DNA of 47,074 nucleotides, taken from NCBI GenBank assembly GCA_013812145.1, contig JACCTY010000101.1, positions 1-47,074 on the forward strand, given 5' to 3'. The position numbers and the translations under genes are program-made. The notes below the pieces were generated by a model that saw nothing but the letters and a program-made list of their open reading frames with translations, had not been told where the DNA came from and made no database searches. The first letter of the stretch is position 1; the number at the start of each line of letters is the position of its first letter. Of this stretch, positions 1-47,074 are shown piece by piece. This DNA comes from Geodermatophilaceae bacterium. GTDB lineage: Bacteria; Actinomycetota; Actinomycetes; Mycobacteriales; Geodermatophilaceae.

Positions 1-1
1 G

Positions 2-619
2 GCCGCTCCCGCGTGGGCGCGGCGGCCGGCTCACACCGGGGCCGCGGTGCACGTCACCGCCCCGTGGACCACCCTGGCCGGGCTGGACGACCAACCGTGC
101 GAGTTGCGCGGATACGGACCGATCACCGCCCAGCTCGCCCGGATCATCGCCGCCGACGCCACCTGGCGGCGGATCCTCACCGACCCGGCCTCGGGCACCG
201 TGCGGGACGTCGGCCGCGCCACCTACACCCCACCGGCGGCCCTCGCCGAGTTCGTCCGGGCCCGAGACGGGCACTGCCGGTTCCCCGGCTGCCGGCACCC
301 AGCCGTCACCCGCGCCGGGCGCCTGGACCTGGACCACACCGAGCCGTTCCCCCGCGGGCCGACCGCGGACTACAACCTCGACACCCTGTGCCGGCACCAC
401 CACCTGATCAAAACCCACACCCACTGGCACGTCCGGCAACGCTGGGAAGGCAGCCTGCTCTGGACCAGCCCCACCGGGCAACGACACCCCACCGAACCCC
501 GACCCGCCGACCACCACCCACCCCTGACCGCAGCCGTATGGCCCGACCAGCCACCCCAACCACCCCCCGAGCCACCCGACCCCGACGACGACTGGGAAAC
601 AGCAGCCGGCGACACTTGA
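2..619 (+). CDS. DUF222/HNH endonuclease-like protein, C-terminal part
   Basis: The frame is open to the left window edge, so the N-terminal DUF222 region is not seen; about 205 codons remain. An HNH module with zinc-finger-like cysteines starts near visible residue 92: CRFPGC, then LDLDH, then YNLDTLCRHHH, giving the Cys, Asp-His, Asn and His positions of the family. The last 40 residues are Pro/Asp-rich and of low complexity. Proteins of this type form multicopy families in actinobacteria (13E12-repeat type in mycobacteria); they are presumed nucleases, but their biological role is not established. It faces the methyltransferase gene tail to tail. The HNH assignment is clear; activity is inference. 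Confidence 0.85.
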   Translation, partial: AAPAWARRPAHTGAAVHVTAPWTTLAGLDDQPCELRGYGPITAQLARIIAADATWRRILTDPASGTVRDVGRATYTPPAALAEFVRARDGHCRFPGCRHPAVTRAGRLDLDHTEPFPRGPTADYNLDTLCRHHHLIKTHTHWHVRQRWEGSLLWTSPTGQRHPTEPRPADHHPPLTAAVWPDQPPQPPPEPPDPDDDWETAAGDT

Positions 620-671
620 TGCTGACCTGGACGGCTGATCGGCTGAGCTGGGACGCGGCGGGCCACGGTCC

Positions 672-1460
672 TCAGCGGCGGTAGGTCAGGTGTAGCAGCG
701 CAGCCACCTGTCGGTAGGGATCGCGGCGGCCAGCTTCCCTTTCGGCTGCCAGCAGCGGCGACAGCTCGTCAAGCGATGGCGCTTCCTCGTCTCGGTGATC
801 GCAGAAGACGCGCACGCCGTACCAAGCCTCCGGTCGCCAGCCGTACGGCGCGAGTGCACGGTCAACGTCATCGGGTGTGTGTGCACGCGCGGTCAGTCCG
901 AGGCGGTTGACATAGGTAGGGTTGTCGAATGCGTTGAGGGCCTGCTGCCAGTGGCCTCTGAGCCCGTCACGCATCGCGGTGGCGAGCCCGTTGCGGACCA
1001 GCAGCGAGAGGGTTGCCTCCGGGGCGGCTACCTGGGAAAGGGCGCCCAGCATCGGCGAGGTGTCCTCGAAGTACATCAGCACGCCGTGGCAGACGACGAC
1101 ATCGAACAGACCGGTTGTCAGCTCGGGTGCCGCCTCGCCGGGTCCCTGAAGGACGTGCACTCTGGAACGGACGTCAGCCGGCTCCGCGGCCAGGTCGGTC
1201 TCGAATCGGGCCAACAGATCCGAGGAGATGTCCAGGCCAGTGACGTCGTGCCCGGATCGGGCCAGGAGCAGAGCCTGAGTGCCCTGACCACAGCCCACGT
1301 CGAGCACGCGAGCCCGGCGCCACCCGTGTCGGTCCAGGGTCTCGGTCAGCTGAGCAGCCACGACCTGTTGCCGGACCACATCCCGCAGCCTGCCGAGCAC
1401 GCTGATCCACTGATCAACTCCGTCGAGAAAGACAGTGTTGGGATCGGATGGCTCGGCCAT
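672..1460 (-). CDS. SAM-dependent class I methyltransferase
   Basis: A 262-residue Rossmann-fold methyltransferase. Motif I is VLDVGCGQG near residues 52-60, followed by an acidic residue after the second strand (VTGLDIS), and a later motif DVVVCHGVLMYFED. The layout resembles the SmtA/CmoM group of small-molecule or tRNA-modifying methyltransferases, but the substrate cannot be read from sequence. I chose the ATG at 1460 because AAGGA lies about 8 nt upstream; an in-frame ATG at 1505 would add 15 residues with no obvious ribosome site. It is divergent from the SOS-controlled DnaE2 operon, with about 100 bp to the SOS box. A paralogue is encoded at 9315-10061, with the same C-terminal pattern ending in a GVRV stretch. 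Confidence 0.85.
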   Translation of the reverse strand: MAEPSDPNTVFLDGVDQWISVLGRLRDVVRQQVVAAQLTETLDRHGWRRARVLDVGCGQGTQALLLARSGHDVTGLDISSDLLARFETDLAAEPADVRSRVHVLQGPGEAAPELTTGLFDVVVCHGVLMYFEDTSPMLGALSQVAAPEATLSLLVRNGLATAMRDGLRGHWQQALNAFDNPTYVNRLGLTARAHTPDDVDRALAPYGWRPEAWYGVRVFCDHRDEEAPSLDELSPLLAAEREAGRRDPYRQVAALLHLTYRR

Positions 1461-1542
1461 GCGCTCATCCTTCCGAGGCGAAATATCGGCTTCGCCCTTG
1501 CCCATGCCCGCTGGTGTTGACGGTTCTGTCGGTGCCGGGGTT

Positions 1543-1548
1543 TACTAT
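1543..1548 (+). promoter_or_regulatory. Candidate -10 hexamer (TACTAT) of the DnaE2 operon
   Basis: TACTAT fits the actinobacterial TANNNT -10 consensus. A TTGACG lies at 1517-1522, giving a 20-bp spacer, which is longer than ideal. The predicted start of transcription, near 1555, falls on the left edge of the SOS box. The inference rests on this arrangement and on the matching layout upstream of dinB. Confidence 0.5.
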
Positions 1549-1553
1549 TCACT

Positions 1554-1575
1554 CATTCGAACGCATGTTCGAATG
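1554..1575. promoter_or_regulatory. LexA-binding SOS box, perfect palindrome
   Basis: The arms CATTCGAAC and GTTCGAATG are exact reverse complements around the spacer GCAT. The core matches the actinobacterial/Bacillus-type LexA consensus TCGAAC-N4-GTTCGA at every defined base. It overlaps the predicted transcription start of the DUF6504-HEPN-DnaE2 operon, a position suited to repression. The divergent methyltransferase might also be affected. Confidence 0.9.
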
Positions 1576-1753
1576 CTTGCCCGGAGCGGTGGCCGTCGCG
1601 AAGCCGTTGTTCCGGCAGGACAGGGACCAGGCTGTGGCCGGTCTGGTTCCGCTGGCGAGGACGCTCGCCGGAGGCAGCGGGTCTCGACCCCCGCTGTCTC
1701 CGCAGGGCGCTCACTGGTTCGGCGGTGCAGGGAAAGCGTCGCCGGACCAGTGA
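1565..1753 (+). CDS. Possible 62-codon leader ORF in the SOS operon
   Basis: The stretch 1461-1786 holds no recognised gene apart from the SOS promoter. Inside it an ATG at 1565, within the SOS box, opens a 62-residue frame whose third codon positions are about 79% G or C, lower than the neighbouring real genes. I see no Shine-Dalgarno site and recognise no family. If transcription starts near 1555 the ATG would sit about 10 nt into the RNA. It could equally be untranslated leader sequence. Confidence 0.2.
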   Translation: MFECLPGAVAVAKPLFRQDRDQAVAGLVPLARTLAGGSGSRPPLSPQGAHWFGGAGKASPDQ

Positions 1754-1786
1754 TCCCTGGCAGCCCGCCATCGGTGAGGAGGACGT

Positions 1787-2140
1787 GTGACCAGGCTGCA
1801 CGCCGACAACATCGACGTCGAGCGCGGCATTGTGTATATCGGCGTCGGCAGCGGTGTGGAGCGGGTGGAGGGACCGGCCAGGTTTAGCTGGGATCAGCGG
1901 TCGTACGTCGTTGACTCCGTGCTCGACCACTGGGTGGAGGCCGGAAACTGGTGGCGCCGGACCGGTGGTCCCCAAACCGGACCCGGCGTCGCGGCGCTCG
2001 GGGTCGACGACGGCGAACGGGAGGTGTGGCGGGTAGAGGCTCGACGGGTATCTGCCGGGCGGGACTGCCCGGTGGGGGTCTTTGATCTGAACTTCGACTG
2101 GAGCGCGGGGCGATGGTTATTGATTCGCGTGCACGACTGA
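1787..2140 (+). CDS. DUF6504 family protein
   Basis: A 117-residue protein resembling the DUF6504 family, small actinobacterial proteins often coded beside translesion polymerase genes. Visible family-like features are an N-terminal beta-rich part, the block VLDHWVEAGNWW (about residues 45-56), a REVWRVEA strand and a C-terminal FDWSAGRWLLIRVHD. The start is GTG with a strong GAGGAGG ribosome site 4 nt upstream. It is the first confident gene after the SOS box and overlaps the HEPN gene by 28 bp, which argues for translational coupling. No catalytic residues are recognisable. By gene order it may be an accessory factor in DnaE2-dependent mutagenic repair; that is inference. Confidence 0.7.
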   Translation: MTRLHADNIDVERGIVYIGVGSGVERVEGPARFSWDQRSYVVDSVLDHWVEAGNWWRRTGGPQTGPGVAALGVDDGEREVWRVEARRVSAGRDCPVGVFDLNFDWSAGRWLLIRVHD

Positions 2141-2595
2141 CTCGGCGACAGCCGGCTCAACTCGCGCCGCTGCGGCCGAGCAGGACGGTGTCGCAGCCCG
2201 CGCTTGATCTGCTCGGTCAGGCGCAGGCCGGCTTGGCCGAGGCCGCCCAGTTGCGTCCAGCCGGTGAGCGGTATGCCAGGGCGCACCTGGCCGCGCTGCG
2301 CGGGGCGGCGGCGGTGCTGGCTGCGCGGGCACATCCGGACACCCATTCAGGCACTGGAGCGGTACGGCGACGCCGGCTGCGCAGCGCCTGGGATCTGCTC
2401 TGCGAGGTCGCCCCAGAGATGGGGGAGTGGGCGGCGTTCTTCGCAGCAGGTGCGGCTAAACGTGCGGCGGCTGAGGCGGGGGTGTCCCGGGCGGTCACCG
2501 ATCGGGAGGCCGACGACCTGGTCCGGGACGTCGAGACGTTCCTCGCCGTCGTGGCCACCACCGTCGGATCGCGAGAAGGTGCCGAAGGTGGCTGA
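2113..2595 (+). CDS. SAV_6107-type HEPN domain protein
   Basis: A 160-residue, almost all-helical protein. Blocks AERYARAHLAALRGAAAVLA-like (central helix), LLCEVAPEMGEWAAFFA and the tail TDREADDLVRDVETFLA fit the actinobacterial SAV_6107 HEPN family. HEPN domains occur in many RNases and in nucleotidyltransferase partners; the RNase-type RxxxxH motif is not obvious here, so I would not claim RNase activity. The gene overlaps DUF6504 upstream by 28 bp and dnaE2 downstream by 8 bp, so it is embedded in the SOS operon and is probably co-translated with the polymerase. The ATG at 2113 is chosen because of GGAGCG about 9 nt upstream. Confidence 0.75.
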   Translation: MVIDSRARLTRRQPAQLAPLRPSRTVSQPALDLLGQAQAGLAEAAQLRPAGERYARAHLAALRGAAAVLAARAHPDTHSGTGAVRRRRLRSAWDLLCEVAPEMGEWAAFFAAGAAKRAAAEAGVSRAVTDREADDLVRDVETFLAVVATTVGSREGAEGG

Positions 2596-5500
2596 CCCGT
2601 TCGTGCATCTGCACGTCGCCTCCGGGTACTCGCTGCGCTACGGCGCCAGCCACCCGGCGACACTGGTCGCCCGGGCGGCCGAGCATGGGATGGACACCCT
2701 GGCGCTCACCGACCGGGACGGCCTCTACGGCGCGGTGAAGTTCGTCAAGTCCTGTCGCAGCGCCGGGATCAGGCCGGTCTTTGGGGTGGACTTGGCGGTC
2801 CGCCCGGCCACCCACCCGGCGCTGCAGGCTGGGCCGGCCCGCAAGACCCCTGCGCGGGGCGGGGTCAGCGTGGACCCTCGGCTGCCCCGGGTCACCCTGC
2901 TGGCGCGTACCGGAAAAGGTTGGGCCTCGCTGGCCCGGCTGGTCAGCGCTACCCACCTCGGCGGGGAGCGGGGCACCCCGGTGAGCAGTCTCGATCTCAT
3001 CGCCGAGCACTCCGCGGACGTGCTGGTTCTGCTCGGCCCGGAATCCGAGCTCGGCCGGGCGCTGGCCGACCGGCGTCCCGACCTGGCCCGGGCGCACCTG
3101 GCGAGGTGGCGGGAGGCGCTGGGCCGCCACCAGGTGCTCGCCGAGGTGGTGCACCACCGGGCCAGAGGCGACCGGGTACGTGCCAGCGCGCTGCTGGGCT
3201 TTGCCGCCGAGCAGCGGCTGCCCGCCGTGCTGACCAATGCGGTGCGCTACGCCGAGCCGCACCAGGCACCGATTGCCGATGTGCTGGACTCCGCCCGCCG
3301 GCTCGTCCCGCTCGACGCCCGGCACATCGACCGGCGCAACGCCGAGGGATACCTGAAGTCGGGCAAGCAGATGGCTGAGGTCGCCGAGGAGGTGGTCGGA
3401 CCGGACCGGGACGCCGCCCGACGATTGCTGGCCGCCACCCGGCGGGTGGCCGACCGCTGCGCGGTCGATCCCAGGCGTGATCTGGGGATCGGGGACGTGC
3501 ACTTTCCGGAGCTGTCGGTCGGCCATGCAGCGGCCACCCCCGAGAAGGTGCTGCGACTGCGCTGCGAGGCGGGCCTTGGCCGCCGGAACATGACGCCGAA
3601 CGACGTCGTACGCCGTCGGCTGGACGACGAGCTGAACGTCATCAAAACGCGGGGCTACCCGGCGTACTTCCTCACCGTCGCCGACGTGACCGACCTGATC
3701 CGGACAATGGGAGTCCGGGTGGCGGCGCGGGGGTCGGGTGCGGGCAGCCTGGTCAACTACCTGCTCGGGATCTCCGACATCGACCCGATCCGGCACCGGC
3801 TGCTGATGGAGCGGTTCCTGTCCCCGCTGCGGCAGGCGCTGCCCGACATCGATGTGGACGTGGAGTCCGCCCGCCGGATGGAGGTGTACGACGCCATCCT
3901 CGACCGGTTCGGGGGCGAGCGGTGCACCTGCGTGTCGATGATGGACACCTACCGGGTCCGGCACGCCATCCGCGACGTCGGCGCGGCGCTGGGCATGCCG
4001 CTCGGGGAGATCGACACGATCGCCAAGGCGTTCCCGCACATCCGGGCCAACCAGGTCAAGGCGGCGTTGCGCGACCTGCCGGAATTGCAGGCCAGCGGTC
4101 TCGGCCAGGACCAGCTGGCGGTGCTCTTCGACCTGGTCGAACGGCTGGACGGCCTGCCGCGCCACATCGCCCTGCACCCGTGCGGGGTGCTCCTGTCCGA
4201 TGCCACCCTGCTGGACCGCACGCCGGTGGAGGCCAGCTACCTCGGCTACCCGATGAGCCAGTTCGACAAGGACGACGTCGAGGATCTCGGGTTGCTCAAG
4301 CTGGACGTGCTCGGCATCCGCATGCAGTCGGCGATGGCCTACGCGATGGACGAGGTGGCCCGCGTCGACGGGCACCGGCCCGACGTCGACACCGCGCCGC
4401 TGGACGACCCGGCGACGTACGGGCTGATCCAGTCCACCCGGACGCTGGGGTGCTTCCAGATCGAGTCGCCCGGCCAGCGCGAACTGGTCGGCAAGTTCTC
4501 GCCGGAGAACTTCACCGACATCATCATCGACATCTCGCTGTTCCGACCCGGTCCGGTCAAGAGCGACATGGTCACGCCGTTCCTGCGCGCCCGGCACGGC
4601 TGGAACGAGACCGAGTACCCGCACCCGGATCTCGAGGACGCCCTGGCCGAGACGTATGGCGTGGTCGTCTTCCACGAACAGGTGCTGGAGATCGTCGCGG
4701 TGCTCACCGGCGTGAGCCTGGCCGAGGCCGACGAGGTACGCCGGGCGCTCGGCGAGTTCGACGCGCACGCCGAGGTCAAGGCCTGGTTCATCCCGGCCGC
4801 GCTCGGCCACGGCTACCCGCTCGACGTGGTGAACCAGGCCTGGAAGGTGCTCGCCGCGTTCGCCTCGTTCGGGTTCTGCAAGGCGCACGCGGCGGCGTTC
4901 GCGCTCCCGACGTACCAGTCGGCGTGGCTCAAGGCGCACCACACCGCGGCTTTTCTCGCCGGCGTGCTCACCCACGACCCGGGCATGTACCCCAAACGGC
5001 TGATCCTCGACGACGCCCGCAACTTCGGGATCGCGATCCTCCCGCTGGACGTCAACGCCTCCGACGAGTCCTACCGCATCGAGCGCGTCTCCGACGGTGA
5101 GGACACAGCAGGACCGGAGCCGGCGGAGGCGCGCGGGGAACACCGCGTTGAGAAGCCTGACCCGCGGCGCTACGGCATCCGGCTGTCGCTGACCGACGTC
5201 AAGGGCATCACCGCGGCCGAGGTCACAAGGATCGTGGCCGGCCGTCCGTACGCGACGCTGTCGGACTTCTGGCACCGCGCCGGGGTGTCCCGTCCGATCG
5301 CTGAGCGGCTGGTGCTCGCCGGCGGGTTCGACTCGGCGTACGGGATCGGGTCGAGGATGCCGGTACGCCGAAGTGGCAGGGTCACCCGCCGGGACCTGCT
5401 GCTGCAGGTGGCCGAGCTCGACGCCTGGAGCCGGGCCGCCGCCCGCGCCGACCGGGCGCTGACCCCTCGTCAGCGTTCCGCCCGCCGACCCGCCGCCGAA

Positions 5501-6289
5501 ACACCGGACGGTCTGACGGTGCGGGATGCTGCGGCGCGGCAGTCACGTGCCACCGCAGCGGTCGCCCCGCAGTCGGTGCAGCTCGCGTTGGATCTCAGCG
5601 CTGACGCCGACTCGGGTGAACGTCGCTCGGGGCTGCCGGAGATGACCGAGTCCGAGCTGGTCCGGGCCGAGCTGGAGATCCTGGGACTCGACGCCAGCCG
5701 GCACATCGTGGAGTTCTACTCGCCGTTCCTCGGCGCCTTGGGGGTGGTCCGCTCCCGCGACCTGCTCGGTTGCCGGAGCCAGGCCGAGATCCTCGTCGCC
5801 GGGGTGAAGGTGGCCACTCAGACGCCGCCGGTGCGCTCCGGACGCCGGGTGGTGTTCGTGACCCTGGACGACTCCACCGGCCCGGTCGACGCGACGTTCT
5901 TCGAGGATGTGCAGGGACCGTACGCGATGACGGTGTTTCACTCCTGGCTGCTGGTCATCCGCGGCGTGGTCCGCCGAACCGGGCGGCGGGGGATCTCGCT
6001 GCGGGCAACCGGCTGCTGGGAGCTCCCGGCGCTTCGGGAGACCTGGGAATCCGCCGGAATGCCCGCCGTGTGGCAGGCGATGGAGGCGCAGTCCGCGGCC
6101 CTCACCGAGCAGGCGCTGCAGGGCGCGGCGGCCAGCCATTCCTCCCGGCCGGTGATCGCCCGTCCAGTGCTCGTTCACCCGTCGGGGTTCCGGATGTCGC
6201 CGTACGCCGACCTGAAGCCGGCCGGGGACAGCAGCAAGACGGTCCCGCGCAAGCTCTGGCACGCCAGCCCCGGTAGCTCCGGGCACTGA
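2588..6289 (+). CDS. dnaE2: Error-prone DNA polymerase III alpha subunit DnaE2
   Basis: C-family DNA polymerase of the DnaE2 type, involved in translesion synthesis and SOS mutagenesis. The N-terminal PHP domain begins at once (FVHLHVASGYSLRYG), as is typical of DnaE2. The polymerase catalytic Asp pair is in PDIDVDVES (D422, D424) and the third Asp is in LLKLDVLG (D573), so the active site looks intact. A helix-hairpin-helix region and an OB fold (ILVAGVKVATQ, then VVFVTLDDSTG) follow. I chose the GTG at 2588, where homology begins; the frame extends further upstream only inside the HEPN gene. At 1233 residues it is longer than the usual roughly 1080, with acidic or basic inserts after the HhH-preceding region and an extended tail. 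It is SOS-regulated through the box at 1554. No ImuB gene is in the window. Confidence 0.95.
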   Translation: MADPFVHLHVASGYSLRYGASHPATLVARAAEHGMDTLALTDRDGLYGAVKFVKSCRSAGIRPVFGVDLAVRPATHPALQAGPARKTPARGGVSVDPRLPRVTLLARTGKGWASLARLVSATHLGGERGTPVSSLDLIAEHSADVLVLLGPESELGRALADRRPDLARAHLARWREALGRHQVLAEVVHHRARGDRVRASALLGFAAEQRLPAVLTNAVRYAEPHQAPIADVLDSARRLVPLDARHIDRRNAEGYLKSGKQMAEVAEEVVGPDRDAARRLLAATRRVADRCAVDPRRDLGIGDVHFPELSVGHAAATPEKVLRLRCEAGLGRRNMTPNDVVRRRLDDELNVIKTRGYPAYFLTVADVTDLIRTMGVRVAARGSGAGSLVNYLLGISDIDPIRHRLLMERFLSPLRQALPDIDVDVESARRMEVYDAILDRFGGERCTCVSMMDTYRVRHAIRDVGAALGMPLGEIDTIAKAFPHIRANQVKAALRDLPELQASGLGQDQLAVLFDLVERLDGLPRHIALHPCGVLLSDATLLDRTPVEASYLGYPMSQFDKDDVEDLGLLKLDVLGIRMQSAMAYAMDEVARVDGHRPDVDTAPLDDPATYGLIQSTRTLGCFQIESPGQRELVGKFSPENFTDIIIDISLFRPGPVKSDMVTPFLRARHGWNETEYPHPDLEDALAETYGVVVFHEQVLEIVAVLTGVSLAEADEVRRALGEFDAHAEVKAWFIPAALGHGYPLDVVNQAWKVLAAFASFGFCKAHAAAFALPTYQSAWLKAHHTAAFLAGVLTHDPGMYPKRLILDDARNFGIAILPLDVNASDESYRIERVSDGEDTAGPEPAEARGEHRVEKPDPRRYGIRLSLTDVKGITAAEVTRIVAGRPYATLSDFWHRAGVSRPIAERLVLAGGFDSAYGIGSRMPVRRSGRVTRRDLLLQVAELDAWSRAAARADRALTPRQRSARRPAAETPDGLTVRDAAARQSRATAAVAPQSVQLALDLSADADSGERRSGLPEMTESELVRAELEILGLDASRHIVEFYSPFLGALGVVRSRDLLGCRSQAEILVAGVKVATQTPPVRSGRRVVFVTLDDSTGPVDATFFEDVQGPYAMTVFHSWLLVIRGVVRRTGRRGISLRATGCWELPALRETWESAGMPAVWQAMEAQSAALTEQALQGAAASHSSRPVIARPVLVHPSGFRMSPYADLKPAGDSSKTVPRKLWHASPGSSGH

Positions 6290-6294
6290 GTGCA

Positions 6295-6591
6295 TCAGTC
6301 GGATTGGGCCTCGAGCCGGTCGATGAAAGCTCGCGGCGTGAGGATCTGCACCGGAGGATCGGCCAGTTCCGTCAGATCCCGATCCCCCGACACCGCGACG
6401 TACGCCCGACCCGCCACGGCGAGCGCCAGGAGGTAGTCGTCGTCTGGTTCACGGCAAAGGGCTGGCACGGTAGCCGGGTCGGCGAGCACAACCGCCCCTG
6501 CGGCAAGCGCAGTGACGTAGGCGGCCGCCCTTCCCGATGCGGACTGCGTCGCGAACTTGGGTCGGGCGAGCGCGCATCGACGGTTTCCCAC
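6295..6591 (-). pseudogene. PIN-domain toxin remnant, N-terminus lost
   Basis: The 98-residue frame aligns by eye with the second half of PIN-domain toxin proteins (COG1569 type): ALARPKF, then a helical stretch, then REPDDDYLLALAV, VSGDRDLTEL and LTPRAFIDRL. The acidic residues of the C-terminal half (PDDD, GDRD) are present. The first 45-50 residues, which should carry the initial catalytic Asp (VLDxN), are absent upstream in all three frames, so the protein should not be a working RNase. No antitoxin gene is coupled to it on the same strand. It lies convergent to dnaE2, with 5 bp between the stops. Confidence 0.6.
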
Positions 6592-6742
6592 GTCTGTGCA
6601 GCCTCGGCGTCATAGTCCCCGAAGCGCGTGAGATGTAGCCGATTCCGGTCCAGCACCACGTAATACTCGGCTGCGTCAGCCCCGTCAGCTCGCGCAACAC
6701 GAGTCTGGGATCGGACGTGAGCAACTGCATGGATCATGACGC

Positions 6743-6748
6743 TAGCGT
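6743..6748 (+). promoter_or_regulatory. Candidate -10 (TAGCGT) before the antitoxin-like remnant and ThDP gene
   Basis: TAGCGT fits TANNNT and ends 6 nt before the ATG at 6755, the spacing expected of a leaderless mRNA. It probably served the antitoxin gene and may now drive the ThDP-enzyme gene whose start overlaps the remnant. Confidence 0.4.
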
Positions 6749-6754
6749 GCGTGT

Positions 6755-6832
6755 ATGCGGACAACTGTCACGCTGGATCAGGACGTAGCAGCGGGCGAAG
6801 ACCCAGATCCACGATCACTCGAGTCCAGATGA
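6755..6832 (+). pseudogene. VapB-like antitoxin remnant (N-terminal 25 residues)
   Basis: The frame begins MRTTVTLDQDVAAG, the very characteristic N-terminal strand of ribbon-helix-helix VapB/CopG antitoxins, then runs into unrelated sequence and stops after 25 codons. The stop codon overlaps the ATG of the ThDP enzyme (ATGA). A complete antitoxin would be about 70-90 residues, so the rest has been lost, probably by the rearrangement that brought in the ThDP gene. It is on the opposite strand from the PIN remnant, so the two need not come from one toxin-antitoxin pair. Confidence 0.55.
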
Positions 6833-8442
6833 CCGACGGTGTCCTCGCCAGGCGAATCCTCGAGGCCGTCCACGCCGCCCGGGTGGACACCGTGTTCGGG
6901 CTGCCCGGCGTACACAACCTGGCGTTCTGGCGGGAGTCCGGACCTGACCTGCCGCGGATCATGGTGGTCCGGCATGAGCAGACGGCGGTGTACGCCGCCG
7001 ATGGCCTGGCCCGGGCAACCGGTGGTCTCGGGGTCGCCCTCGCGACGACCGGACCGGGTGCGGCCAATGCGGTGGCCGCGTTCGGCGAGGCAGCGGCGTC
7101 CAAGTCCCCGGTGGTTCTGGCGGCCACCGAGATTCCGAGCGCGCTGGCCAAACCGGGAGTCGTCCGCGGCGTCCTGCACGAGTCGGCCGACCAGGCAGCC
7201 CTGTTCGCTCCGCTGGCCAAGGCTGTCTACCGGCCCCGGACGGCCGAGCAAGCGGTGCAGCAGTTCGCGGCCGCGATCCAGACCGCGTTGACGTGTCCCC
7301 GCGGACCGGTCTACCTCGACATCCCGACCGACCTGCTCGCTGAGCCCTCCCCGCCCTGTGTCCCACAGCTCCCGCCGCGTCACACGCCGCAAAAGGCGGA
7401 CGTCGAGAGGCTCGCCGCGGAACTCGCCGCCGCGGAGCGCATCGTGATCTGGGCCGGCGGGGGAGTGATGCAGGCCGATGCGGCACCGGAACTCGGCCGG
7501 CTGGCCGACCTACTGCATTCACCGATCGTCACGAGCTGGGGTGCTCGGGGTGTGCTCCCGCCGGATCATCCGTGGCTGGTCGGCATGCCTGCGCACGAGC
7601 CGGCCGTCGCCGAACTCATCGCCGACGCCGACCTGCTCCTCGCCGTGGGGACCGGCTTCGATGCGACCTCAACCCGCAACTGGACGATGCCGATGCCGGG
7701 CCGACTCGCCTGCGTCAACGTCGAGGCCGCGGAGCTGACCAAGAACTACTCGCCGGATGTCGCGGTGCTCGGCGACGCGAAGCTGGTCCTCGCAGCCGTC
7801 GCGGAACGGATAGGCCAGCGTGCGGAGGTGAACCCGATCGAAGTAGTGAGGGACGCCGTCCGGCAGCGGCTGGTCGACGACCCCGCGGGGCCAGCGCCGC
7901 TGCAGCTGCTGGCTTCCATCGAGGCGGCCGTCGACGAGAAAACGGTCGTCGTAGCCGACATGGCGATCCCGGGATACTGGTGGGCCGGCTACGGACGGGT
8001 GGCCGGGCCGCGGCGGCTGCAGTACCCGATCGGCTGGGGCACCCTCGGTTACGCACTACCGGCAGCGGTCGGAGCCGCGACCACCGGCCGCGTGCTCGTC
8101 GTCTGCGGCGACGGCGGCCTGCTCATGGCTCTCGGCGAACTCGCCACGCTCGCCCAGGAGCACCTGCCGGTCACGATCCTGGTGGTCGACGACGGCGGCT
8201 ACGGCATGCTCCGTTACGACCAGGACCGGCTCGGTGATCCACATCGAGGGGTCGACCTGCACTCGCCGGATTGGTCGCAGCTCGGTTCGGCGTTCGGCAT
8301 CCCCACCGAGATCGTGGCCGACCTCGGCGCACCGCTGGAGCAGGCATTGCGCCGTGGCCTCGCCTCGGGTGGTCCCCGGCTCGTCGCCGTACCGGCCCGG
8401 TTGACGCCACCACGGACGACCTCGCCCCGCTGGGCGGACTGA
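6829..8442 (+). CDS. Thiamine-diphosphate enzyme, acetolactate synthase-like
   Basis: A 537-residue ThDP-dependent enzyme with the three-domain order of the acetolactate synthase/benzoylformate decarboxylase superfamily: pyrimidine-binding domain (1-170) with the activating Glu in [12 protein letters not shown] (E50), central domain (about 185-320), and pyrophosphate-binding domain (about 370-520). The GDG motif is at 427-429, but the usual NN about 26 residues later reads DD ([10 protein letters not shown], 454-455), an acidic variant at the Mg-ligand position. Substrate is unknown; no small regulatory subunit gene (ilvH) is nearby, so a housekeeping IlvB role is unlikely. The start at 6829 is where homology begins; the in-frame codons before it lie in promoter and remnant sequence. 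Confidence 0.85.
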
Positions 8443-8448
8443 CCTGCC

Positions 8449-8454
8449 TACCAT
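8449..8454 (+). promoter_or_regulatory. Candidate -10 (TACCAT) of map
   Basis: TACCAT is followed by exactly 7 nt and then the map ATG at 8462. A GGAGG also sits in those 7 nt, so both a leaderless reading and a conventional ribosome-site reading remain possible. Confidence 0.35.
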
Positions 8455-8461
8455 CGGAGGC

Positions 8462-9304
8462 ATGGTCACCCCAGCCACCATGTCACCGCCGCGTCCGATT
8501 CCCGTCGGCATCCCGCGACCCGAGTACGTCGGCAAGCCCGGACCGGCGCCGTACACCGGGTCGGAGATCAAGGACGCCGAGACGATCGCCGCCATGCGAG
8601 TGGCCGGGCGGGTGGCCGCAGCGGCGCTTGCCGAGGTCGGCCGGAACATCGTTCCCGGCGTCACCACGGACGAACTCGACCGGATCGGACACGAGTTCCT
8701 GATCGAGCACGGCGCCTACCCGTCGCCGCTGGGCTACAAGGGATTCCCGAAATCGCTGTGTACGTCGATCAACGAGGTGATCTGCCACGGCATCCCCGAC
8801 GCCACGGTGCTGCAGGACGGCGACATCGTCAACGTCGACATCACCGGCTACCTCGGCGGAGTACACGGCGATACCGACGCGACCTTCGCCGTCGGGGAGA
8901 TCGACGAGGAGTCGCGACTGCTGCTCGAGCGAACCCACGAGGCGATGATGCGCGGCATCAGGGCGGTCAAGCCGGGCCGGTCGATCAGCGTGATCGGCCG
9001 GGTGATCGAGTCTTACGCCAAACGGTTCGGGTACGGCGTGGTCCGTGACTACACCGGCCACGGCATCGGCACCGCGTTCCACACCCGCCTGGTCGTGCTG
9101 CACTACGACGAGCCGCGAGTGGACACCGTGCTGGAGCCGGGGATGACGTTCACGGTCGAGCCGATGCTGACCCTGGGCTCGATCGACTACGACATCTGGC
9201 CGGACGGGTGGACCGTTGTCACCCGCGACGGCCGCCGCAGCGCGCAGTTCGAGCACACGGTGCTCGTGACCGACAACGGCGTCGAGATTCTGACCCTCCC
9301 TTAG
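8462..9304 (+). CDS. map: Methionine aminopeptidase, type I
   Basis: Removes the N-terminal methionine from nascent proteins. The 280-residue protein carries all five metal ligands of the family in order: Asp in NVDIT, Asp in GDTDATF, His in GHGIG, Glu in VEPML and Glu in FEHT, plus the substrate-side His in FHTRL. It has an N-terminal Pro-rich extension of about 40 residues ([14 protein letters not shown]), like the longer actinobacterial MapB enzymes that dock at the ribosome. A second in-frame ATG lies six codons in. The methyltransferase that follows starts 10 bp after its stop. Confidence 0.95.
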
Positions 9305-9307
9305 GGT
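9302..9307 (+). promoter_or_regulatory. Candidate -10 (TAGGGT) of the second methyltransferase
   Basis: TAGGGT overlaps the map stop codon and is followed by exactly 7 nt and the ATG at 9315. No Shine-Dalgarno site is visible, so a leaderless transcript is the simplest reading. Confidence 0.45.
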
Positions 9308-9314
9308 CGGGCGC

Positions 9315-10061
9315 ATGCCTCCGGACCGCCGCTCACCTGGCGGTGAAGCCGTGTCAGCCCGGACCGCCGCGGTCTGGTCGGTCCTGCACGATGAGCTCGC
9401 CCGCCGTCCCGGCGCCGTACTGTCCATTGTGGACGTTGGTGGTGGTACCGGTGGCTTCGCCGTACCCCTGGCCGAATTGGGGCACGCGGTCACCGTCGTC
9501 GATCCGAGCCCGGATGCGTTGGCGACGCTGGACCGCCGGGCGCAGGCCAGCGATGTGGCGGGGCGGATCCGGGCCATCCAAGGGGACACCGACACCCTGC
9601 TCGACCTGATAGCGCCGGACAGCGCGGATCTCGTGCTGTGCCACAGCCTGTTGGAGGTGGTGGACTCACCGGTTCACACCCTTCGCCTTGTTGCGGCAGT
9701 CCTGCGCGGAGGCGGCTCGCTCAGCATCCTCGTCGCCAACCGGGCTGCTGCCGTGCTCGCCAGGACCGTCGGCGGACATTTCGCCGATGCCCAGCGGGCA
9801 CTGGCCGATCCCGCCGGTCGCTGGGGCGAGGATGACGGCGCAATTCGTCGGTACGACGCCGATCAGCTCTTGACCATGGTTGCCGCGGCGGGGCTGTCCG
9901 CGGAACAATTTCACGGCGTGCGGGTGGTGGCCGACCTCCTACCGGGCGCGGTGGCCGACGGAGCGGGGGAGTCGCTGGTGGGCATGGAACTCGCCTTGAG
10001 CGGGACGTCGCCGTACCGGGAGATCGCGACCCAGCTGCACGTCCTCGCCCGCAAGGTGTGA
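9315..10061 (+). CDS. SAM-dependent class I methyltransferase (paralogue)
   Basis: A 248-residue Rossmann methyltransferase: motif I IVDVGGGTGG near residues 38-47, the acidic end of strand 2 in VTVVDPS, then DLVLCHSLLEVVD. The C-terminal half shares its architecture with the methyltransferase at 672-1460 (CHxxL, a SILVAN or SLLVRN strand, a gap, then GVRV), so the two look like diverged paralogues 8 kb apart. Substrate is unknown. A GTG at 9351 is an alternative start closer to the conserved region. It follows map closely but seems to have its own leaderless promoter. Confidence 0.8.
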   Translation: MPPDRRSPGGEAVSARTAAVWSVLHDELARRPGAVLSIVDVGGGTGGFAVPLAELGHAVTVVDPSPDALATLDRRAQASDVAGRIRAIQGDTDTLLDLIAPDSADLVLCHSLLEVVDSPVHTLRLVAAVLRGGGSLSILVANRAAAVLARTVGGHFADAQRALADPAGRWGEDDGAIRRYDADQLLTMVAAAGLSAEQFHGVRVVADLLPGAVADGAGESLVGMELALSGTSPYREIATQLHVLARKV

Positions 10062-10095
10062 GCCGGCTTGCCGTGCTGACACCTCTGACCCCTTC

Positions 10096-10914
10096 GTGGA
10101 CCTAGCAGTGCCGCATCCGCTTTTCGACGTCGATGTCATCGACACAGTTGCGGCCCACCTGGCTTCGGTGGGCACTGTCTTCCGGGTTTTCGACCAGCAG
10201 GATTCCGGCTGCGAGTCGTACGGCGTGGCCATCGGACCGGAGCGCTGGTTCGTCAAGACCGCCCTGACGGCAGGTGCTGTCCAGTCACTGGAACGCGCCA
10301 AGGTCCTCCATGCGGCCGTCAAGCATCCGGCGATCATCTCCCTGCGGCACGCCCTGACCACTGCTGATGGCGTGCCTGTGCTCGTGTATCCATGGGTGGA
10401 CGGCGAGCTGCTGTATCACGCGACCGTCCCGCGCACAGCGACGCGTACGCAGCCAGACAGCCCGATGGCCCGCTTCCGCCGGCTACCGGTGGCGGCGGTG
10501 GAGGTGGCGATAGCGCGCGTCCTGGACGCGCATCTCGCGGTGGAGTCGGCCGGCTTCGTCGCGGTCGACTTCTACGACGGCTGCCTGCTGTACGACTTCG
10601 AGCGCGGTCAGGTGCGGCTGGTCGACTTCGACGAGTACCGACCTGGACCGTTCGTGTCCACCGAGCAACTCAGCGGCTCCCGGCGATTCATGGCGCCCGA
10701 GGAGTACGGCGTCGGCCACCCGATAGACATCAGAACCACCGTGTTCACCCTCGGACGCGCCGCCCGGCTGCTGCTGGATGCCGGCGACGAGGAGAACGCC
10801 TGGCGCGGCACCGCTGCTCAGCTCGACGTCGTACGCCGGGCCACCGACCCTGATCCGGCCGGGCGGTACCCGAGCGTGCGCGCGCTTGCTGACAGCTGGC
10901 GGCAAGCTTGTTGA
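10096..10914 (+). CDS. Divergent protein-kinase-like protein
   Basis: A 272-residue protein with a recognisable but degenerate kinase fold. Lys54 in WFVKTA fits the ATP-anchoring lysine. The catalytic loop reads AVDFYDGCLLYD (D158), where the family Asn that binds Mg is Cys163. The DFG motif is DFD (177-179), and the activation segment ends in GSRRFMAPEEY, an APE motif. No glycine-rich loop is clear. No receptor, transmembrane or PASTA part is present, so it would be cytoplasmic. It could be a weakly active kinase, a pseudokinase or a small-molecule phosphotransferase. The start is a GTG; another in-frame GTG lies four codons later. Confidence 0.7.
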   Translation: MDLAVPHPLFDVDVIDTVAAHLASVGTVFRVFDQQDSGCESYGVAIGPERWFVKTALTAGAVQSLERAKVLHAAVKHPAIISLRHALTTADGVPVLVYPWVDGELLYHATVPRTATRTQPDSPMARFRRLPVAAVEVAIARVLDAHLAVESAGFVAVDFYDGCLLYDFERGQVRLVDFDEYRPGPFVSTEQLSGSRRFMAPEEYGVGHPIDIRTTVFTLGRAARLLLDAGDEENAWRGTAAQLDVVRRATDPDPAGRYPSVRALADSWRQAC

Positions 10915-10929
10915 TTCAAGGGAGCCGGT

Positions 10930-11742
10930 TCAGCGACTATCGCCGGAACGCTCCTGATTGCCAACGTCACGCCAGGTGAGCCAGTCTCGGACTGGTTCGA
11001 CGTCGTAGTCGGGCCCGTTGACGCCGAGCGTGATCTGGGTGAATCCCATCTCCAGGTAGTCCTCGGCCAGCGCCAGGTCGGCGCCGATCCGGTCGGACTC
11101 GATGCCGACGGCCCACTCGATCGTGGCCGGATCGCGGCCTTCATGGTCGCACCAGCCACGAAGTGCGGCCACCGCCGGCGCCAGCTCCTCCGGGCGGGAC
11201 GGGAACATGGCGTGCCAGACATCGGCGTACCGGGCTACCAGGCGCAGGGTCCGGCGCAGGCCGGTCCCACCGATCAGAATCGGCATCCGGCGCACGGGGG
11301 CCGGGTTCAAGCCCGCGAACCGGTCGAGGATGGTCGGAAGGTTCCTGTCCAGCGCCGCGATCCGGCTCGCCACCGTGCCGAACTCGTATCCGTACGCGTC
11401 GTAGTCGCGCTCGAACCAGCCGGCGCCCATACCCAGCACGAGCCGCCCGCCGCTGATGTGGTCCACCGTGCGCGCCATGTCGGCCAGCAGGTGCGGATTC
11501 CGGTACGAGTTGCAGGTCACGAGCGGGCCCAGCTCGATCCGGGAGGTGGCCTCGGCCCAGGCGGCGAGCATCGTCCAGCACTCGAAGTGGGCGCCGTCCG
11601 AGGGGCCGTAGAGGGGATAGAAGTGGTCCCAGTTGTAGAGCACGTCCGCGCCCAGCTCCTCAGCGCGCACCGCGGCCCGCCGCAGGCCGGCGATAGAGCC
11701 GTGCTGCGGGTGCAGCTGCACGCCGATGCGTACCCTCGTCAT
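10930..11742 (-). CDS. LLM-class F420-dependent oxidoreductase
   Basis: A 270-residue luciferase-like monooxygenase fold (TIM barrel), of the type that uses F420 or FMN. Family features are the N-terminal strand RIGVQLHPQHG, a helix with RAAVRAEELGADVLYNWDHFYP, then ELGPLVTCNSYRNPHLLA, the cofactor-side motif ISGGRLVLGMGAGW, and GGTGLRRTLRLVARYADVWH. The F420 preference is inferred from the family typical of actinobacteria. I start at the ATG at 11742, where the first strand begins. The gene is divergent from the MerR regulator with 40 bp between the starts, so MerR may control it. Confidence 0.85.
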   Translation of the reverse strand: MTRVRIGVQLHPQHGSIAGLRRAAVRAEELGADVLYNWDHFYPLYGPSDGAHFECWTMLAAWAEATSRIELGPLVTCNSYRNPHLLADMARTVDHISGGRLVLGMGAGWFERDYDAYGYEFGTVASRIAALDRNLPTILDRFAGLNPAPVRRMPILIGGTGLRRTLRLVARYADVWHAMFPSRPEELAPAVAALRGWCDHEGRDPATIEWAVGIESDRIGADLALAEDYLEMGFTQITLGVNGPDYDVEPVRDWLTWRDVGNQERSGDSR

Positions 11743-11760
11743 GCCACGCAGGCTGCGGCT

Positions 11761-11773
11761 TCCCACTGTGGGA
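11761..11773. promoter_or_regulatory. Perfect palindrome between oxidoreductase and MerR genes
   Basis: TCCCAC-T-GTGGGA is a 13-bp perfect inverted repeat in the 40-bp divergent intergenic region and abuts the MerR ribosome site. MerR proteins bind dyad-symmetric sites, so it is a candidate operator controlling both genes. No binding data are implied. Confidence 0.4.
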
Positions 11774-11782
11774 GGGTCAAGA

Positions 11783-12598
11783 GTGTTCCGGATCGGTGAG
11801 TTCGCGCGGTTCACCCGGGTGAGCGTGAAGATGCTTCGCCACTACGACGAGATCGGTTTGCTACCACCGGCGCACGTGGACCCGCGGACCGGATACCGCT
11901 GGTACGCCGCCGCCCAGCTGCCGTCGCTCAACCGCATCCTGCTGCTGCGGGATCTCGGCTTCGGCCTCGATGAGATCGCCGACGACGGCGGCGTGGATGT
12001 CGACTCGGCCTACGAGCGGCGGGAGCGAGAACTTCGAGCGGAACTCGGCCGCGCGTCGGCGCGGCTGCGGGCGGTCCGGGCCAGGCGGCTGATGCTCGCC
12101 GCGGTCGGCCCGGCTCGGCTCACCGACGTCGTCGTCCGCCCGATCGGCACCGAGCTGGTCGCCACCCTGGCCGACGTCGACGACGTGCCCGCCGCCTTCT
12201 ACGAGGTCGAGGGGTATGTACGCCAACATGGCGCCAGGGCCGCTCGGCCTCCGATGGCGCTGCTCGGCGACGGCGGCACCGCCACGGTCGCGGTGCCGGT
12301 CACCATGCGACTACCCGCTGATGGCGTCATGTCCGTCACCCAACTGCCGGCGGTGCCCAGCATGGCCTGCACTGTCCATCGTGGACGGTACGGGGACCTC
12401 GGCGGGCATCTGCAGCGGATGCTCGGCTGGCTGGAGGAGACCGGGCGGCAGCCCGACGGGACGATCCGTGAGGTATACCTGCGCTTCGGCGCAGAACCGG
12501 AATTGAGGCTGCCGCCTGACTACCTCACCGACAACGTCGACGACCTCGTGACCGAACTACAGGTGCCGGTGCGGCAGACCGTCGGTCATGGGCGCTAG
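11783..12598 (+). CDS. MerR-family regulator with GyrI-like C-terminal domain
   Basis: The 271-residue protein begins with a winged-helix MerR domain: FRIGEFARFTRVSVKMLRHYDEIGLL, then RTGYRWYAAAQLPSLNRI, where the usual YR(Y/F)Y motif reads YRWY. A coiled-coil dimerisation helix with many Arg and Glu residues follows (about 75-105). The C-terminal 150 residues resemble the GyrI-like effector-binding domain (BmrR type), with the strands MACTVHRGRYGDLGGHL and EVYLRF. Such regulators respond to small hydrophobic or cationic compounds. The GTG at 11783 is supported by GGAGGG 6 nt upstream. Its stop overlaps the candidate dinB -10 hexamer. Confidence 0.85.
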   Translation: MFRIGEFARFTRVSVKMLRHYDEIGLLPPAHVDPRTGYRWYAAAQLPSLNRILLLRDLGFGLDEIADDGGVDVDSAYERRERELRAELGRASARLRAVRARRLMLAAVGPARLTDVVVRPIGTELVATLADVDDVPAAFYEVEGYVRQHGARAARPPMALLGDGGTATVAVPVTMRLPADGVMSVTQLPAVPSMACTVHRGRYGDLGGHLQRMLGWLEETGRQPDGTIREVYLRFGAEPELRLPPDYLTDNVDDLVTELQVPVRQTVGHGR

Positions 12599-12601
12599 GC
12601 T
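12596..12601 (+). promoter_or_regulatory. Candidate -10 (TAGGCT) of dinB
   Basis: TAGGCT fits TANNNT, overlaps the MerR stop codon and lies 7 bp before the SOS box. The predicted transcription start is at the left edge of the box, the same geometry as for the DnaE2 operon. No good -35 is visible. Confidence 0.45.
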
Positions 12602-12608
12602 GCGCCCT

Positions 12609-12624
12609 TCGAACAAGCTTTCGA
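12609..12624. promoter_or_regulatory. LexA-binding SOS box of dinB (one mismatch)
   Basis: TCGAAC-AAGC-TTTCGA matches the consensus TCGAAC-N4-GTTCGA except for one base (G to T) at the start of the right arm. It ends 12 bp before the dinB ATG. Being imperfect, it should bind LexA less tightly than the perfect box at 1554, so dinB could be derepressed earlier or have higher basal expression; that ranking is inference. Confidence 0.7.
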
Positions 12625-12636
12625 GTTGAGGTGATC

Positions 12637-13911
12637 ATGCCGGCCGGTCCAGACGCCGACGATGCCGGGTGTCGGTTCCTGCACGTCGACATGGATGCCT
12701 TCTTCGCCAGCGTCGAGGTCCGCCGCCGCCCCGAACTGCGTGGCAAGCCGGTGCTCGTCGGCGGAGACGGGAACCGCGGCGTGGTCACGTCGGCGACGTA
12801 CGAAGCCCGCGCCTGCGGGGTGCACAGCGCGATGCCGATGGGGCGGGCCAAGCGGCTCTGCCCGCACGCGGTCGTCGTCCCCGGCGACATGCGCCTGTAC
12901 GCCGAGGTGTCCAAGGGCATCATGGCGCTCTTCCGGTCGATCACCCCGCTGGTCGAGCCGCTGTCGCTGGACGAGGCGTTTCTCGACGTGGCCGGGGCGC
13001 GGCGGCGACTGGGCGGCCCCTGGGAGATCGCCACCTGGATCCGGGCGCGGGTCGAGGACGAACAGGGGATCACCTGCTCGGTGGGAGTGGCCTCCACCAA
13101 GTTCGTGGCCAAGCTCGCCTCGACCAGGTGCAAGCCTGATGGACTGCTCGTCGTCCCGGTCGACGGAGTGATCCGGTTCCTCCATGCGCTCCCGGTCGCT
13201 GCCCTGTGGGGAGTCGGGGTGCGGACCGAGGAGCAGCTGACCCAGCTGGGCCTGCGCTCGGTCGGCCAGGTCGCCAACACGCCGCTGCCGACGCTGCAGC
13301 GGGCGCTCGGGCCGGCGTTGGGCGCGCACCTGCACGCGCTGTCCTGGGGTAAGGACCAGCGCGTCGTCGTACCGCACGAGCCGGAGAAGTCCATCGGCTC
13401 GGAGGAGACGTTCTCCTCCGACGTGGACGATCCCGCGGTGGTCTCACGCGAACTGCTGCGGCTCTCGGAGCGGACAGCGGGCAGGTTGCGCTCGGCCGGG
13501 GCGCTGTCGCGGACGGTCAGCATCAAGGTCCGCTTCCACGACTTCACGACGCTGACCCGGTCCCGCACGCTGCGCGTTTCCACCGATGTCGGCCAGGAGA
13601 TCTTCGAGGTCGCCAGTCAGCTCTACGACGCGCTGGGGTTGGATCGAGCCCGGATCCGGCTGGTGGGGGTGCGTGCGGAGGGACTCGTGCCTACCGCCGA
13701 GGCGCCTGTCCAACTGCTGCTCGGGGCTCGCGAACACGGCCGGCGCGACGCCGAGCAGGCCGCGGATCGGGCCGCGCGACGTTTCGGCACCGGCGCCGTC
13801 CGCCCGGCCACGCTGCTCGATCCCCGGTCGGTGTCGACACGTCCCGCCCGGCCCGCCGGGACTCCCGAGGGGATGCGCCCGGGCGGCAACGGTGCGGACC
13901 GGCGACAGTGA
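12637..13911 (+). CDS. dinB: DNA polymerase IV (Y family)
   Basis: Y-family translesion polymerase of 424 residues. The palm carries FLHVDMDAFFASVE (first catalytic Asp) and SLDEAFLDV (Asp-Glu pair); the DinB-type GVHSAMPM motif, the thumb GVGVRTEEQL and the little-finger domain EKSIGSEETF follow, so it looks active. The tail after about residue 360 is basic and Pro-rich; no clear clamp-binding QLxLF is visible, although APVQLLLG resembles one. The ATG at 12637 has GAGGTGA just upstream; a GTG two codons earlier is possible. An SOS box directly precedes it. Together with DnaE2 it makes two SOS-linked lesion-bypass polymerases 6 kb apart. Confidence 0.95.
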   Translation: MPAGPDADDAGCRFLHVDMDAFFASVEVRRRPELRGKPVLVGGDGNRGVVTSATYEARACGVHSAMPMGRAKRLCPHAVVVPGDMRLYAEVSKGIMALFRSITPLVEPLSLDEAFLDVAGARRRLGGPWEIATWIRARVEDEQGITCSVGVASTKFVAKLASTRCKPDGLLVVPVDGVIRFLHALPVAALWGVGVRTEEQLTQLGLRSVGQVANTPLPTLQRALGPALGAHLHALSWGKDQRVVVPHEPEKSIGSEETFSSDVDDPAVVSRELLRLSERTAGRLRSAGALSRTVSIKVRFHDFTTLTRSRTLRVSTDVGQEIFEVASQLYDALGLDRARIRLVGVRAEGLVPTAEAPVQLLLGAREHGRRDAEQAADRAARRFGTGAVRPATLLDPRSVSTRPARPAGTPEGMRPGGNGADRRQ

Positions 13912-13973
13912 GACGTAGCCAAACCGGAACAACCTCAGCCTCCGTTCGCCTTTCGCCCAGCCCGAACGGCTCG

Positions 13974-13979
13974 TATCCT
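13974..13979 (+). promoter_or_regulatory. Candidate -10 (TATCCT) of the DUF3040 gene
   Basis: TATCCT fits TANNNT and lies 53 bp before the GTG start, leaving an untranslated leader of about 45 nt that includes the ribosome site GGGAGGA. No convincing -35 is present. Confidence 0.4.
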
Positions 13980-14032
13980 TTGACGTAGCGGGTACTCACC
14001 CGCTCCGCTGACGTACTACCGGGAGGATCAGC

Positions 14033-14422
14033 GTGCCGCTCTCCGAGCACGAGCAGCGCTTGCTCGAGCAGATCGAGCGCGCGCTGATCGACGACGACCC
14101 GAAGTTCGCCTCGACGGTGCGCTCGACCGACCTGCGGACTCGTGCCAAGCGCAAGCTCCGGCTCTCGATCCTGCTCGGCATCCTCGGATTGGCCCTGCTC
14201 ATCGGTGGGGCGGTCAGCCAGACGGTCGCCCTCGGCGTGTTCGGCTTCCTGGTCATGTTCGCCGGTGCCGGATACGCGATGATCAACTACAAGCAGCTCT
14301 CCGGTGCCGCCGATGTCCGTCCGGTGGACGGGAAGAAGCCCGCCGGATCGACTCGCAAGCAGCGCAAGACACCGTTGAAGAGCCGGCTGGAAGAGCGTTT
14401 CCGGCGCCGCTACGACGAGTAG
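14033..14422 (+). CDS. DUF3040 membrane protein
   Basis: A 129-residue protein that begins with the DUF3040 signature PLSEHEQRLLEQIERAL followed by DPKFASTVR. Two transmembrane helices follow (about residues 44-63 and 66-86), then a basic cytoplasmic tail ending in RLEERFRRRYDE. The family is restricted to actinobacteria, typically lies just upstream of the dcw cluster, and has no known biochemical function. The GTG start has GGGAGGA upstream. It runs convergently into the transglutaminase gene with a 49-bp gap. Confidence 0.9.
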   Translation: MPLSEHEQRLLEQIERALIDDDPKFASTVRSTDLRTRAKRKLRLSILLGILGLALLIGGAVSQTVALGVFGFLVMFAGAGYAMINYKQLSGAADVRPVDGKKPAGSTRKQRKTPLKSRLEERFRRRYDE

Positions 14423-14471
14423 CGAGTAGCCCTCAGCGGCACCTCAACTGCCTCCGGCGGCTTTGGCGCGT

Positions 14472-16781
14472 TCATCGATGTCGGGCCGCCTGCGGCGCCC
14501 GCATCGACCGCCAGCGGGCCCGACCGCGTTCGCGCGTGCCACGCGCCTCCTGGCTGAGCCGGCGCACGGACGACGGGGGCAGCACGGCGGCCCGGAGCCG
14601 GTCGCGTCGCCCGGCGTCGTGCCGGATGACCGTGTTGACCGCTCGGGTGGCAGCGGCGAGGTCGCCGTCGACCGAGGCCTGCGCCTCGGGTGCGTAGCGA
14701 GCCCGCTCCTCGGCGGTCGCGAGCAGCCGGATCGCCTCGGCCGCCTCCCGGTCGAAGGAGTGCTCCTTGGCCACCCGCCGGGCCACGCCCCGCGGCGTTT
14801 CCGAGCGTGCCGTCGTACCGCCAAGATCCGCGGCCGTGTCGAGGATCTCGTCCCAGGCCGCGTGTGCGGCCGGGTTGCCGCCCTCGGCCGCCGTACGCAG
14901 CCGCCGTCGGCGCATGGCCAGCCGGAGCACCGCCGGGGTGACCAACGCTCCCACGACAAGCACGCCGAGCAACCAGATCAACACGGTCATCGGATCGAGG
15001 ATCCCGGTGGACGTGCCGCCGCCCGCGCTGCCCTGCTCGCCCGGGAGGCTTGGCTCGAGATCCAGACCAGGCCCGCCCGCGGTTCCCGAGGCACGGGAGT
15101 TGGTCGCGGCTGACGTCGGGGCGGACGGGTTGCTGTCCACGCGGGGAGCCCAGGCCGGCTCGATCCCGCGGCCACCGCCCAGTGGTGTCGGGTCGAACGG
15201 CACCCAGCCGATCCCGTCGAAGTACGCCTCCACCCACGCGTGCCTGTCGTCGGTGGTCACCGTCCAGCTGCCGGCGTTGAACTTGCCTGGCGTGTAGCCG
15301 ATGACGACCCGGGCGGGAACGTTGGCGAACCGCAGCATCACCGCCATCGCCGCGGCGTACTGCTCGCAGTAGCCCTGCCGGTTGGTCAGGAAGTCGACGA
15401 GAGCGTCGCCGCTGGTTCCCGGCTCGGTGCTCAGGCTGTAGATGAACTCACTCGCCGGGTCGGTGAAGAAGTCGTTGATCGCGATCGTCCGGGCGTAGGG
15501 ACCCTCGGCGCCGTCCACGAGGTCGCTCACCAGGTTGGAGATCTCCGGCTTGACCAGCCGGGGCAGCGCCGTGAACCGCCGCTGCACCTGGTCCTCGGAG
15601 TCCAGATCGTCGGCGGCCTCGAGATCCCGCACCGACGGTGCCGGTTCGTCGGCTTCGACGGTGTACACGAGCCCCGAGGTGCGGTCGTTCTCGCTCCAGA
15701 TCGTGCTGCTGATCGCGTCGAAGCGCCAGTCACCCTCGCTGTCCACATCACGGGTGGAGTAGTACGTGGCCAGGAACCGGTCGTCCTGGTCCAACACCTC
15801 GATCTGCGCTTCCACGTTGCGGGTGGGGCTGCCGCTCGGGACACCGGGCAGGTCGCCCGCGTTGGCGTCGAAGGTGCCGTCGAGGTTCCCTGGCGCCCAG
15901 CCCTGCTCGGTATACGTCTCGAGGGACACCCCCCGCAGGTAGTACGGCTCCTCGACGTTTGTCTCTACCCGCAGCAGGTCGACCGGCTCGGGTAGCGTCA
16001 GGTCGCCGGCCAGACTGGCGAGGGGATTCAGCGACGTCCCGGGGCCTTCCCCGATTCCGTTGCCGACGGTTTGCAGGATCCCGCTGGGTAGCGACGGAAC
16101 CAGCAACGGCAGCACCAGGCCGGCCGCAATCGCGAGCAGCCCGATCCGCCGCGAGGCGAGCAGCCCGAACGTCGGTGTACTCGGTCCATCGTCTGCCCCG
16201 CGTCCCCAGCGCAGCATGGCCTCGCGGCCGTCGACGAACAACAGCAGCAGGTAGCCCAGGGCCGCGCCCACGAACGGCCACCACGGGATGCCCTGGACGA
16301 GCGCCGCGGTCGGGATCGCATACAGCACGAGCAGGGCCAATCCGGCGACCGCCGGCCGGCGCATCGTGACCGCGAGGATGTCGACGGCCACGGCGACGGC
16401 ACCGACGCCGATCGTGGCCAGGAAGAGCAGCTCGTCCAGGGTCTGAGCAGGGGAGACCTGGGTGCGCACGGCGTACCCCGCCTCGCCGAGCAGCGTCCGC
16501 ATGTCCGACAAGCTCGTCCAGGTAGGAACCACACCCAGAAACGCGTTACCGGGGACGAACAACGCGGTGAGGACGACCAGGCCGCCGGCCACCTGCAGCA
16601 GCGGCGTCCAAGGTGCGAGGCCGGGCAGCCGGCGGGCCGCGACGCTGACTGCCGCTACCGCGAGGAGAACGAGGAATACCGGAGGCACCCAGTCGATGTT
16701 GACGAAGACCGGTTCCAGCGACAGGGCGCCGAGCAGTACGCCGATGCCGGAGGCGAGGGCAAGCTTTGTGGTGACTGTCAT
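14472..16781 (-). CDS. TgpA-like transmembrane transglutaminase (DUF3488-transglutaminase core)
   Basis: A 769-residue membrane protein: about six N-terminal transmembrane helices (DUF3488 region, to about residue 230), an extracytoplasmic transglutaminase/protease-like core, one further transmembrane helix near residue 600 and a cytoplasmic DUF4129-type tail. The catalytic triad appears complete: Cys about 472 (QGYCEQYAAAM), His about 514 (DDRHAWVEAYF) and Asp about 530 (WVPFDPTP). Relatives often occur in an operon with MoxR and DUF58, as here; substrates are unknown, and an envelope role is likely. I chose the ATG at 16781, which has GGAG about 9 nt upstream; a GTG eight codons earlier lacks one. 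Confidence 0.9.
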   Translation of the reverse strand: MTVTTKLALASGIGVLLGALSLEPVFVNIDWVPPVFLVLLAVAAVSVAARRLPGLAPWTPLLQVAGGLVVLTALFVPGNAFLGVVPTWTSLSDMRTLLGEAGYAVRTQVSPAQTLDELLFLATIGVGAVAVAVDILAVTMRRPAVAGLALLVLYAIPTAALVQGIPWWPFVGAALGYLLLLFVDGREAMLRWGRGADDGPSTPTFGLLASRRIGLLAIAAGLVLPLLVPSLPSGILQTVGNGIGEGPGTSLNPLASLAGDLTLPEPVDLLRVETNVEEPYYLRGVSLETYTEQGWAPGNLDGTFDANAGDLPGVPSGSPTRNVEAQIEVLDQDDRFLATYYSTRDVDSEGDWRFDAISSTIWSENDRTSGLVYTVEADEPAPSVRDLEAADDLDSEDQVQRRFTALPRLVKPEISNLVSDLVDGAEGPYARTIAINDFFTDPASEFIYSLSTEPGTSGDALVDFLTNRQGYCEQYAAAMAVMLRFANVPARVVIGYTPGKFNAGSWTVTTDDRHAWVEAYFDGIGWVPFDPTPLGGGRGIEPAWAPRVDSNPSAPTSAATNSRASGTAGGPGLDLEPSLPGEQGSAGGGTSTGILDPMTVLIWLLGVLVVGALVTPAVLRLAMRRRRLRTAAEGGNPAAHAAWDEILDTAADLGGTTARSETPRGVARRVAKEHSFDREAAEAIRLLATAEERARYAPEAQASVDGDLAAATRAVNTVIRHDAGRRDRLRAAVLPPSSVRRLSQEARGTRERGRARWRSMRAPQAARHR

Positions 16782-16845
16782 GAGCGAGGCTCCGTCCGGG
16801 AGCACACGACGGGAGCGGACTGGACGGAGCCGAGTGGGGTCACTG

Positions 16846-18156
16846 TCATGTCGCCGCTGCCGTGGCTGTCGCCGGTTCCAGGCCGAAGGTCATGTTGCCG
16901 CCTGCCGCGGCAAAGGCCGAGACCCCGGCCTGTCCCCATGCCTCGGTGATGGTCATGCCGCGACGCCCGATCACGACCCGCCAGCCGCATCGCCGCAGCA
17001 CACCGACCGATGCCTGGTGCCGCATCAAGGCGTCGGCGCGGCCGGAGCCGGTCATCCAGCTCGATACGTCGCAGAGCACCGCGATGCTGCGCGACGTACC
17101 CCCGCGGCCGGTGGCCAGTGCCTGCGCCTCGTCCGGGCCGATGTCTCCCAGCACGGCGACCAGCAGTCCGTCCTCGTTGGCGTGCCGCAGGGCCTGGATG
17201 CCGCGGTCCATCTCGTGATGCGCCGAGGTGGCGAGCACAGCTAGTTGGTCGAGCAGCAGGTGGCCGGTGCTGAAGTCCCCGTCGGTGCCTGTCTGCAGTT
17301 CGCCACTGTCCGAGAACAGCCGTAGCGAGTAGCCGAGCCGGCCGAGGTGGATGCCGATGCTGGCCGCCGTACTCACCGACCACTCGAAACTGGACGCGGC
17401 GCCTTCGCCGCGGTGCCGGGAGAGTCGCGCGTCGATGAGCATCGCCGCCCGAGTCTGCCACGGCTGCTCCTCGCGGCGCACCATGAGCTTGCCGATCCGG
17501 GCGGTGGAGCGCCAGTGCACCTTGCGCAGATCGTCCCCGTTGCGGTACTCGCGGGTGGCCGCGTCATCTTCGCCCTGGATCGCCACCGAGCGCGAGGTGC
17601 TGTCCCCGCCGGTGGACCACGCCCCGCCGAGGCCCAGGGTCGGCAGCGGATGGACGGTCGGCACCACGGTCAGGAAGTCCGTGCTGGAAAAGCCGCGGGT
17701 GAGCTCCACCAAGCCGAACGGGTCGGCCAGCCGCAGCCGTAGCGGCCCGATCCGGTACCGGCCGCGGATTTCACCCTTGGCCTCGTAGTGGACGGTGCGC
17801 GAGCCCCCGCCCGGCACCCGGTCGACCACGAACCGCGGGCGGCCGCCGAGGGTGTAGGGCAGCGTGTCCTCCAGCAGCATCAGCCCGGTCGGAACCATCG
17901 ACACGTTGGCGAGGGTGAGCCGCACGGTGGCCGCTTCACCGGCCGGGACCCGCATCGGGGAGATCAGCCGCTTGCAGGACAGCCGGAACTGGGTTCGGGC
18001 GACCAGCATCGCGGCGATCAGCGGCAGCGCGACGAGGAACACCGCAACCCGGAGCAGATCCTTCTCACCCAGGATCAGCGCACTGAGCGCGGCCGCGAAG
18101 CCGGCCGCCACGAAGCAGCGTCCGCGGGTGGTCAGTCCGGTCAGTGCCTGGCGCAC
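16846..18156 (-). CDS. DUF58 domain protein
   Basis: A 436-residue membrane-anchored protein. Two hydrophobic helices lie within residues 14-52, followed by a beta-rich region and the DUF58 signature REYRNGDDLRKVHWRSTAR, then KLMVRREEQP (about residues 205-235). The C-terminal part has a von Willebrand A-like layout (MLIDARLS, then a SSFEWSVSTAASI helix), though the metal-site DxSxS is not intact. DUF58 proteins are typically encoded next to MoxR ATPases and are thought to be remodelled by them. The gene lies 14 bp after MoxR and 64 bp before the transglutaminase gene. Start codon GTG. Confidence 0.9.
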   Translation of the reverse strand: MRQALTGLTTRGRCFVAAGFAAALSALILGEKDLLRVAVFLVALPLIAAMLVARTQFRLSCKRLISPMRVPAGEAATVRLTLANVSMVPTGLMLLEDTLPYTLGGRPRFVVDRVPGGGSRTVHYEAKGEIRGRYRIGPLRLRLADPFGLVELTRGFSSTDFLTVVPTVHPLPTLGLGGAWSTGGDSTSRSVAIQGEDDAATREYRNGDDLRKVHWRSTARIGKLMVRREEQPWQTRAAMLIDARLSRHRGEGAASSFEWSVSTAASIGIHLGRLGYSLRLFSDSGELQTGTDGDFSTGHLLLDQLAVLATSAHHEMDRGIQALRHANEDGLLVAVLGDIGPDEAQALATGRGGTSRSIAVLCDVSSWMTGSGRADALMRHQASVGVLRRCGWRVVIGRRGMTITEAWGQAGVSAFAAAGGNMTFGLEPATATAAAT

Positions 18157-18170
18157 TCAGTCAGCCCGTC

Positions 18171-19190
18171 TCATCTGTCTGGACCGTTTTCGTCCGTCCC
18201 CCGCGGCACGGGAACCGTCCGGATCACGTCGGCGACCACCTGCTCCGCCGTACGCCGGGCGATCTGCGCTTCGGGGGTCAGGATGACGCGGTGCGGCAGC
18301 ACCGAGCCGGCCAACTGCTGGATGTCGTCGGGCAGCACGTAACCGCGGCCGGACAGCGCCGCCTGCGCCTTGCCCACTCGCAGCAGCTGCAATGAGGCCC
18401 GCGGGGAGGCGCCCAGTCGCAGGTCTGGTGACCGGCGGGTCGCGTTGATCACGTCGACGATGTACTTGCGGACGGCGTCTGAGACGTGCACGGCGTGTAC
18501 GGCGTGGATCAGCCCGCGGATCTCGTGCGCGCTCGACACCGGCTTGAGGTCGTCGAGGGGGTCGCTGCCGGCGTGCGCGCTGAGCATCGCGGCCTCGGCG
18601 TACACATCGGGATAGCCCATGGAGATCCGGGCGGTGAAGCGGTCCCGCTGCGCCTCCGGCAACGGATAGGTGCCCTCCATCTCGATGGGGTTCTGCGTCG
18701 CCAGCACCATGAACGGCGTCTCCAGCCGGTACGTCGTCCCGTCGACGGTGACCTGCTGCTCCTCCATGCACTCCAGCAGCGCCGACTGGGTCTTCGGCGA
18801 GGCGCGGTTGATCTCGTCGCCGACGACCAGGTTGGCGAAGACCGCGCCAGGCTTGAACTCGAAGTCGTGCGTCTCCTGGTTGTAGACGCTCACGCCGGTG
18901 ACGTCGCTGGGCAGCAGGTCCGGGGTGAACTGGATGCGGTGCACCGAGGAGTCGATGGAGCGGGCCAACGCCTTGGCGAGTTTCGTCTTGCCGACACCGG
19001 GGACGTCCTCGATGAGCAGGTGGCCCTCGGCCAACATGACGAGGATCGACAGGCGAACGACCTCCGGCTTGCCCTCGATCACCCGCTCGATGTTGGCGGC
19101 GATTCGGCCGGTGGCCTCTCGGACGTCGTCGAGGCCGAGCGGCTCGATCCCGGGATCGTCGAGATCGCTTACGGCGCTGCCTGACAGCAC
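18171..19190 (-). CDS. MoxR-family AAA+ ATPase
   Basis: A 339-residue AAA+ ATPase of the MoxR group. Walker A is EDVPGVGKTKLA, Walker B is VVGDEINRA, and sensor 1 is VLATQNPIE, with the conserved GTYPLPEAQRDRF downstream; the C-terminal lid has the ASPRASLQLLRVGKAQA block. MoxR proteins act as chaperones in assembling or activating partner complexes, here probably the DUF58 and TgpA-like products of the same operon. The GTG at 19190 is preferred because GGAGGA lies 6 nt upstream. A TAGAGT at 19245-19250 on the minus strand could be its -10. Confidence 0.93.
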   Translation of the reverse strand: MLSGSAVSDLDDPGIEPLGLDDVREATGRIAANIERVIEGKPEVVRLSILVMLAEGHLLIEDVPGVGKTKLAKALARSIDSSVHRIQFTPDLLPSDVTGVSVYNQETHDFEFKPGAVFANLVVGDEINRASPKTQSALLECMEEQQVTVDGTTYRLETPFMVLATQNPIEMEGTYPLPEAQRDRFTARISMGYPDVYAEAAMLSAHAGSDPLDDLKPVSSAHEIRGLIHAVHAVHVSDAVRKYIVDVINATRRSPDLRLGASPRASLQLLRVGKAQAALSGRGYVLPDDIQQLAGSVLPHRVILTPEAQIARRTAEQVVADVIRTVPVPRGTDENGPDR

Positions 19191-19316
19191 GCGCGGTCCT
19201 CCTCGCCTGTATGGCCGCACGTCCTCGAACGGCCGACCCTGGGCACTCTATGTCGAGCAGACGAATTGCCCCATGTTCGTGTCCCAATCGTGGTCATTGA
19301 CCCGGGATGTATCAAC

Positions 19317-19340
19317 TGAGTGTGCACCTTGAGTGTGTAC
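19317..19340 (+). promoter_or_regulatory. Direct repeats overlapping the PadR promoter
   Basis: Two copies of TGAGTGTG(C/T)AC start at 19317 and 19330, 13 bp apart. The second runs into TACTCT (19338-19343), a TANNNT -10 hexamer 6 nt before the PadR ATG at 19350, so the mRNA may be leaderless. The repeats are well placed for autorepression by PadR. Confidence 0.5.
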
Positions 19341-19349
19341 TCTCCCTTC

Positions 19350-19880
19350 ATGTCCTTCTCCCACCTGCTGCTGGGGATCCTCGAGCCGGCGCCATGTCAC
19401 GGCTTCGCCCTGAAAAACGCCTACGACGTCCGCTTCGGGCGTGGGCGGTCCCTCGGTGTGGGGCAGGTCTACGCCACGCTCGCCCGGTTGCAACGCGATG
19501 GGCTCGCCGAGCTGGTGGGGGTGGAGTCGGGGGATGGCCCGGACCGGCGGGTGTACGCCGTGACCTCGCTGGGAGTGGCGGAGCTGTCGTCGTGGCTGCT
19601 CACCCCGGAGCCGCCGACCGGGTATGCCCAGAGCGTCTTGTTCGCCAAGACGGTGCTCGCGCTGCTGTCCGACCGACCCGCCGACGAGGTGCTGGCCCGT
19701 CAGCGCGTCGTGCACCTGGAGCGGATGCGCGAGGTTCGTCGGCTGGGACAGGCCGGGGATCTCGTCTCCCGGCTGTCGGCGGACCACGAGATCGCGCATC
19801 TGGACGCCGACCTCCGCTGGATCGAGCTGGCCGGCAAGCGGCTGGAGCACATTGCCGCCGAGCATGGGCTGAGTGGATGA
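19350..19880 (+). CDS. PadR-family transcriptional regulator
   Basis: A 176-residue PadR regulator. The winged helix has the family pattern HLLLGILEPAPCHGFALKNAY, then GVGQVYATLARLQRDGL and RRVYAVTSLG; a helical C-terminal dimerisation domain follows (about residues 95-170). PadR proteins often repress an adjacent ABC exporter and release it on drug binding. Here the stop overlaps the ATG of the ABC ATPase (ATGA), which gives a single operon under the regulator's own promoter. Confidence 0.9.
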   Translation: MSFSHLLLGILEPAPCHGFALKNAYDVRFGRGRSLGVGQVYATLARLQRDGLAELVGVESGDGPDRRVYAVTSLGVAELSSWLLTPEPPTGYAQSVLFAKTVLALLSDRPADEVLARQRVVHLERMREVRRLGQAGDLVSRLSADHEIAHLDADLRWIELAGKRLEHIAAEHGLSG

Positions 19881-20563
19881 GCGGCCCGCTGCTGGCGGGC
19901 CTCGGACTCGGCGTGTCCTTCGGCGAGACTGCGGCGTTGGAGGACGTGAGCCTGTCCTTGTCCGCCGGCGAGGTCGTAGCGGTCATGGGCACCAGCGGTT
20001 CGGGAAAGTCGACCCTGCTGCACTGTCTGGCTGGCGTCCTCGTGCCGGACCGCGGCGAGGTCTCCTTCGCGGGCGAGCGGATCGACAACCAGAGTGACCG
20101 TCGCCGCAGCGACCTGCGCCTGCGCTCGTTCGGGTTCGTCCCCCAGTTCGGTGATCTCGTGCCCGAACTCACCCTGCTCGAGAACGTCGCGCTGCCGCTG
20201 CGCCTGCTCCAGGTCGGACGCCGGGAGGCCACCGGGCGGGCGGCGGCTCTGCTCGACGAGCTCGAGGTGGGAAGCGCCGCCTCCCGCCGGGCCGGGGCCG
20301 CCTCCGGCGGGCAGGTCCAGCGGGTCGCCGTGGCGCGGGCCCTCGTGCACTGCCCGAGCGTGGTGTTCGCGGACGAGCCCACCGGAGCCCTCGACAGCGC
20401 GACCGGTGAGCTGGTCCTGGAGGCCTTGGTGGCGACAGCACGCGACCGGGGCAGCGCCGTCCTGCTCGTCACGCACGAGGCGGTTGTGGCGTCGCACGCC
20501 GATCGAGAGGTCGTGGTGCGCGACGGCCGCCTGGACCTCCTGGCCTTCCCGACTGTCGGATGA
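19877..20563 (+). CDS. ABC transporter ATP-binding protein (MacB/LolD-like)
   Basis: A 228-residue ATPase with Walker A GTSGSGKST (about residues 38-46), Q-loop FVPQFGDLVPELT, signature ASGGQVQRV (Ala replaces the usual Leu or Ser at the first position), Walker B VVFADEPTGALD and the switch His in LLVTHE. The LVPELTLLENV region places it with MacB/LolD ATPases that partner FtsX-like permeases and drive mechanotransmission rather than classical pore transport. Both ends overlap neighbours by 4 bp (PadR and permease). Confidence 0.92.
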   Translation: MSGPLLAGLGLGVSFGETAALEDVSLSLSAGEVVAVMGTSGSGKSTLLHCLAGVLVPDRGEVSFAGERIDNQSDRRRSDLRLRSFGFVPQFGDLVPELTLLENVALPLRLLQVGRREATGRAAALLDELEVGSAASRRAGAASGGQVQRVAVARALVHCPSVVFADEPTGALDSATGELVLEALVATARDRGSAVLLVTHEAVVASHADREVVVRDGRLDLLAFPTVG

Positions 20564-22497
20564 CCGAGCTCCAGCTCGGCCTGCGGCTGGCCCTGGCCGG
20601 AGGCTGGGCGCGGGCCTTGCTGGTAGTGGTCGGCAACGTCGTCGGGGTGGTGGTGCTGCTGCTTGCCACGGCGGTGCCGGCCACCCTGCCGGCCGGGTTG
20701 AGCGCCGACGACCGACGGTTCGCAGCCAGCCTGGTGCTCTTCCTCGTCCTGCCCGTCATCAGCCTGCTGGCCAGCACCACCCGCCTGTCCGCCGCGGTGC
20801 GCGACCGGCGGCTTGCTGCCCTGCGGCTGCTCGGAGTCACCGCCCGGCGCACCCGCGCGATCGCCGCCTGCGAGGCATCCCTGCTCGCCCTCACCGGGGT
20901 CGCCGCGGGTGCCCTGACGTACGTGCTCGCCGCGCGCCCGCTGCTGCAGGCCCTCGACGACTCGTGGCGGTCGTGGTTCGACGGGCGTCCCCTCGCGCCC
21001 CCACCTCTGGGCTGGGTCAGCGCGTTGCTCGGCGTCCCCCTGCTGTCGGTCGTGATCGCGATGGTGCCGGTGCGCGCGACCACCTGGGACGCGCTGTCGG
21101 TCCGGCGGCAGGGGCCGGCCCGACGTCCCGCCTGGTGGCGGCTGCTGCCCCTGGCCGTCGGCCTGGCGCTGCTCGCCTGGGCGGCAACCCGGGCACAGTT
21201 GCCCGAGCGGAACCCCCCGGCAACGCTGGTCGTGGCCTTCTTTGCCGGCGCCGCGCTCACCGCCGTCGCCATACCGCTTGTTGTTCCGGTCGCGGTTCGG
21301 CTGCTCGGCGACGCGGGCTCCCGCTTGGCCCGTACCCCTGCGACGACGATCGCCGCCCGCCGGCTGCAGCAGGAGCCGGCCGGGACCACCCGGCTGGTCG
21401 CGGCGTTGCTCGTCGCACTGTTCGTCGTCGCCGGAGGTCGGTGCGTGTTGGTCGCGTTCGAAACCACCCCGCAGTACCAGCGAGCCGCTCTCGCCGCCTC
21501 CACCGGCCCGCAGCTGGCCCAGCTGGACGTCCCCGAGGGCAGCTCCCTGAACGCCGGCGTACTCGCAGACATACCGGGTGTACGCGCGGTCGTACCGGGT
21601 CGCCAGGTCGGCACCGAGTGCACGCCGGAGGACCTCCGAGGCTTCCCTCCCGGCGCCGACCGGCCGAGCACCTGCGGCGAAGCTTTCGTCGGTACCTGCG
21701 CACAGCTCGCGTTCTTCAGCCACCAGATCACCGGGTGCCGCGACGACCAGGCAGCCTGGCTCGACCCAGGCTACGGCGAGGACTTCAGCGAGCAGGTCAC
21801 CGTCACCCTGCTCAGTCAACCGACGTACGCCGCCGACGGCCGAGAGATCCCGGGACCGGGCGGGCCGCTACGCCTGGACGGCCTCGGCACGATCTCCATC
21901 GCGCCGTCTCCGGACGACCCCAACTGGAGGCCCCAGGCGCAGCTGTTCGTGCCCGTGACGACGCCGGGCCTGTCGACACTGCTCGCGCCCGCGCGGACGT
22001 GGCTGGTGGCGCTGGAAGGTGGCGACGCACCGGTCCGTGCCCTGGCGGCGGCTGTTCCCGACAACGTCATCGTCTACCCCGACGATCGCACGGACTTGCA
22101 GACCGTGCAGGGCTACCGCTACGTGCTCTATGCGGTGGCCGGCGTCGTCCTCATCCTGGGCCTCCTCGCGCTGCTCATCAGCGGCATCGACCGAGCAGTG
22201 GAGCGCCGGCGGCACCTTGCCGCCCTCACCGTTCTCGGCGTGCCGGCCCGCGTCGTCCGCAGCAGTCAGCTCCTGCAGGCCGCAGCACCTCTGGTCGTCG
22301 GGCTACCGCTGGCCGGTGGAAGCGGCCTGCTTGCCGGGGCCGCCTACCTGAACCTCATCGGTGCGCGGGCCGCAACCCCGTGGCCAGCCATCGTCGCTCT
22401 TGTCCTCGGGGCATTGGCCGCCGGTGCGCTGGTCGCCGCAGCCACCGTCGCTGGACTGGGTGGCCGGGTCCAGCCTCAGGACCTTCGCCAGGAGTAG
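20560..22497 (+). CDS. FtsX-like ABC permease
   Basis: A 645-residue permease. Hydrophobic segments are visible near residues 20-45, 60-75, 100-125, 155-175 and 205-260 (several helices), then around 275-295. A long extracytoplasmic stretch (about 300-510) contains four cysteines (TECTPED, TCGEAF, GTCAQ, TGCRDD), so it may be disulfide-braced. Three or four C-terminal helices follow, with the FtsX core block RRRHLAALTVLGVPARVVRSS. Together with the ATPase it probably forms an efflux or signal-relay complex regulated by PadR; the substrate is unknown. Confidence 0.88.
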   Translation: MTELQLGLRLALAGGWARALLVVVGNVVGVVVLLLATAVPATLPAGLSADDRRFAASLVLFLVLPVISLLASTTRLSAAVRDRRLAALRLLGVTARRTRAIAACEASLLALTGVAAGALTYVLAARPLLQALDDSWRSWFDGRPLAPPPLGWVSALLGVPLLSVVIAMVPVRATTWDALSVRRQGPARRPAWWRLLPLAVGLALLAWAATRAQLPERNPPATLVVAFFAGAALTAVAIPLVVPVAVRLLGDAGSRLARTPATTIAARRLQQEPAGTTRLVAALLVALFVVAGGRCVLVAFETTPQYQRAALAASTGPQLAQLDVPEGSSLNAGVLADIPGVRAVVPGRQVGTECTPEDLRGFPPGADRPSTCGEAFVGTCAQLAFFSHQITGCRDDQAAWLDPGYGEDFSEQVTVTLLSQPTYAADGREIPGPGGPLRLDGLGTISIAPSPDDPNWRPQAQLFVPVTTPGLSTLLAPARTWLVALEGGDAPVRALAAAVPDNVIVYPDDRTDLQTVQGYRYVLYAVAGVVLILGLLALLISGIDRAVERRRHLAALTVLGVPARVVRSSQLLQAAAPLVVGLPLAGGSGLLAGAAYLNLIGARAATPWPAIVALVLGALAAGALVAAATVAGLGGRVQPQDLRQE

Positions 22498-22538
22498 CCG
22501 GCAGCAGGCCGGACGCCACCGCTTCTCAACCACGGTGA

Positions 22539-23291
22539 TCAGCTGGCCAGCTCTCTCAGCGGCCCGGCCAGGCGGTTGGCCAGGCCGGGGTCGACCGGTT
22601 CAATCTCGATGAGCAGTGCTTCGCTGATCACACCGAGAGCGCGTTTGAGCTCAGCGGTATCGAGTGAGCGGACGAGCCCGTCGCTGAGCGTCGCGAGGAT
22701 GCCCGGCGGAAGGCTGTCCACGCCCCGGCCCTGAACAGCGGGCAGACCGTGACGCAGGCACGCCAGAGCGATGACGTGGTCCCGCACGCCGCTGATCATG
22801 TACACGGCCTGCCACGCTCGGCCACGGGCAATGCTCGAACGAGCGTGCAGCGCATAGAGCCAGCTCATCCCGATCAGCTCGGTGGCGTCGGGCGCTGGTG
22901 CCGGCGGTCGTTCGTTGGCGGTTCCGAACAGCAGCCGGAAGGTAGGGGCGATGGCACCGAACTCCGCCGCTGGCCAAAAGGCGAGGTCGACCTGCAGGGT
23001 GCTACTGAGCAAAAAGACCCGAAACAGAGCCACACCCCGAGTCACATCCACGTGGTGAACGGCCCCATGATCCCGGTACATGCGGTTGGTCCAGTCGGCG
23101 AGCACCTGCCCACGGTCGGCTTCAGCGGCCACGCACAACGCAAGATCAATGTCTGACCACCGATCAGCCCGACCGACCGCGGCCGACCCGGTCACCGCGG
23201 CACCACTGATGCGGGTATCGGCGTACGCCGCCGACGCCAGCCCCTCTCGTAGCAGTTCTCGCTCCTCGGGCGTGAACACAGCGCGAGACAC
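22539..23291 (-). CDS. Nucleotidyltransferase domain protein
   Basis: A 250-residue protein with a minimal nucleotidyltransferase core: GSAAVGRADRWSDIDLAL gives the GS motif and the Dx D pair, and a third acidic position is in LQVDLAFW. The C-terminal half is helical (YALHARSSIARGRAWQAVYMISGVRD), similar to substrate-binding helices of aminoglycoside-adenylyltransferase-like proteins. The substrate is unknown. The GTG at 23291 is chosen because GAGG lies about 7 nt upstream and the fold begins there; the longer in-frame extension to 23498 crosses the hairpin at 23440 and looks non-coding. A perfect palindrome (ATCACG-T-CGTGAT) at 23389-23401 lies upstream. Confidence 0.8.
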   Translation of the reverse strand: MSRAVFTPEERELLREGLASAAYADTRISGAAVTGSAAVGRADRWSDIDLALCVAAEADRGQVLADWTNRMYRDHGAVHHVDVTRGVALFRVFLLSSTLQVDLAFWPAAEFGAIAPTFRLLFGTANERPPAPAPDATELIGMSWLYALHARSSIARGRAWQAVYMISGVRDHVIALACLRHGLPAVQGRGVDSLPPGILATLSDGLVRSLDTAELKRALGVISEALLIEIEPVDPGLANRLAGPLRELAS

Positions 23292-23388
23292 TACGGGCCT
23301 CACATACGCGGTGACGGCCCGGAAGAACGTGTAGCAGAAGGTCCCGCCAGGCGGGGGCCAGTCGGCGTGGACCGCCCGCGGGTGGACC

Positions 23389-23401
23389 ATCACGTCGTGA
23401 T
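23389..23401. promoter_or_regulatory. 13-bp palindrome upstream of the nucleotidyltransferase gene
   Basis: ATCACG-T-CGTGAT is a perfect dyad about 100 bp before the nucleotidyltransferase start. It could be an operator. It is short enough to arise by chance, and no promoter elements are clear around it. Confidence 0.25.
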
Positions 23402-23439
23402 ATCCGGCGGCTCGGCGCGGCACAGCCCCTTGATCAACA

Positions 23440-23485
23440 CGGGCAAGTCGGGGTATCCATCGGTGGAATACCCTGATTTTGCCCG
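23440..23485 (-). terminator. Hairpin downstream of the DUF6624 gene
   Basis: CGGGCAA (23440-23446) pairs with TTGCCCG (23479-23485), and inside it GGGTAT (23451-23456) pairs with ATACCC (23468-23473), separated by an asymmetric internal loop, with an 11-nt apical loop. It follows the DUF6624 stop by about 35 nt on the minus strand. There is no long U tract, but intrinsic terminators in high-GC actinobacteria often lack one. Confidence 0.5.
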
Positions 23486-23520
23486 CAATGATCTTCACCT
23501 GAGTCGGTTCAGATGCGGGC

Positions 23521-24189
23521 TCAGTCAGCGGGCTGTTGGCCGTCGGCGGCCTCGTCGGCGCACATCATCGCCAGTTCCTGGTAGTAGTCATCGAGTGTTC
23601 CGAGTCCTACGGACGCGCGAACCTCGTCGACTCGCTCGGGCTCGATTATCGGGGTCGCTGGTGCGGGTACCCCCTCGCGACAACGGATCTGACTGCCGTA
23701 GGTCTGTGGTTCGCCGAGGTTGACCGCGACTCGATCTGTCAGGTAGGCCAGTTCGGTGGGATCGGCCTGCGCAGCCTCAACAGCCGGCTGAATGAGTTCG
23801 ACTGCTTGCTGCTGGAACGCGACGTCGAAGTCGGCGTGTTGGGCTATGAGCCATGCCGCCGTACCGCCGTCTCGACCGACAAGGTCATGAGTGGGCCACC
23901 CGTACTCGGCGATGATCTCCTTGAGGCGCGTCGCCCTGGCGCCGTCCTGGATCGGGGGGAGTTTGGTGCCAGGAGGCAGGCCGTCACCTGTCCGCTCAAC
24001 CTGATCGGCGCGCATCATTTCCAGCAGCTCGTCCCTGAGGGCAGGAGCCGCCACATCTGCCGTGCTAGCCGACGTTTCGAGTGTTTCTGTTTCGGTTCCG
24101 GTTTCGAAAGGCGTAACCGGCTTTGTTGTCGGTTGTCCCGCGGTGGTGCCGGTCCTGCCACTGCTTTGGTCGTCGCACGCAGCCCTCAT
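23521..24189 (-). CDS. DUF6624 domain protein
   Basis: A 222-residue protein. After a Thr/Glu-rich low-complexity start, the DUF6624 core begins at about residue 55: LRDELLEMMRADQ, RLKEIIAEYGWPT, DGGTAAWLIAQHAD, ELAYLTDRVAVN, and a final VDEVRASVGLGTLDDYY. The function of the family is unknown. The ATG at 24189 (MRAACDD) has no good ribosome site; the cysteine at residue 5 is suggestive of a lipoprotein but no signal peptide precedes it, and the upstream in-frame sequence does not look coding. Divergent from mraZ, whose repeat array lies in the shared intergenic region. Confidence 0.7.
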   Translation of the reverse strand: MRAACDDQSSGRTGTTAGQPTTKPVTPFETGTETETLETSASTADVAAPALRDELLEMMRADQVERTGDGLPPGTKLPPIQDGARATRLKEIIAEYGWPTHDLVGRDGGTAAWLIAQHADFDVAFQQQAVELIQPAVEAAQADPTELAYLTDRVAVNLGEPQTYGSQIRCREGVPAPATPIIEPERVDEVRASVGLGTLDDYYQELAMMCADEAADGQQPAD

Positions 24190-24287
24190 CGGTCGATCAC
24201 GGCGCCGCTCGGCTCGAGCAGCGCCTCCCCAGCGCTCATAACTGCTACGGGTTCCGGTCCGCCGACGCGCCACAAAACGGTATTGAT

Positions 24288-24353
24288 GTGGGGTCACGTG
24301 GGGTACGGTGGTGACCAGTGGGGAATGATGGCCGGGCAGCGGCCAATGTGGGG
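24288..24353 (+). promoter_or_regulatory. MraZ-binding repeat array upstream of mraZ
   Basis: GTGGGG occurs at 24288, 24298 and 24318, with the variant GTGGTG at 24308, exactly one per 10 bp; a fifth GTGGGG at 24348 keeps the same phase (30 bp further). This matches the known MraZ operator, direct TGGGN repeats on one helical face, and implies autoregulation of the dcw cluster. A TACGGT at 24304-24309 within the array could be the -10. The array ends 18 bp before the mraZ start. Confidence 0.88.
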
Positions 24354-24371
24354 ATGGGGAGGTGGGCTGCG

Positions 24372-24803
24372 GTGTTCCTGGGCACCCACACCCTCCGGAT
24401 GGACGAGAAGGGCCGGGTCGCCCTCCCGGCACGGTTTCGCGAGCGGTTGGCCGACGGCTTGATAGTCACGAGGGGGCAGGAGAACTGCGTGTCGGTGTTT
24501 CCGCTCGCTGAATTCACCCGGCGCAGCGATGCGCTCAGCCTGGTGCCGAGCACCGGCCCCAAGGTGCGCGACTACCAGCGACTCATGTACTCCGCCGCTG
24601 ACGACCCCACCCCTGACAAGCAGGGCCGGGTCGTCATCAACCTCGAACTCCGCCGGTACGCCGGACTGCAGCGCGACTGCGTCGCGGTGGGCTCCAACAC
24701 CCACTTCGAGATCTGGGACTCCGACGCCTGGCGGCGGTTCCTCGACGACCGCGAGCCGCTGTTCGCCCGGATGGACTCGGAGGTGGTGCCTGGGCTCGTG
24801 TGA
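24372..24803 (+). CDS. mraZ: Transcriptional regulator MraZ
   Basis: A 143-residue protein with two AbrB-like SpoVT repeats: FLGTHTLRMDEKGRVALPARFR at the N-terminus and TPDKQGRVVINLELRRYAG in the second half, each with the DxxGR core. MraZ binds upstream of its own gene and regulates the dcw cluster; it also acts with RsmH as partner and antagonist. The GTG at 24372 is chosen because homology begins at the next residue; the in-frame sequence upstream is the repeat array. First gene of the dcw cluster. Confidence 0.95.
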   Translation: MFLGTHTLRMDEKGRVALPARFRERLADGLIVTRGQENCVSVFPLAEFTRRSDALSLVPSTGPKVRDYQRLMYSAADDPTPDKQGRVVINLELRRYAGLQRDCVAVGSNTHFEIWDSDAWRRFLDDREPLFARMDSEVVPGLV

Positions 24804-24944
24804 CCAGCCAGACAGGCGCCCGGACTCACCGTCCGTACCCGTCGGTCTCCCCCCGAAGGCGCCCCCTGACGCACCTTCCCCGGCGCCAGGTTGTGCCTCG
24901 GGCGGGGACCGATCGATACGGCCGAATCAACCGAGAGGCACGCG

Positions 24945-25925
24945 ATGGACAGAGGTACGCCGCAGGGCGATCACGTGCCCGTTCTGCTCGACCGCTGCCT
25001 GGCGCTGCTCGCCCCGGCGCTGCACCCGAGAACTGAAGCCGATCGGCCAGCAGTAGTCGTCGACGCAACCCTCGGACTCGGCGGTCACGCGGAGGCGCTG
25101 CTGCGGGCACACCCAGACCTTCGGCTGGTAGGCCTCGATCGGGATCCGGCCGCACTGGAGCGCAGCCGCAGCAGGCTGTCGCCGTACGCCGAGCGCCTGC
25201 ACCTGGTCCACGCGGTGTACGACGCGCTGCCCGCCGTACTGGCCGAGTTGGGTCTGGACTCCGTCGACGGCGTGCTGTTCGACCTTGGTGTGTCCTCGAT
25301 GCAACTGGACCGGGCGGAACGCGGCTTCGCCTACTCACAGGACGCACCGCTGGACATGCGGATGGACCAGACCGGAGGCCGGACCGCCGGCGAGATCGTC
25401 AACGGTTACTCCGCCGCCCGGCTCGCCCAGATCCTGCGGGAGTACGGCGAGGAGCGGTTCGCCGGCCGGATCGCCGCCGCCATCGTCCGCGAGCGCGGCG
25501 ACACGCCGTTGGAGTCCACCGCCCGACTGGCCGAGTTGGTCCGAGCCGCCATCCCGGCGGCCACCAGGCGGACCGGCGGTCACCCGGCCAAGCGGACGTT
25601 CCAGGCGCTGCGGATCGAGGTGAACGGCGAACTGGAGTCGCTGCGAGCCGCAGTCCCGGCGGCGCTGGCTGCACTGGCCGTGGGTGGGCGGATCGTCGTA
25701 CTGAGCTATCACTCGCTGGAGGACCGCATCGTCAAGCGCGCGTTCGTATCGGAGTCGACCGACCGCACTCCGCTGGATCTTCCGGTACCGCTGCCGTCGG
25801 CGGCGCCGACGCTGCGCCTGCTGACCCGGGGCGCGGAAACCGCCACTGCCGACGAGGTAGCGGCCAATCCCCGGGCCGCCTCGGTCCGGCTGCGCGCTGC
25901 CGAGCGGCTGGAGGCCGCGGCGTGA
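24945..25925 (+). CDS. rsmH: 16S rRNA m4C1402 N4-methyltransferase
   Basis: RsmH (MraW) methylates N4 of C1402 in 16S rRNA. The 326-residue protein shows the family start [15 protein letters not shown], the SAM motif [15 protein letters not shown], then [23 protein letters not shown], the inserted helical domain, and the terminal [17 protein letters not shown]. The ATG at 24945 has GAGAGG about 8 nt upstream and fits the conserved N-terminus; an upstream in-frame start would add 18 residues. A 141-bp gap separates it from mraZ. A repeat element begins at its stop codon. Confidence 0.95.
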
Positions 25926-25927
25926 GC

Positions 25928-25990
25928 GAGCGTAGCGAGCGAACAAGTGGATGCAGCGCGCCGCGAACGCGGCTCACCGAGCGCAGCGAG
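25928..25990. repeat. GAGCG(T/C)AGCGAG repeat element between rsmH and ftsL
   Basis: GAGCGTAGCGAG at 25928-25939 and GAGCGCAGCGAG at 25979-25990 are near-identical copies flanking a self-complementary stretch with CGCGCCGCG and CGCGG. Elements of this kind are dispersed extragenic repeats in many actinobacterial genomes. It fills the 73-bp space between rsmH and ftsL and supplies the GAGG used as the ftsL ribosome site. Confidence 0.5.
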
Positions 25991-25998
25991 GTGTGCAC

Positions 25999-26511
25999 GT
26001 GAGCGCGATGCCGGCGCCGGAGAGGCGACCGCGGCGAAGCCCGAGCGGTTCACCGACGACGTCCTCCCGCCCGCCCCATCGGGTGGCCGGCCGGTCCGCC
26101 GAGCCGGTGCGGGCCTCGGTGCGGCATCCCGCCGCGATGAGCGGTCAGGCCGCGGCGCGGCGCGCGCCGTTCGTGGCGGTCGTCCTGCTCATCATCGGCT
26201 GCGGCCTGGTCGCTCTGCTCGTGCTCAACACTGCGATCGCGGCGGACTCCTTTGCTGAGCGATCCCTGAGCCAGCAGATCGAGCAGTTGCAGTTGCGCGA
26301 ACAGCAGCTGCGACAGGAGGTCAGCGCCGCGCACGCCCCCGCAGCGCTGGCGCAGGCAGCGGCCGAGCAGGGGATGATCCCGAGCGGCACGTCCGCTTTC
26401 CTCGTCATCGCGCCGGACGGCACCACGCAGGTGGTCGGCAAGGCCAAGCCGGCTTCGCGTCAGCCGCCGGCCGGAGCAAACCCGCCTGCCGCACCCGGAG
26501 GAAATGGATGA
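25999..26511 (+). CDS. ftsL: Cell division protein FtsL
   Basis: A bitopic divisome protein of 170 residues: a basic, Ser/Pro-rich cytoplasmic N-terminus (1-55), one transmembrane helix (APFVAVVLLIIGCGLVALLV), a leucine-zipper-like periplasmic coiled coil (QQIEQLQLREQQLRQEV), then a DUF-like PAALAQAAAEQGMIP motif and a Pro-rich tail. It would act with DivIC/FtsB and FtsQ to license FtsW-FtsI. Identity rests on topology and position between rsmH and ftsI. The GTG at 25999 is preferred because GAGG lies 7 nt upstream. It overlaps ftsI by 4 bp. Confidence 0.9.
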   Translation: MSAMPAPERRPRRSPSGSPTTSSRPPHRVAGRSAEPVRASVRHPAAMSGQAAARRAPFVAVVLLIIGCGLVALLVLNTAIAADSFAERSLSQQIEQLQLREQQLRQEVSAAHAPAALAQAAAEQGMIPSGTSAFLVIAPDGTTQVVGKAKPASRQPPAGANPPAAPGGNG

Positions 26512-28310
26512 GCGCCACCGGACTGAGTTCGCCACCGCACCGCACCGGCCGGTCTGCTCGGCCGCGCCGGAGAACCCGGCGGTTGCGGCTGTCCGATCCG
26601 CACCGGAGAGTTCATGTCGGGCTGGCCGTCGTACTGGCCATCCTCACGATCATCAGTGGCCGGTTGGTCCAGTTGCAGGGTCTGGACGGGATGAAGTACG
26701 CCGCCGCGGCCGAAGAACTGCGGTTGACCACGCTCGACCTGCCCGCTGCCCGGGGGCAGATCCTGGACCGGGACGGCAACCCGCTGGCCTACTCGGTCGA
26801 GGCCCGGGCCATCTTCGCCGACCCGGCAATGATCACCGCGCCGGGGCGGACGGCGCTCGCACTGGCTCCGCTGCTGGACGTCAACGCCGACGCGCTGATG
26901 CCCTTGCTGACCAAGGAGGGGCGGTTCGTTTACCTCGACCGCGGTCTGAACCCCTCTGTCGCGCAGGCCATCATGGCCCTGGAGCTGCCCGGGATCGGTG
27001 AACTCGTCGAGCAGCGCCGGGAGTACCCGGCCCAGTGGACGGCCGCTCAGGTCATCGGGTTCGTCGGACGCGACGACACCGGCCTGGCCGGAATCGAGGA
27101 CCAGTTCAACGACGTGCTGACTGGCACGCCCGGGCAGCTCGTGTACGAGCAGGGCCGGTTCGGGCTGCCGATCCCGGCGGCGACGCACAGCCTGCAGGCG
27201 GCGGTACCCGGGAGCGACGTCCAGCTGACCCTGGATCAGGACCTGCAGTTCACGTTGGAGAAGGCGATCGCCGTCGCCAACGACAATCCGGGAGTCAGCA
27301 CCGTGCAGGCCGTGGTCCTCGACGTGGCCACCGGGCAGGTGCTCGCGATGGCGGGTAGTCCCGGATACGACGCCTCGGACCCCGGGTCGGTCAGCGGCGA
27401 CCAGCTGGGCAACCCGGTGGTCTCGCACGTGATCGAGCCCGGCTCGGTGAACAAGATGGTCACGATCGCCGGCGCTCTGGAGGAGGGACTGATCACGCCG
27501 GACACCGTGATGAACGTCCCTGACCACCTCGCGGTGTCCGACATCGTCATCAGCGATGCCTGGGGGCACGACCCGATCGACTTCACCGCCACCGGCATCA
27601 TCGGCAAGTCCAGCAACGTGGGCACCGTCATGCTCGCTCAGCGCCTCGGCGACGCGCGGCTGGAGGAATACCTGCGCCGGTTCGGGCTGGGGACCGCGAC
27701 CGGAATCGAGCTTCCCGCCGAGAGCGACGGAATCCTGGTGCCCCACACGGAATGGTCGGGCAGCCAGGCCGGGACCATCCCGTTCGGGCAGGGCATCTCG
27801 ATGACCGTTTTGCAGATGGCATCGATGTACCAGGCGGTCGCGAACGACGGCGTACTGGTGCCGCCGCGGATAGTCGACCGGGTCATCGGCCCCGACGGGA
27901 CCGTCCGTGACCAGCCGGCCCCGGAGCCGCGACGGGCCATCGAGTCCGACACCGCAGCGGACCTGCGCTACATGCTCGAGTCGGTGACGAACGAAGGCGG
28001 CACGGCGCCGCTGGCGCGCATCGACGGCTATCGCGTGGCCGGCAAGACCGGCACCGCCCAGCGGCCCAACCCCGAGTGCCGCTGCTACGCCGGCGGCGGT
28101 TACTGGGCGACGTTCGCCGGGTTCGCCCCGGCCGACGACCCCCGCTACGTGATCGCGATCAGTATCGAGCAGCCCGACGGCAGCGGGCACGGAGGCACGA
28201 TCGCCGCGCCGGTGTTCACCTCGATCATGTCGTTCGCGTTGGGGGACAATGGCGTTGCTCCGACCGGCACGCCGACCCCGGAGTTCCGGCTGACCACCGA
28301 TGACGCCTAG
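26508..28310 (+). CDS. ftsI: Septal peptidoglycan transpeptidase FtsI (PBP3/PbpB)
   Basis: Class B penicillin-binding protein of 600 residues that cross-links septal peptidoglycan with FtsW. A basic cytoplasmic tail and one transmembrane helix (about 36-56) precede the pedestal domain (DLPAARGQILDRDGNPLAYS). Transpeptidase motifs are all present: SVNK in EPGSVNK (catalytic S313, K316), SSN (368-370) and KTG in AGKTGTAQ (513-515). No PASTA domain is present. An unusual ECRCYAGG with two cysteines follows KTG. Downstream the operon is interrupted by about 1 kb of degenerate DNA before murE. Confidence 0.96.
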   Translation: MSATGLSSPPHRTGRSARPRRRTRRLRLSDPHRRVHVGLAVVLAILTIISGRLVQLQGLDGMKYAAAAEELRLTTLDLPAARGQILDRDGNPLAYSVEARAIFADPAMITAPGRTALALAPLLDVNADALMPLLTKEGRFVYLDRGLNPSVAQAIMALELPGIGELVEQRREYPAQWTAAQVIGFVGRDDTGLAGIEDQFNDVLTGTPGQLVYEQGRFGLPIPAATHSLQAAVPGSDVQLTLDQDLQFTLEKAIAVANDNPGVSTVQAVVLDVATGQVLAMAGSPGYDASDPGSVSGDQLGNPVVSHVIEPGSVNKMVTIAGALEEGLITPDTVMNVPDHLAVSDIVISDAWGHDPIDFTATGIIGKSSNVGTVMLAQRLGDARLEEYLRRFGLGTATGIELPAESDGILVPHTEWSGSQAGTIPFGQGISMTVLQMASMYQAVANDGVLVPPRIVDRVIGPDGTVRDQPAPEPRRAIESDTAADLRYMLESVTNEGGTAPLARIDGYRVAGKTGTAQRPNPECRCYAGGGYWATFAGFAPADDPRYVIAISIEQPDGSGHGGTIAAPVFTSIMSFALGDNGVAPTGTPTPEFRLTTDDA

Positions 28311-28332
28311 GTCGAACTGCTGGCCGCCGGCG

Positions 28333-29007
28333 TCAGGTGAGATGGCAGCTCAGGTGCTCGCTGAGGGTGTCGTGGAGGGTGGCAAGCTGGCGGAAGGCGT
28401 CGGCGAGCGCCTAGCCGCAGGGCGAAGGTGGTCAGGGTTGCCCGGACGTCCGGCGCTAAGCCCTCGGCCGACATCTGGGCCAGCTTCTCAAGCCCTTCGC
28501 TCCCGCCGATCGAGCCCGGTGGCATCGCGACGTCGTGGCCACCGAGCCACGCCGCCGCGGATGGCAGGAGGTCTCGGATCGCATCGTGGACGTCGCGCCG
28601 GGCGACTCTGCTGATGTCTGTCCGCATCGGGTAGTCGCCGTCGGCGTAGGCGACGGTCTCCCCCTTCCAAGCGGCGCAAAGATCTCGGTCGGCAGTCGAG
28701 ACCACGGATAACCCTGCGGGTCGTGGAAGGTGATGGATTCATCGTCGATCTGCACGCCGAGCACGAAGTGGTCAGCCCCGACGGGTCCGCCAGCGCCGGT
28801 TTGATGCCGTAGCAAACCCAGCTCTAGCGGCCCCAGCATCACCGGCCCCGTCGAGGAGCGGGACGCGCCCGGCGATGAGCTGGAAGCCGAAGGGTGATCC
28901 GGTCAGGGTCTCCACGACGTAGTCGCGTGGTGCGCTGCGGCCGAGCACAGCGACGAGGGTGTTGTGTAGCAGTAGGGCCCGCTGCCCACGTACGGTTGCA
29001 TGTCCAT
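28333..29007 (-). pseudogene. BtrH N-terminal-like gene, broken by several frameshifts
   Basis: Reading the minus strand from the ATG at 29007 gives MDMQPYVGSGPYCY; after a shift near 28965 the frame continues NTLVAVLGRSAPRDYVVETL and GSPFGFQLIAGRVPLLDG. A second shift near 28845 leads to GPVGADHFVLGVQIDDESI and FHDPQGYPW, a third near 28675 to WKGETVAYADGDYPMRTD and on to LEKLAQM, and a fourth near 28405 to LADAFRQLATLHDTLSEHL and a stop at 28333. The pieced protein resembles the BtrH N-terminal (butirosin H-like cysteine acyltransferase or peptidase-fold) family: YCYxNT would carry the Cys, DHFV the His and DPQG the polar residue. With four shifts it cannot be functional. It lies antisense within the dcw cluster. 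Confidence 0.65.
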
Positions 29008-29164
29008 TTCAGAGTTCCACTCTGTGACTGTCGGGTTGGGACGTAGCTGGGACGCGCCTCGCGTGACCGGAAGTTGGAACTCGGTGATCCGGTGGCGCAG
29101 ATCATCAGGGCACCGTCGCCGCGGGCGACACGCCGTTTTGACCAAGATCGGCGGAGGGGGACCA

Positions 29165-29257
29165 GCCCCCTGTGACAGCCGGTCCCCCCTTCAAGGGCGG
29201 CAACACCGGCTCGATCCGCGCCCACAGCTCATCGGTCAACACCGCAGTACGCGACAT
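29165..29257 (-). mobile_element. IS5-type transposase N-terminal fragment
   Basis: The minus-strand frame starting at 29257 reads MSRTAVLTDELWARIEPVLP then PLKGG, the typical N-terminus of IS5-family transposases (LTDELWxxIEPLLP). Only about 30 residues remain; no catalytic DDE region and no terminal inverted repeats are seen. It is upstream of the broken BtrH-like gene and is a likely witness of how the foreign segment arrived. The flanks 29008-29164 and 29258-29327 show no other feature. Confidence 0.6.
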
Positions 29258-29327
29258 GACCTGACAGTCGGCCTCAGACGCGCTCAGATAGGAGACACGC
29301 CTAGCCGGTAACGAACTCATGGATGGG

Positions 29328-29333
29328 TACCCT
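29328..29333 (+). promoter_or_regulatory. Candidate -10 (TACCCT) of murE
   Basis: TACCCT fits TANNNT and is followed by exactly 7 nt and the GTG at 29341, with no Shine-Dalgarno site, so a leaderless murE transcript is plausible. It would re-start transcription of murE-ftsQ after the 1-kb degenerate insert. No clear -35 is visible. Confidence 0.45.
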
Positions 29334-29340
29334 CGCCGGT

Positions 29341-30846
29341 GTGCCTCTTCACCCCCGGCCGGCCCGGCCGGCGCCGCGGAGGCTGGCCGAGTTGGCAGCC
29401 GCGTTCGGCCTGCCGGTGCCGGTCGGCGGCGGCGAGACCGTGCTGACCGGCCTGACGCTGGACAGCCGCGCGGTGCGCATCGGTGACCTGTACGCCGCCC
29501 TGCCCGGGACCAATGTGCACGGGGCAAAGTTCGTCGGTCAGGCAGTCGGGGCCGGTGCGGTCGCCGTACTGACCGACCCCGGCGGCGAGGCGGCGGCCGC
29601 GGTCGGCTCCGTGCCGGTCCTGGTGGCCGATGACCCGAGGGCGCGGCTGGGGGAAATCGCGGCCTGGGTTTACGGCCGCACCGGCCTGCCGGTGATCGGG
29701 ATCACCGGCACCAACGGCAAGACGACGGTGGTCCACCTCCTCGAGGCGGGGCTCCGCGCGGCCGGGGTCGTCCCCGGGCTGATCGGCACCGTCGAGACCC
29801 GGATCGGCGACGCGGCGGTCCCTAGCACGCGGACGACGCCGGAGGCGCCCGACCTGCACGCGCTCCTCGCCGTCATGGCCGAGCGTGGCGTGCAGGCGGT
29901 GGCCATGGAGGTGTCCAGCCATGCGCTGGCGCAGCACCGCGTGGACGGCCTGCGGTTCGCCGTCGGGGCATTCACCAACCTCTCGCAGGACCATCTGGAC
30001 TTCCACGGCGACCTGGAGCGGTACTTCGACGCCAAGGCGCTGCTCTTCGACGGCCGTTGCGAGCACGAGGTGGTCAACGTCGACGATACCTACGGCCGGC
30101 GACTCGTCGGGCCGGCGACGATCACGGTGTCCGCCAACGGCGACCCGCGGGCGCACTGGCGAGCGGGTGACATCACGACGGATGCACGGGGTGGCAGCCG
30201 GTTCACCGTCAGCGGACCTGACGGGGTGAGCTTTGCGGCCGAGGTCGGACTGCCAGGGCGCTTCAACGTCGCCAATGCCCTGCTGGCGCTCGCGATCCTG
30301 GCCACGGCCGGCGTCGATCCGGCGCGGGCGGCGGCTGGAATCGGGCGGGCGACCGTGCCGGGTCGGATGGAACCGGTGACCGCCGGGCAGCCGTTCACCG
30401 CGCTGGTCGACTATGCCCACACCCCCGACGCGGTCAGCACGCTGCTCGCGGCGCTGCGCCCGATCACGCCAGGCCAGCTGATCGTCGTACTCGGCTGCGG
30501 CGGCGACCGCGACCAGGGCAAGCGCGAGCTGATGGGGGCGGCCGCCGCCCGCGGAGCGGATCTGCTCATGGTGACCGACGACAACCCGCGTTCGGAGGAT
30601 GCCGGCGCCATCCGCGCGGCGATGCTGCGCGGGGTCTACGAGGTGAGTCCCGATGCCCGGGCCGAGGTGCTGGAGGTCGCCGGGCGGCGGGAGGCCATCG
30701 CCGCTGCCGTAGCCCGTGCCGGTTCCGCGGACACCGTCGTCGTCGCCGGCAAGGGGCACGAGCAGGGACAGGAGACCGACGGCGTCCTCCGGCCCTTCGA
30801 TGACCGCCGGATCCTCGCCGAGCTGATCGGGTCGCTCGTCCGGTGA
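29341..30846 (+). CDS. murE: UDP-MurNAc-L-Ala-D-Glu:meso-DAP ligase MurE
   Basis: Adds the third stem-peptide residue in peptidoglycan synthesis (cytoplasm, ATP-dependent). The 501-residue protein has the N-terminal UDP-binding domain (LTLDSRAV), the P-loop GITGTNGKTT, the central motif SQDHLDFHG, the carbamylated-Lys region DAKALLFD, and the specificity motif DNPR (DDNPRSED), which selects meso-diaminopimelate over lysine. I prefer the GTG at 29341 (PLHPRPARP) over the ATG at 29323 because of the TANNNT-N7-start spacing and similarity to usual N-termini. Its end overlaps murF by 4 bp. Confidence 0.95.
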   Translation: MPLHPRPARPAPRRLAELAAAFGLPVPVGGGETVLTGLTLDSRAVRIGDLYAALPGTNVHGAKFVGQAVGAGAVAVLTDPGGEAAAAVGSVPVLVADDPRARLGEIAAWVYGRTGLPVIGITGTNGKTTVVHLLEAGLRAAGVVPGLIGTVETRIGDAAVPSTRTTPEAPDLHALLAVMAERGVQAVAMEVSSHALAQHRVDGLRFAVGAFTNLSQDHLDFHGDLERYFDAKALLFDGRCEHEVVNVDDTYGRRLVGPATITVSANGDPRAHWRAGDITTDARGGSRFTVSGPDGVSFAAEVGLPGRFNVANALLALAILATAGVDPARAAAGIGRATVPGRMEPVTAGQPFTALVDYAHTPDAVSTLLAALRPITPGQLIVVLGCGGDRDQGKRELMGAAAARGADLLMVTDDNPRSEDAGAIRAAMLRGVYEVSPDARAEVLEVAGRREAIAAAVARAGSADTVVVAGKGHEQGQETDGVLRPFDDRRILAELIGSLVR

Positions 30847-32234
30847 TCCCGCTGACCCTCGCCGAAGTCGCCGCGGCAGTGGACGGCCGGCTCACCGGCG
30901 GCGCCGACCCGGCCACGACGGTGTCGGGCACGGTGGAGTTCGACTCCCGCACGGTCGGCCCGGGTGGACTGTTCGTGGCATTGTCCGGCGAGCGGGTCGA
31001 CGGGCACGATTTCGCCGCGGCAGCGGTCGCCGCGGGCGCGATGGGCGTCCTGGCCGCTCGCCCGCTGGCCGGCGTCCCAACGGTCGTCGTACCGGACGTC
31101 CAGGTTGCCCTCGGGCGTTTGGCTCGCGCGGTGGTCGACCGCCTGCCCGGTCTGACGATCGTCGGTGTGACCGGATCGTCAGGAAAGACCTCGACCAAGG
31201 ACCTGCTGGCCCACGTCCTGGGAGGCCTGGGGGCGACGGTCGCACCGCCCGGCTCCTTCAACAACGAGATCGGCCATCCGCACACGGTTCTGCGGACGGA
31301 CTTCGAGACCCGTTACCTGGTGCTCGAGTGCTCGGCTCGGGCGCCCGGCCACATCGCGGCCTTGTGCGTCATCGCACCGCCAAGCATCGGTGTCGTCCTC
31401 AACGTCGGTACGGCGCACCTGGGCGAGTTCGGCAGCCGCTGCGCCATCGCCCGCAGCAAGACCGAGCTGGTCCAGTCCCTGCCGGCAGACGGGGTGGCCG
31501 TGCTCAACGCCGACGACCCGACCGTGCTGGCCATGGCCGAGGCCACCGGCGCCCGCGTCGTGACCGTCGGGCGGGCGGTTGGCGCCACCGTGTGCGCCGA
31601 GGATGTCGCGCTCGACGACGCCGGGCGACCGTCGTACACCCTGGTCTGCCCCGAGGGACGGTCCACCGTCAGCCTGGGCCTGTACGGCGCCCACCACGTC
31701 GGCAACTCGCTGGCCGCGGCCGCGGTCGCCCTGGCGTTGGGGATGCCGGTGGACGACGTGGCCGCGGCTCTGGGCACGGCGCGGCCGGCCAGCCGGTGGC
31801 GAATGGAGGTCACCGACTCCGACGACGGCGTACGGGTGATCAACGACGCCTACAACGCCAATCCCGAATCGATGGCCGCGGCGCTGCGGGCGCTCGCCGC
31901 GATGGCGGCCGGGCGCCGGTCGTGGGCGGTGCTCGGCGAGATGGCCGAACTCGGAGAACACGGCCCTGCCGCCCACGTCGAGGTCGGGCGCCTCGCGGCG
32001 GAGCTGGGAATCCACCGGATCGTCACGGTCGGCGCGGCGGCGCGGGCCATCCTGGACGGAGCGGGCGGCGTACCCGTGTCCGATGTGGCGGCGGCGATCG
32101 AGTTGCTGCACGGCGCGATCCGCCCTGGCGACGTCGTGCTGGTCAAGGCCTCACGCGCTGCTGGGCTGGAGCGGGTAGCCACTGCCCTACTACTGCGGTC
32201 GGGGCGGACTGTTGCCGCGGGGACTTCGAAGTGA
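30843..32234 (+). CDS. murF: UDP-MurNAc-tripeptide:D-Ala-D-Ala ligase MurF
   Basis: Completes the UDP-MurNAc-pentapeptide. The 463-residue protein shows VEFDSRTVGPGGLFVAL, the P-loop GVTGSSGKTSTKD, GSFNNEIGHP (MurF-specific), LNVGTAHLGEFG, and VINDAYNANPESM. The GTG start overlaps the murE stop (GTGA), and its stop overlaps the mraY start in the same manner, so translation is coupled along the operon. Confidence 0.96.
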   Translation: MIPLTLAEVAAAVDGRLTGGADPATTVSGTVEFDSRTVGPGGLFVALSGERVDGHDFAAAAVAAGAMGVLAARPLAGVPTVVVPDVQVALGRLARAVVDRLPGLTIVGVTGSSGKTSTKDLLAHVLGGLGATVAPPGSFNNEIGHPHTVLRTDFETRYLVLECSARAPGHIAALCVIAPPSIGVVLNVGTAHLGEFGSRCAIARSKTELVQSLPADGVAVLNADDPTVLAMAEATGARVVTVGRAVGATVCAEDVALDDAGRPSYTLVCPEGRSTVSLGLYGAHHVGNSLAAAAVALALGMPVDDVAAALGTARPASRWRMEVTDSDDGVRVINDAYNANPESMAAALRALAAMAAGRRSWAVLGEMAELGEHGPAAHVEVGRLAAELGIHRIVTVGAAARAILDGAGGVPVSDVAAAIELLHGAIRPGDVVLVKASRAAGLERVATALLLRSGRTVAAGTSK

Positions 32235-33310
32235 GTTCTGTTCTCCTTGCGGCGATCGTGTCGCTGGTCGTGTCGATCATGTTCACCCCTTTTGCGATCC
32301 GGCTCCTGCGCCGCCGCGGCATCGGCCAGGAGATCCGCATCGACGGCCCGCAGACCCACCTGTCCAAGCAGGGCACTCCGACGATGGGTGGCGCGGTGGT
32401 CGTGCTGTCCACCGTTCTCGGCTACGCCGGAGCACAGCTGTATCTGCTCACCCAACCCGGCCGGGGGCCTACTGCCACCGGATTCCTGTTGCTGTACCTC
32501 ATGGTCGGGCTCGGCTTCGTCGGGTTCCTGGACGACTTCATCAAGGTGCGGCACAAGCGCAGCCTTGGCCTCAGCAAGACGGCAAAACTGGTCGGCCAGC
32601 TCGTTGTGGGGGTCAGCTTTGCCATCATGGCGCTGCAGTTCGAACGAGACGGGCTTGCGCCGGCCTCAACGAGCCTGTCGTTCGTCAGAGACATCCCCGA
32701 GATCACGTTCGGTGTCGTGCTGTTCGTGATCTTCGCGTACCTGATGGTCGCCGGCTTCTCCAACGCACTCAACCTGACAGACGGGCTGGACGGGTTGGCC
32801 GCCGGGTCATCGGTGATGGTGTTCGGGTCGTACGTCGTCATCTCGTTCTGGCAGTTCGGGCACCTGTGTGCCCGACAGGAGATCTCTGGTTGTTATGAGA
32901 TCCGCGACCCGCTGGACATCACGCTGGTAGCTGCCGCGGCCCTCGGGGCCTGCTTCGGATTCCTCTGGTGGAACGCCAATCCGGCCCGCATCATCATGGG
33001 CGACACCGGTTCGTTGGCGCTGGGCGGGCTGATGGCCGGCATGGCGGTGCTCACCAAGACCGAGTTGCTGCTCGTCGTACTGGGTGGCTTGTTCGTCGTC
33101 GAGACGCTGTCGGTCGCGACCCAGATCCTGGTCTTCAAGGCGACCCGAAAACGGGTGTTCCGAATGGCTCCGATCCATCACCACTTCGAGCTGGCTGGGT
33201 GGACCGAGATGACCGTCGTAGTGCGGTTCTGGATCATCACCGGATTGGCCGTCGCCTTTGGGCTGGGACTGTTCTACACCGACTGGCTGGCCGCCGCGAA
33301 CATCCAGTGA
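32231..33310 (+). CDS. mraY: Phospho-MurNAc-pentapeptide transferase MraY
   Basis: Transfers phospho-MurNAc-pentapeptide to undecaprenyl phosphate, giving lipid I at the inner membrane face. The 359-residue protein has about ten transmembrane helices and the family motifs SKQGTPTMGG, FLDDFIK (catalytic Asp pair), NALNLTDGLDGLA, and MAPIHHHFELAGW. The start is the GTG at 32231 overlapping the murF stop; the frame upstream is only a shadow within murF. It overlaps murD by 4 bp. Confidence 0.96.
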   Translation: MSSVLLAAIVSLVVSIMFTPFAIRLLRRRGIGQEIRIDGPQTHLSKQGTPTMGGAVVVLSTVLGYAGAQLYLLTQPGRGPTATGFLLLYLMVGLGFVGFLDDFIKVRHKRSLGLSKTAKLVGQLVVGVSFAIMALQFERDGLAPASTSLSFVRDIPEITFGVVLFVIFAYLMVAGFSNALNLTDGLDGLAAGSSVMVFGSYVVISFWQFGHLCARQEISGCYEIRDPLDITLVAAAALGACFGFLWWNANPARIIMGDTGSLALGGLMAGMAVLTKTELLLVVLGGLFVVETLSVATQILVFKATRKRVFRMAPIHHHFELAGWTEMTVVVRFWIITGLAVAFGLGLFYTDWLAAANIQ

Positions 33311-34656
33311 CCTCGTATCAGGGACGGACCGTGCTCGTCGCAGGGGCGGCGGTCGCGGGTGCGGCGGTTGCCCGGGTGCTTCTCGCCCGGGAGGCCGTCG
33401 TCCTGGTAGCGGATCAGCGGGAAAGCGAGAGCACGGCCGAGTTGGAACTGGCCGGAGCACGCTTCGTCGGGCTGCCTTCGGCTCTTCCGCTGGGTGTGGA
33501 CACCGTCGTCGCATCACCCGGATGGCGGCCCGACCACCCGCTGCTGGTTGCCGCCGCAGCTGCCGGGATCGACGTCATCGGCGAGGTCGAGTTCGCCTGG
33601 CAGCTGCGCGACCCGGCCGTGCCATGGCTCGCAGTCACCGGCACGAACGGCAAGACCACCACCGTGCTGATGCTGGAGTCGATCCTGCGGGCGGCGGGCC
33701 TGCGGACCGTGGCCGCCGGCAACGTGGGCCTGCCGCTCGCAGAGGTGGTCGGTACGCCGTACGACGTGTTGGCGGTCGAACTCGGCAGCCCGCAGCTGCA
33801 TTCGGCCCCGTCACTGCGACCACTGGCCGGCACCGTGCTCAATGTGGCACCTGACCACATCGACTGGCACGGGTCGTTCGAGCGCTACACAGCCGCGAAA
33901 GCCCGCGTCTACGCCGGAAACGCCGCCGCCGTGGTCAACCTGGACGACGAGTGGTCGGTGCGCCTGGCCGCGGGCAGTGCCAGAACGGTCGGTTTCACCC
34001 TCTCCGCACCGCCACAGGGGAGTCTCGGAGTGATGGACGGTGTGCTGGCGGACCGAACCGCTGACCCCGGCGTTGTTCTTGCCAATGTCTCCGACATCCC
34101 GGTGCCGGGACCGCACAACGTCGCGAATGCGTTGGCCGCCGCGGCGCTGGCCCGGGTGTACGGCGTCGACCCGGCCGCCGTGTCTGCCGGGTTGCGGTCT
34201 TTCACGCCCGCGCCCCATCGCAACGCACTGGTGTCCACAGTGGATGGTGTTGCGTACGTCGATGACAGCAAGGCCACGAACCCGCACGCGGCCGCGGCAT
34301 CGTTGTCGGCGTACGGGCGCGTTGTCTGGATCGCCGGTGGGTTGCTGAAAGGCGTTGCGGTGGACGATTTCGTGGCCTCGATCCGGGACCGGCTGGCCGC
34401 CGTCGTCCTGCTCGGAGCGGATCGGCAGCTTCTCGCCGAAGCGCTGGCGCGACACGCTCCCGATGTCCCTGTGACGGAAGTGACGAGAACAGACAATGGC
34501 GCCATGGATGAGGTCGTGGCTCGCGCGGCCGGCCTGGCAGCTCCCGGAGACACCGTGCTGCTGGCCCCTGCAGCGGCCTCGTGGGACATGTTCAGCGACT
34601 ACAGCGCGCGGGGACGGGCCTTTGTCGCCGGCGTGCAGAAGCTGGCGGCCCGGTGA
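33307..34656 (+). CDS. murD: UDP-MurNAc-L-Ala:D-Glu ligase MurD
   Basis: Adds D-Glu to UDP-MurNAc-L-Ala. The 449-residue protein has a Rossmann-like UDP-binding start (VLVAGAAVAGAAVARVLL, a variant of the usual GLGxSG), the P-loop AVTGTNGKTTT, LNVAPDHIDWHG, the ADP-side YVDDSKATNPHA and WIAGGLLKG, and the C-terminal block LLAPAAASWDMFSDYSARG. The GTG start overlaps the mraY stop and the end overlaps ftsW. Confidence 0.96.
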   Translation: MTSYQGRTVLVAGAAVAGAAVARVLLAREAVVLVADQRESESTAELELAGARFVGLPSALPLGVDTVVASPGWRPDHPLLVAAAAAGIDVIGEVEFAWQLRDPAVPWLAVTGTNGKTTTVLMLESILRAAGLRTVAAGNVGLPLAEVVGTPYDVLAVELGSPQLHSAPSLRPLAGTVLNVAPDHIDWHGSFERYTAAKARVYAGNAAAVVNLDDEWSVRLAAGSARTVGFTLSAPPQGSLGVMDGVLADRTADPGVVLANVSDIPVPGPHNVANALAAAALARVYGVDPAAVSAGLRSFTPAPHRNALVSTVDGVAYVDDSKATNPHAAAASLSAYGRVVWIAGGLLKGVAVDDFVASIRDRLAAVVLLGADRQLLAEALARHAPDVPVTEVTRTDNGAMDEVVARAAGLAAPGDTVLLAPAAASWDMFSDYSARGRAFVAGVQKLAAR

Positions 34657-35960
34657 CCGTGACGACCGCGAGCGCCCCTGCGCCGCAGCGCTCGGCCGTA
34701 TCGGGGTTCCTCGACCGGCCGCTGGCCTCGTTCCACCTCGTCCTCGGCGTGGGAGCAGCGCTGCTCGTGCTTGGCCTGGCCATGGTCTTCTCCGCCTCCA
34801 GCGTCGAATCGCTGATCGACTCCGACCCGGCATCGCGTTCACCGTTCGGCGTCTTCGACCGGCAGGCGATCTACATGCTGCTCGGGCTACCGGTGATGTG
34901 GCTGGGGCTGCGGTTTCGGCCGTCGACCTACCGACGGCTGGCGTATCCGGGGCTGATCTGCTCGGTGATCATGCTGGCCGTCGTCCTGGTCCCGTCCATA
35001 GGTATCAAGGAGTTCGGCGCCCGGCGCTGGCTGGACCTCGGCTTCTTCCAGCTGCAGCCGTCTGAACTCGCCAAGCTCGCGTTCCTGCTCTGGGGCGCGG
35101 ACCTGTTGGTGCGCAAGCAGAAGATGCTGGGGGAGTGGCGGCATCTGCTCGTTCCGCTGGTCCCGGTGGCGATGCTGCTCGGCGGGCTCATCATGCTGGA
35201 GCCCGACCTCGGCACCACGCTGTGCTTCGTACTCATCCTGTTCGCTCTACTGTGGACAGTCGGCGCACCCTTGCGGCTGTTCGTCACTCTGCTGTCCGCC
35301 ACCATCGCGGGGGTCGTCGTGCTCATCGTGCGCGAGCCGTACCGCTTGCAGCGGGTAACGACCTTCCTCGACCCCTTTTCCGACCCGGAAGGAAACGGGC
35401 TGCAGTCCATCCGCGGCATGTATGCGCTGGCGACCGGCGGCTGGTGGGGCGTCGGGCTCGGGAACAGTCGGATGAAGTGGGGGCTGCTGCCGAACGGGCA
35501 CAGCGACTACATCTTCGCCATCGTCGGGGAGGAACTCGGCTTCATCGGCTGCCTGGTCCTCCTCGCGCTGTTCGCGACCCTGGCCTATACCGGCCTGCGG
35601 ATCGCCCGGCGCACCGCCGACCCGTTCATCCGGCTGGTGAGCTCGGCAGTCGTTATCTGGCTCGTCGGGCAGGCGATCATCAACATCGGCTACGTCGTCG
35701 GCCTGCTCCCAGTCACCGGGATCCCGCTGCCGCTGATCTCCTCCGGCGGCACGTCGCTGATCCTCACGATGTTCATCCTCGGCATGCTGGCCGGCTTCGC
35801 CCGGCACGAGCCGGCTGCGGTGGTGCAGCTGCGCCAACGCGGTCAGGGCCGGGCCGCACGGCTGCTCCGACTGCCGATCCCGCGCTCTGCGGTGGACGGC
35901 CTCCCGCGCCGTCGCTGTCCCGGGCGGCGCACGGACTCTGACGCACCCCGTCGCCGGTGA
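34653..35960 (+). CDS. ftsW: Septal SEDS glycosyltransferase FtsW
   Basis: Polymerises lipid II at the septum together with FtsI. The 435-residue protein has a short Ala/Pro-rich cytoplasmic start and about ten transmembrane helices with SEDS motifs: [32 protein letters not shown] (conserved Asp), [30 protein letters not shown], and PLISSGGTS. Where many FtsW proteins have LPEAHTDFIF, this one has [11 protein letters not shown] basic tail of about 60 residues follows the last helix. The GTG at 34653 overlaps the murD stop; a second GTG lies two codons later. Confidence 0.95.
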
Positions 35961-36027
35961 GCGCAGTGACCCCGCCCGCCCCCGACCCCTCCGCGCCGGC
36001 TGGGTGCTCGCGATCGACGGCGGGCTC

Positions 36028-37113
36028 ATGACGTCGGTCGTGCTGGCCGGCGGTGGCTCTGCCGGACACATCGAACCGACCCTGGCAGTCGGTGACGCCC
36101 TGCGCCGCCTGTATCCCGACGTCCGGCTCACGGCGTTGGGCACTGCTCGGGGGCTGGACAGCACGCTGATCCCCGCCCGCGGCTACGACCTGGAGCTCAT
36201 CCCCCCGATCCCGATGCCCCGGAAGCCAACCCTCGACCTCGCGCGGCTCCCAGTCCGGCTGGCTCGCGCAGTCCGCCGTACCCGCGAGATCCTCGATCGC
36301 GTGGACGCAGACGTCGTGGTGGGTTTCGGCGGGTACGTGGCCTTCCCGGCATACCTCGCCGCGCGGTTGCGCAAGACTCCGATCGTCGTGCACGAGCAAA
36401 ATCCGCTGCCCGGCCTGGCGAATCGGGTGGCGGCCAGGTTCGCCCAGGTCGTCGCGGTGACGACCGAAGGGACGCCGCTGCCCCGGGCGCAGGTCGTCGG
36501 AATGCCGCTGCGCCGCTCCATCACAGGACTCGATCGGTCTGCCTTACGATCGCCGGCCGCGGCCCACTTCGGGTTGGACCCGGAACGCCCGACGCTGCTC
36601 GTCACCGGAGGCTCGCAGGGCGCCCGGTCTCTGAATGCCGCCGCCGCCGGAGCGGCTGCCGCGCTGAATGAGGCAGGCGTTCAGGTCCTGCACATCAGCG
36701 GCCCCAAGAACACCGTCGAGGTGGGATCCGTCGGCGGCGGCGGGGCGGCGTACGTCGTCGTCCCGTACGCCGACCGGATGGACCTGGCCTACGCGGCCGC
36801 CGACCTGCTGCTGTGCCGGGCCGGCGCGGTGACGTGCGCCGAACTCGCCGCGGTGGGGCTGCCGGCGGCCTACGTGCCCCTGCCGATCGGCAACGGTGAG
36901 CAGCGCCTCAACGCGCAGCCGGTGGTGCGCGCCGGTGGCGGGCTGCTCGTCGACGACGCCGACCTTAGTCCACAGTGGATAGTCGACAACGTCGTACCGG
37001 TCCTGTCCGACCCCCAGGCGCTGGCAAGGATGACCGCGAACGCAAAGGCGGCCGGCCGACCCGACGCCGATGAGGTCATGGCCCGGCTCGTCCTCGAGGT
37101 GGCCCGAGCATGA
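36028..37113 (+). CDS. murG: UDP-GlcNAc transferase MurG
   Basis: Makes lipid II from lipid I at the inner face of the membrane (GT28 family). The 361-residue protein shows the N-terminal [18 protein letters not shown], then [39 protein letters not shown], and in the C-terminal domain [12 protein letters not shown] and [25 protein letters not shown]. The usual HE/GTxxGLE motif reads GTARGLD. The ATG at 36028 starts at the conserved strand; a GTG eight codons upstream (36004) is an alternative. The 67-bp gap after ftsW is one of the few in this part of the cluster. Confidence 0.95.
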
Positions 37114-38543
37114 GGGTGTACCCGCCGTACGTCGACCCCGACCAGCCGGTGCCACCGCTGGCTTCCCTCGGGCGGGTGCACATCGTTGGGATCGGCGGCA
37201 GCGGAATGAGCGCGATCGCCCGGCTGCTGCTGGACGCCGGTCTCGACGTCTCCGGCAGCGATGCGGTGGCGACCGACCACGCCGAGGGCCTGCACGGCGC
37301 GCGGATCGAGATCGGCCACGACGCGGCACACATCCGAGACGCCGACACCCTCGTCGTCTCCACCGCGATCCGGGAGAACAACCTCGAGGTCGTGGAAGCG
37401 CGGCGCCGCGGGCTGCCGGTGCTGCACCGGTCGGTCGCCCTGGCCAGCGTCGCGGCCGGCCGGCGGGTCGTCGCGGTGGCCGGTGCGCATGGCAAGACCT
37501 CCACCACGTCGATGCTGGCGACGACCCTGGACTACTGCGGCGCCGATCCGTCGTTCGCCATCGGCGGTGAACTCGCCGCGACCGGCTCGAACGCGCGGCT
37601 GGGCGGGGGAGACGTCTTCGTCGCCGAGGCAGACGAGAGCGACGGGTCGTTCCTCCTGCTCTGGCCGACCGGCGCCATCATCACGAACATCGAGGCCGAC
37701 CATCTGGACCGGCACCGCGACCTGGACGGAATCCGCAGTGCGTACCGGAGTTTCGTGGAGACCATCGTGTCCGGCGGCTTCTTGGTGCTCTGCGCCGATG
37801 ACCCGGACACGTTGGCGCTGCGGGCTGAGGCGGTGGCACGCGGCCTGCGGGTGCGCACCTACGGCTTGGGCTCCGCCGACCTGCGGTTGTCCGCGGTGGT
37901 CCTTGAAGACGGGGCGACGTCGTACGACGCGGAGCTGGGCGGGACGCCGCTGGGACGGGTGCGGGTCGGCGCCCTCGGCGTCCACATGGCGCTGAACTCC
38001 GCCGCCGTCCTGCTGGCCGGCCTCGAGCTGGGTCTTCCGGCCGAGCAGCTGATCGCGGGGCTCGACCGGTACTCCGGCGTGCACCGGCGGTTCGAGCTGA
38101 CCGGGACCGCGGACGGTGTGCGCGTCTACGACGACTACGCGCACCACCCGACCGAGATCGCCGCGCAGTTGCGGGCGGCCCGGTCGGTGGCCGAACCGGG
38201 CCGGCTGGTGGCGGTGTTCCAGCCGTACCTGTACACGCGGACGCAGACCTTCGCCGCCGAGTTCGGTGCGGCACTCGGCCTCGCAGACGAGGCGGTGGTG
38301 ATGGAGATCGCAGTCAATCGGGAGGATCCGATCCCGGGAGTGACCGGCCGGCTGATCGCCGAGCGGGTCCCGCTGCCGGCTGATCGGGTCGCGTTCGCCC
38401 CGACCTGGTCCGGTACGGCGCAGACCGTGATCGAGCGGACGAGGCCGGGGGACATCGTCGTGCTGCTGGGTTCCGGCCCGGTGTACAAGCTTGCGCCGGA
38501 GATTCTCGATCTGCTCGCGGAGCGAGCGGCGGATCAGCAATGA
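37110..38543 (+). CDS. murC: UDP-MurNAc:L-alanine ligase MurC
   Basis: Starts the peptide stem by adding L-Ala. The 477-residue protein has [19 protein letters not shown], the P-loop [14 protein letters not shown] (MurC-type HGKTST), [24 protein letters not shown], and [12 protein letters not shown] in the C-terminal domain. The ATG overlaps the murG stop (ATGA) and its end overlaps ftsQ by 4 bp. Confidence 0.96.
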
Positions 38544-39304
38544 CCGCGGTTCGCACGCCGGTGCGTACGCCGATCCCGCCGCGCAAACACCAGCGGCGCC
38601 GCCGGGTGCGGCCGGGTCGGCGGCAGTGGTTGCCGCGGCTGCCCCGGCGGGCCGTGCTCGGCATCCTCGCCGGTCTCGTGGTTGTTGCCGGTGCGCTCAG
38701 CTGGCTCGTGCTGTTCTCCTCGGTTCTCGCCGTACGCATGGTCGCGGTCACCGGCACCGAGGACGGCAACGCTGCGGCCGTGCGCGAGATCGCTTCGATC
38801 CCGGAGGGGCTGCCGTTGGCGCGGCTGGACACCGATGCGGTCACCGAGCGGCTGCTCCTGCTCCCGCAGATCGAGTCGGTGTCGGTCCAGCGGTCCTGGC
38901 CGTCAACGGTGCGGATCAAGGTGGTCGAGCGGGTACCGGTCGCGTTGGTCGACGTCGACGGCGTGCAGTGGCTCATCGACCGCAACGCCGTGCTCTTCGC
39001 CCAGGTCACCGAGCCGCCGGCCGGCGTACCGCTGCTGGAGGTGCAGAACGCCGCCTCGGACGACCGCGCCACCCTCGCCGCGCTGGAAGTGATCGGTGCC
39101 TTGCCGGCTGACATCCGGGACCGGTTGGCCCGGGTGTCGGCCGAGACGCCGGACTCCGTCGTACTGCATCTGGTCGGTGGGCGGACGGTGATCTGGGGCA
39201 GCGCCGAAGACAGCGACCGTAAGGCTCTGGTGTTGGCCGGCGTGTTCGGGCAGCCGGGCGGGACGATCGACGTGAGCAGCCCGTCGGCGGTAGTCATCCG
39301 CTGA
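38540..39304 (+). CDS. ftsQ: Cell division protein FtsQ
   Basis: Bitopic divisome scaffold protein of 254 residues: a strongly basic cytoplasmic part (RKHQRRRRVRPGRRQ), one transmembrane helix (about 37-60), a POTRA domain (MVAVTGTEDGNAAAVREIAS) and the FtsQ beta domain (SVQRSWPSTVRIKVVERVPVA, split by the helix-to-strand turn, and QWLIDRNAVLF). It overlaps murC by 4 bp and is the last gene of the tight murE-ftsQ block. Confidence 0.93.
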   Translation: MTAVRTPVRTPIPPRKHQRRRRVRPGRRQWLPRLPRRAVLGILAGLVVVAGALSWLVLFSSVLAVRMVAVTGTEDGNAAAVREIASIPEGLPLARLDTDAVTERLLLLPQIESVSVQRSWPSTVRIKVVERVPVALVDVDGVQWLIDRNAVLFAQVTEPPAGVPLLEVQNAASDDRATLAALEVIGALPADIRDRLARVSAETPDSVVLHLVGGRTVIWGSAEDSDRKALVLAGVFGQPGGTIDVSSPSAVVIR

Positions 39305-39324
39305 CCCAGCGCAGCGCCACCCCC

Positions 39325-39374
39325 GTTACGTCCGTAGAACTGAGCGCTATGGCAGCCATTCCTACGGACGCAAC
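39325..39374. promoter_or_regulatory. 13-bp inverted repeat after ftsQ
   Basis: GTTaCGTCCGTAG (39325-39337) and CTACGGACGcAAC (39362-39374) are reverse complements with one mismatch, separated by 24 nt. No U tract follows. It lies between the ftsQ stop and the promoter of the peroxidase-related gene, so it could be an operator for that gene or a read-through barrier at the end of the murE-ftsQ transcript. Confidence 0.5.
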
Positions 39375-39391
39375 GGCGAGGCGACCCTCGC

Positions 39392-39397
39392 TAGGGT
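39392..39397 (+). promoter_or_regulatory. Candidate -10 (TAGGGT) of the peroxidase-related gene
   Basis: TAGGGT is followed by exactly 7 nt and the ATG at 39405, again without a ribosome site, consistent with a leaderless mRNA. Confidence 0.45.
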
Positions 39398-39404
39398 GAG
39401 CTGC

Positions 39405-39980
39405 ATGGCGATCAGCCGGTTCCCGGTGCCGGAGCGGGCCGAGCTGCCCGCGGACATCGCCGCCCGCCTGGCCGAGGTCGAGGAGAAGTCCGGTTTCGTG
39501 CCGAACGTCTTCCTGGCCCTCGCCCACCGGCCGGCGGAATGGCGGGCGTTCTTCGCCTACCACGACGCTCTGATGGACACCGAAAGCCCGATGCTCGGCA
39601 AGGCCGAGCGCGAGCTCATCGTGGTCGCGACGAGCGCGGCCAACAACTGCCTGTACTGCGTGGTCGCCCACGGCGCGATCGCCCGCATCCGGGCCCGAAA
39701 CCCGCGGATCGCCGACCAGGTGGCCGTGGACTGGCGCAAGGCCGACCTCACCGATGCCCAGCGGGCGATGATCGACTTCGCGCTCCGGCTGGGGGAGCGG
39801 CCAGCGACGGTGACCGACCAGCACCTCGCCGCGCTGCGCGAGCACGGGTTCAGCGCGGACGACATCTGGGACATCGGCTCGATCGTGTCGTTCTTCGCGA
39901 TGTCCAACCGGCTCGTCCACCTCGCCGCCGTTCCGCCCAACGACGAGTTCTACCTGATGGGCCGCCTGCCCAAGTCGTGA
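39405..39980 (+). CDS. Peroxidase-related carboxymuconolactone decarboxylase-like protein
   Basis: A 191-residue AhpD/CMD-fold protein resembling the uncharacterised peroxidase-related enzyme group. The redox motif CLYC in SAANNCLYCVVAH (about residues 83-88) is intact with its downstream His; EKSGFVPNVFLALAHRP at the start and DIWDIGSIVSFFAMSNRLVH at the end are typical. It would act in the cytoplasm in disulfide or peroxide chemistry; partners are unknown. I take the ATG at 39405 (MAISRFPVP), which fits the -10 spacing; an in-frame start three codons earlier exists. Its place between ftsQ and ftsZ is unusual and suggests an insertion. Confidence 0.85.
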   Translation: MAISRFPVPERAELPADIAARLAEVEEKSGFVPNVFLALAHRPAEWRAFFAYHDALMDTESPMLGKAERELIVVATSAANNCLYCVVAHGAIARIRARNPRIADQVAVDWRKADLTDAQRAMIDFALRLGERPATVTDQHLAALREHGFSADDIWDIGSIVSFFAMSNRLVHLAAVPPNDEFYLMGRLPKS

Positions 39981-39992
39981 CAGCCTGATTCG

Positions 39993-40190
39993 GTGCCCAC
40001 GTTCGCGCCACTCGCCGCAACAAAAGACCTCTGCTTCGACGCCACAGACGCCGAGGCAGTAGTCGAGTGCTGGACGAAGGCGCTCGGGCTGGCCCGCCAC
40101 CCGAAGCTGTCGTGCCTGACCGGTCCTACCAGCAGCGCGCCCGGGACGTCGATCCGGGCCACAACGGATGCGTTTCCGGTCACTCGGTGA
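39993..40190 (+). pseudogene. Glyoxalase/VOC-family N-terminal remnant
   Basis: The 65-codon frame begins with a stretch (KDLCFDATDAEAVVECW then TKALGL) that closely matches the first beta-alpha unit of glyoxalase/bleomycin-resistance (VOC) proteins. After about residue 36 similarity ends and the frame soon stops; a whole VOC protein would be 120 or more residues. The remaining sequence to 40360 shows no continuation that I can recognise. It is a decayed gene beside the peroxidase-related gene, reinforcing that 39.3-40.3 kb is a hotspot of insertion. Confidence 0.5.
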
Positions 40191-40364
40191 CCCGATCCGC
40201 ATCCGATACGCTGGAACGGCTAACTAGCTGTCGCCTCGGCGCGGTGCCCGGTGGCCGTTCGACTCGCTGGACTTCGTCCCGGGTGCCGGGAGCCAAGACG
40301 GGTCAAGAACTTCTGCGCATTCAGCGATTGAGAAGAATCAACGGCGACACGCCGGGCGACGTCT

Positions 40365-40393
40365 TTGACTCGCCTGCGGCGGCTACCTAGCGT
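40365..40393 (+). promoter_or_regulatory. Candidate ftsZ promoter
   Basis: TTGACT (40365-40370) and TAGCGT (40388-40393) are separated by 17 bp, the best-formed -35/-10 pair in the window. Transcription would start near 40400, giving an ftsZ leader of about 80 nt. A second TTGACA at 40403 has no well-spaced -10. This supports independent transcription of ftsZ. Confidence 0.65.
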
Positions 40394-40416
40394 TTCTGCA
40401 GGTTGACATAACTCTA

Positions 40417-40433
40417 ACCCTCAACCTGAGGGT
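40417..40433 (+). promoter_or_regulatory. Inverted repeat in the ftsZ leader
   Basis: ACCCTCA-ACC-TGAGGGT has perfect 7-bp arms around a 3-nt centre, 46 bp before the ftsZ ATG. It is downstream of the predicted start of transcription, so it could act as an operator or as an RNA hairpin in the leader. Confidence 0.5.
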
Positions 40434-40479
40434 AAGTAGCAACCGGGCCACCGAAACTCGTCAGGAAGGGTCCGATCCG

Positions 40480-41637
40480 ATGACAACCCCGCACAACTAC
40501 CTCGCGGTCATCAAGGTCGTCGGAATCGGCGGCGGCGGCGTCAATGCCGTGAACCGAATGATCGAAGTAGGGCTCAAGGGCGTCGAGTTCATCGCCATCA
40601 ACACCGACGCGCAGGCGCTGTTGATGAGCGACGCCGACGTCAAGCTCGACATCGGCCGGGAGCTCACCCGCGGCCTGGGCGCTGGCGCACAGCCCGAGGT
40701 CGGGCGTAAGGCCGCCGAGGACCATCGTGAGGAGATCGAGGAGGTGCTCAAGGGCGCCGACATGGTCTTCGTGACCGCCGGCGAGGGCGGCGGGACCGGC
40801 ACCGGCGGGGCGCCGGTCGTAGCCAGCATGTCCCGCAAGCTGGGCGCGCTGACCATCGGCGTGGTCACCCGCCCGTTCGCCTTTGAGGGCAAGCGCCGGG
40901 CCACCCAGGCCGAGACCGGCATCGGCGAGCTGCGCGACGAGTGCGACACCCTGATCGTCATTCCCAACGACCGGCTGTTGCAGCTCGGCGACCGCAACGT
41001 CAGCGTGATGGACGCCTTCCGTACGGCGGACCAGGTGCTGCTGTCCGGTGTCCAGGGCATCACCGACCTGATCACCACGCCCGGCCTGATCAACCTGGAC
41101 TTCGCCGACGTCAAGTCGGTCATGTCCGGTGCCGGCAGCGCCCTCATGGGCATCGGCAGCGCCCGCGGGGAGAACCGCGCGATCATCGCCGCCGAGCAGG
41201 CCGTGGCCAGCCCACTGCTGGAGGCCTCGATGGAGGGTGCGCATGGTGTGCTGCTGTCGATCCAGGGTGGTTCGGACCTCGGTCTGTTCGAGATCAACGA
41301 GGCCGCCTCGCTGGTCGCCGAGGCGGCGCACGCCGACGCGAACATCATTTTCGGTGCAGTGATCGACGATGCGCTGGGCGACGAGGTCCGGGTCACGGTC
41401 ATCGCGGCCGGCTTCGACACCGGTAAGCCGACCTACCGCAAGGTCGAACCCGACTCCGCCAAGCGGGCCACCGAGCCGGCTCAGTCCGCACCGCCGGTTG
41501 TCCCCGGCAGCTTCGTGGGCGGCGCTACGGGCGCGGCCAACGGGCATCAGGCGGTGCCACGGCCGGCGCCCCGCGGTGCCCTCACCGTGGACGAGCTCGA
41601 CGACGAACTCGACATCCCCGAGTTCCTCAAGTCCTGA
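40480..41637 (+). CDS. ftsZ: Cell division GTPase FtsZ
   Basis: Tubulin homologue that forms the Z ring. The 385-residue protein has [16 protein letters not shown], the tubulin signature [13 protein letters not shown], the [19 protein letters not shown] region, the T7-loop [15 protein letters not shown], and a short linker ending in the conserved C-terminal peptide [11 protein letters not shown], which binds partners such as SepF and FtsW. AGGAAGG lies about 11 nt upstream. It is separated from ftsQ by 1.2 kb holding a peroxidase-related gene and a remnant. Confidence 0.98.
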
Positions 41638-41657
41638 CTGGCGCTGTCGTCGCCCGG

Positions 41658-42386
41658 GTGAGCCAGCGCCACGCACGGGTGCGCCGGGTCGTCACCGACC
41701 GGTCCGGCGGTGCCAGCGCATCGCCGTACGACGCCTTCAACCTGGCCGACCATGTCGGCGACGACCCGGCCCACGTTGCGGTTAACCGCCAGCGGCTGGC
41801 CAGCCGGCTCGGCGTGACACCCGGGCAGCTGGTCTGGATGGCTCCCGAACACGGTGCCCAGGTGGTCGTAGTCGACCAGCCGCCGGCACGGCACCTGCCC
41901 CTGCGACCGCCCCGCTGCGACGCCCTCGTCACCCACACGCCCGGCGTCGTGCTGGTCGCGCTGGCCGCGGACTGTGTCCCGATCCTGCTGGCCGACCCCG
42001 TCGCCGGTGTCGTCGCGGCGGTGCACGCAGGTCGGGTCGGCGTCCGGTTGGACGTCGCCGGGTACGCCGTAGCCGCGATGGTCGCCGCCGGAGCCAGCGT
42101 GGCGGACGTGGATGTGCTGCTCGGGCCGGCCATCTGTGGCCGTTGCTACGAGGTACCCGAGGCGATGCAGCGTGACGTCGAGCGGGTAGCGCCCGGCAGC
42201 GCCACCCGGACCAAGAACGGCACGGCGGGACTGGATCTGCGGGCCGGTATTCGCGGGCAGCTGCTGGCCGCGGGCGTCGGGCAAGTCGTCGAGGACCCGC
42301 GCTGCACGTATGAAGAGCCGACGCTGTTCAGCCACCGTCGGGACGGCGTCACCGGCCGCCAGGCCGGCCTGGTGTGGTTGTCATGA
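41658..42386 (+). CDS. pgeF: Peptidoglycan editing factor PgeF (YfiH/laccase-domain)
   Basis: A 242-residue protein of the YfiH/PgeF family, which removes L-Ser misincorporated into muropeptide precursors. The His-Cys-His metal/catalytic set is visible: H in APEHGAQVV, C in ALAADCVPILLAD and H in VVAAVHAGRVGV, where the usual HAGWRG reads HAGRVG. The end has LGPAICGRCYEVP. The GTG start is 20 bp after ftsZ. It overlaps the next gene by 4 bp. Confidence 0.88.
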   Translation: MSQRHARVRRVVTDRSGGASASPYDAFNLADHVGDDPAHVAVNRQRLASRLGVTPGQLVWMAPEHGAQVVVVDQPPARHLPLRPPRCDALVTHTPGVVLVALAADCVPILLADPVAGVVAAVHAGRVGVRLDVAGYAVAAMVAAGASVADVDVLLGPAICGRCYEVPEAMQRDVERVAPGSATRTKNGTAGLDLRAGIRGQLLAAGVGQVVEDPRCTYEEPTLFSHRRDGVTGRQAGLVWLS

Positions 42387-43141
42387 GCCCGACTCCATCC
42401 GGGAGCGGGCGAGCGGTGGAGCTGGCGGGCAACCTGGCTGCCGTCCGGGCCCGGATCGATGCTGCCGCGCGGGCTGCCGGCCGATCGCCGGCGGAGGTCA
42501 CCCTCATCGCGGTGAGCAAGACGTTTCCCGCGACGGACATCCTGCACGTGCTCGACCTGGGCGTGACGGACATCGGCGAGAACCGCGACAAGGAGGCGGC
42601 TCTCAAGGCCGCCGAGATCGCTGACCGCGCGCCTGGGCAGCGGCTGCGCTGGCATTTCGTCGGCCAGCTCCAGCGCAAAAAGGCGCGGTCCGTGGCGTCG
42701 TACGCCGACGTCGTGCATTCCATCGACCGGGTGGAACTGGCCGATGCGCTGGGACGTGCCGCGGCGCGCCGCGGGCGGTCCCTGGACGCGCTGGTCCAAG
42801 TCAACCTCGACGACCGGAGCGCAGCGGCAGCCGACGGTGAGGCGCGCGGCGGCGTACGCCCGAACGACGTCGTCGCGCTGGCCGAACACGTCGCCGGAAC
42901 GGCTGGGCTGCGACTGGCCGGTGTGATGGCCCTGGCCCCGCTGGGCGGAGATCCTGACGCCGCCTTCGCCCGGCTGGGTGTGCTTGCCGAGGGAGTGCGC
43001 GGGATCGCGGCTGATGCGGTGGTGATCTCGGCCGGCATGAGCGAGGATCTCGAGGCCGCGATCCGGCACGGGGCCACGCACGTGCGTGTCGGTACCGCCC
43101 TGTTCGGTGGGCGCGCATTAATGTCCGATCACGTCCGCTGA
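42383..43141 (+). CDS. YggS-family PLP homeostasis protein
   Basis: A 252-residue single-domain PLP-binding TIM-barrel protein. The PLP lysine is in LIAVSKTFP, with family motifs DIGENRDKEAALKA, WHFVGQLQRKKA, and the terminal ISAGMSEDLEAAIRHGATHVRVGTALFG (phosphate-binding). It maintains PLP and amino-acid homeostasis; its link to ftsZ is positional and conserved. The ATG overlaps the pgeF stop (ATGA). Confidence 0.93.
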   Translation: MSPTPSGSGRAVELAGNLAAVRARIDAAARAAGRSPAEVTLIAVSKTFPATDILHVLDLGVTDIGENRDKEAALKAAEIADRAPGQRLRWHFVGQLQRKKARSVASYADVVHSIDRVELADALGRAAARRGRSLDALVQVNLDDRSAAAADGEARGGVRPNDVVALAEHVAGTAGLRLAGVMALAPLGGDPDAAFARLGVLAEGVRGIAADAVVISAGMSEDLEAAIRHGATHVRVGTALFGGRALMSDHVR

Positions 43142-43166
43142 GCTAGTGCGATAAGGGGTCGCTTCG

Positions 43167-43712
43167 ATGGCCGGTGCCATGCGCAAGATGGGGATCTACC
43201 TCGGTCTGGTCGAGGAAGACGACCGCCACCTGGACGATCCGGAGTACGCCGCGAGCGATCGGCACAGCGGCTCCCACGCAGCGGGGTCGTATTCGGAGGA
43301 GTCGGCTGCACCAGCGAGACAACTCCGTGCGGAGCGCGCGGCACGGGTCTGGGCCGGTACGCCGGACCCCCAGGCTCTTGCCCTAAACCAGCTAGGGCGT
43401 CCGGTTGCCGCGACGGGCCAAAGCGACCCCGGCACCTACCGGATCACGACGCTGCACCCGCGCACGTACAACGAGGCGCGCACGATCGGCGAGCACTTCC
43501 GCGCCGGCGTTCCGGTAATCATCAACCTCACCGAGATGGACGACTCCGATGCAAAGCGGCTGGTGGATTTCGCCGCCGGTCTGACCTTCGGTCTGCGAGG
43601 TAGCATCGAGCGCGTGACGAACAAGGTGTTCCTGCTGTCGCCGCAGAATGTCTCCGTCACGGCCGAGGACAAGGCCAGAATCGTCGAGGGCGGCTTCTTC
43701 AATCAGAGCTGA
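43167..43712 (+). CDS. sepF: Cell division protein SepF
   Basis: Membrane anchor for FtsZ, replacing FtsA in actinobacteria. The 181-residue protein has an amphipathic N-terminus ([18 protein letters not shown]), an acidic and flexible linker, and the SepF core ([43 protein letters not shown], and [14 protein letters not shown]). It is 25 bp after the yggS-like gene. Confidence 0.96.
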
Positions 43713-43721
43713 CGGAGCTGC

Positions 43722-44018
43722 ATGGCCACCTTCTGGACGATCATCTACTTCGCGCTCTACGTCTACTTCCTGTTCCTGCTCGCCCGTCTGATCGTCGGCT
43801 GGGTGATGGTCTTCGCCCGGAACTGGCGACCCTCGGGCCTCATGGCGGCCGGCTTGGAGGTCGTCTACGCTGCCACGGACCCACCGCTCAAGGCCCTGCA
43901 GCGCGTCATCCCCCCGCTGAACCTGGGCACGGTGAGGTTAGATCTGGGGTTTATGGTGCTCCTGATCATCGTGTTCGTGCTGCGCGACGTGGCCGGGAGC
44001 CTGGCCATGACAAGCTGA
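43722..44018 (+). CDS. YggT-family membrane protein
   Basis: A 98-residue integral membrane protein with two long hydrophobic segments (about 4-30 and 70-93) joined by a loop with the YggT motif [13 protein letters not shown]. The family is conserved between sepF and divIVA and is thought to aid division or envelope function; mechanism is unknown. It begins 9 bp after sepF. Confidence 0.92.
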
Positions 44019-44067
44019 CCGAGTACGTTACGACGCTCGACCCGACTTGAAGCTCCGAGGTGATGGC

Positions 44068-44856
44068 ATGCCGCTGACTCCCGCTGACGTCCACAACGTC
44101 GCGTTCAAGAAGCCGCCGATCGGCAAACGTGGGTACGACGAGGACGAGGTCGATGCCTTTCTGGATCTCGTCGAGGCCGAGTTCGCCCGCCTCATCGAGG
44201 AGAACGCCGACCTGCGCTCGCGCGCCGGCGGAACCGGCGAGCGTTTCACCCCCGACCGTGCGGTCGAGGAGGTGGAGCCGGCGGACGAGCCGGTCGAAGC
44301 CACCTCTCCGGCAGTACCGGCCGCGTCCGCCGCGGCCGAGCAGCCCCCCAGCCCTGGCGACGAGCTGACCCAGGCGACCCGGATGTTGGCACTGGCCACC
44401 GAAACAGCCGACCGGCATGTCGCGGAGGCCAAGGCGCAGGCCGACCGGCTGCTCGCCGAGGCGCGTACGTCCAGTGAGCAGACGGTCGCCGACGCCAAGG
44501 CGACCTCGGATGCGCAGCTCGCCGAGGCGCGAACGAAGTCCGAGGGGATGCTCAGCGACGCGAAGAGCCGCTCGGAGACGATGGAGCGGGAGTCTCGCAC
44601 TCGGGCGCAGGCGTTGACTCAGGACGCCGAGCGCAAGCAGACCGAGATCATGGGCAGTCTTGAGCAGCGCAAGGACTCGCTGGAGAAGCAGATCGAGCAG
44701 TTGCGCGCGTTCGAGCGGGAGTACCGGACCCGGCTCAAGTCCTATCTGGAGTCGCAACTGCGAGAACTGGACAGCCGCGACTTCGCCGAGCCCGCAGGAC
44801 AGCGGCCCGCCGGCGTCGGTCAGTCACCGAACAGCGCAATTCCGTCATCGGGCTGA
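44068..44856 (+). CDS. divIVA: Polar growth and division protein DivIVA/Wag31
   Basis: Coiled-coil scaffold that marks negatively curved membrane and directs polar growth. The 262-residue protein starts with the membrane-binding domain ([16 protein letters not shown], then [19 protein letters not shown]), has an acidic Pro/Ala linker (about 65-105), and a long Ala/Glu/Gln coiled coil of repeated heptads (about 105-235) with the tail [11 protein letters not shown]. The ATG at 44068 is supported by GAGGTGA upstream; an upstream in-frame start would add seven residues. A TACGTT at 44024 is a weak promoter candidate. Confidence 0.95.
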
Positions 44857-44874
44857 CCTCCCATCGAGCCGGCG

Positions 44875-45048
44875 ATGCGCATGCTGCTGCCGCTCGGCAT
44901 CCTGTTGGCCCTGACAGCTCTCGTCCTGTTGCTGTTGGGTCTGCGGGAGGTCGATGACCGGCTGTTGTGGGCCGCCGTGGCCGCCAGCGTTGCGGCTGCT
45001 GTGCTCGTTGTCGTGACGTTGCGGCGCCCGCCGGCACACCGCGGCTGA
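44875..45048 (+). CDS. Small two-helix membrane protein, 57 residues
   Basis: A short frame not belonging to any family that I recognise. It encodes two hydrophobic helices: LLPLGILLALTALVLLLLG (about 4-22) and a second from LLWAAVAASV to VLVVVT (about 30-47), split by the charged turn LREVDDR, with a basic tail. Third codon positions are G/C-rich, as in real genes here. It starts 18 bp after divIVA, without a clear ribosome site; a second in-frame ATG is two codons on. Its stop codon is part of the hairpin shared with ileS. Confidence 0.65.
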   Translation: MRMLLPLGILLALTALVLLLLGLREVDDRLLWAAVAASVAAAVLVVVTLRRPPAHRG

Positions 45049-45068
45049 GGTCGTAGCTTTCAGCCGCG
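45040..45068. terminator. Bidirectional hairpin between the small membrane gene and ileS
   Basis: CGCGGCTGA (45040-45048) and TCAGCCGCG (45060-45068) are perfect 9-bp complementary arms with an 11-nt loop. Each arm contains the stop codon of one of the two convergent genes. It could end transcription in both directions, although U tracts are lacking. Confidence 0.6.
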
Positions 45069-47074
45069 CGGACTGAGCCAGAACGTGACTCCCGGGTCCA
45101 CGGTGAACTCCGGCAGCTCCTCGTCCGGCGGTCGGGCGTTGGTGTACGACGTCGCCAACACCTCGGCGGCGACCGCCATCTCGTGCTCGCGCAGCGCTGT
45201 CGACGCCTCCCCGTCGTCGGCAACCCACCACAGAGCGATCCGGTCACTGATGGCCAGGCCGCTGGCCTTGCGCGCCTCCTGCACGGCGCGGACCACCTCC
45301 CGGGCGAGACCCGCGCGGTGCAGCTCGGGAGTAACGGTCAGGTCGAGAGCGAGACTTTCCCCGTGTTCGCTGGCCACCGCCCAGCCCGCGCGTGGTGTCT
45401 CGGTCACGATCAGATCGGCCGCGTCGAGCCGCACCGGCTCGCCGTCGACGACAACCGTCGCGGTCCCCTCGCGGATGGCAGCGGCCAGCTCGGCCGGATC
45501 GGCGTCGGCCACGGCGGCGGCGACGGCCTGCACGCCCTTGCCGAAGCGCCGGCCCAAGGTCCGGAAGCTGGCCTTGACGGTGACGTCGACGAGTTCGCCC
45601 CCGGCCTGGGTCAGTGGCTCGACGGACCGCACATTGAGTTCGTCGGCGACCTGGGCACGGAGTTCCGCGGGCAGAGCCTCCCAGCCGGCCGCGGCCACGA
45701 GTGCGCGAGCGAGCGGCTGCCGAGTGCGTACCTTGGATTGAGTGCGCGCGGTGCGCCCCAGGTCGACCAGCCGCCGGGCGAGGGCCATCTGCCTGCGCAG
45801 CTCAGAGTCGTTCTCGCCGGGCACCGGCCACTCGGCCAGGTGGACCGACTCGGGCACGCCGGGGACGGCATCGAGCATCAGGGCGGACCAGACCTGCTCG
45901 GTGACGAACGGCACCAGCGGCGCGAGCAGCCGGGTCAGGACGTCCAAGGCGTTGTGCAGCGTCGTGAGTGCGGCAGGATCGCCGTCCCAGAACCGTCGCC
46001 GGGACCGCCGTACGTACCAGTTGGACAGATCGTCGATGAAGCCCGACAACCGTCGACCGGCCCGGACGGTGTCGTACGACGACATCGCGTCGTCCACGTC
46101 CGACACCAAAGCGGCCACTTCCGAGGCCAGCCAGCGGTCCAGCATCGGTCGCTGCCCGAGTGCGGGGCGGTCCGCCGTCGGGTCATAGCCGGCCGCCGCG
46201 GCGTACAGCGTGAAGAACGAGGCGGTGTTCCAGTACGTCAACAGCACCTTGCGGACGATGTCCTCCAGGGCGGCGTGCCCTATCCGGCGCGCCGACCACG
46301 GTGACCCGCTCGTGGCCATGAACCAGCGCACGGCGTCCGCGCCGTGCCGGTCCATCAGCGGCAGCGGTTCGAGGATGTTGCCCAGGTGCTTGCTCATCTT
46401 GCGGCCGTCCTCGGCCAGGATGTGCCCCAGGCACAGCACCGTCTCGTAAGACGAGCGCCCGAACACCACGGTGGGCACGACCATCATGGTGTAGAACCAG
46501 CCCCTCGTCTGGTCGATCGCCTCGCAGATGAACTGGCCGGGAAAGGTCGCCTCGAACAGCTCGTTGTTGCGGTGCGGAGCGCCCCACTGCGCGAACGGCA
46601 TCGAGCCGGCGTCGTACCAGGCGTCGATGACCTGCGGCACCCGATGGGCGGTCTGGGCGCACTCGGGGCAGGGCAGCGTGACCTCGTCGACGTAGGGCCG
46701 GTGCGGGTCCAGGCCGCTGACGTCAGTGCCCGCGAGTTCGGACAGCTCGGCCAGCGACCCGACGCACGTGTCGTGCCCGTCGGGGCAGCGCCAGATCGGC
46801 AGCGGCGTACCCCAGTAGCGGTCGCGGGACAGCGCCCAGTCGACGTTGTTGTTCAGCCAGTCGCCGTACCGGCCGTACTTGATGTTCGCCGGGTACCAGT
46901 CGGTCCGCTCGTTCTCCGCCAGCAGTTGGTCCTTGACGGCGGTGGTCCGGATGTACCAGGACGGCTGCGCGTAGAACATGAGCGGTGTCTCGCACCGCCA
47001 GCAGTGCGGGTAGCTGTGCACGTTGGGGTCGTGCCGGAAGAGCAGACCGCGACGGTCGAGCTCCGGGACCAGGG
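45060..47074 (-). CDS. ileS: Isoleucyl-tRNA synthetase, C-terminal two thirds
   Basis: Class I aminoacyl-tRNA synthetase that charges tRNA-Ile; the frame is open to the right window edge, so the N-terminal HIGH motif and most of the editing domain are not seen. About 670 residues remain. Visible are CWRCETPLMFYAQPSW, the tRNA-binding WYDAGSMPFAQWG, the KMSKS motif as DGRKMSKHLGN, and the anticodon-binding domain (NTASFFTLYA to WYVRRSRRRFW). The C-terminus (FTVDPGVTFWLSPRG) lacks the Cys-rich zinc finger of E. coli-type IleRS, fitting the longer type-2 enzymes found in actinobacteria, some of which resist mupirocin. Confidence 0.95.
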   Translation of the reverse strand, partial: LVPELDRRGLLFRHDPNVHSYPHCWRCETPLMFYAQPSWYIRTTAVKDQLLAENERTDWYPANIKYGRYGDWLNNNVDWALSRDRYWGTPLPIWRCPDGHDTCVGSLAELSELAGTDVSGLDPHRPYVDEVTLPCPECAQTAHRVPQVIDAWYDAGSMPFAQWGAPHRNNELFEATFPGQFICEAIDQTRGWFYTMMVVPTVVFGRSSYETVLCLGHILAEDGRKMSKHLGNILEPLPLMDRHGADAVRWFMATSGSPWSARRIGHAALEDIVRKVLLTYWNTASFFTLYAAAAGYDPTADRPALGQRPMLDRWLASEVAALVSDVDDAMSSYDTVRAGRRLSGFIDDLSNWYVRRSRRRFWDGDPAALTTLHNALDVLTRLLAPLVPFVTEQVWSALMLDAVPGVPESVHLAEWPVPGENDSELRRQMALARRLVDLGRTARTQSKVRTRQPLARALVAAAGWEALPAELRAQVADELNVRSVEPLTQAGGELVDVTVKASFRTLGRRFGKGVQAVAAAVADADPAELAAAIREGTATVVVDGEPVRLDAADLIVTETPRAGWAVASEHGESLALDLTVTPELHRAGLAREVVRAVQEARKASGLAISDRIALWWVADDGEASTALREHEMAVAAEVLATSYTNARPPDEELPEFTVDPGVTFWLSPRG

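Follow-up and report, generated by a model that had tools for sequence, protein, structure and literature searches.

An IS5-type remnant and a decayed BtrH-like gene between ftsI and murE in a Geodermatophilaceae genome

In Mycobacterium tuberculosis, according to the part of the report available to us (PMC3605390), murE comes first in its transcript, the region upstream of it has promoter activity, and a promoter element is assigned to a position 123 nt 5' of the GTG start codon. The accessible portion of a second study of this species (PMC3898074) describes transcription starts associated with TANNNT and leaderless mRNAs as common, and leaderless mRNAs as depleted among genes of active growth. 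A mycobacterial element of the IS5 family is, in the partial text of its description (PMC9241763), flanked by four-base direct repeats of CTAG. Here we describe an insert at the junction of ftsI and murE in the dcw cluster of a member of the Geodermatophilaceae. The stretch of DNA that was analysed, hereafter the window, is one whole contig of 47,074 bases from a draft genome of 3.08 Mb.

Position and extent of the insert

An earlier note on this DNA had proposed that a degenerate insertion, extending from 28311 to 29340, splits ftsI from murE, and had suggested a comparison of the junction in related genomes. In the three congeners (G001, G002 and G003) the ftsI stop codon is followed by 19, 21 and 21 nt, respectively, then by GGGTACCC and the murE start region, and the site is empty in all three. 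In the window, the matching 20-nt spacer, which has CTAGCCGGT in common with that of G003, is placed 3' of 990 extra bases. The proposed split of the two genes is therefore borne out, as is the start of the insertion. Its end has to be moved: the insert stops at 29300 and is followed by CTAG (29301–29304), the end at 29340 having included the ancestral spacer. The features of the locus are as follows.

26508..28310, + strand: ftsI, penicillin-binding protein (Pfam Transpeptidase E 1.4e-76, PBP_dimer E 2.7e-13); ends in CTAG
28307..28310, + strand: left CTAG, containing the ftsI stop codon TAG; CTAG also ends ftsI in G001, G002 and G003
28311..29300, no strand: inserted mosaic of 990 bp, without counterpart in the congeners, delimited by comparison of ftsI–murE gaps
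28333..29007, - strand: BtrH-like/C39-like pseudogene, broken by frame changes and missing codons, read with a profile of 79 intact relatives
29140..29153, - strand: one arm (CGCCGATCTTGGTC) of a dispersed palindromic repeat of 63–64 nt; second arm absent
29187..29300, - strand: IS5-type element, with the tip GCGTGTCTCC and the N-terminal part (about 26 codons) of a DUF4096 transposase, matching elements in G047 and G076
29301..29304, + strand: repeated CTAG (probable target-site duplication), adjoining the IS tip; direct repeat of the left CTAG
29305..29324, + strand: ancestral ftsI–murE spacer pushed 3' by the insert; 20 nt, the same length class as the 19–21 nt of the congeners
29328..29333, + strand: TACCCT, putative -10 box of murE, 7 nt 5' of GTG; 3' of the insert and intact
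29341..30846, + strand: murE, likely starting at GTG 29341 (Pfam Mur ligase domains; start chosen by conservation)

In order to place this gap among those of the family, we searched 96 genomes, 95 of which returned a murE match, and counted the distance from ftsI to the codon that corresponds in the alignment to codon 1 of murE. It was 6–172 nt in all 80 other measurable family loci and 1,030 nt in the window; none of the 80, with gaps of at most 172 nt, was seen to hold an intact gene at this site. The measurement left out 14 of the 95 loci, one without an ftsI match and 13 without a murE match in the script because their stretch held too little of murE. Searches against Rfam gave just two matches, both far under their gathering scores. 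A second long gap, independent of this one, was observed in another family of the order (G038, locus L278), where 1,244 nt separate ftsI and murE, no obvious gene was found in that stretch by eye, and the murE signature described below is kept.

Edges of the insert, the IS5-type remnant and the palindromic repeat

A single CTAG is found at the ftsI stop in each of the three congeners, against two in the window, where this tetranucleotide is rare (15 observed versus 53.8 expected from shuffles). The IS tip GCGTGTCTCC ends at 29300, directly 5' of the repeated CTAG. The remnant to which this tip belongs is 80% identical at the DNA level to an element in G047 (116 alignment columns) and 74% identical to one in G076 (119 columns), and its transposase scrap matches Pfam DUF4096 with an E value of 0.0013, under the curated cut-off; the IS5-type transposase fragment recognized in the earlier note is thus confirmed. 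The remnant resembles IS5-family elements with DUF4096 and DDE frames, which are probably of the IS427-like group. The G047 and G076 copies have CTAG near both ends, albeit nine bases off the left tip in G047, and the G076 copy, 989 bp long, encodes DUF4096 and DDE frames. A complete transposase with a DDE domain is absent from the insert, in which about 26 codons remain.

The left edge is of a different nature. The second terminal inverted repeat is absent there: GTCGAACTGC stands in the place of the GACGTGTCTCC expected from G047 and G076. Both CTAGs are enclosed in an 8-nt direct repeat, ACGCCTAG, with a spacing of 994 nt, which is common to the end of ftsI and to the IS tip plus CTAG. Together with the at least three unrelated pieces that the insert holds, these features speak for a left edge that did not come about by transposition of all 990 bp but arose by capture at the 8-nt microhomology, or by a later rearrangement within an IS that had landed at CTAG. 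A later deletion would, however, need to end precisely at the left CTAG, and no other part of the IS was recognised in the insert, the matches to IS loci among the 80 listed all falling within 29185–29301. We put the chances of such an origin of the left end a little below even. In one-ended transposition, a truncated IS5-type end would have mobilised the BtrH-like DNA with a surrogate left end, leaving an insert flanked by CTAG with no second terminal repeat; this route we consider unlikely.

The repeat arm at 29140–29153 belongs to a palindrome of the layout CGCCGATCTTGGTC-N4-CAACGTCTC...GAGAGGTTG-N4-GACCAAGATCGGCG, in which the spacing is strict and the centre varies; examples are found in the window's own genome (contig C129, 60460–60522) and in G003 (contig C89, 25329–25391). 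Copies with perfect 14-nt arms number eight in the own genome and five in G003, and none occur in G001, G002 or G012. With exact 12-nt arms, two of the 96 family genomes are positive, the own genome with nine copies and G003 with five. When one mismatch per arm was allowed, one pair with the same spacing appeared in each of G001 and G002, and the repeat is therefore not confined to two species. Fourteen copies of the palindrome fold as hairpins of -33.6 to -48.9 kcal/mol. It may be a palindrome that is mobile, or it may act as a paired protein-binding site; both are guesses. Just beyond the arm, GGCGTGTCGCC (29124–29134, reverse strand) matches the IS tip at 10 of 11 positions; with an E value of 1.3, it was set aside as a possible chance match and not taken for a second IS tip.

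The decayed gene and its intact relatives

The remainder of the mosaic, beyond the IS tip with its transposase codons and the single palindromic arm, includes a pseudogene on the reverse strand, in agreement with the orientation given in the earlier note. For its analysis, a profile was built from 79 relatives (the best 80 of 83 were fetched and one was dropped for length). Read from 29007 to 28333, the pseudogene matches profile positions 1–19, 14–54, 91–150 and 137–245, alternating between two frames. Three frame changes, near profile positions 14, 54/91 and 150, are well supported, and at the second of them positions 55–90 are missing between contiguous pieces, which corresponds to a loss of about 36 codons. 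The earlier count of about four frameshifts is thus reasonable; the fourth, together with a further loss of about 39 codons towards the C-terminus, is weakly supported because the last piece (profile positions 285–304) scores -3.0 bits. Owing to three or four frame changes and the loss of codons at one place or more, no intact open reading frame is left in the pseudogene.

Since the genome is a draft of 186 contigs, an intact gene disguised by base-calling errors, or a chimeric join, has to be weighed. Base-calling errors alone would not give the loss of about 36 codons that coincides with a frame change. In addition, CTAG is repeated precisely, the ancestral spacer is preserved, and a search of the own genome found the insert nowhere else. 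We regard an artefact of sequencing or assembly as highly improbable.

Intact homologues, a search for which had also been proposed, do exist, the closest one found being 47% identical to the read-through of the pseudogene; none was seen at the ftsI–murE site in the 80 other measurable loci. Matches to the pseudogene were found in three of the 97 genomes searched, the own genome included, but in none of the three congeners, and no further match was found in the own genome. No donor was found among plasmids, all 78 records being less than 60% identical. The relatives measure about 300 residues and, among the best 80 of 83, come from actinobacteria, rhizobia, other alphaproteobacteria and some Bacillota; Cys11, His120 and Asp136 are invariant in the 20 that were aligned.

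The label 'BtrH-like' used in the earlier note gains support from these intact relatives and not from the broken pieces themselves. BtrH_N was matched by nine of 20 intact relatives (best E 1.6e-4) and Peptidase_C39 by eight of 20; the broken pieces, their read-through and the relatives L025 and L026 gave no match to BtrH_N. An AlphaFold2 model was obtained for relative L032 (mean pLDDT 86.2), the sequence of which matches neither family. Foldseek aligned this model to AziU3/U2 (E 2.6e-10), CtaG (E 1.8e-7) and CcbD (E 6.2e-6), and the predicted fold of the intact relatives is papain/C39-like. We assume that AziU3, CtaG and CcbD belong with BtrH, of which no structure is present among the Foldseek matches listed; a literature search for work joining any two of BtrH, AziU3 and CcbD found none. 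NCBIfam had no family for two intact relatives, and a PDB sequence search with one relative returned nothing convincing.

Intact relatives (L025, L036, L040 and L050–L059, among others) often stand directly 3' of a regulator-like gene, MerR-type by eye, which has matches in as many as 25 other loci among the 80. A remnant of this regulator was sought at 28990–29320, a region that includes the roughly 130 nt separating the pseudogene from the repeat arm, and was not found.

The murE start region and comparison with known systems

Downstream of the insert, TACCCT precedes the likely GTG start codon of murE by 7 nt. In order to find out how general this arrangement is, the murE start was compared across the family and the order. 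A script detected TANNNT followed, after 7–8 nt, by an in-frame GTG in 93 of the 95 loci of the family, among them that of the window; the hexamer is TAGATT in 82, and the spacing is 8 nt in 88 and 7 nt in five. Mononucleotide shuffles of the family loci gave a mean of 0.44 and a maximum of 2 loci with the signature. Both loci missed by the script, L227 and L228, in which the matches begin far inside murE, show it by eye. The survey of the order gave a murE match in 60 of 61 genomes; 28 of the 30 loci returned were examined (two already counted were omitted), one of which, G011, belongs to the family itself. TANNNT was present 6–9 nt 5' of an in-frame start in 26 of these 28 (shuffles: mean 0.46, maximum 3), in four cases at 42–102 nt upstream of the aligned codon, and was absent from L269 and L283. 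Such conservation suggests that TANNNT-N7/8-GTG is a leaderless murE promoter throughout the order, and TACCCT may well act as the working murE promoter in the window. Some caution over assuming leaderless expression of murE is called for because leaderless mRNAs are depleted among active-growth genes in M. tuberculosis, as far as the available text of that study goes. A search of partially available literature for murE together with leaderless and ftsI returned nothing relevant.

These observations bear on the earlier argument that the insertion should be polar on murE to ftsQ, its survival implying compensation; a new promoter pointing outward from the IS end would be one example. The genes from murE onward are indeed tightly packed, as had been stated, and the insert lengthens the junction by about 1 kb of decayed DNA, in which a gene runs in reverse. 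The claim is nevertheless unsupported because the murE signature, conserved in 93/95 and 26/28 loci, is intact and stands 3' of the insert. Consensus scans of the insert found no terminator and no sigma-70-type promoter (the latter scan, of 28250–29400, gave no promoter at all), and the hairpin at 29140–29200 is unremarkable given its composition (z -1.27 and -1.03). We deem polarity overcome by compensation distinctly unlikely. Read-through from ftsI, if it normally feeds murE expression, could be weakened by the insert.

We consider it likely, instead, that an insertion at the CTAG of the ftsI stop, carrying a passenger that then decayed, left the promoter-like start of murE in place and is close to neutral. 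The DNA inserted, presumably by transposition and with duplication of CTAG, would have combined an IS5-type end with a palindromic repeat, itself broken, and a gene for a BtrH-like transferase, which would then have decayed. As ftsI retains its stop codon and murE its putative leaderless-type promoter (TACCCT, 7 nt, GTG) 3' of the insert, both essential genes could be expressed, and the insert would be near-neutral. For this reading we counted the empty site in 3/3 congeners, the gaps of 6–172 nt in 80/80 loci, the rare CTAG at both edges, the murE signature (93/95 and 26/28), the lack of a consensus terminator in the insert, the long gap of G038 and, from its partially available source, the murE transcript of M. 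tuberculosis. Counted against it were the blank sigma-70 scan, the M. tuberculosis promoter 123 nt upstream and the depletion of leaderless mRNAs among active-growth genes (both from sources available in part), the 2/28 order loci without the signature, the 4/26 with it 42–102 nt upstream, and the left edge without an IS terminus.

The whole looks like an ordinary IS-linked insertion of a now-dead gene in a tolerated linker; ordinary in itself, it marks the ftsI–murE junction as a tolerated gap. Judging from sequence conservation, murE appears to possess a promoter of its own, conserved in this order of actinobacteria. If so, the dcw cluster would consist of two transcription units meeting at ftsI–murE, and polarity arguments across this junction would be unsafe.

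Compared with complete IS5-family elements, which encode DUF4096 and DDE frames, the window shares the tip GCGTGTCTCC, the CTAG at the edge and the N-terminal DUF4096 codons; it has one end and about 26 codons, whereas the DDE part and the other terminus are missing. The near-equal size of the complete G076 copy (989 bp) and the insert (990 bp) may be due to chance. Papain-like natural-product transferases (AziU3/U2, CtaG and CcbD) resemble the model of L032, whereas the copy in the window is itself broken; the relatives of the pseudogene are putative transferases. In M. tuberculosis, ftsI/pbpB presumably lies beyond the intact genes preceding murE, where the window has a pseudogene. As far as the available part of the M. 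tuberculosis report extends, the murE transcript of its dcw region is separate from the upstream genes, and murE of the window likewise has a promoter-like start; the promoter is assigned to 123 nt 5' of GTG in M. tuberculosis, whereas the box in the window lies 7 nt 5' of GTG.
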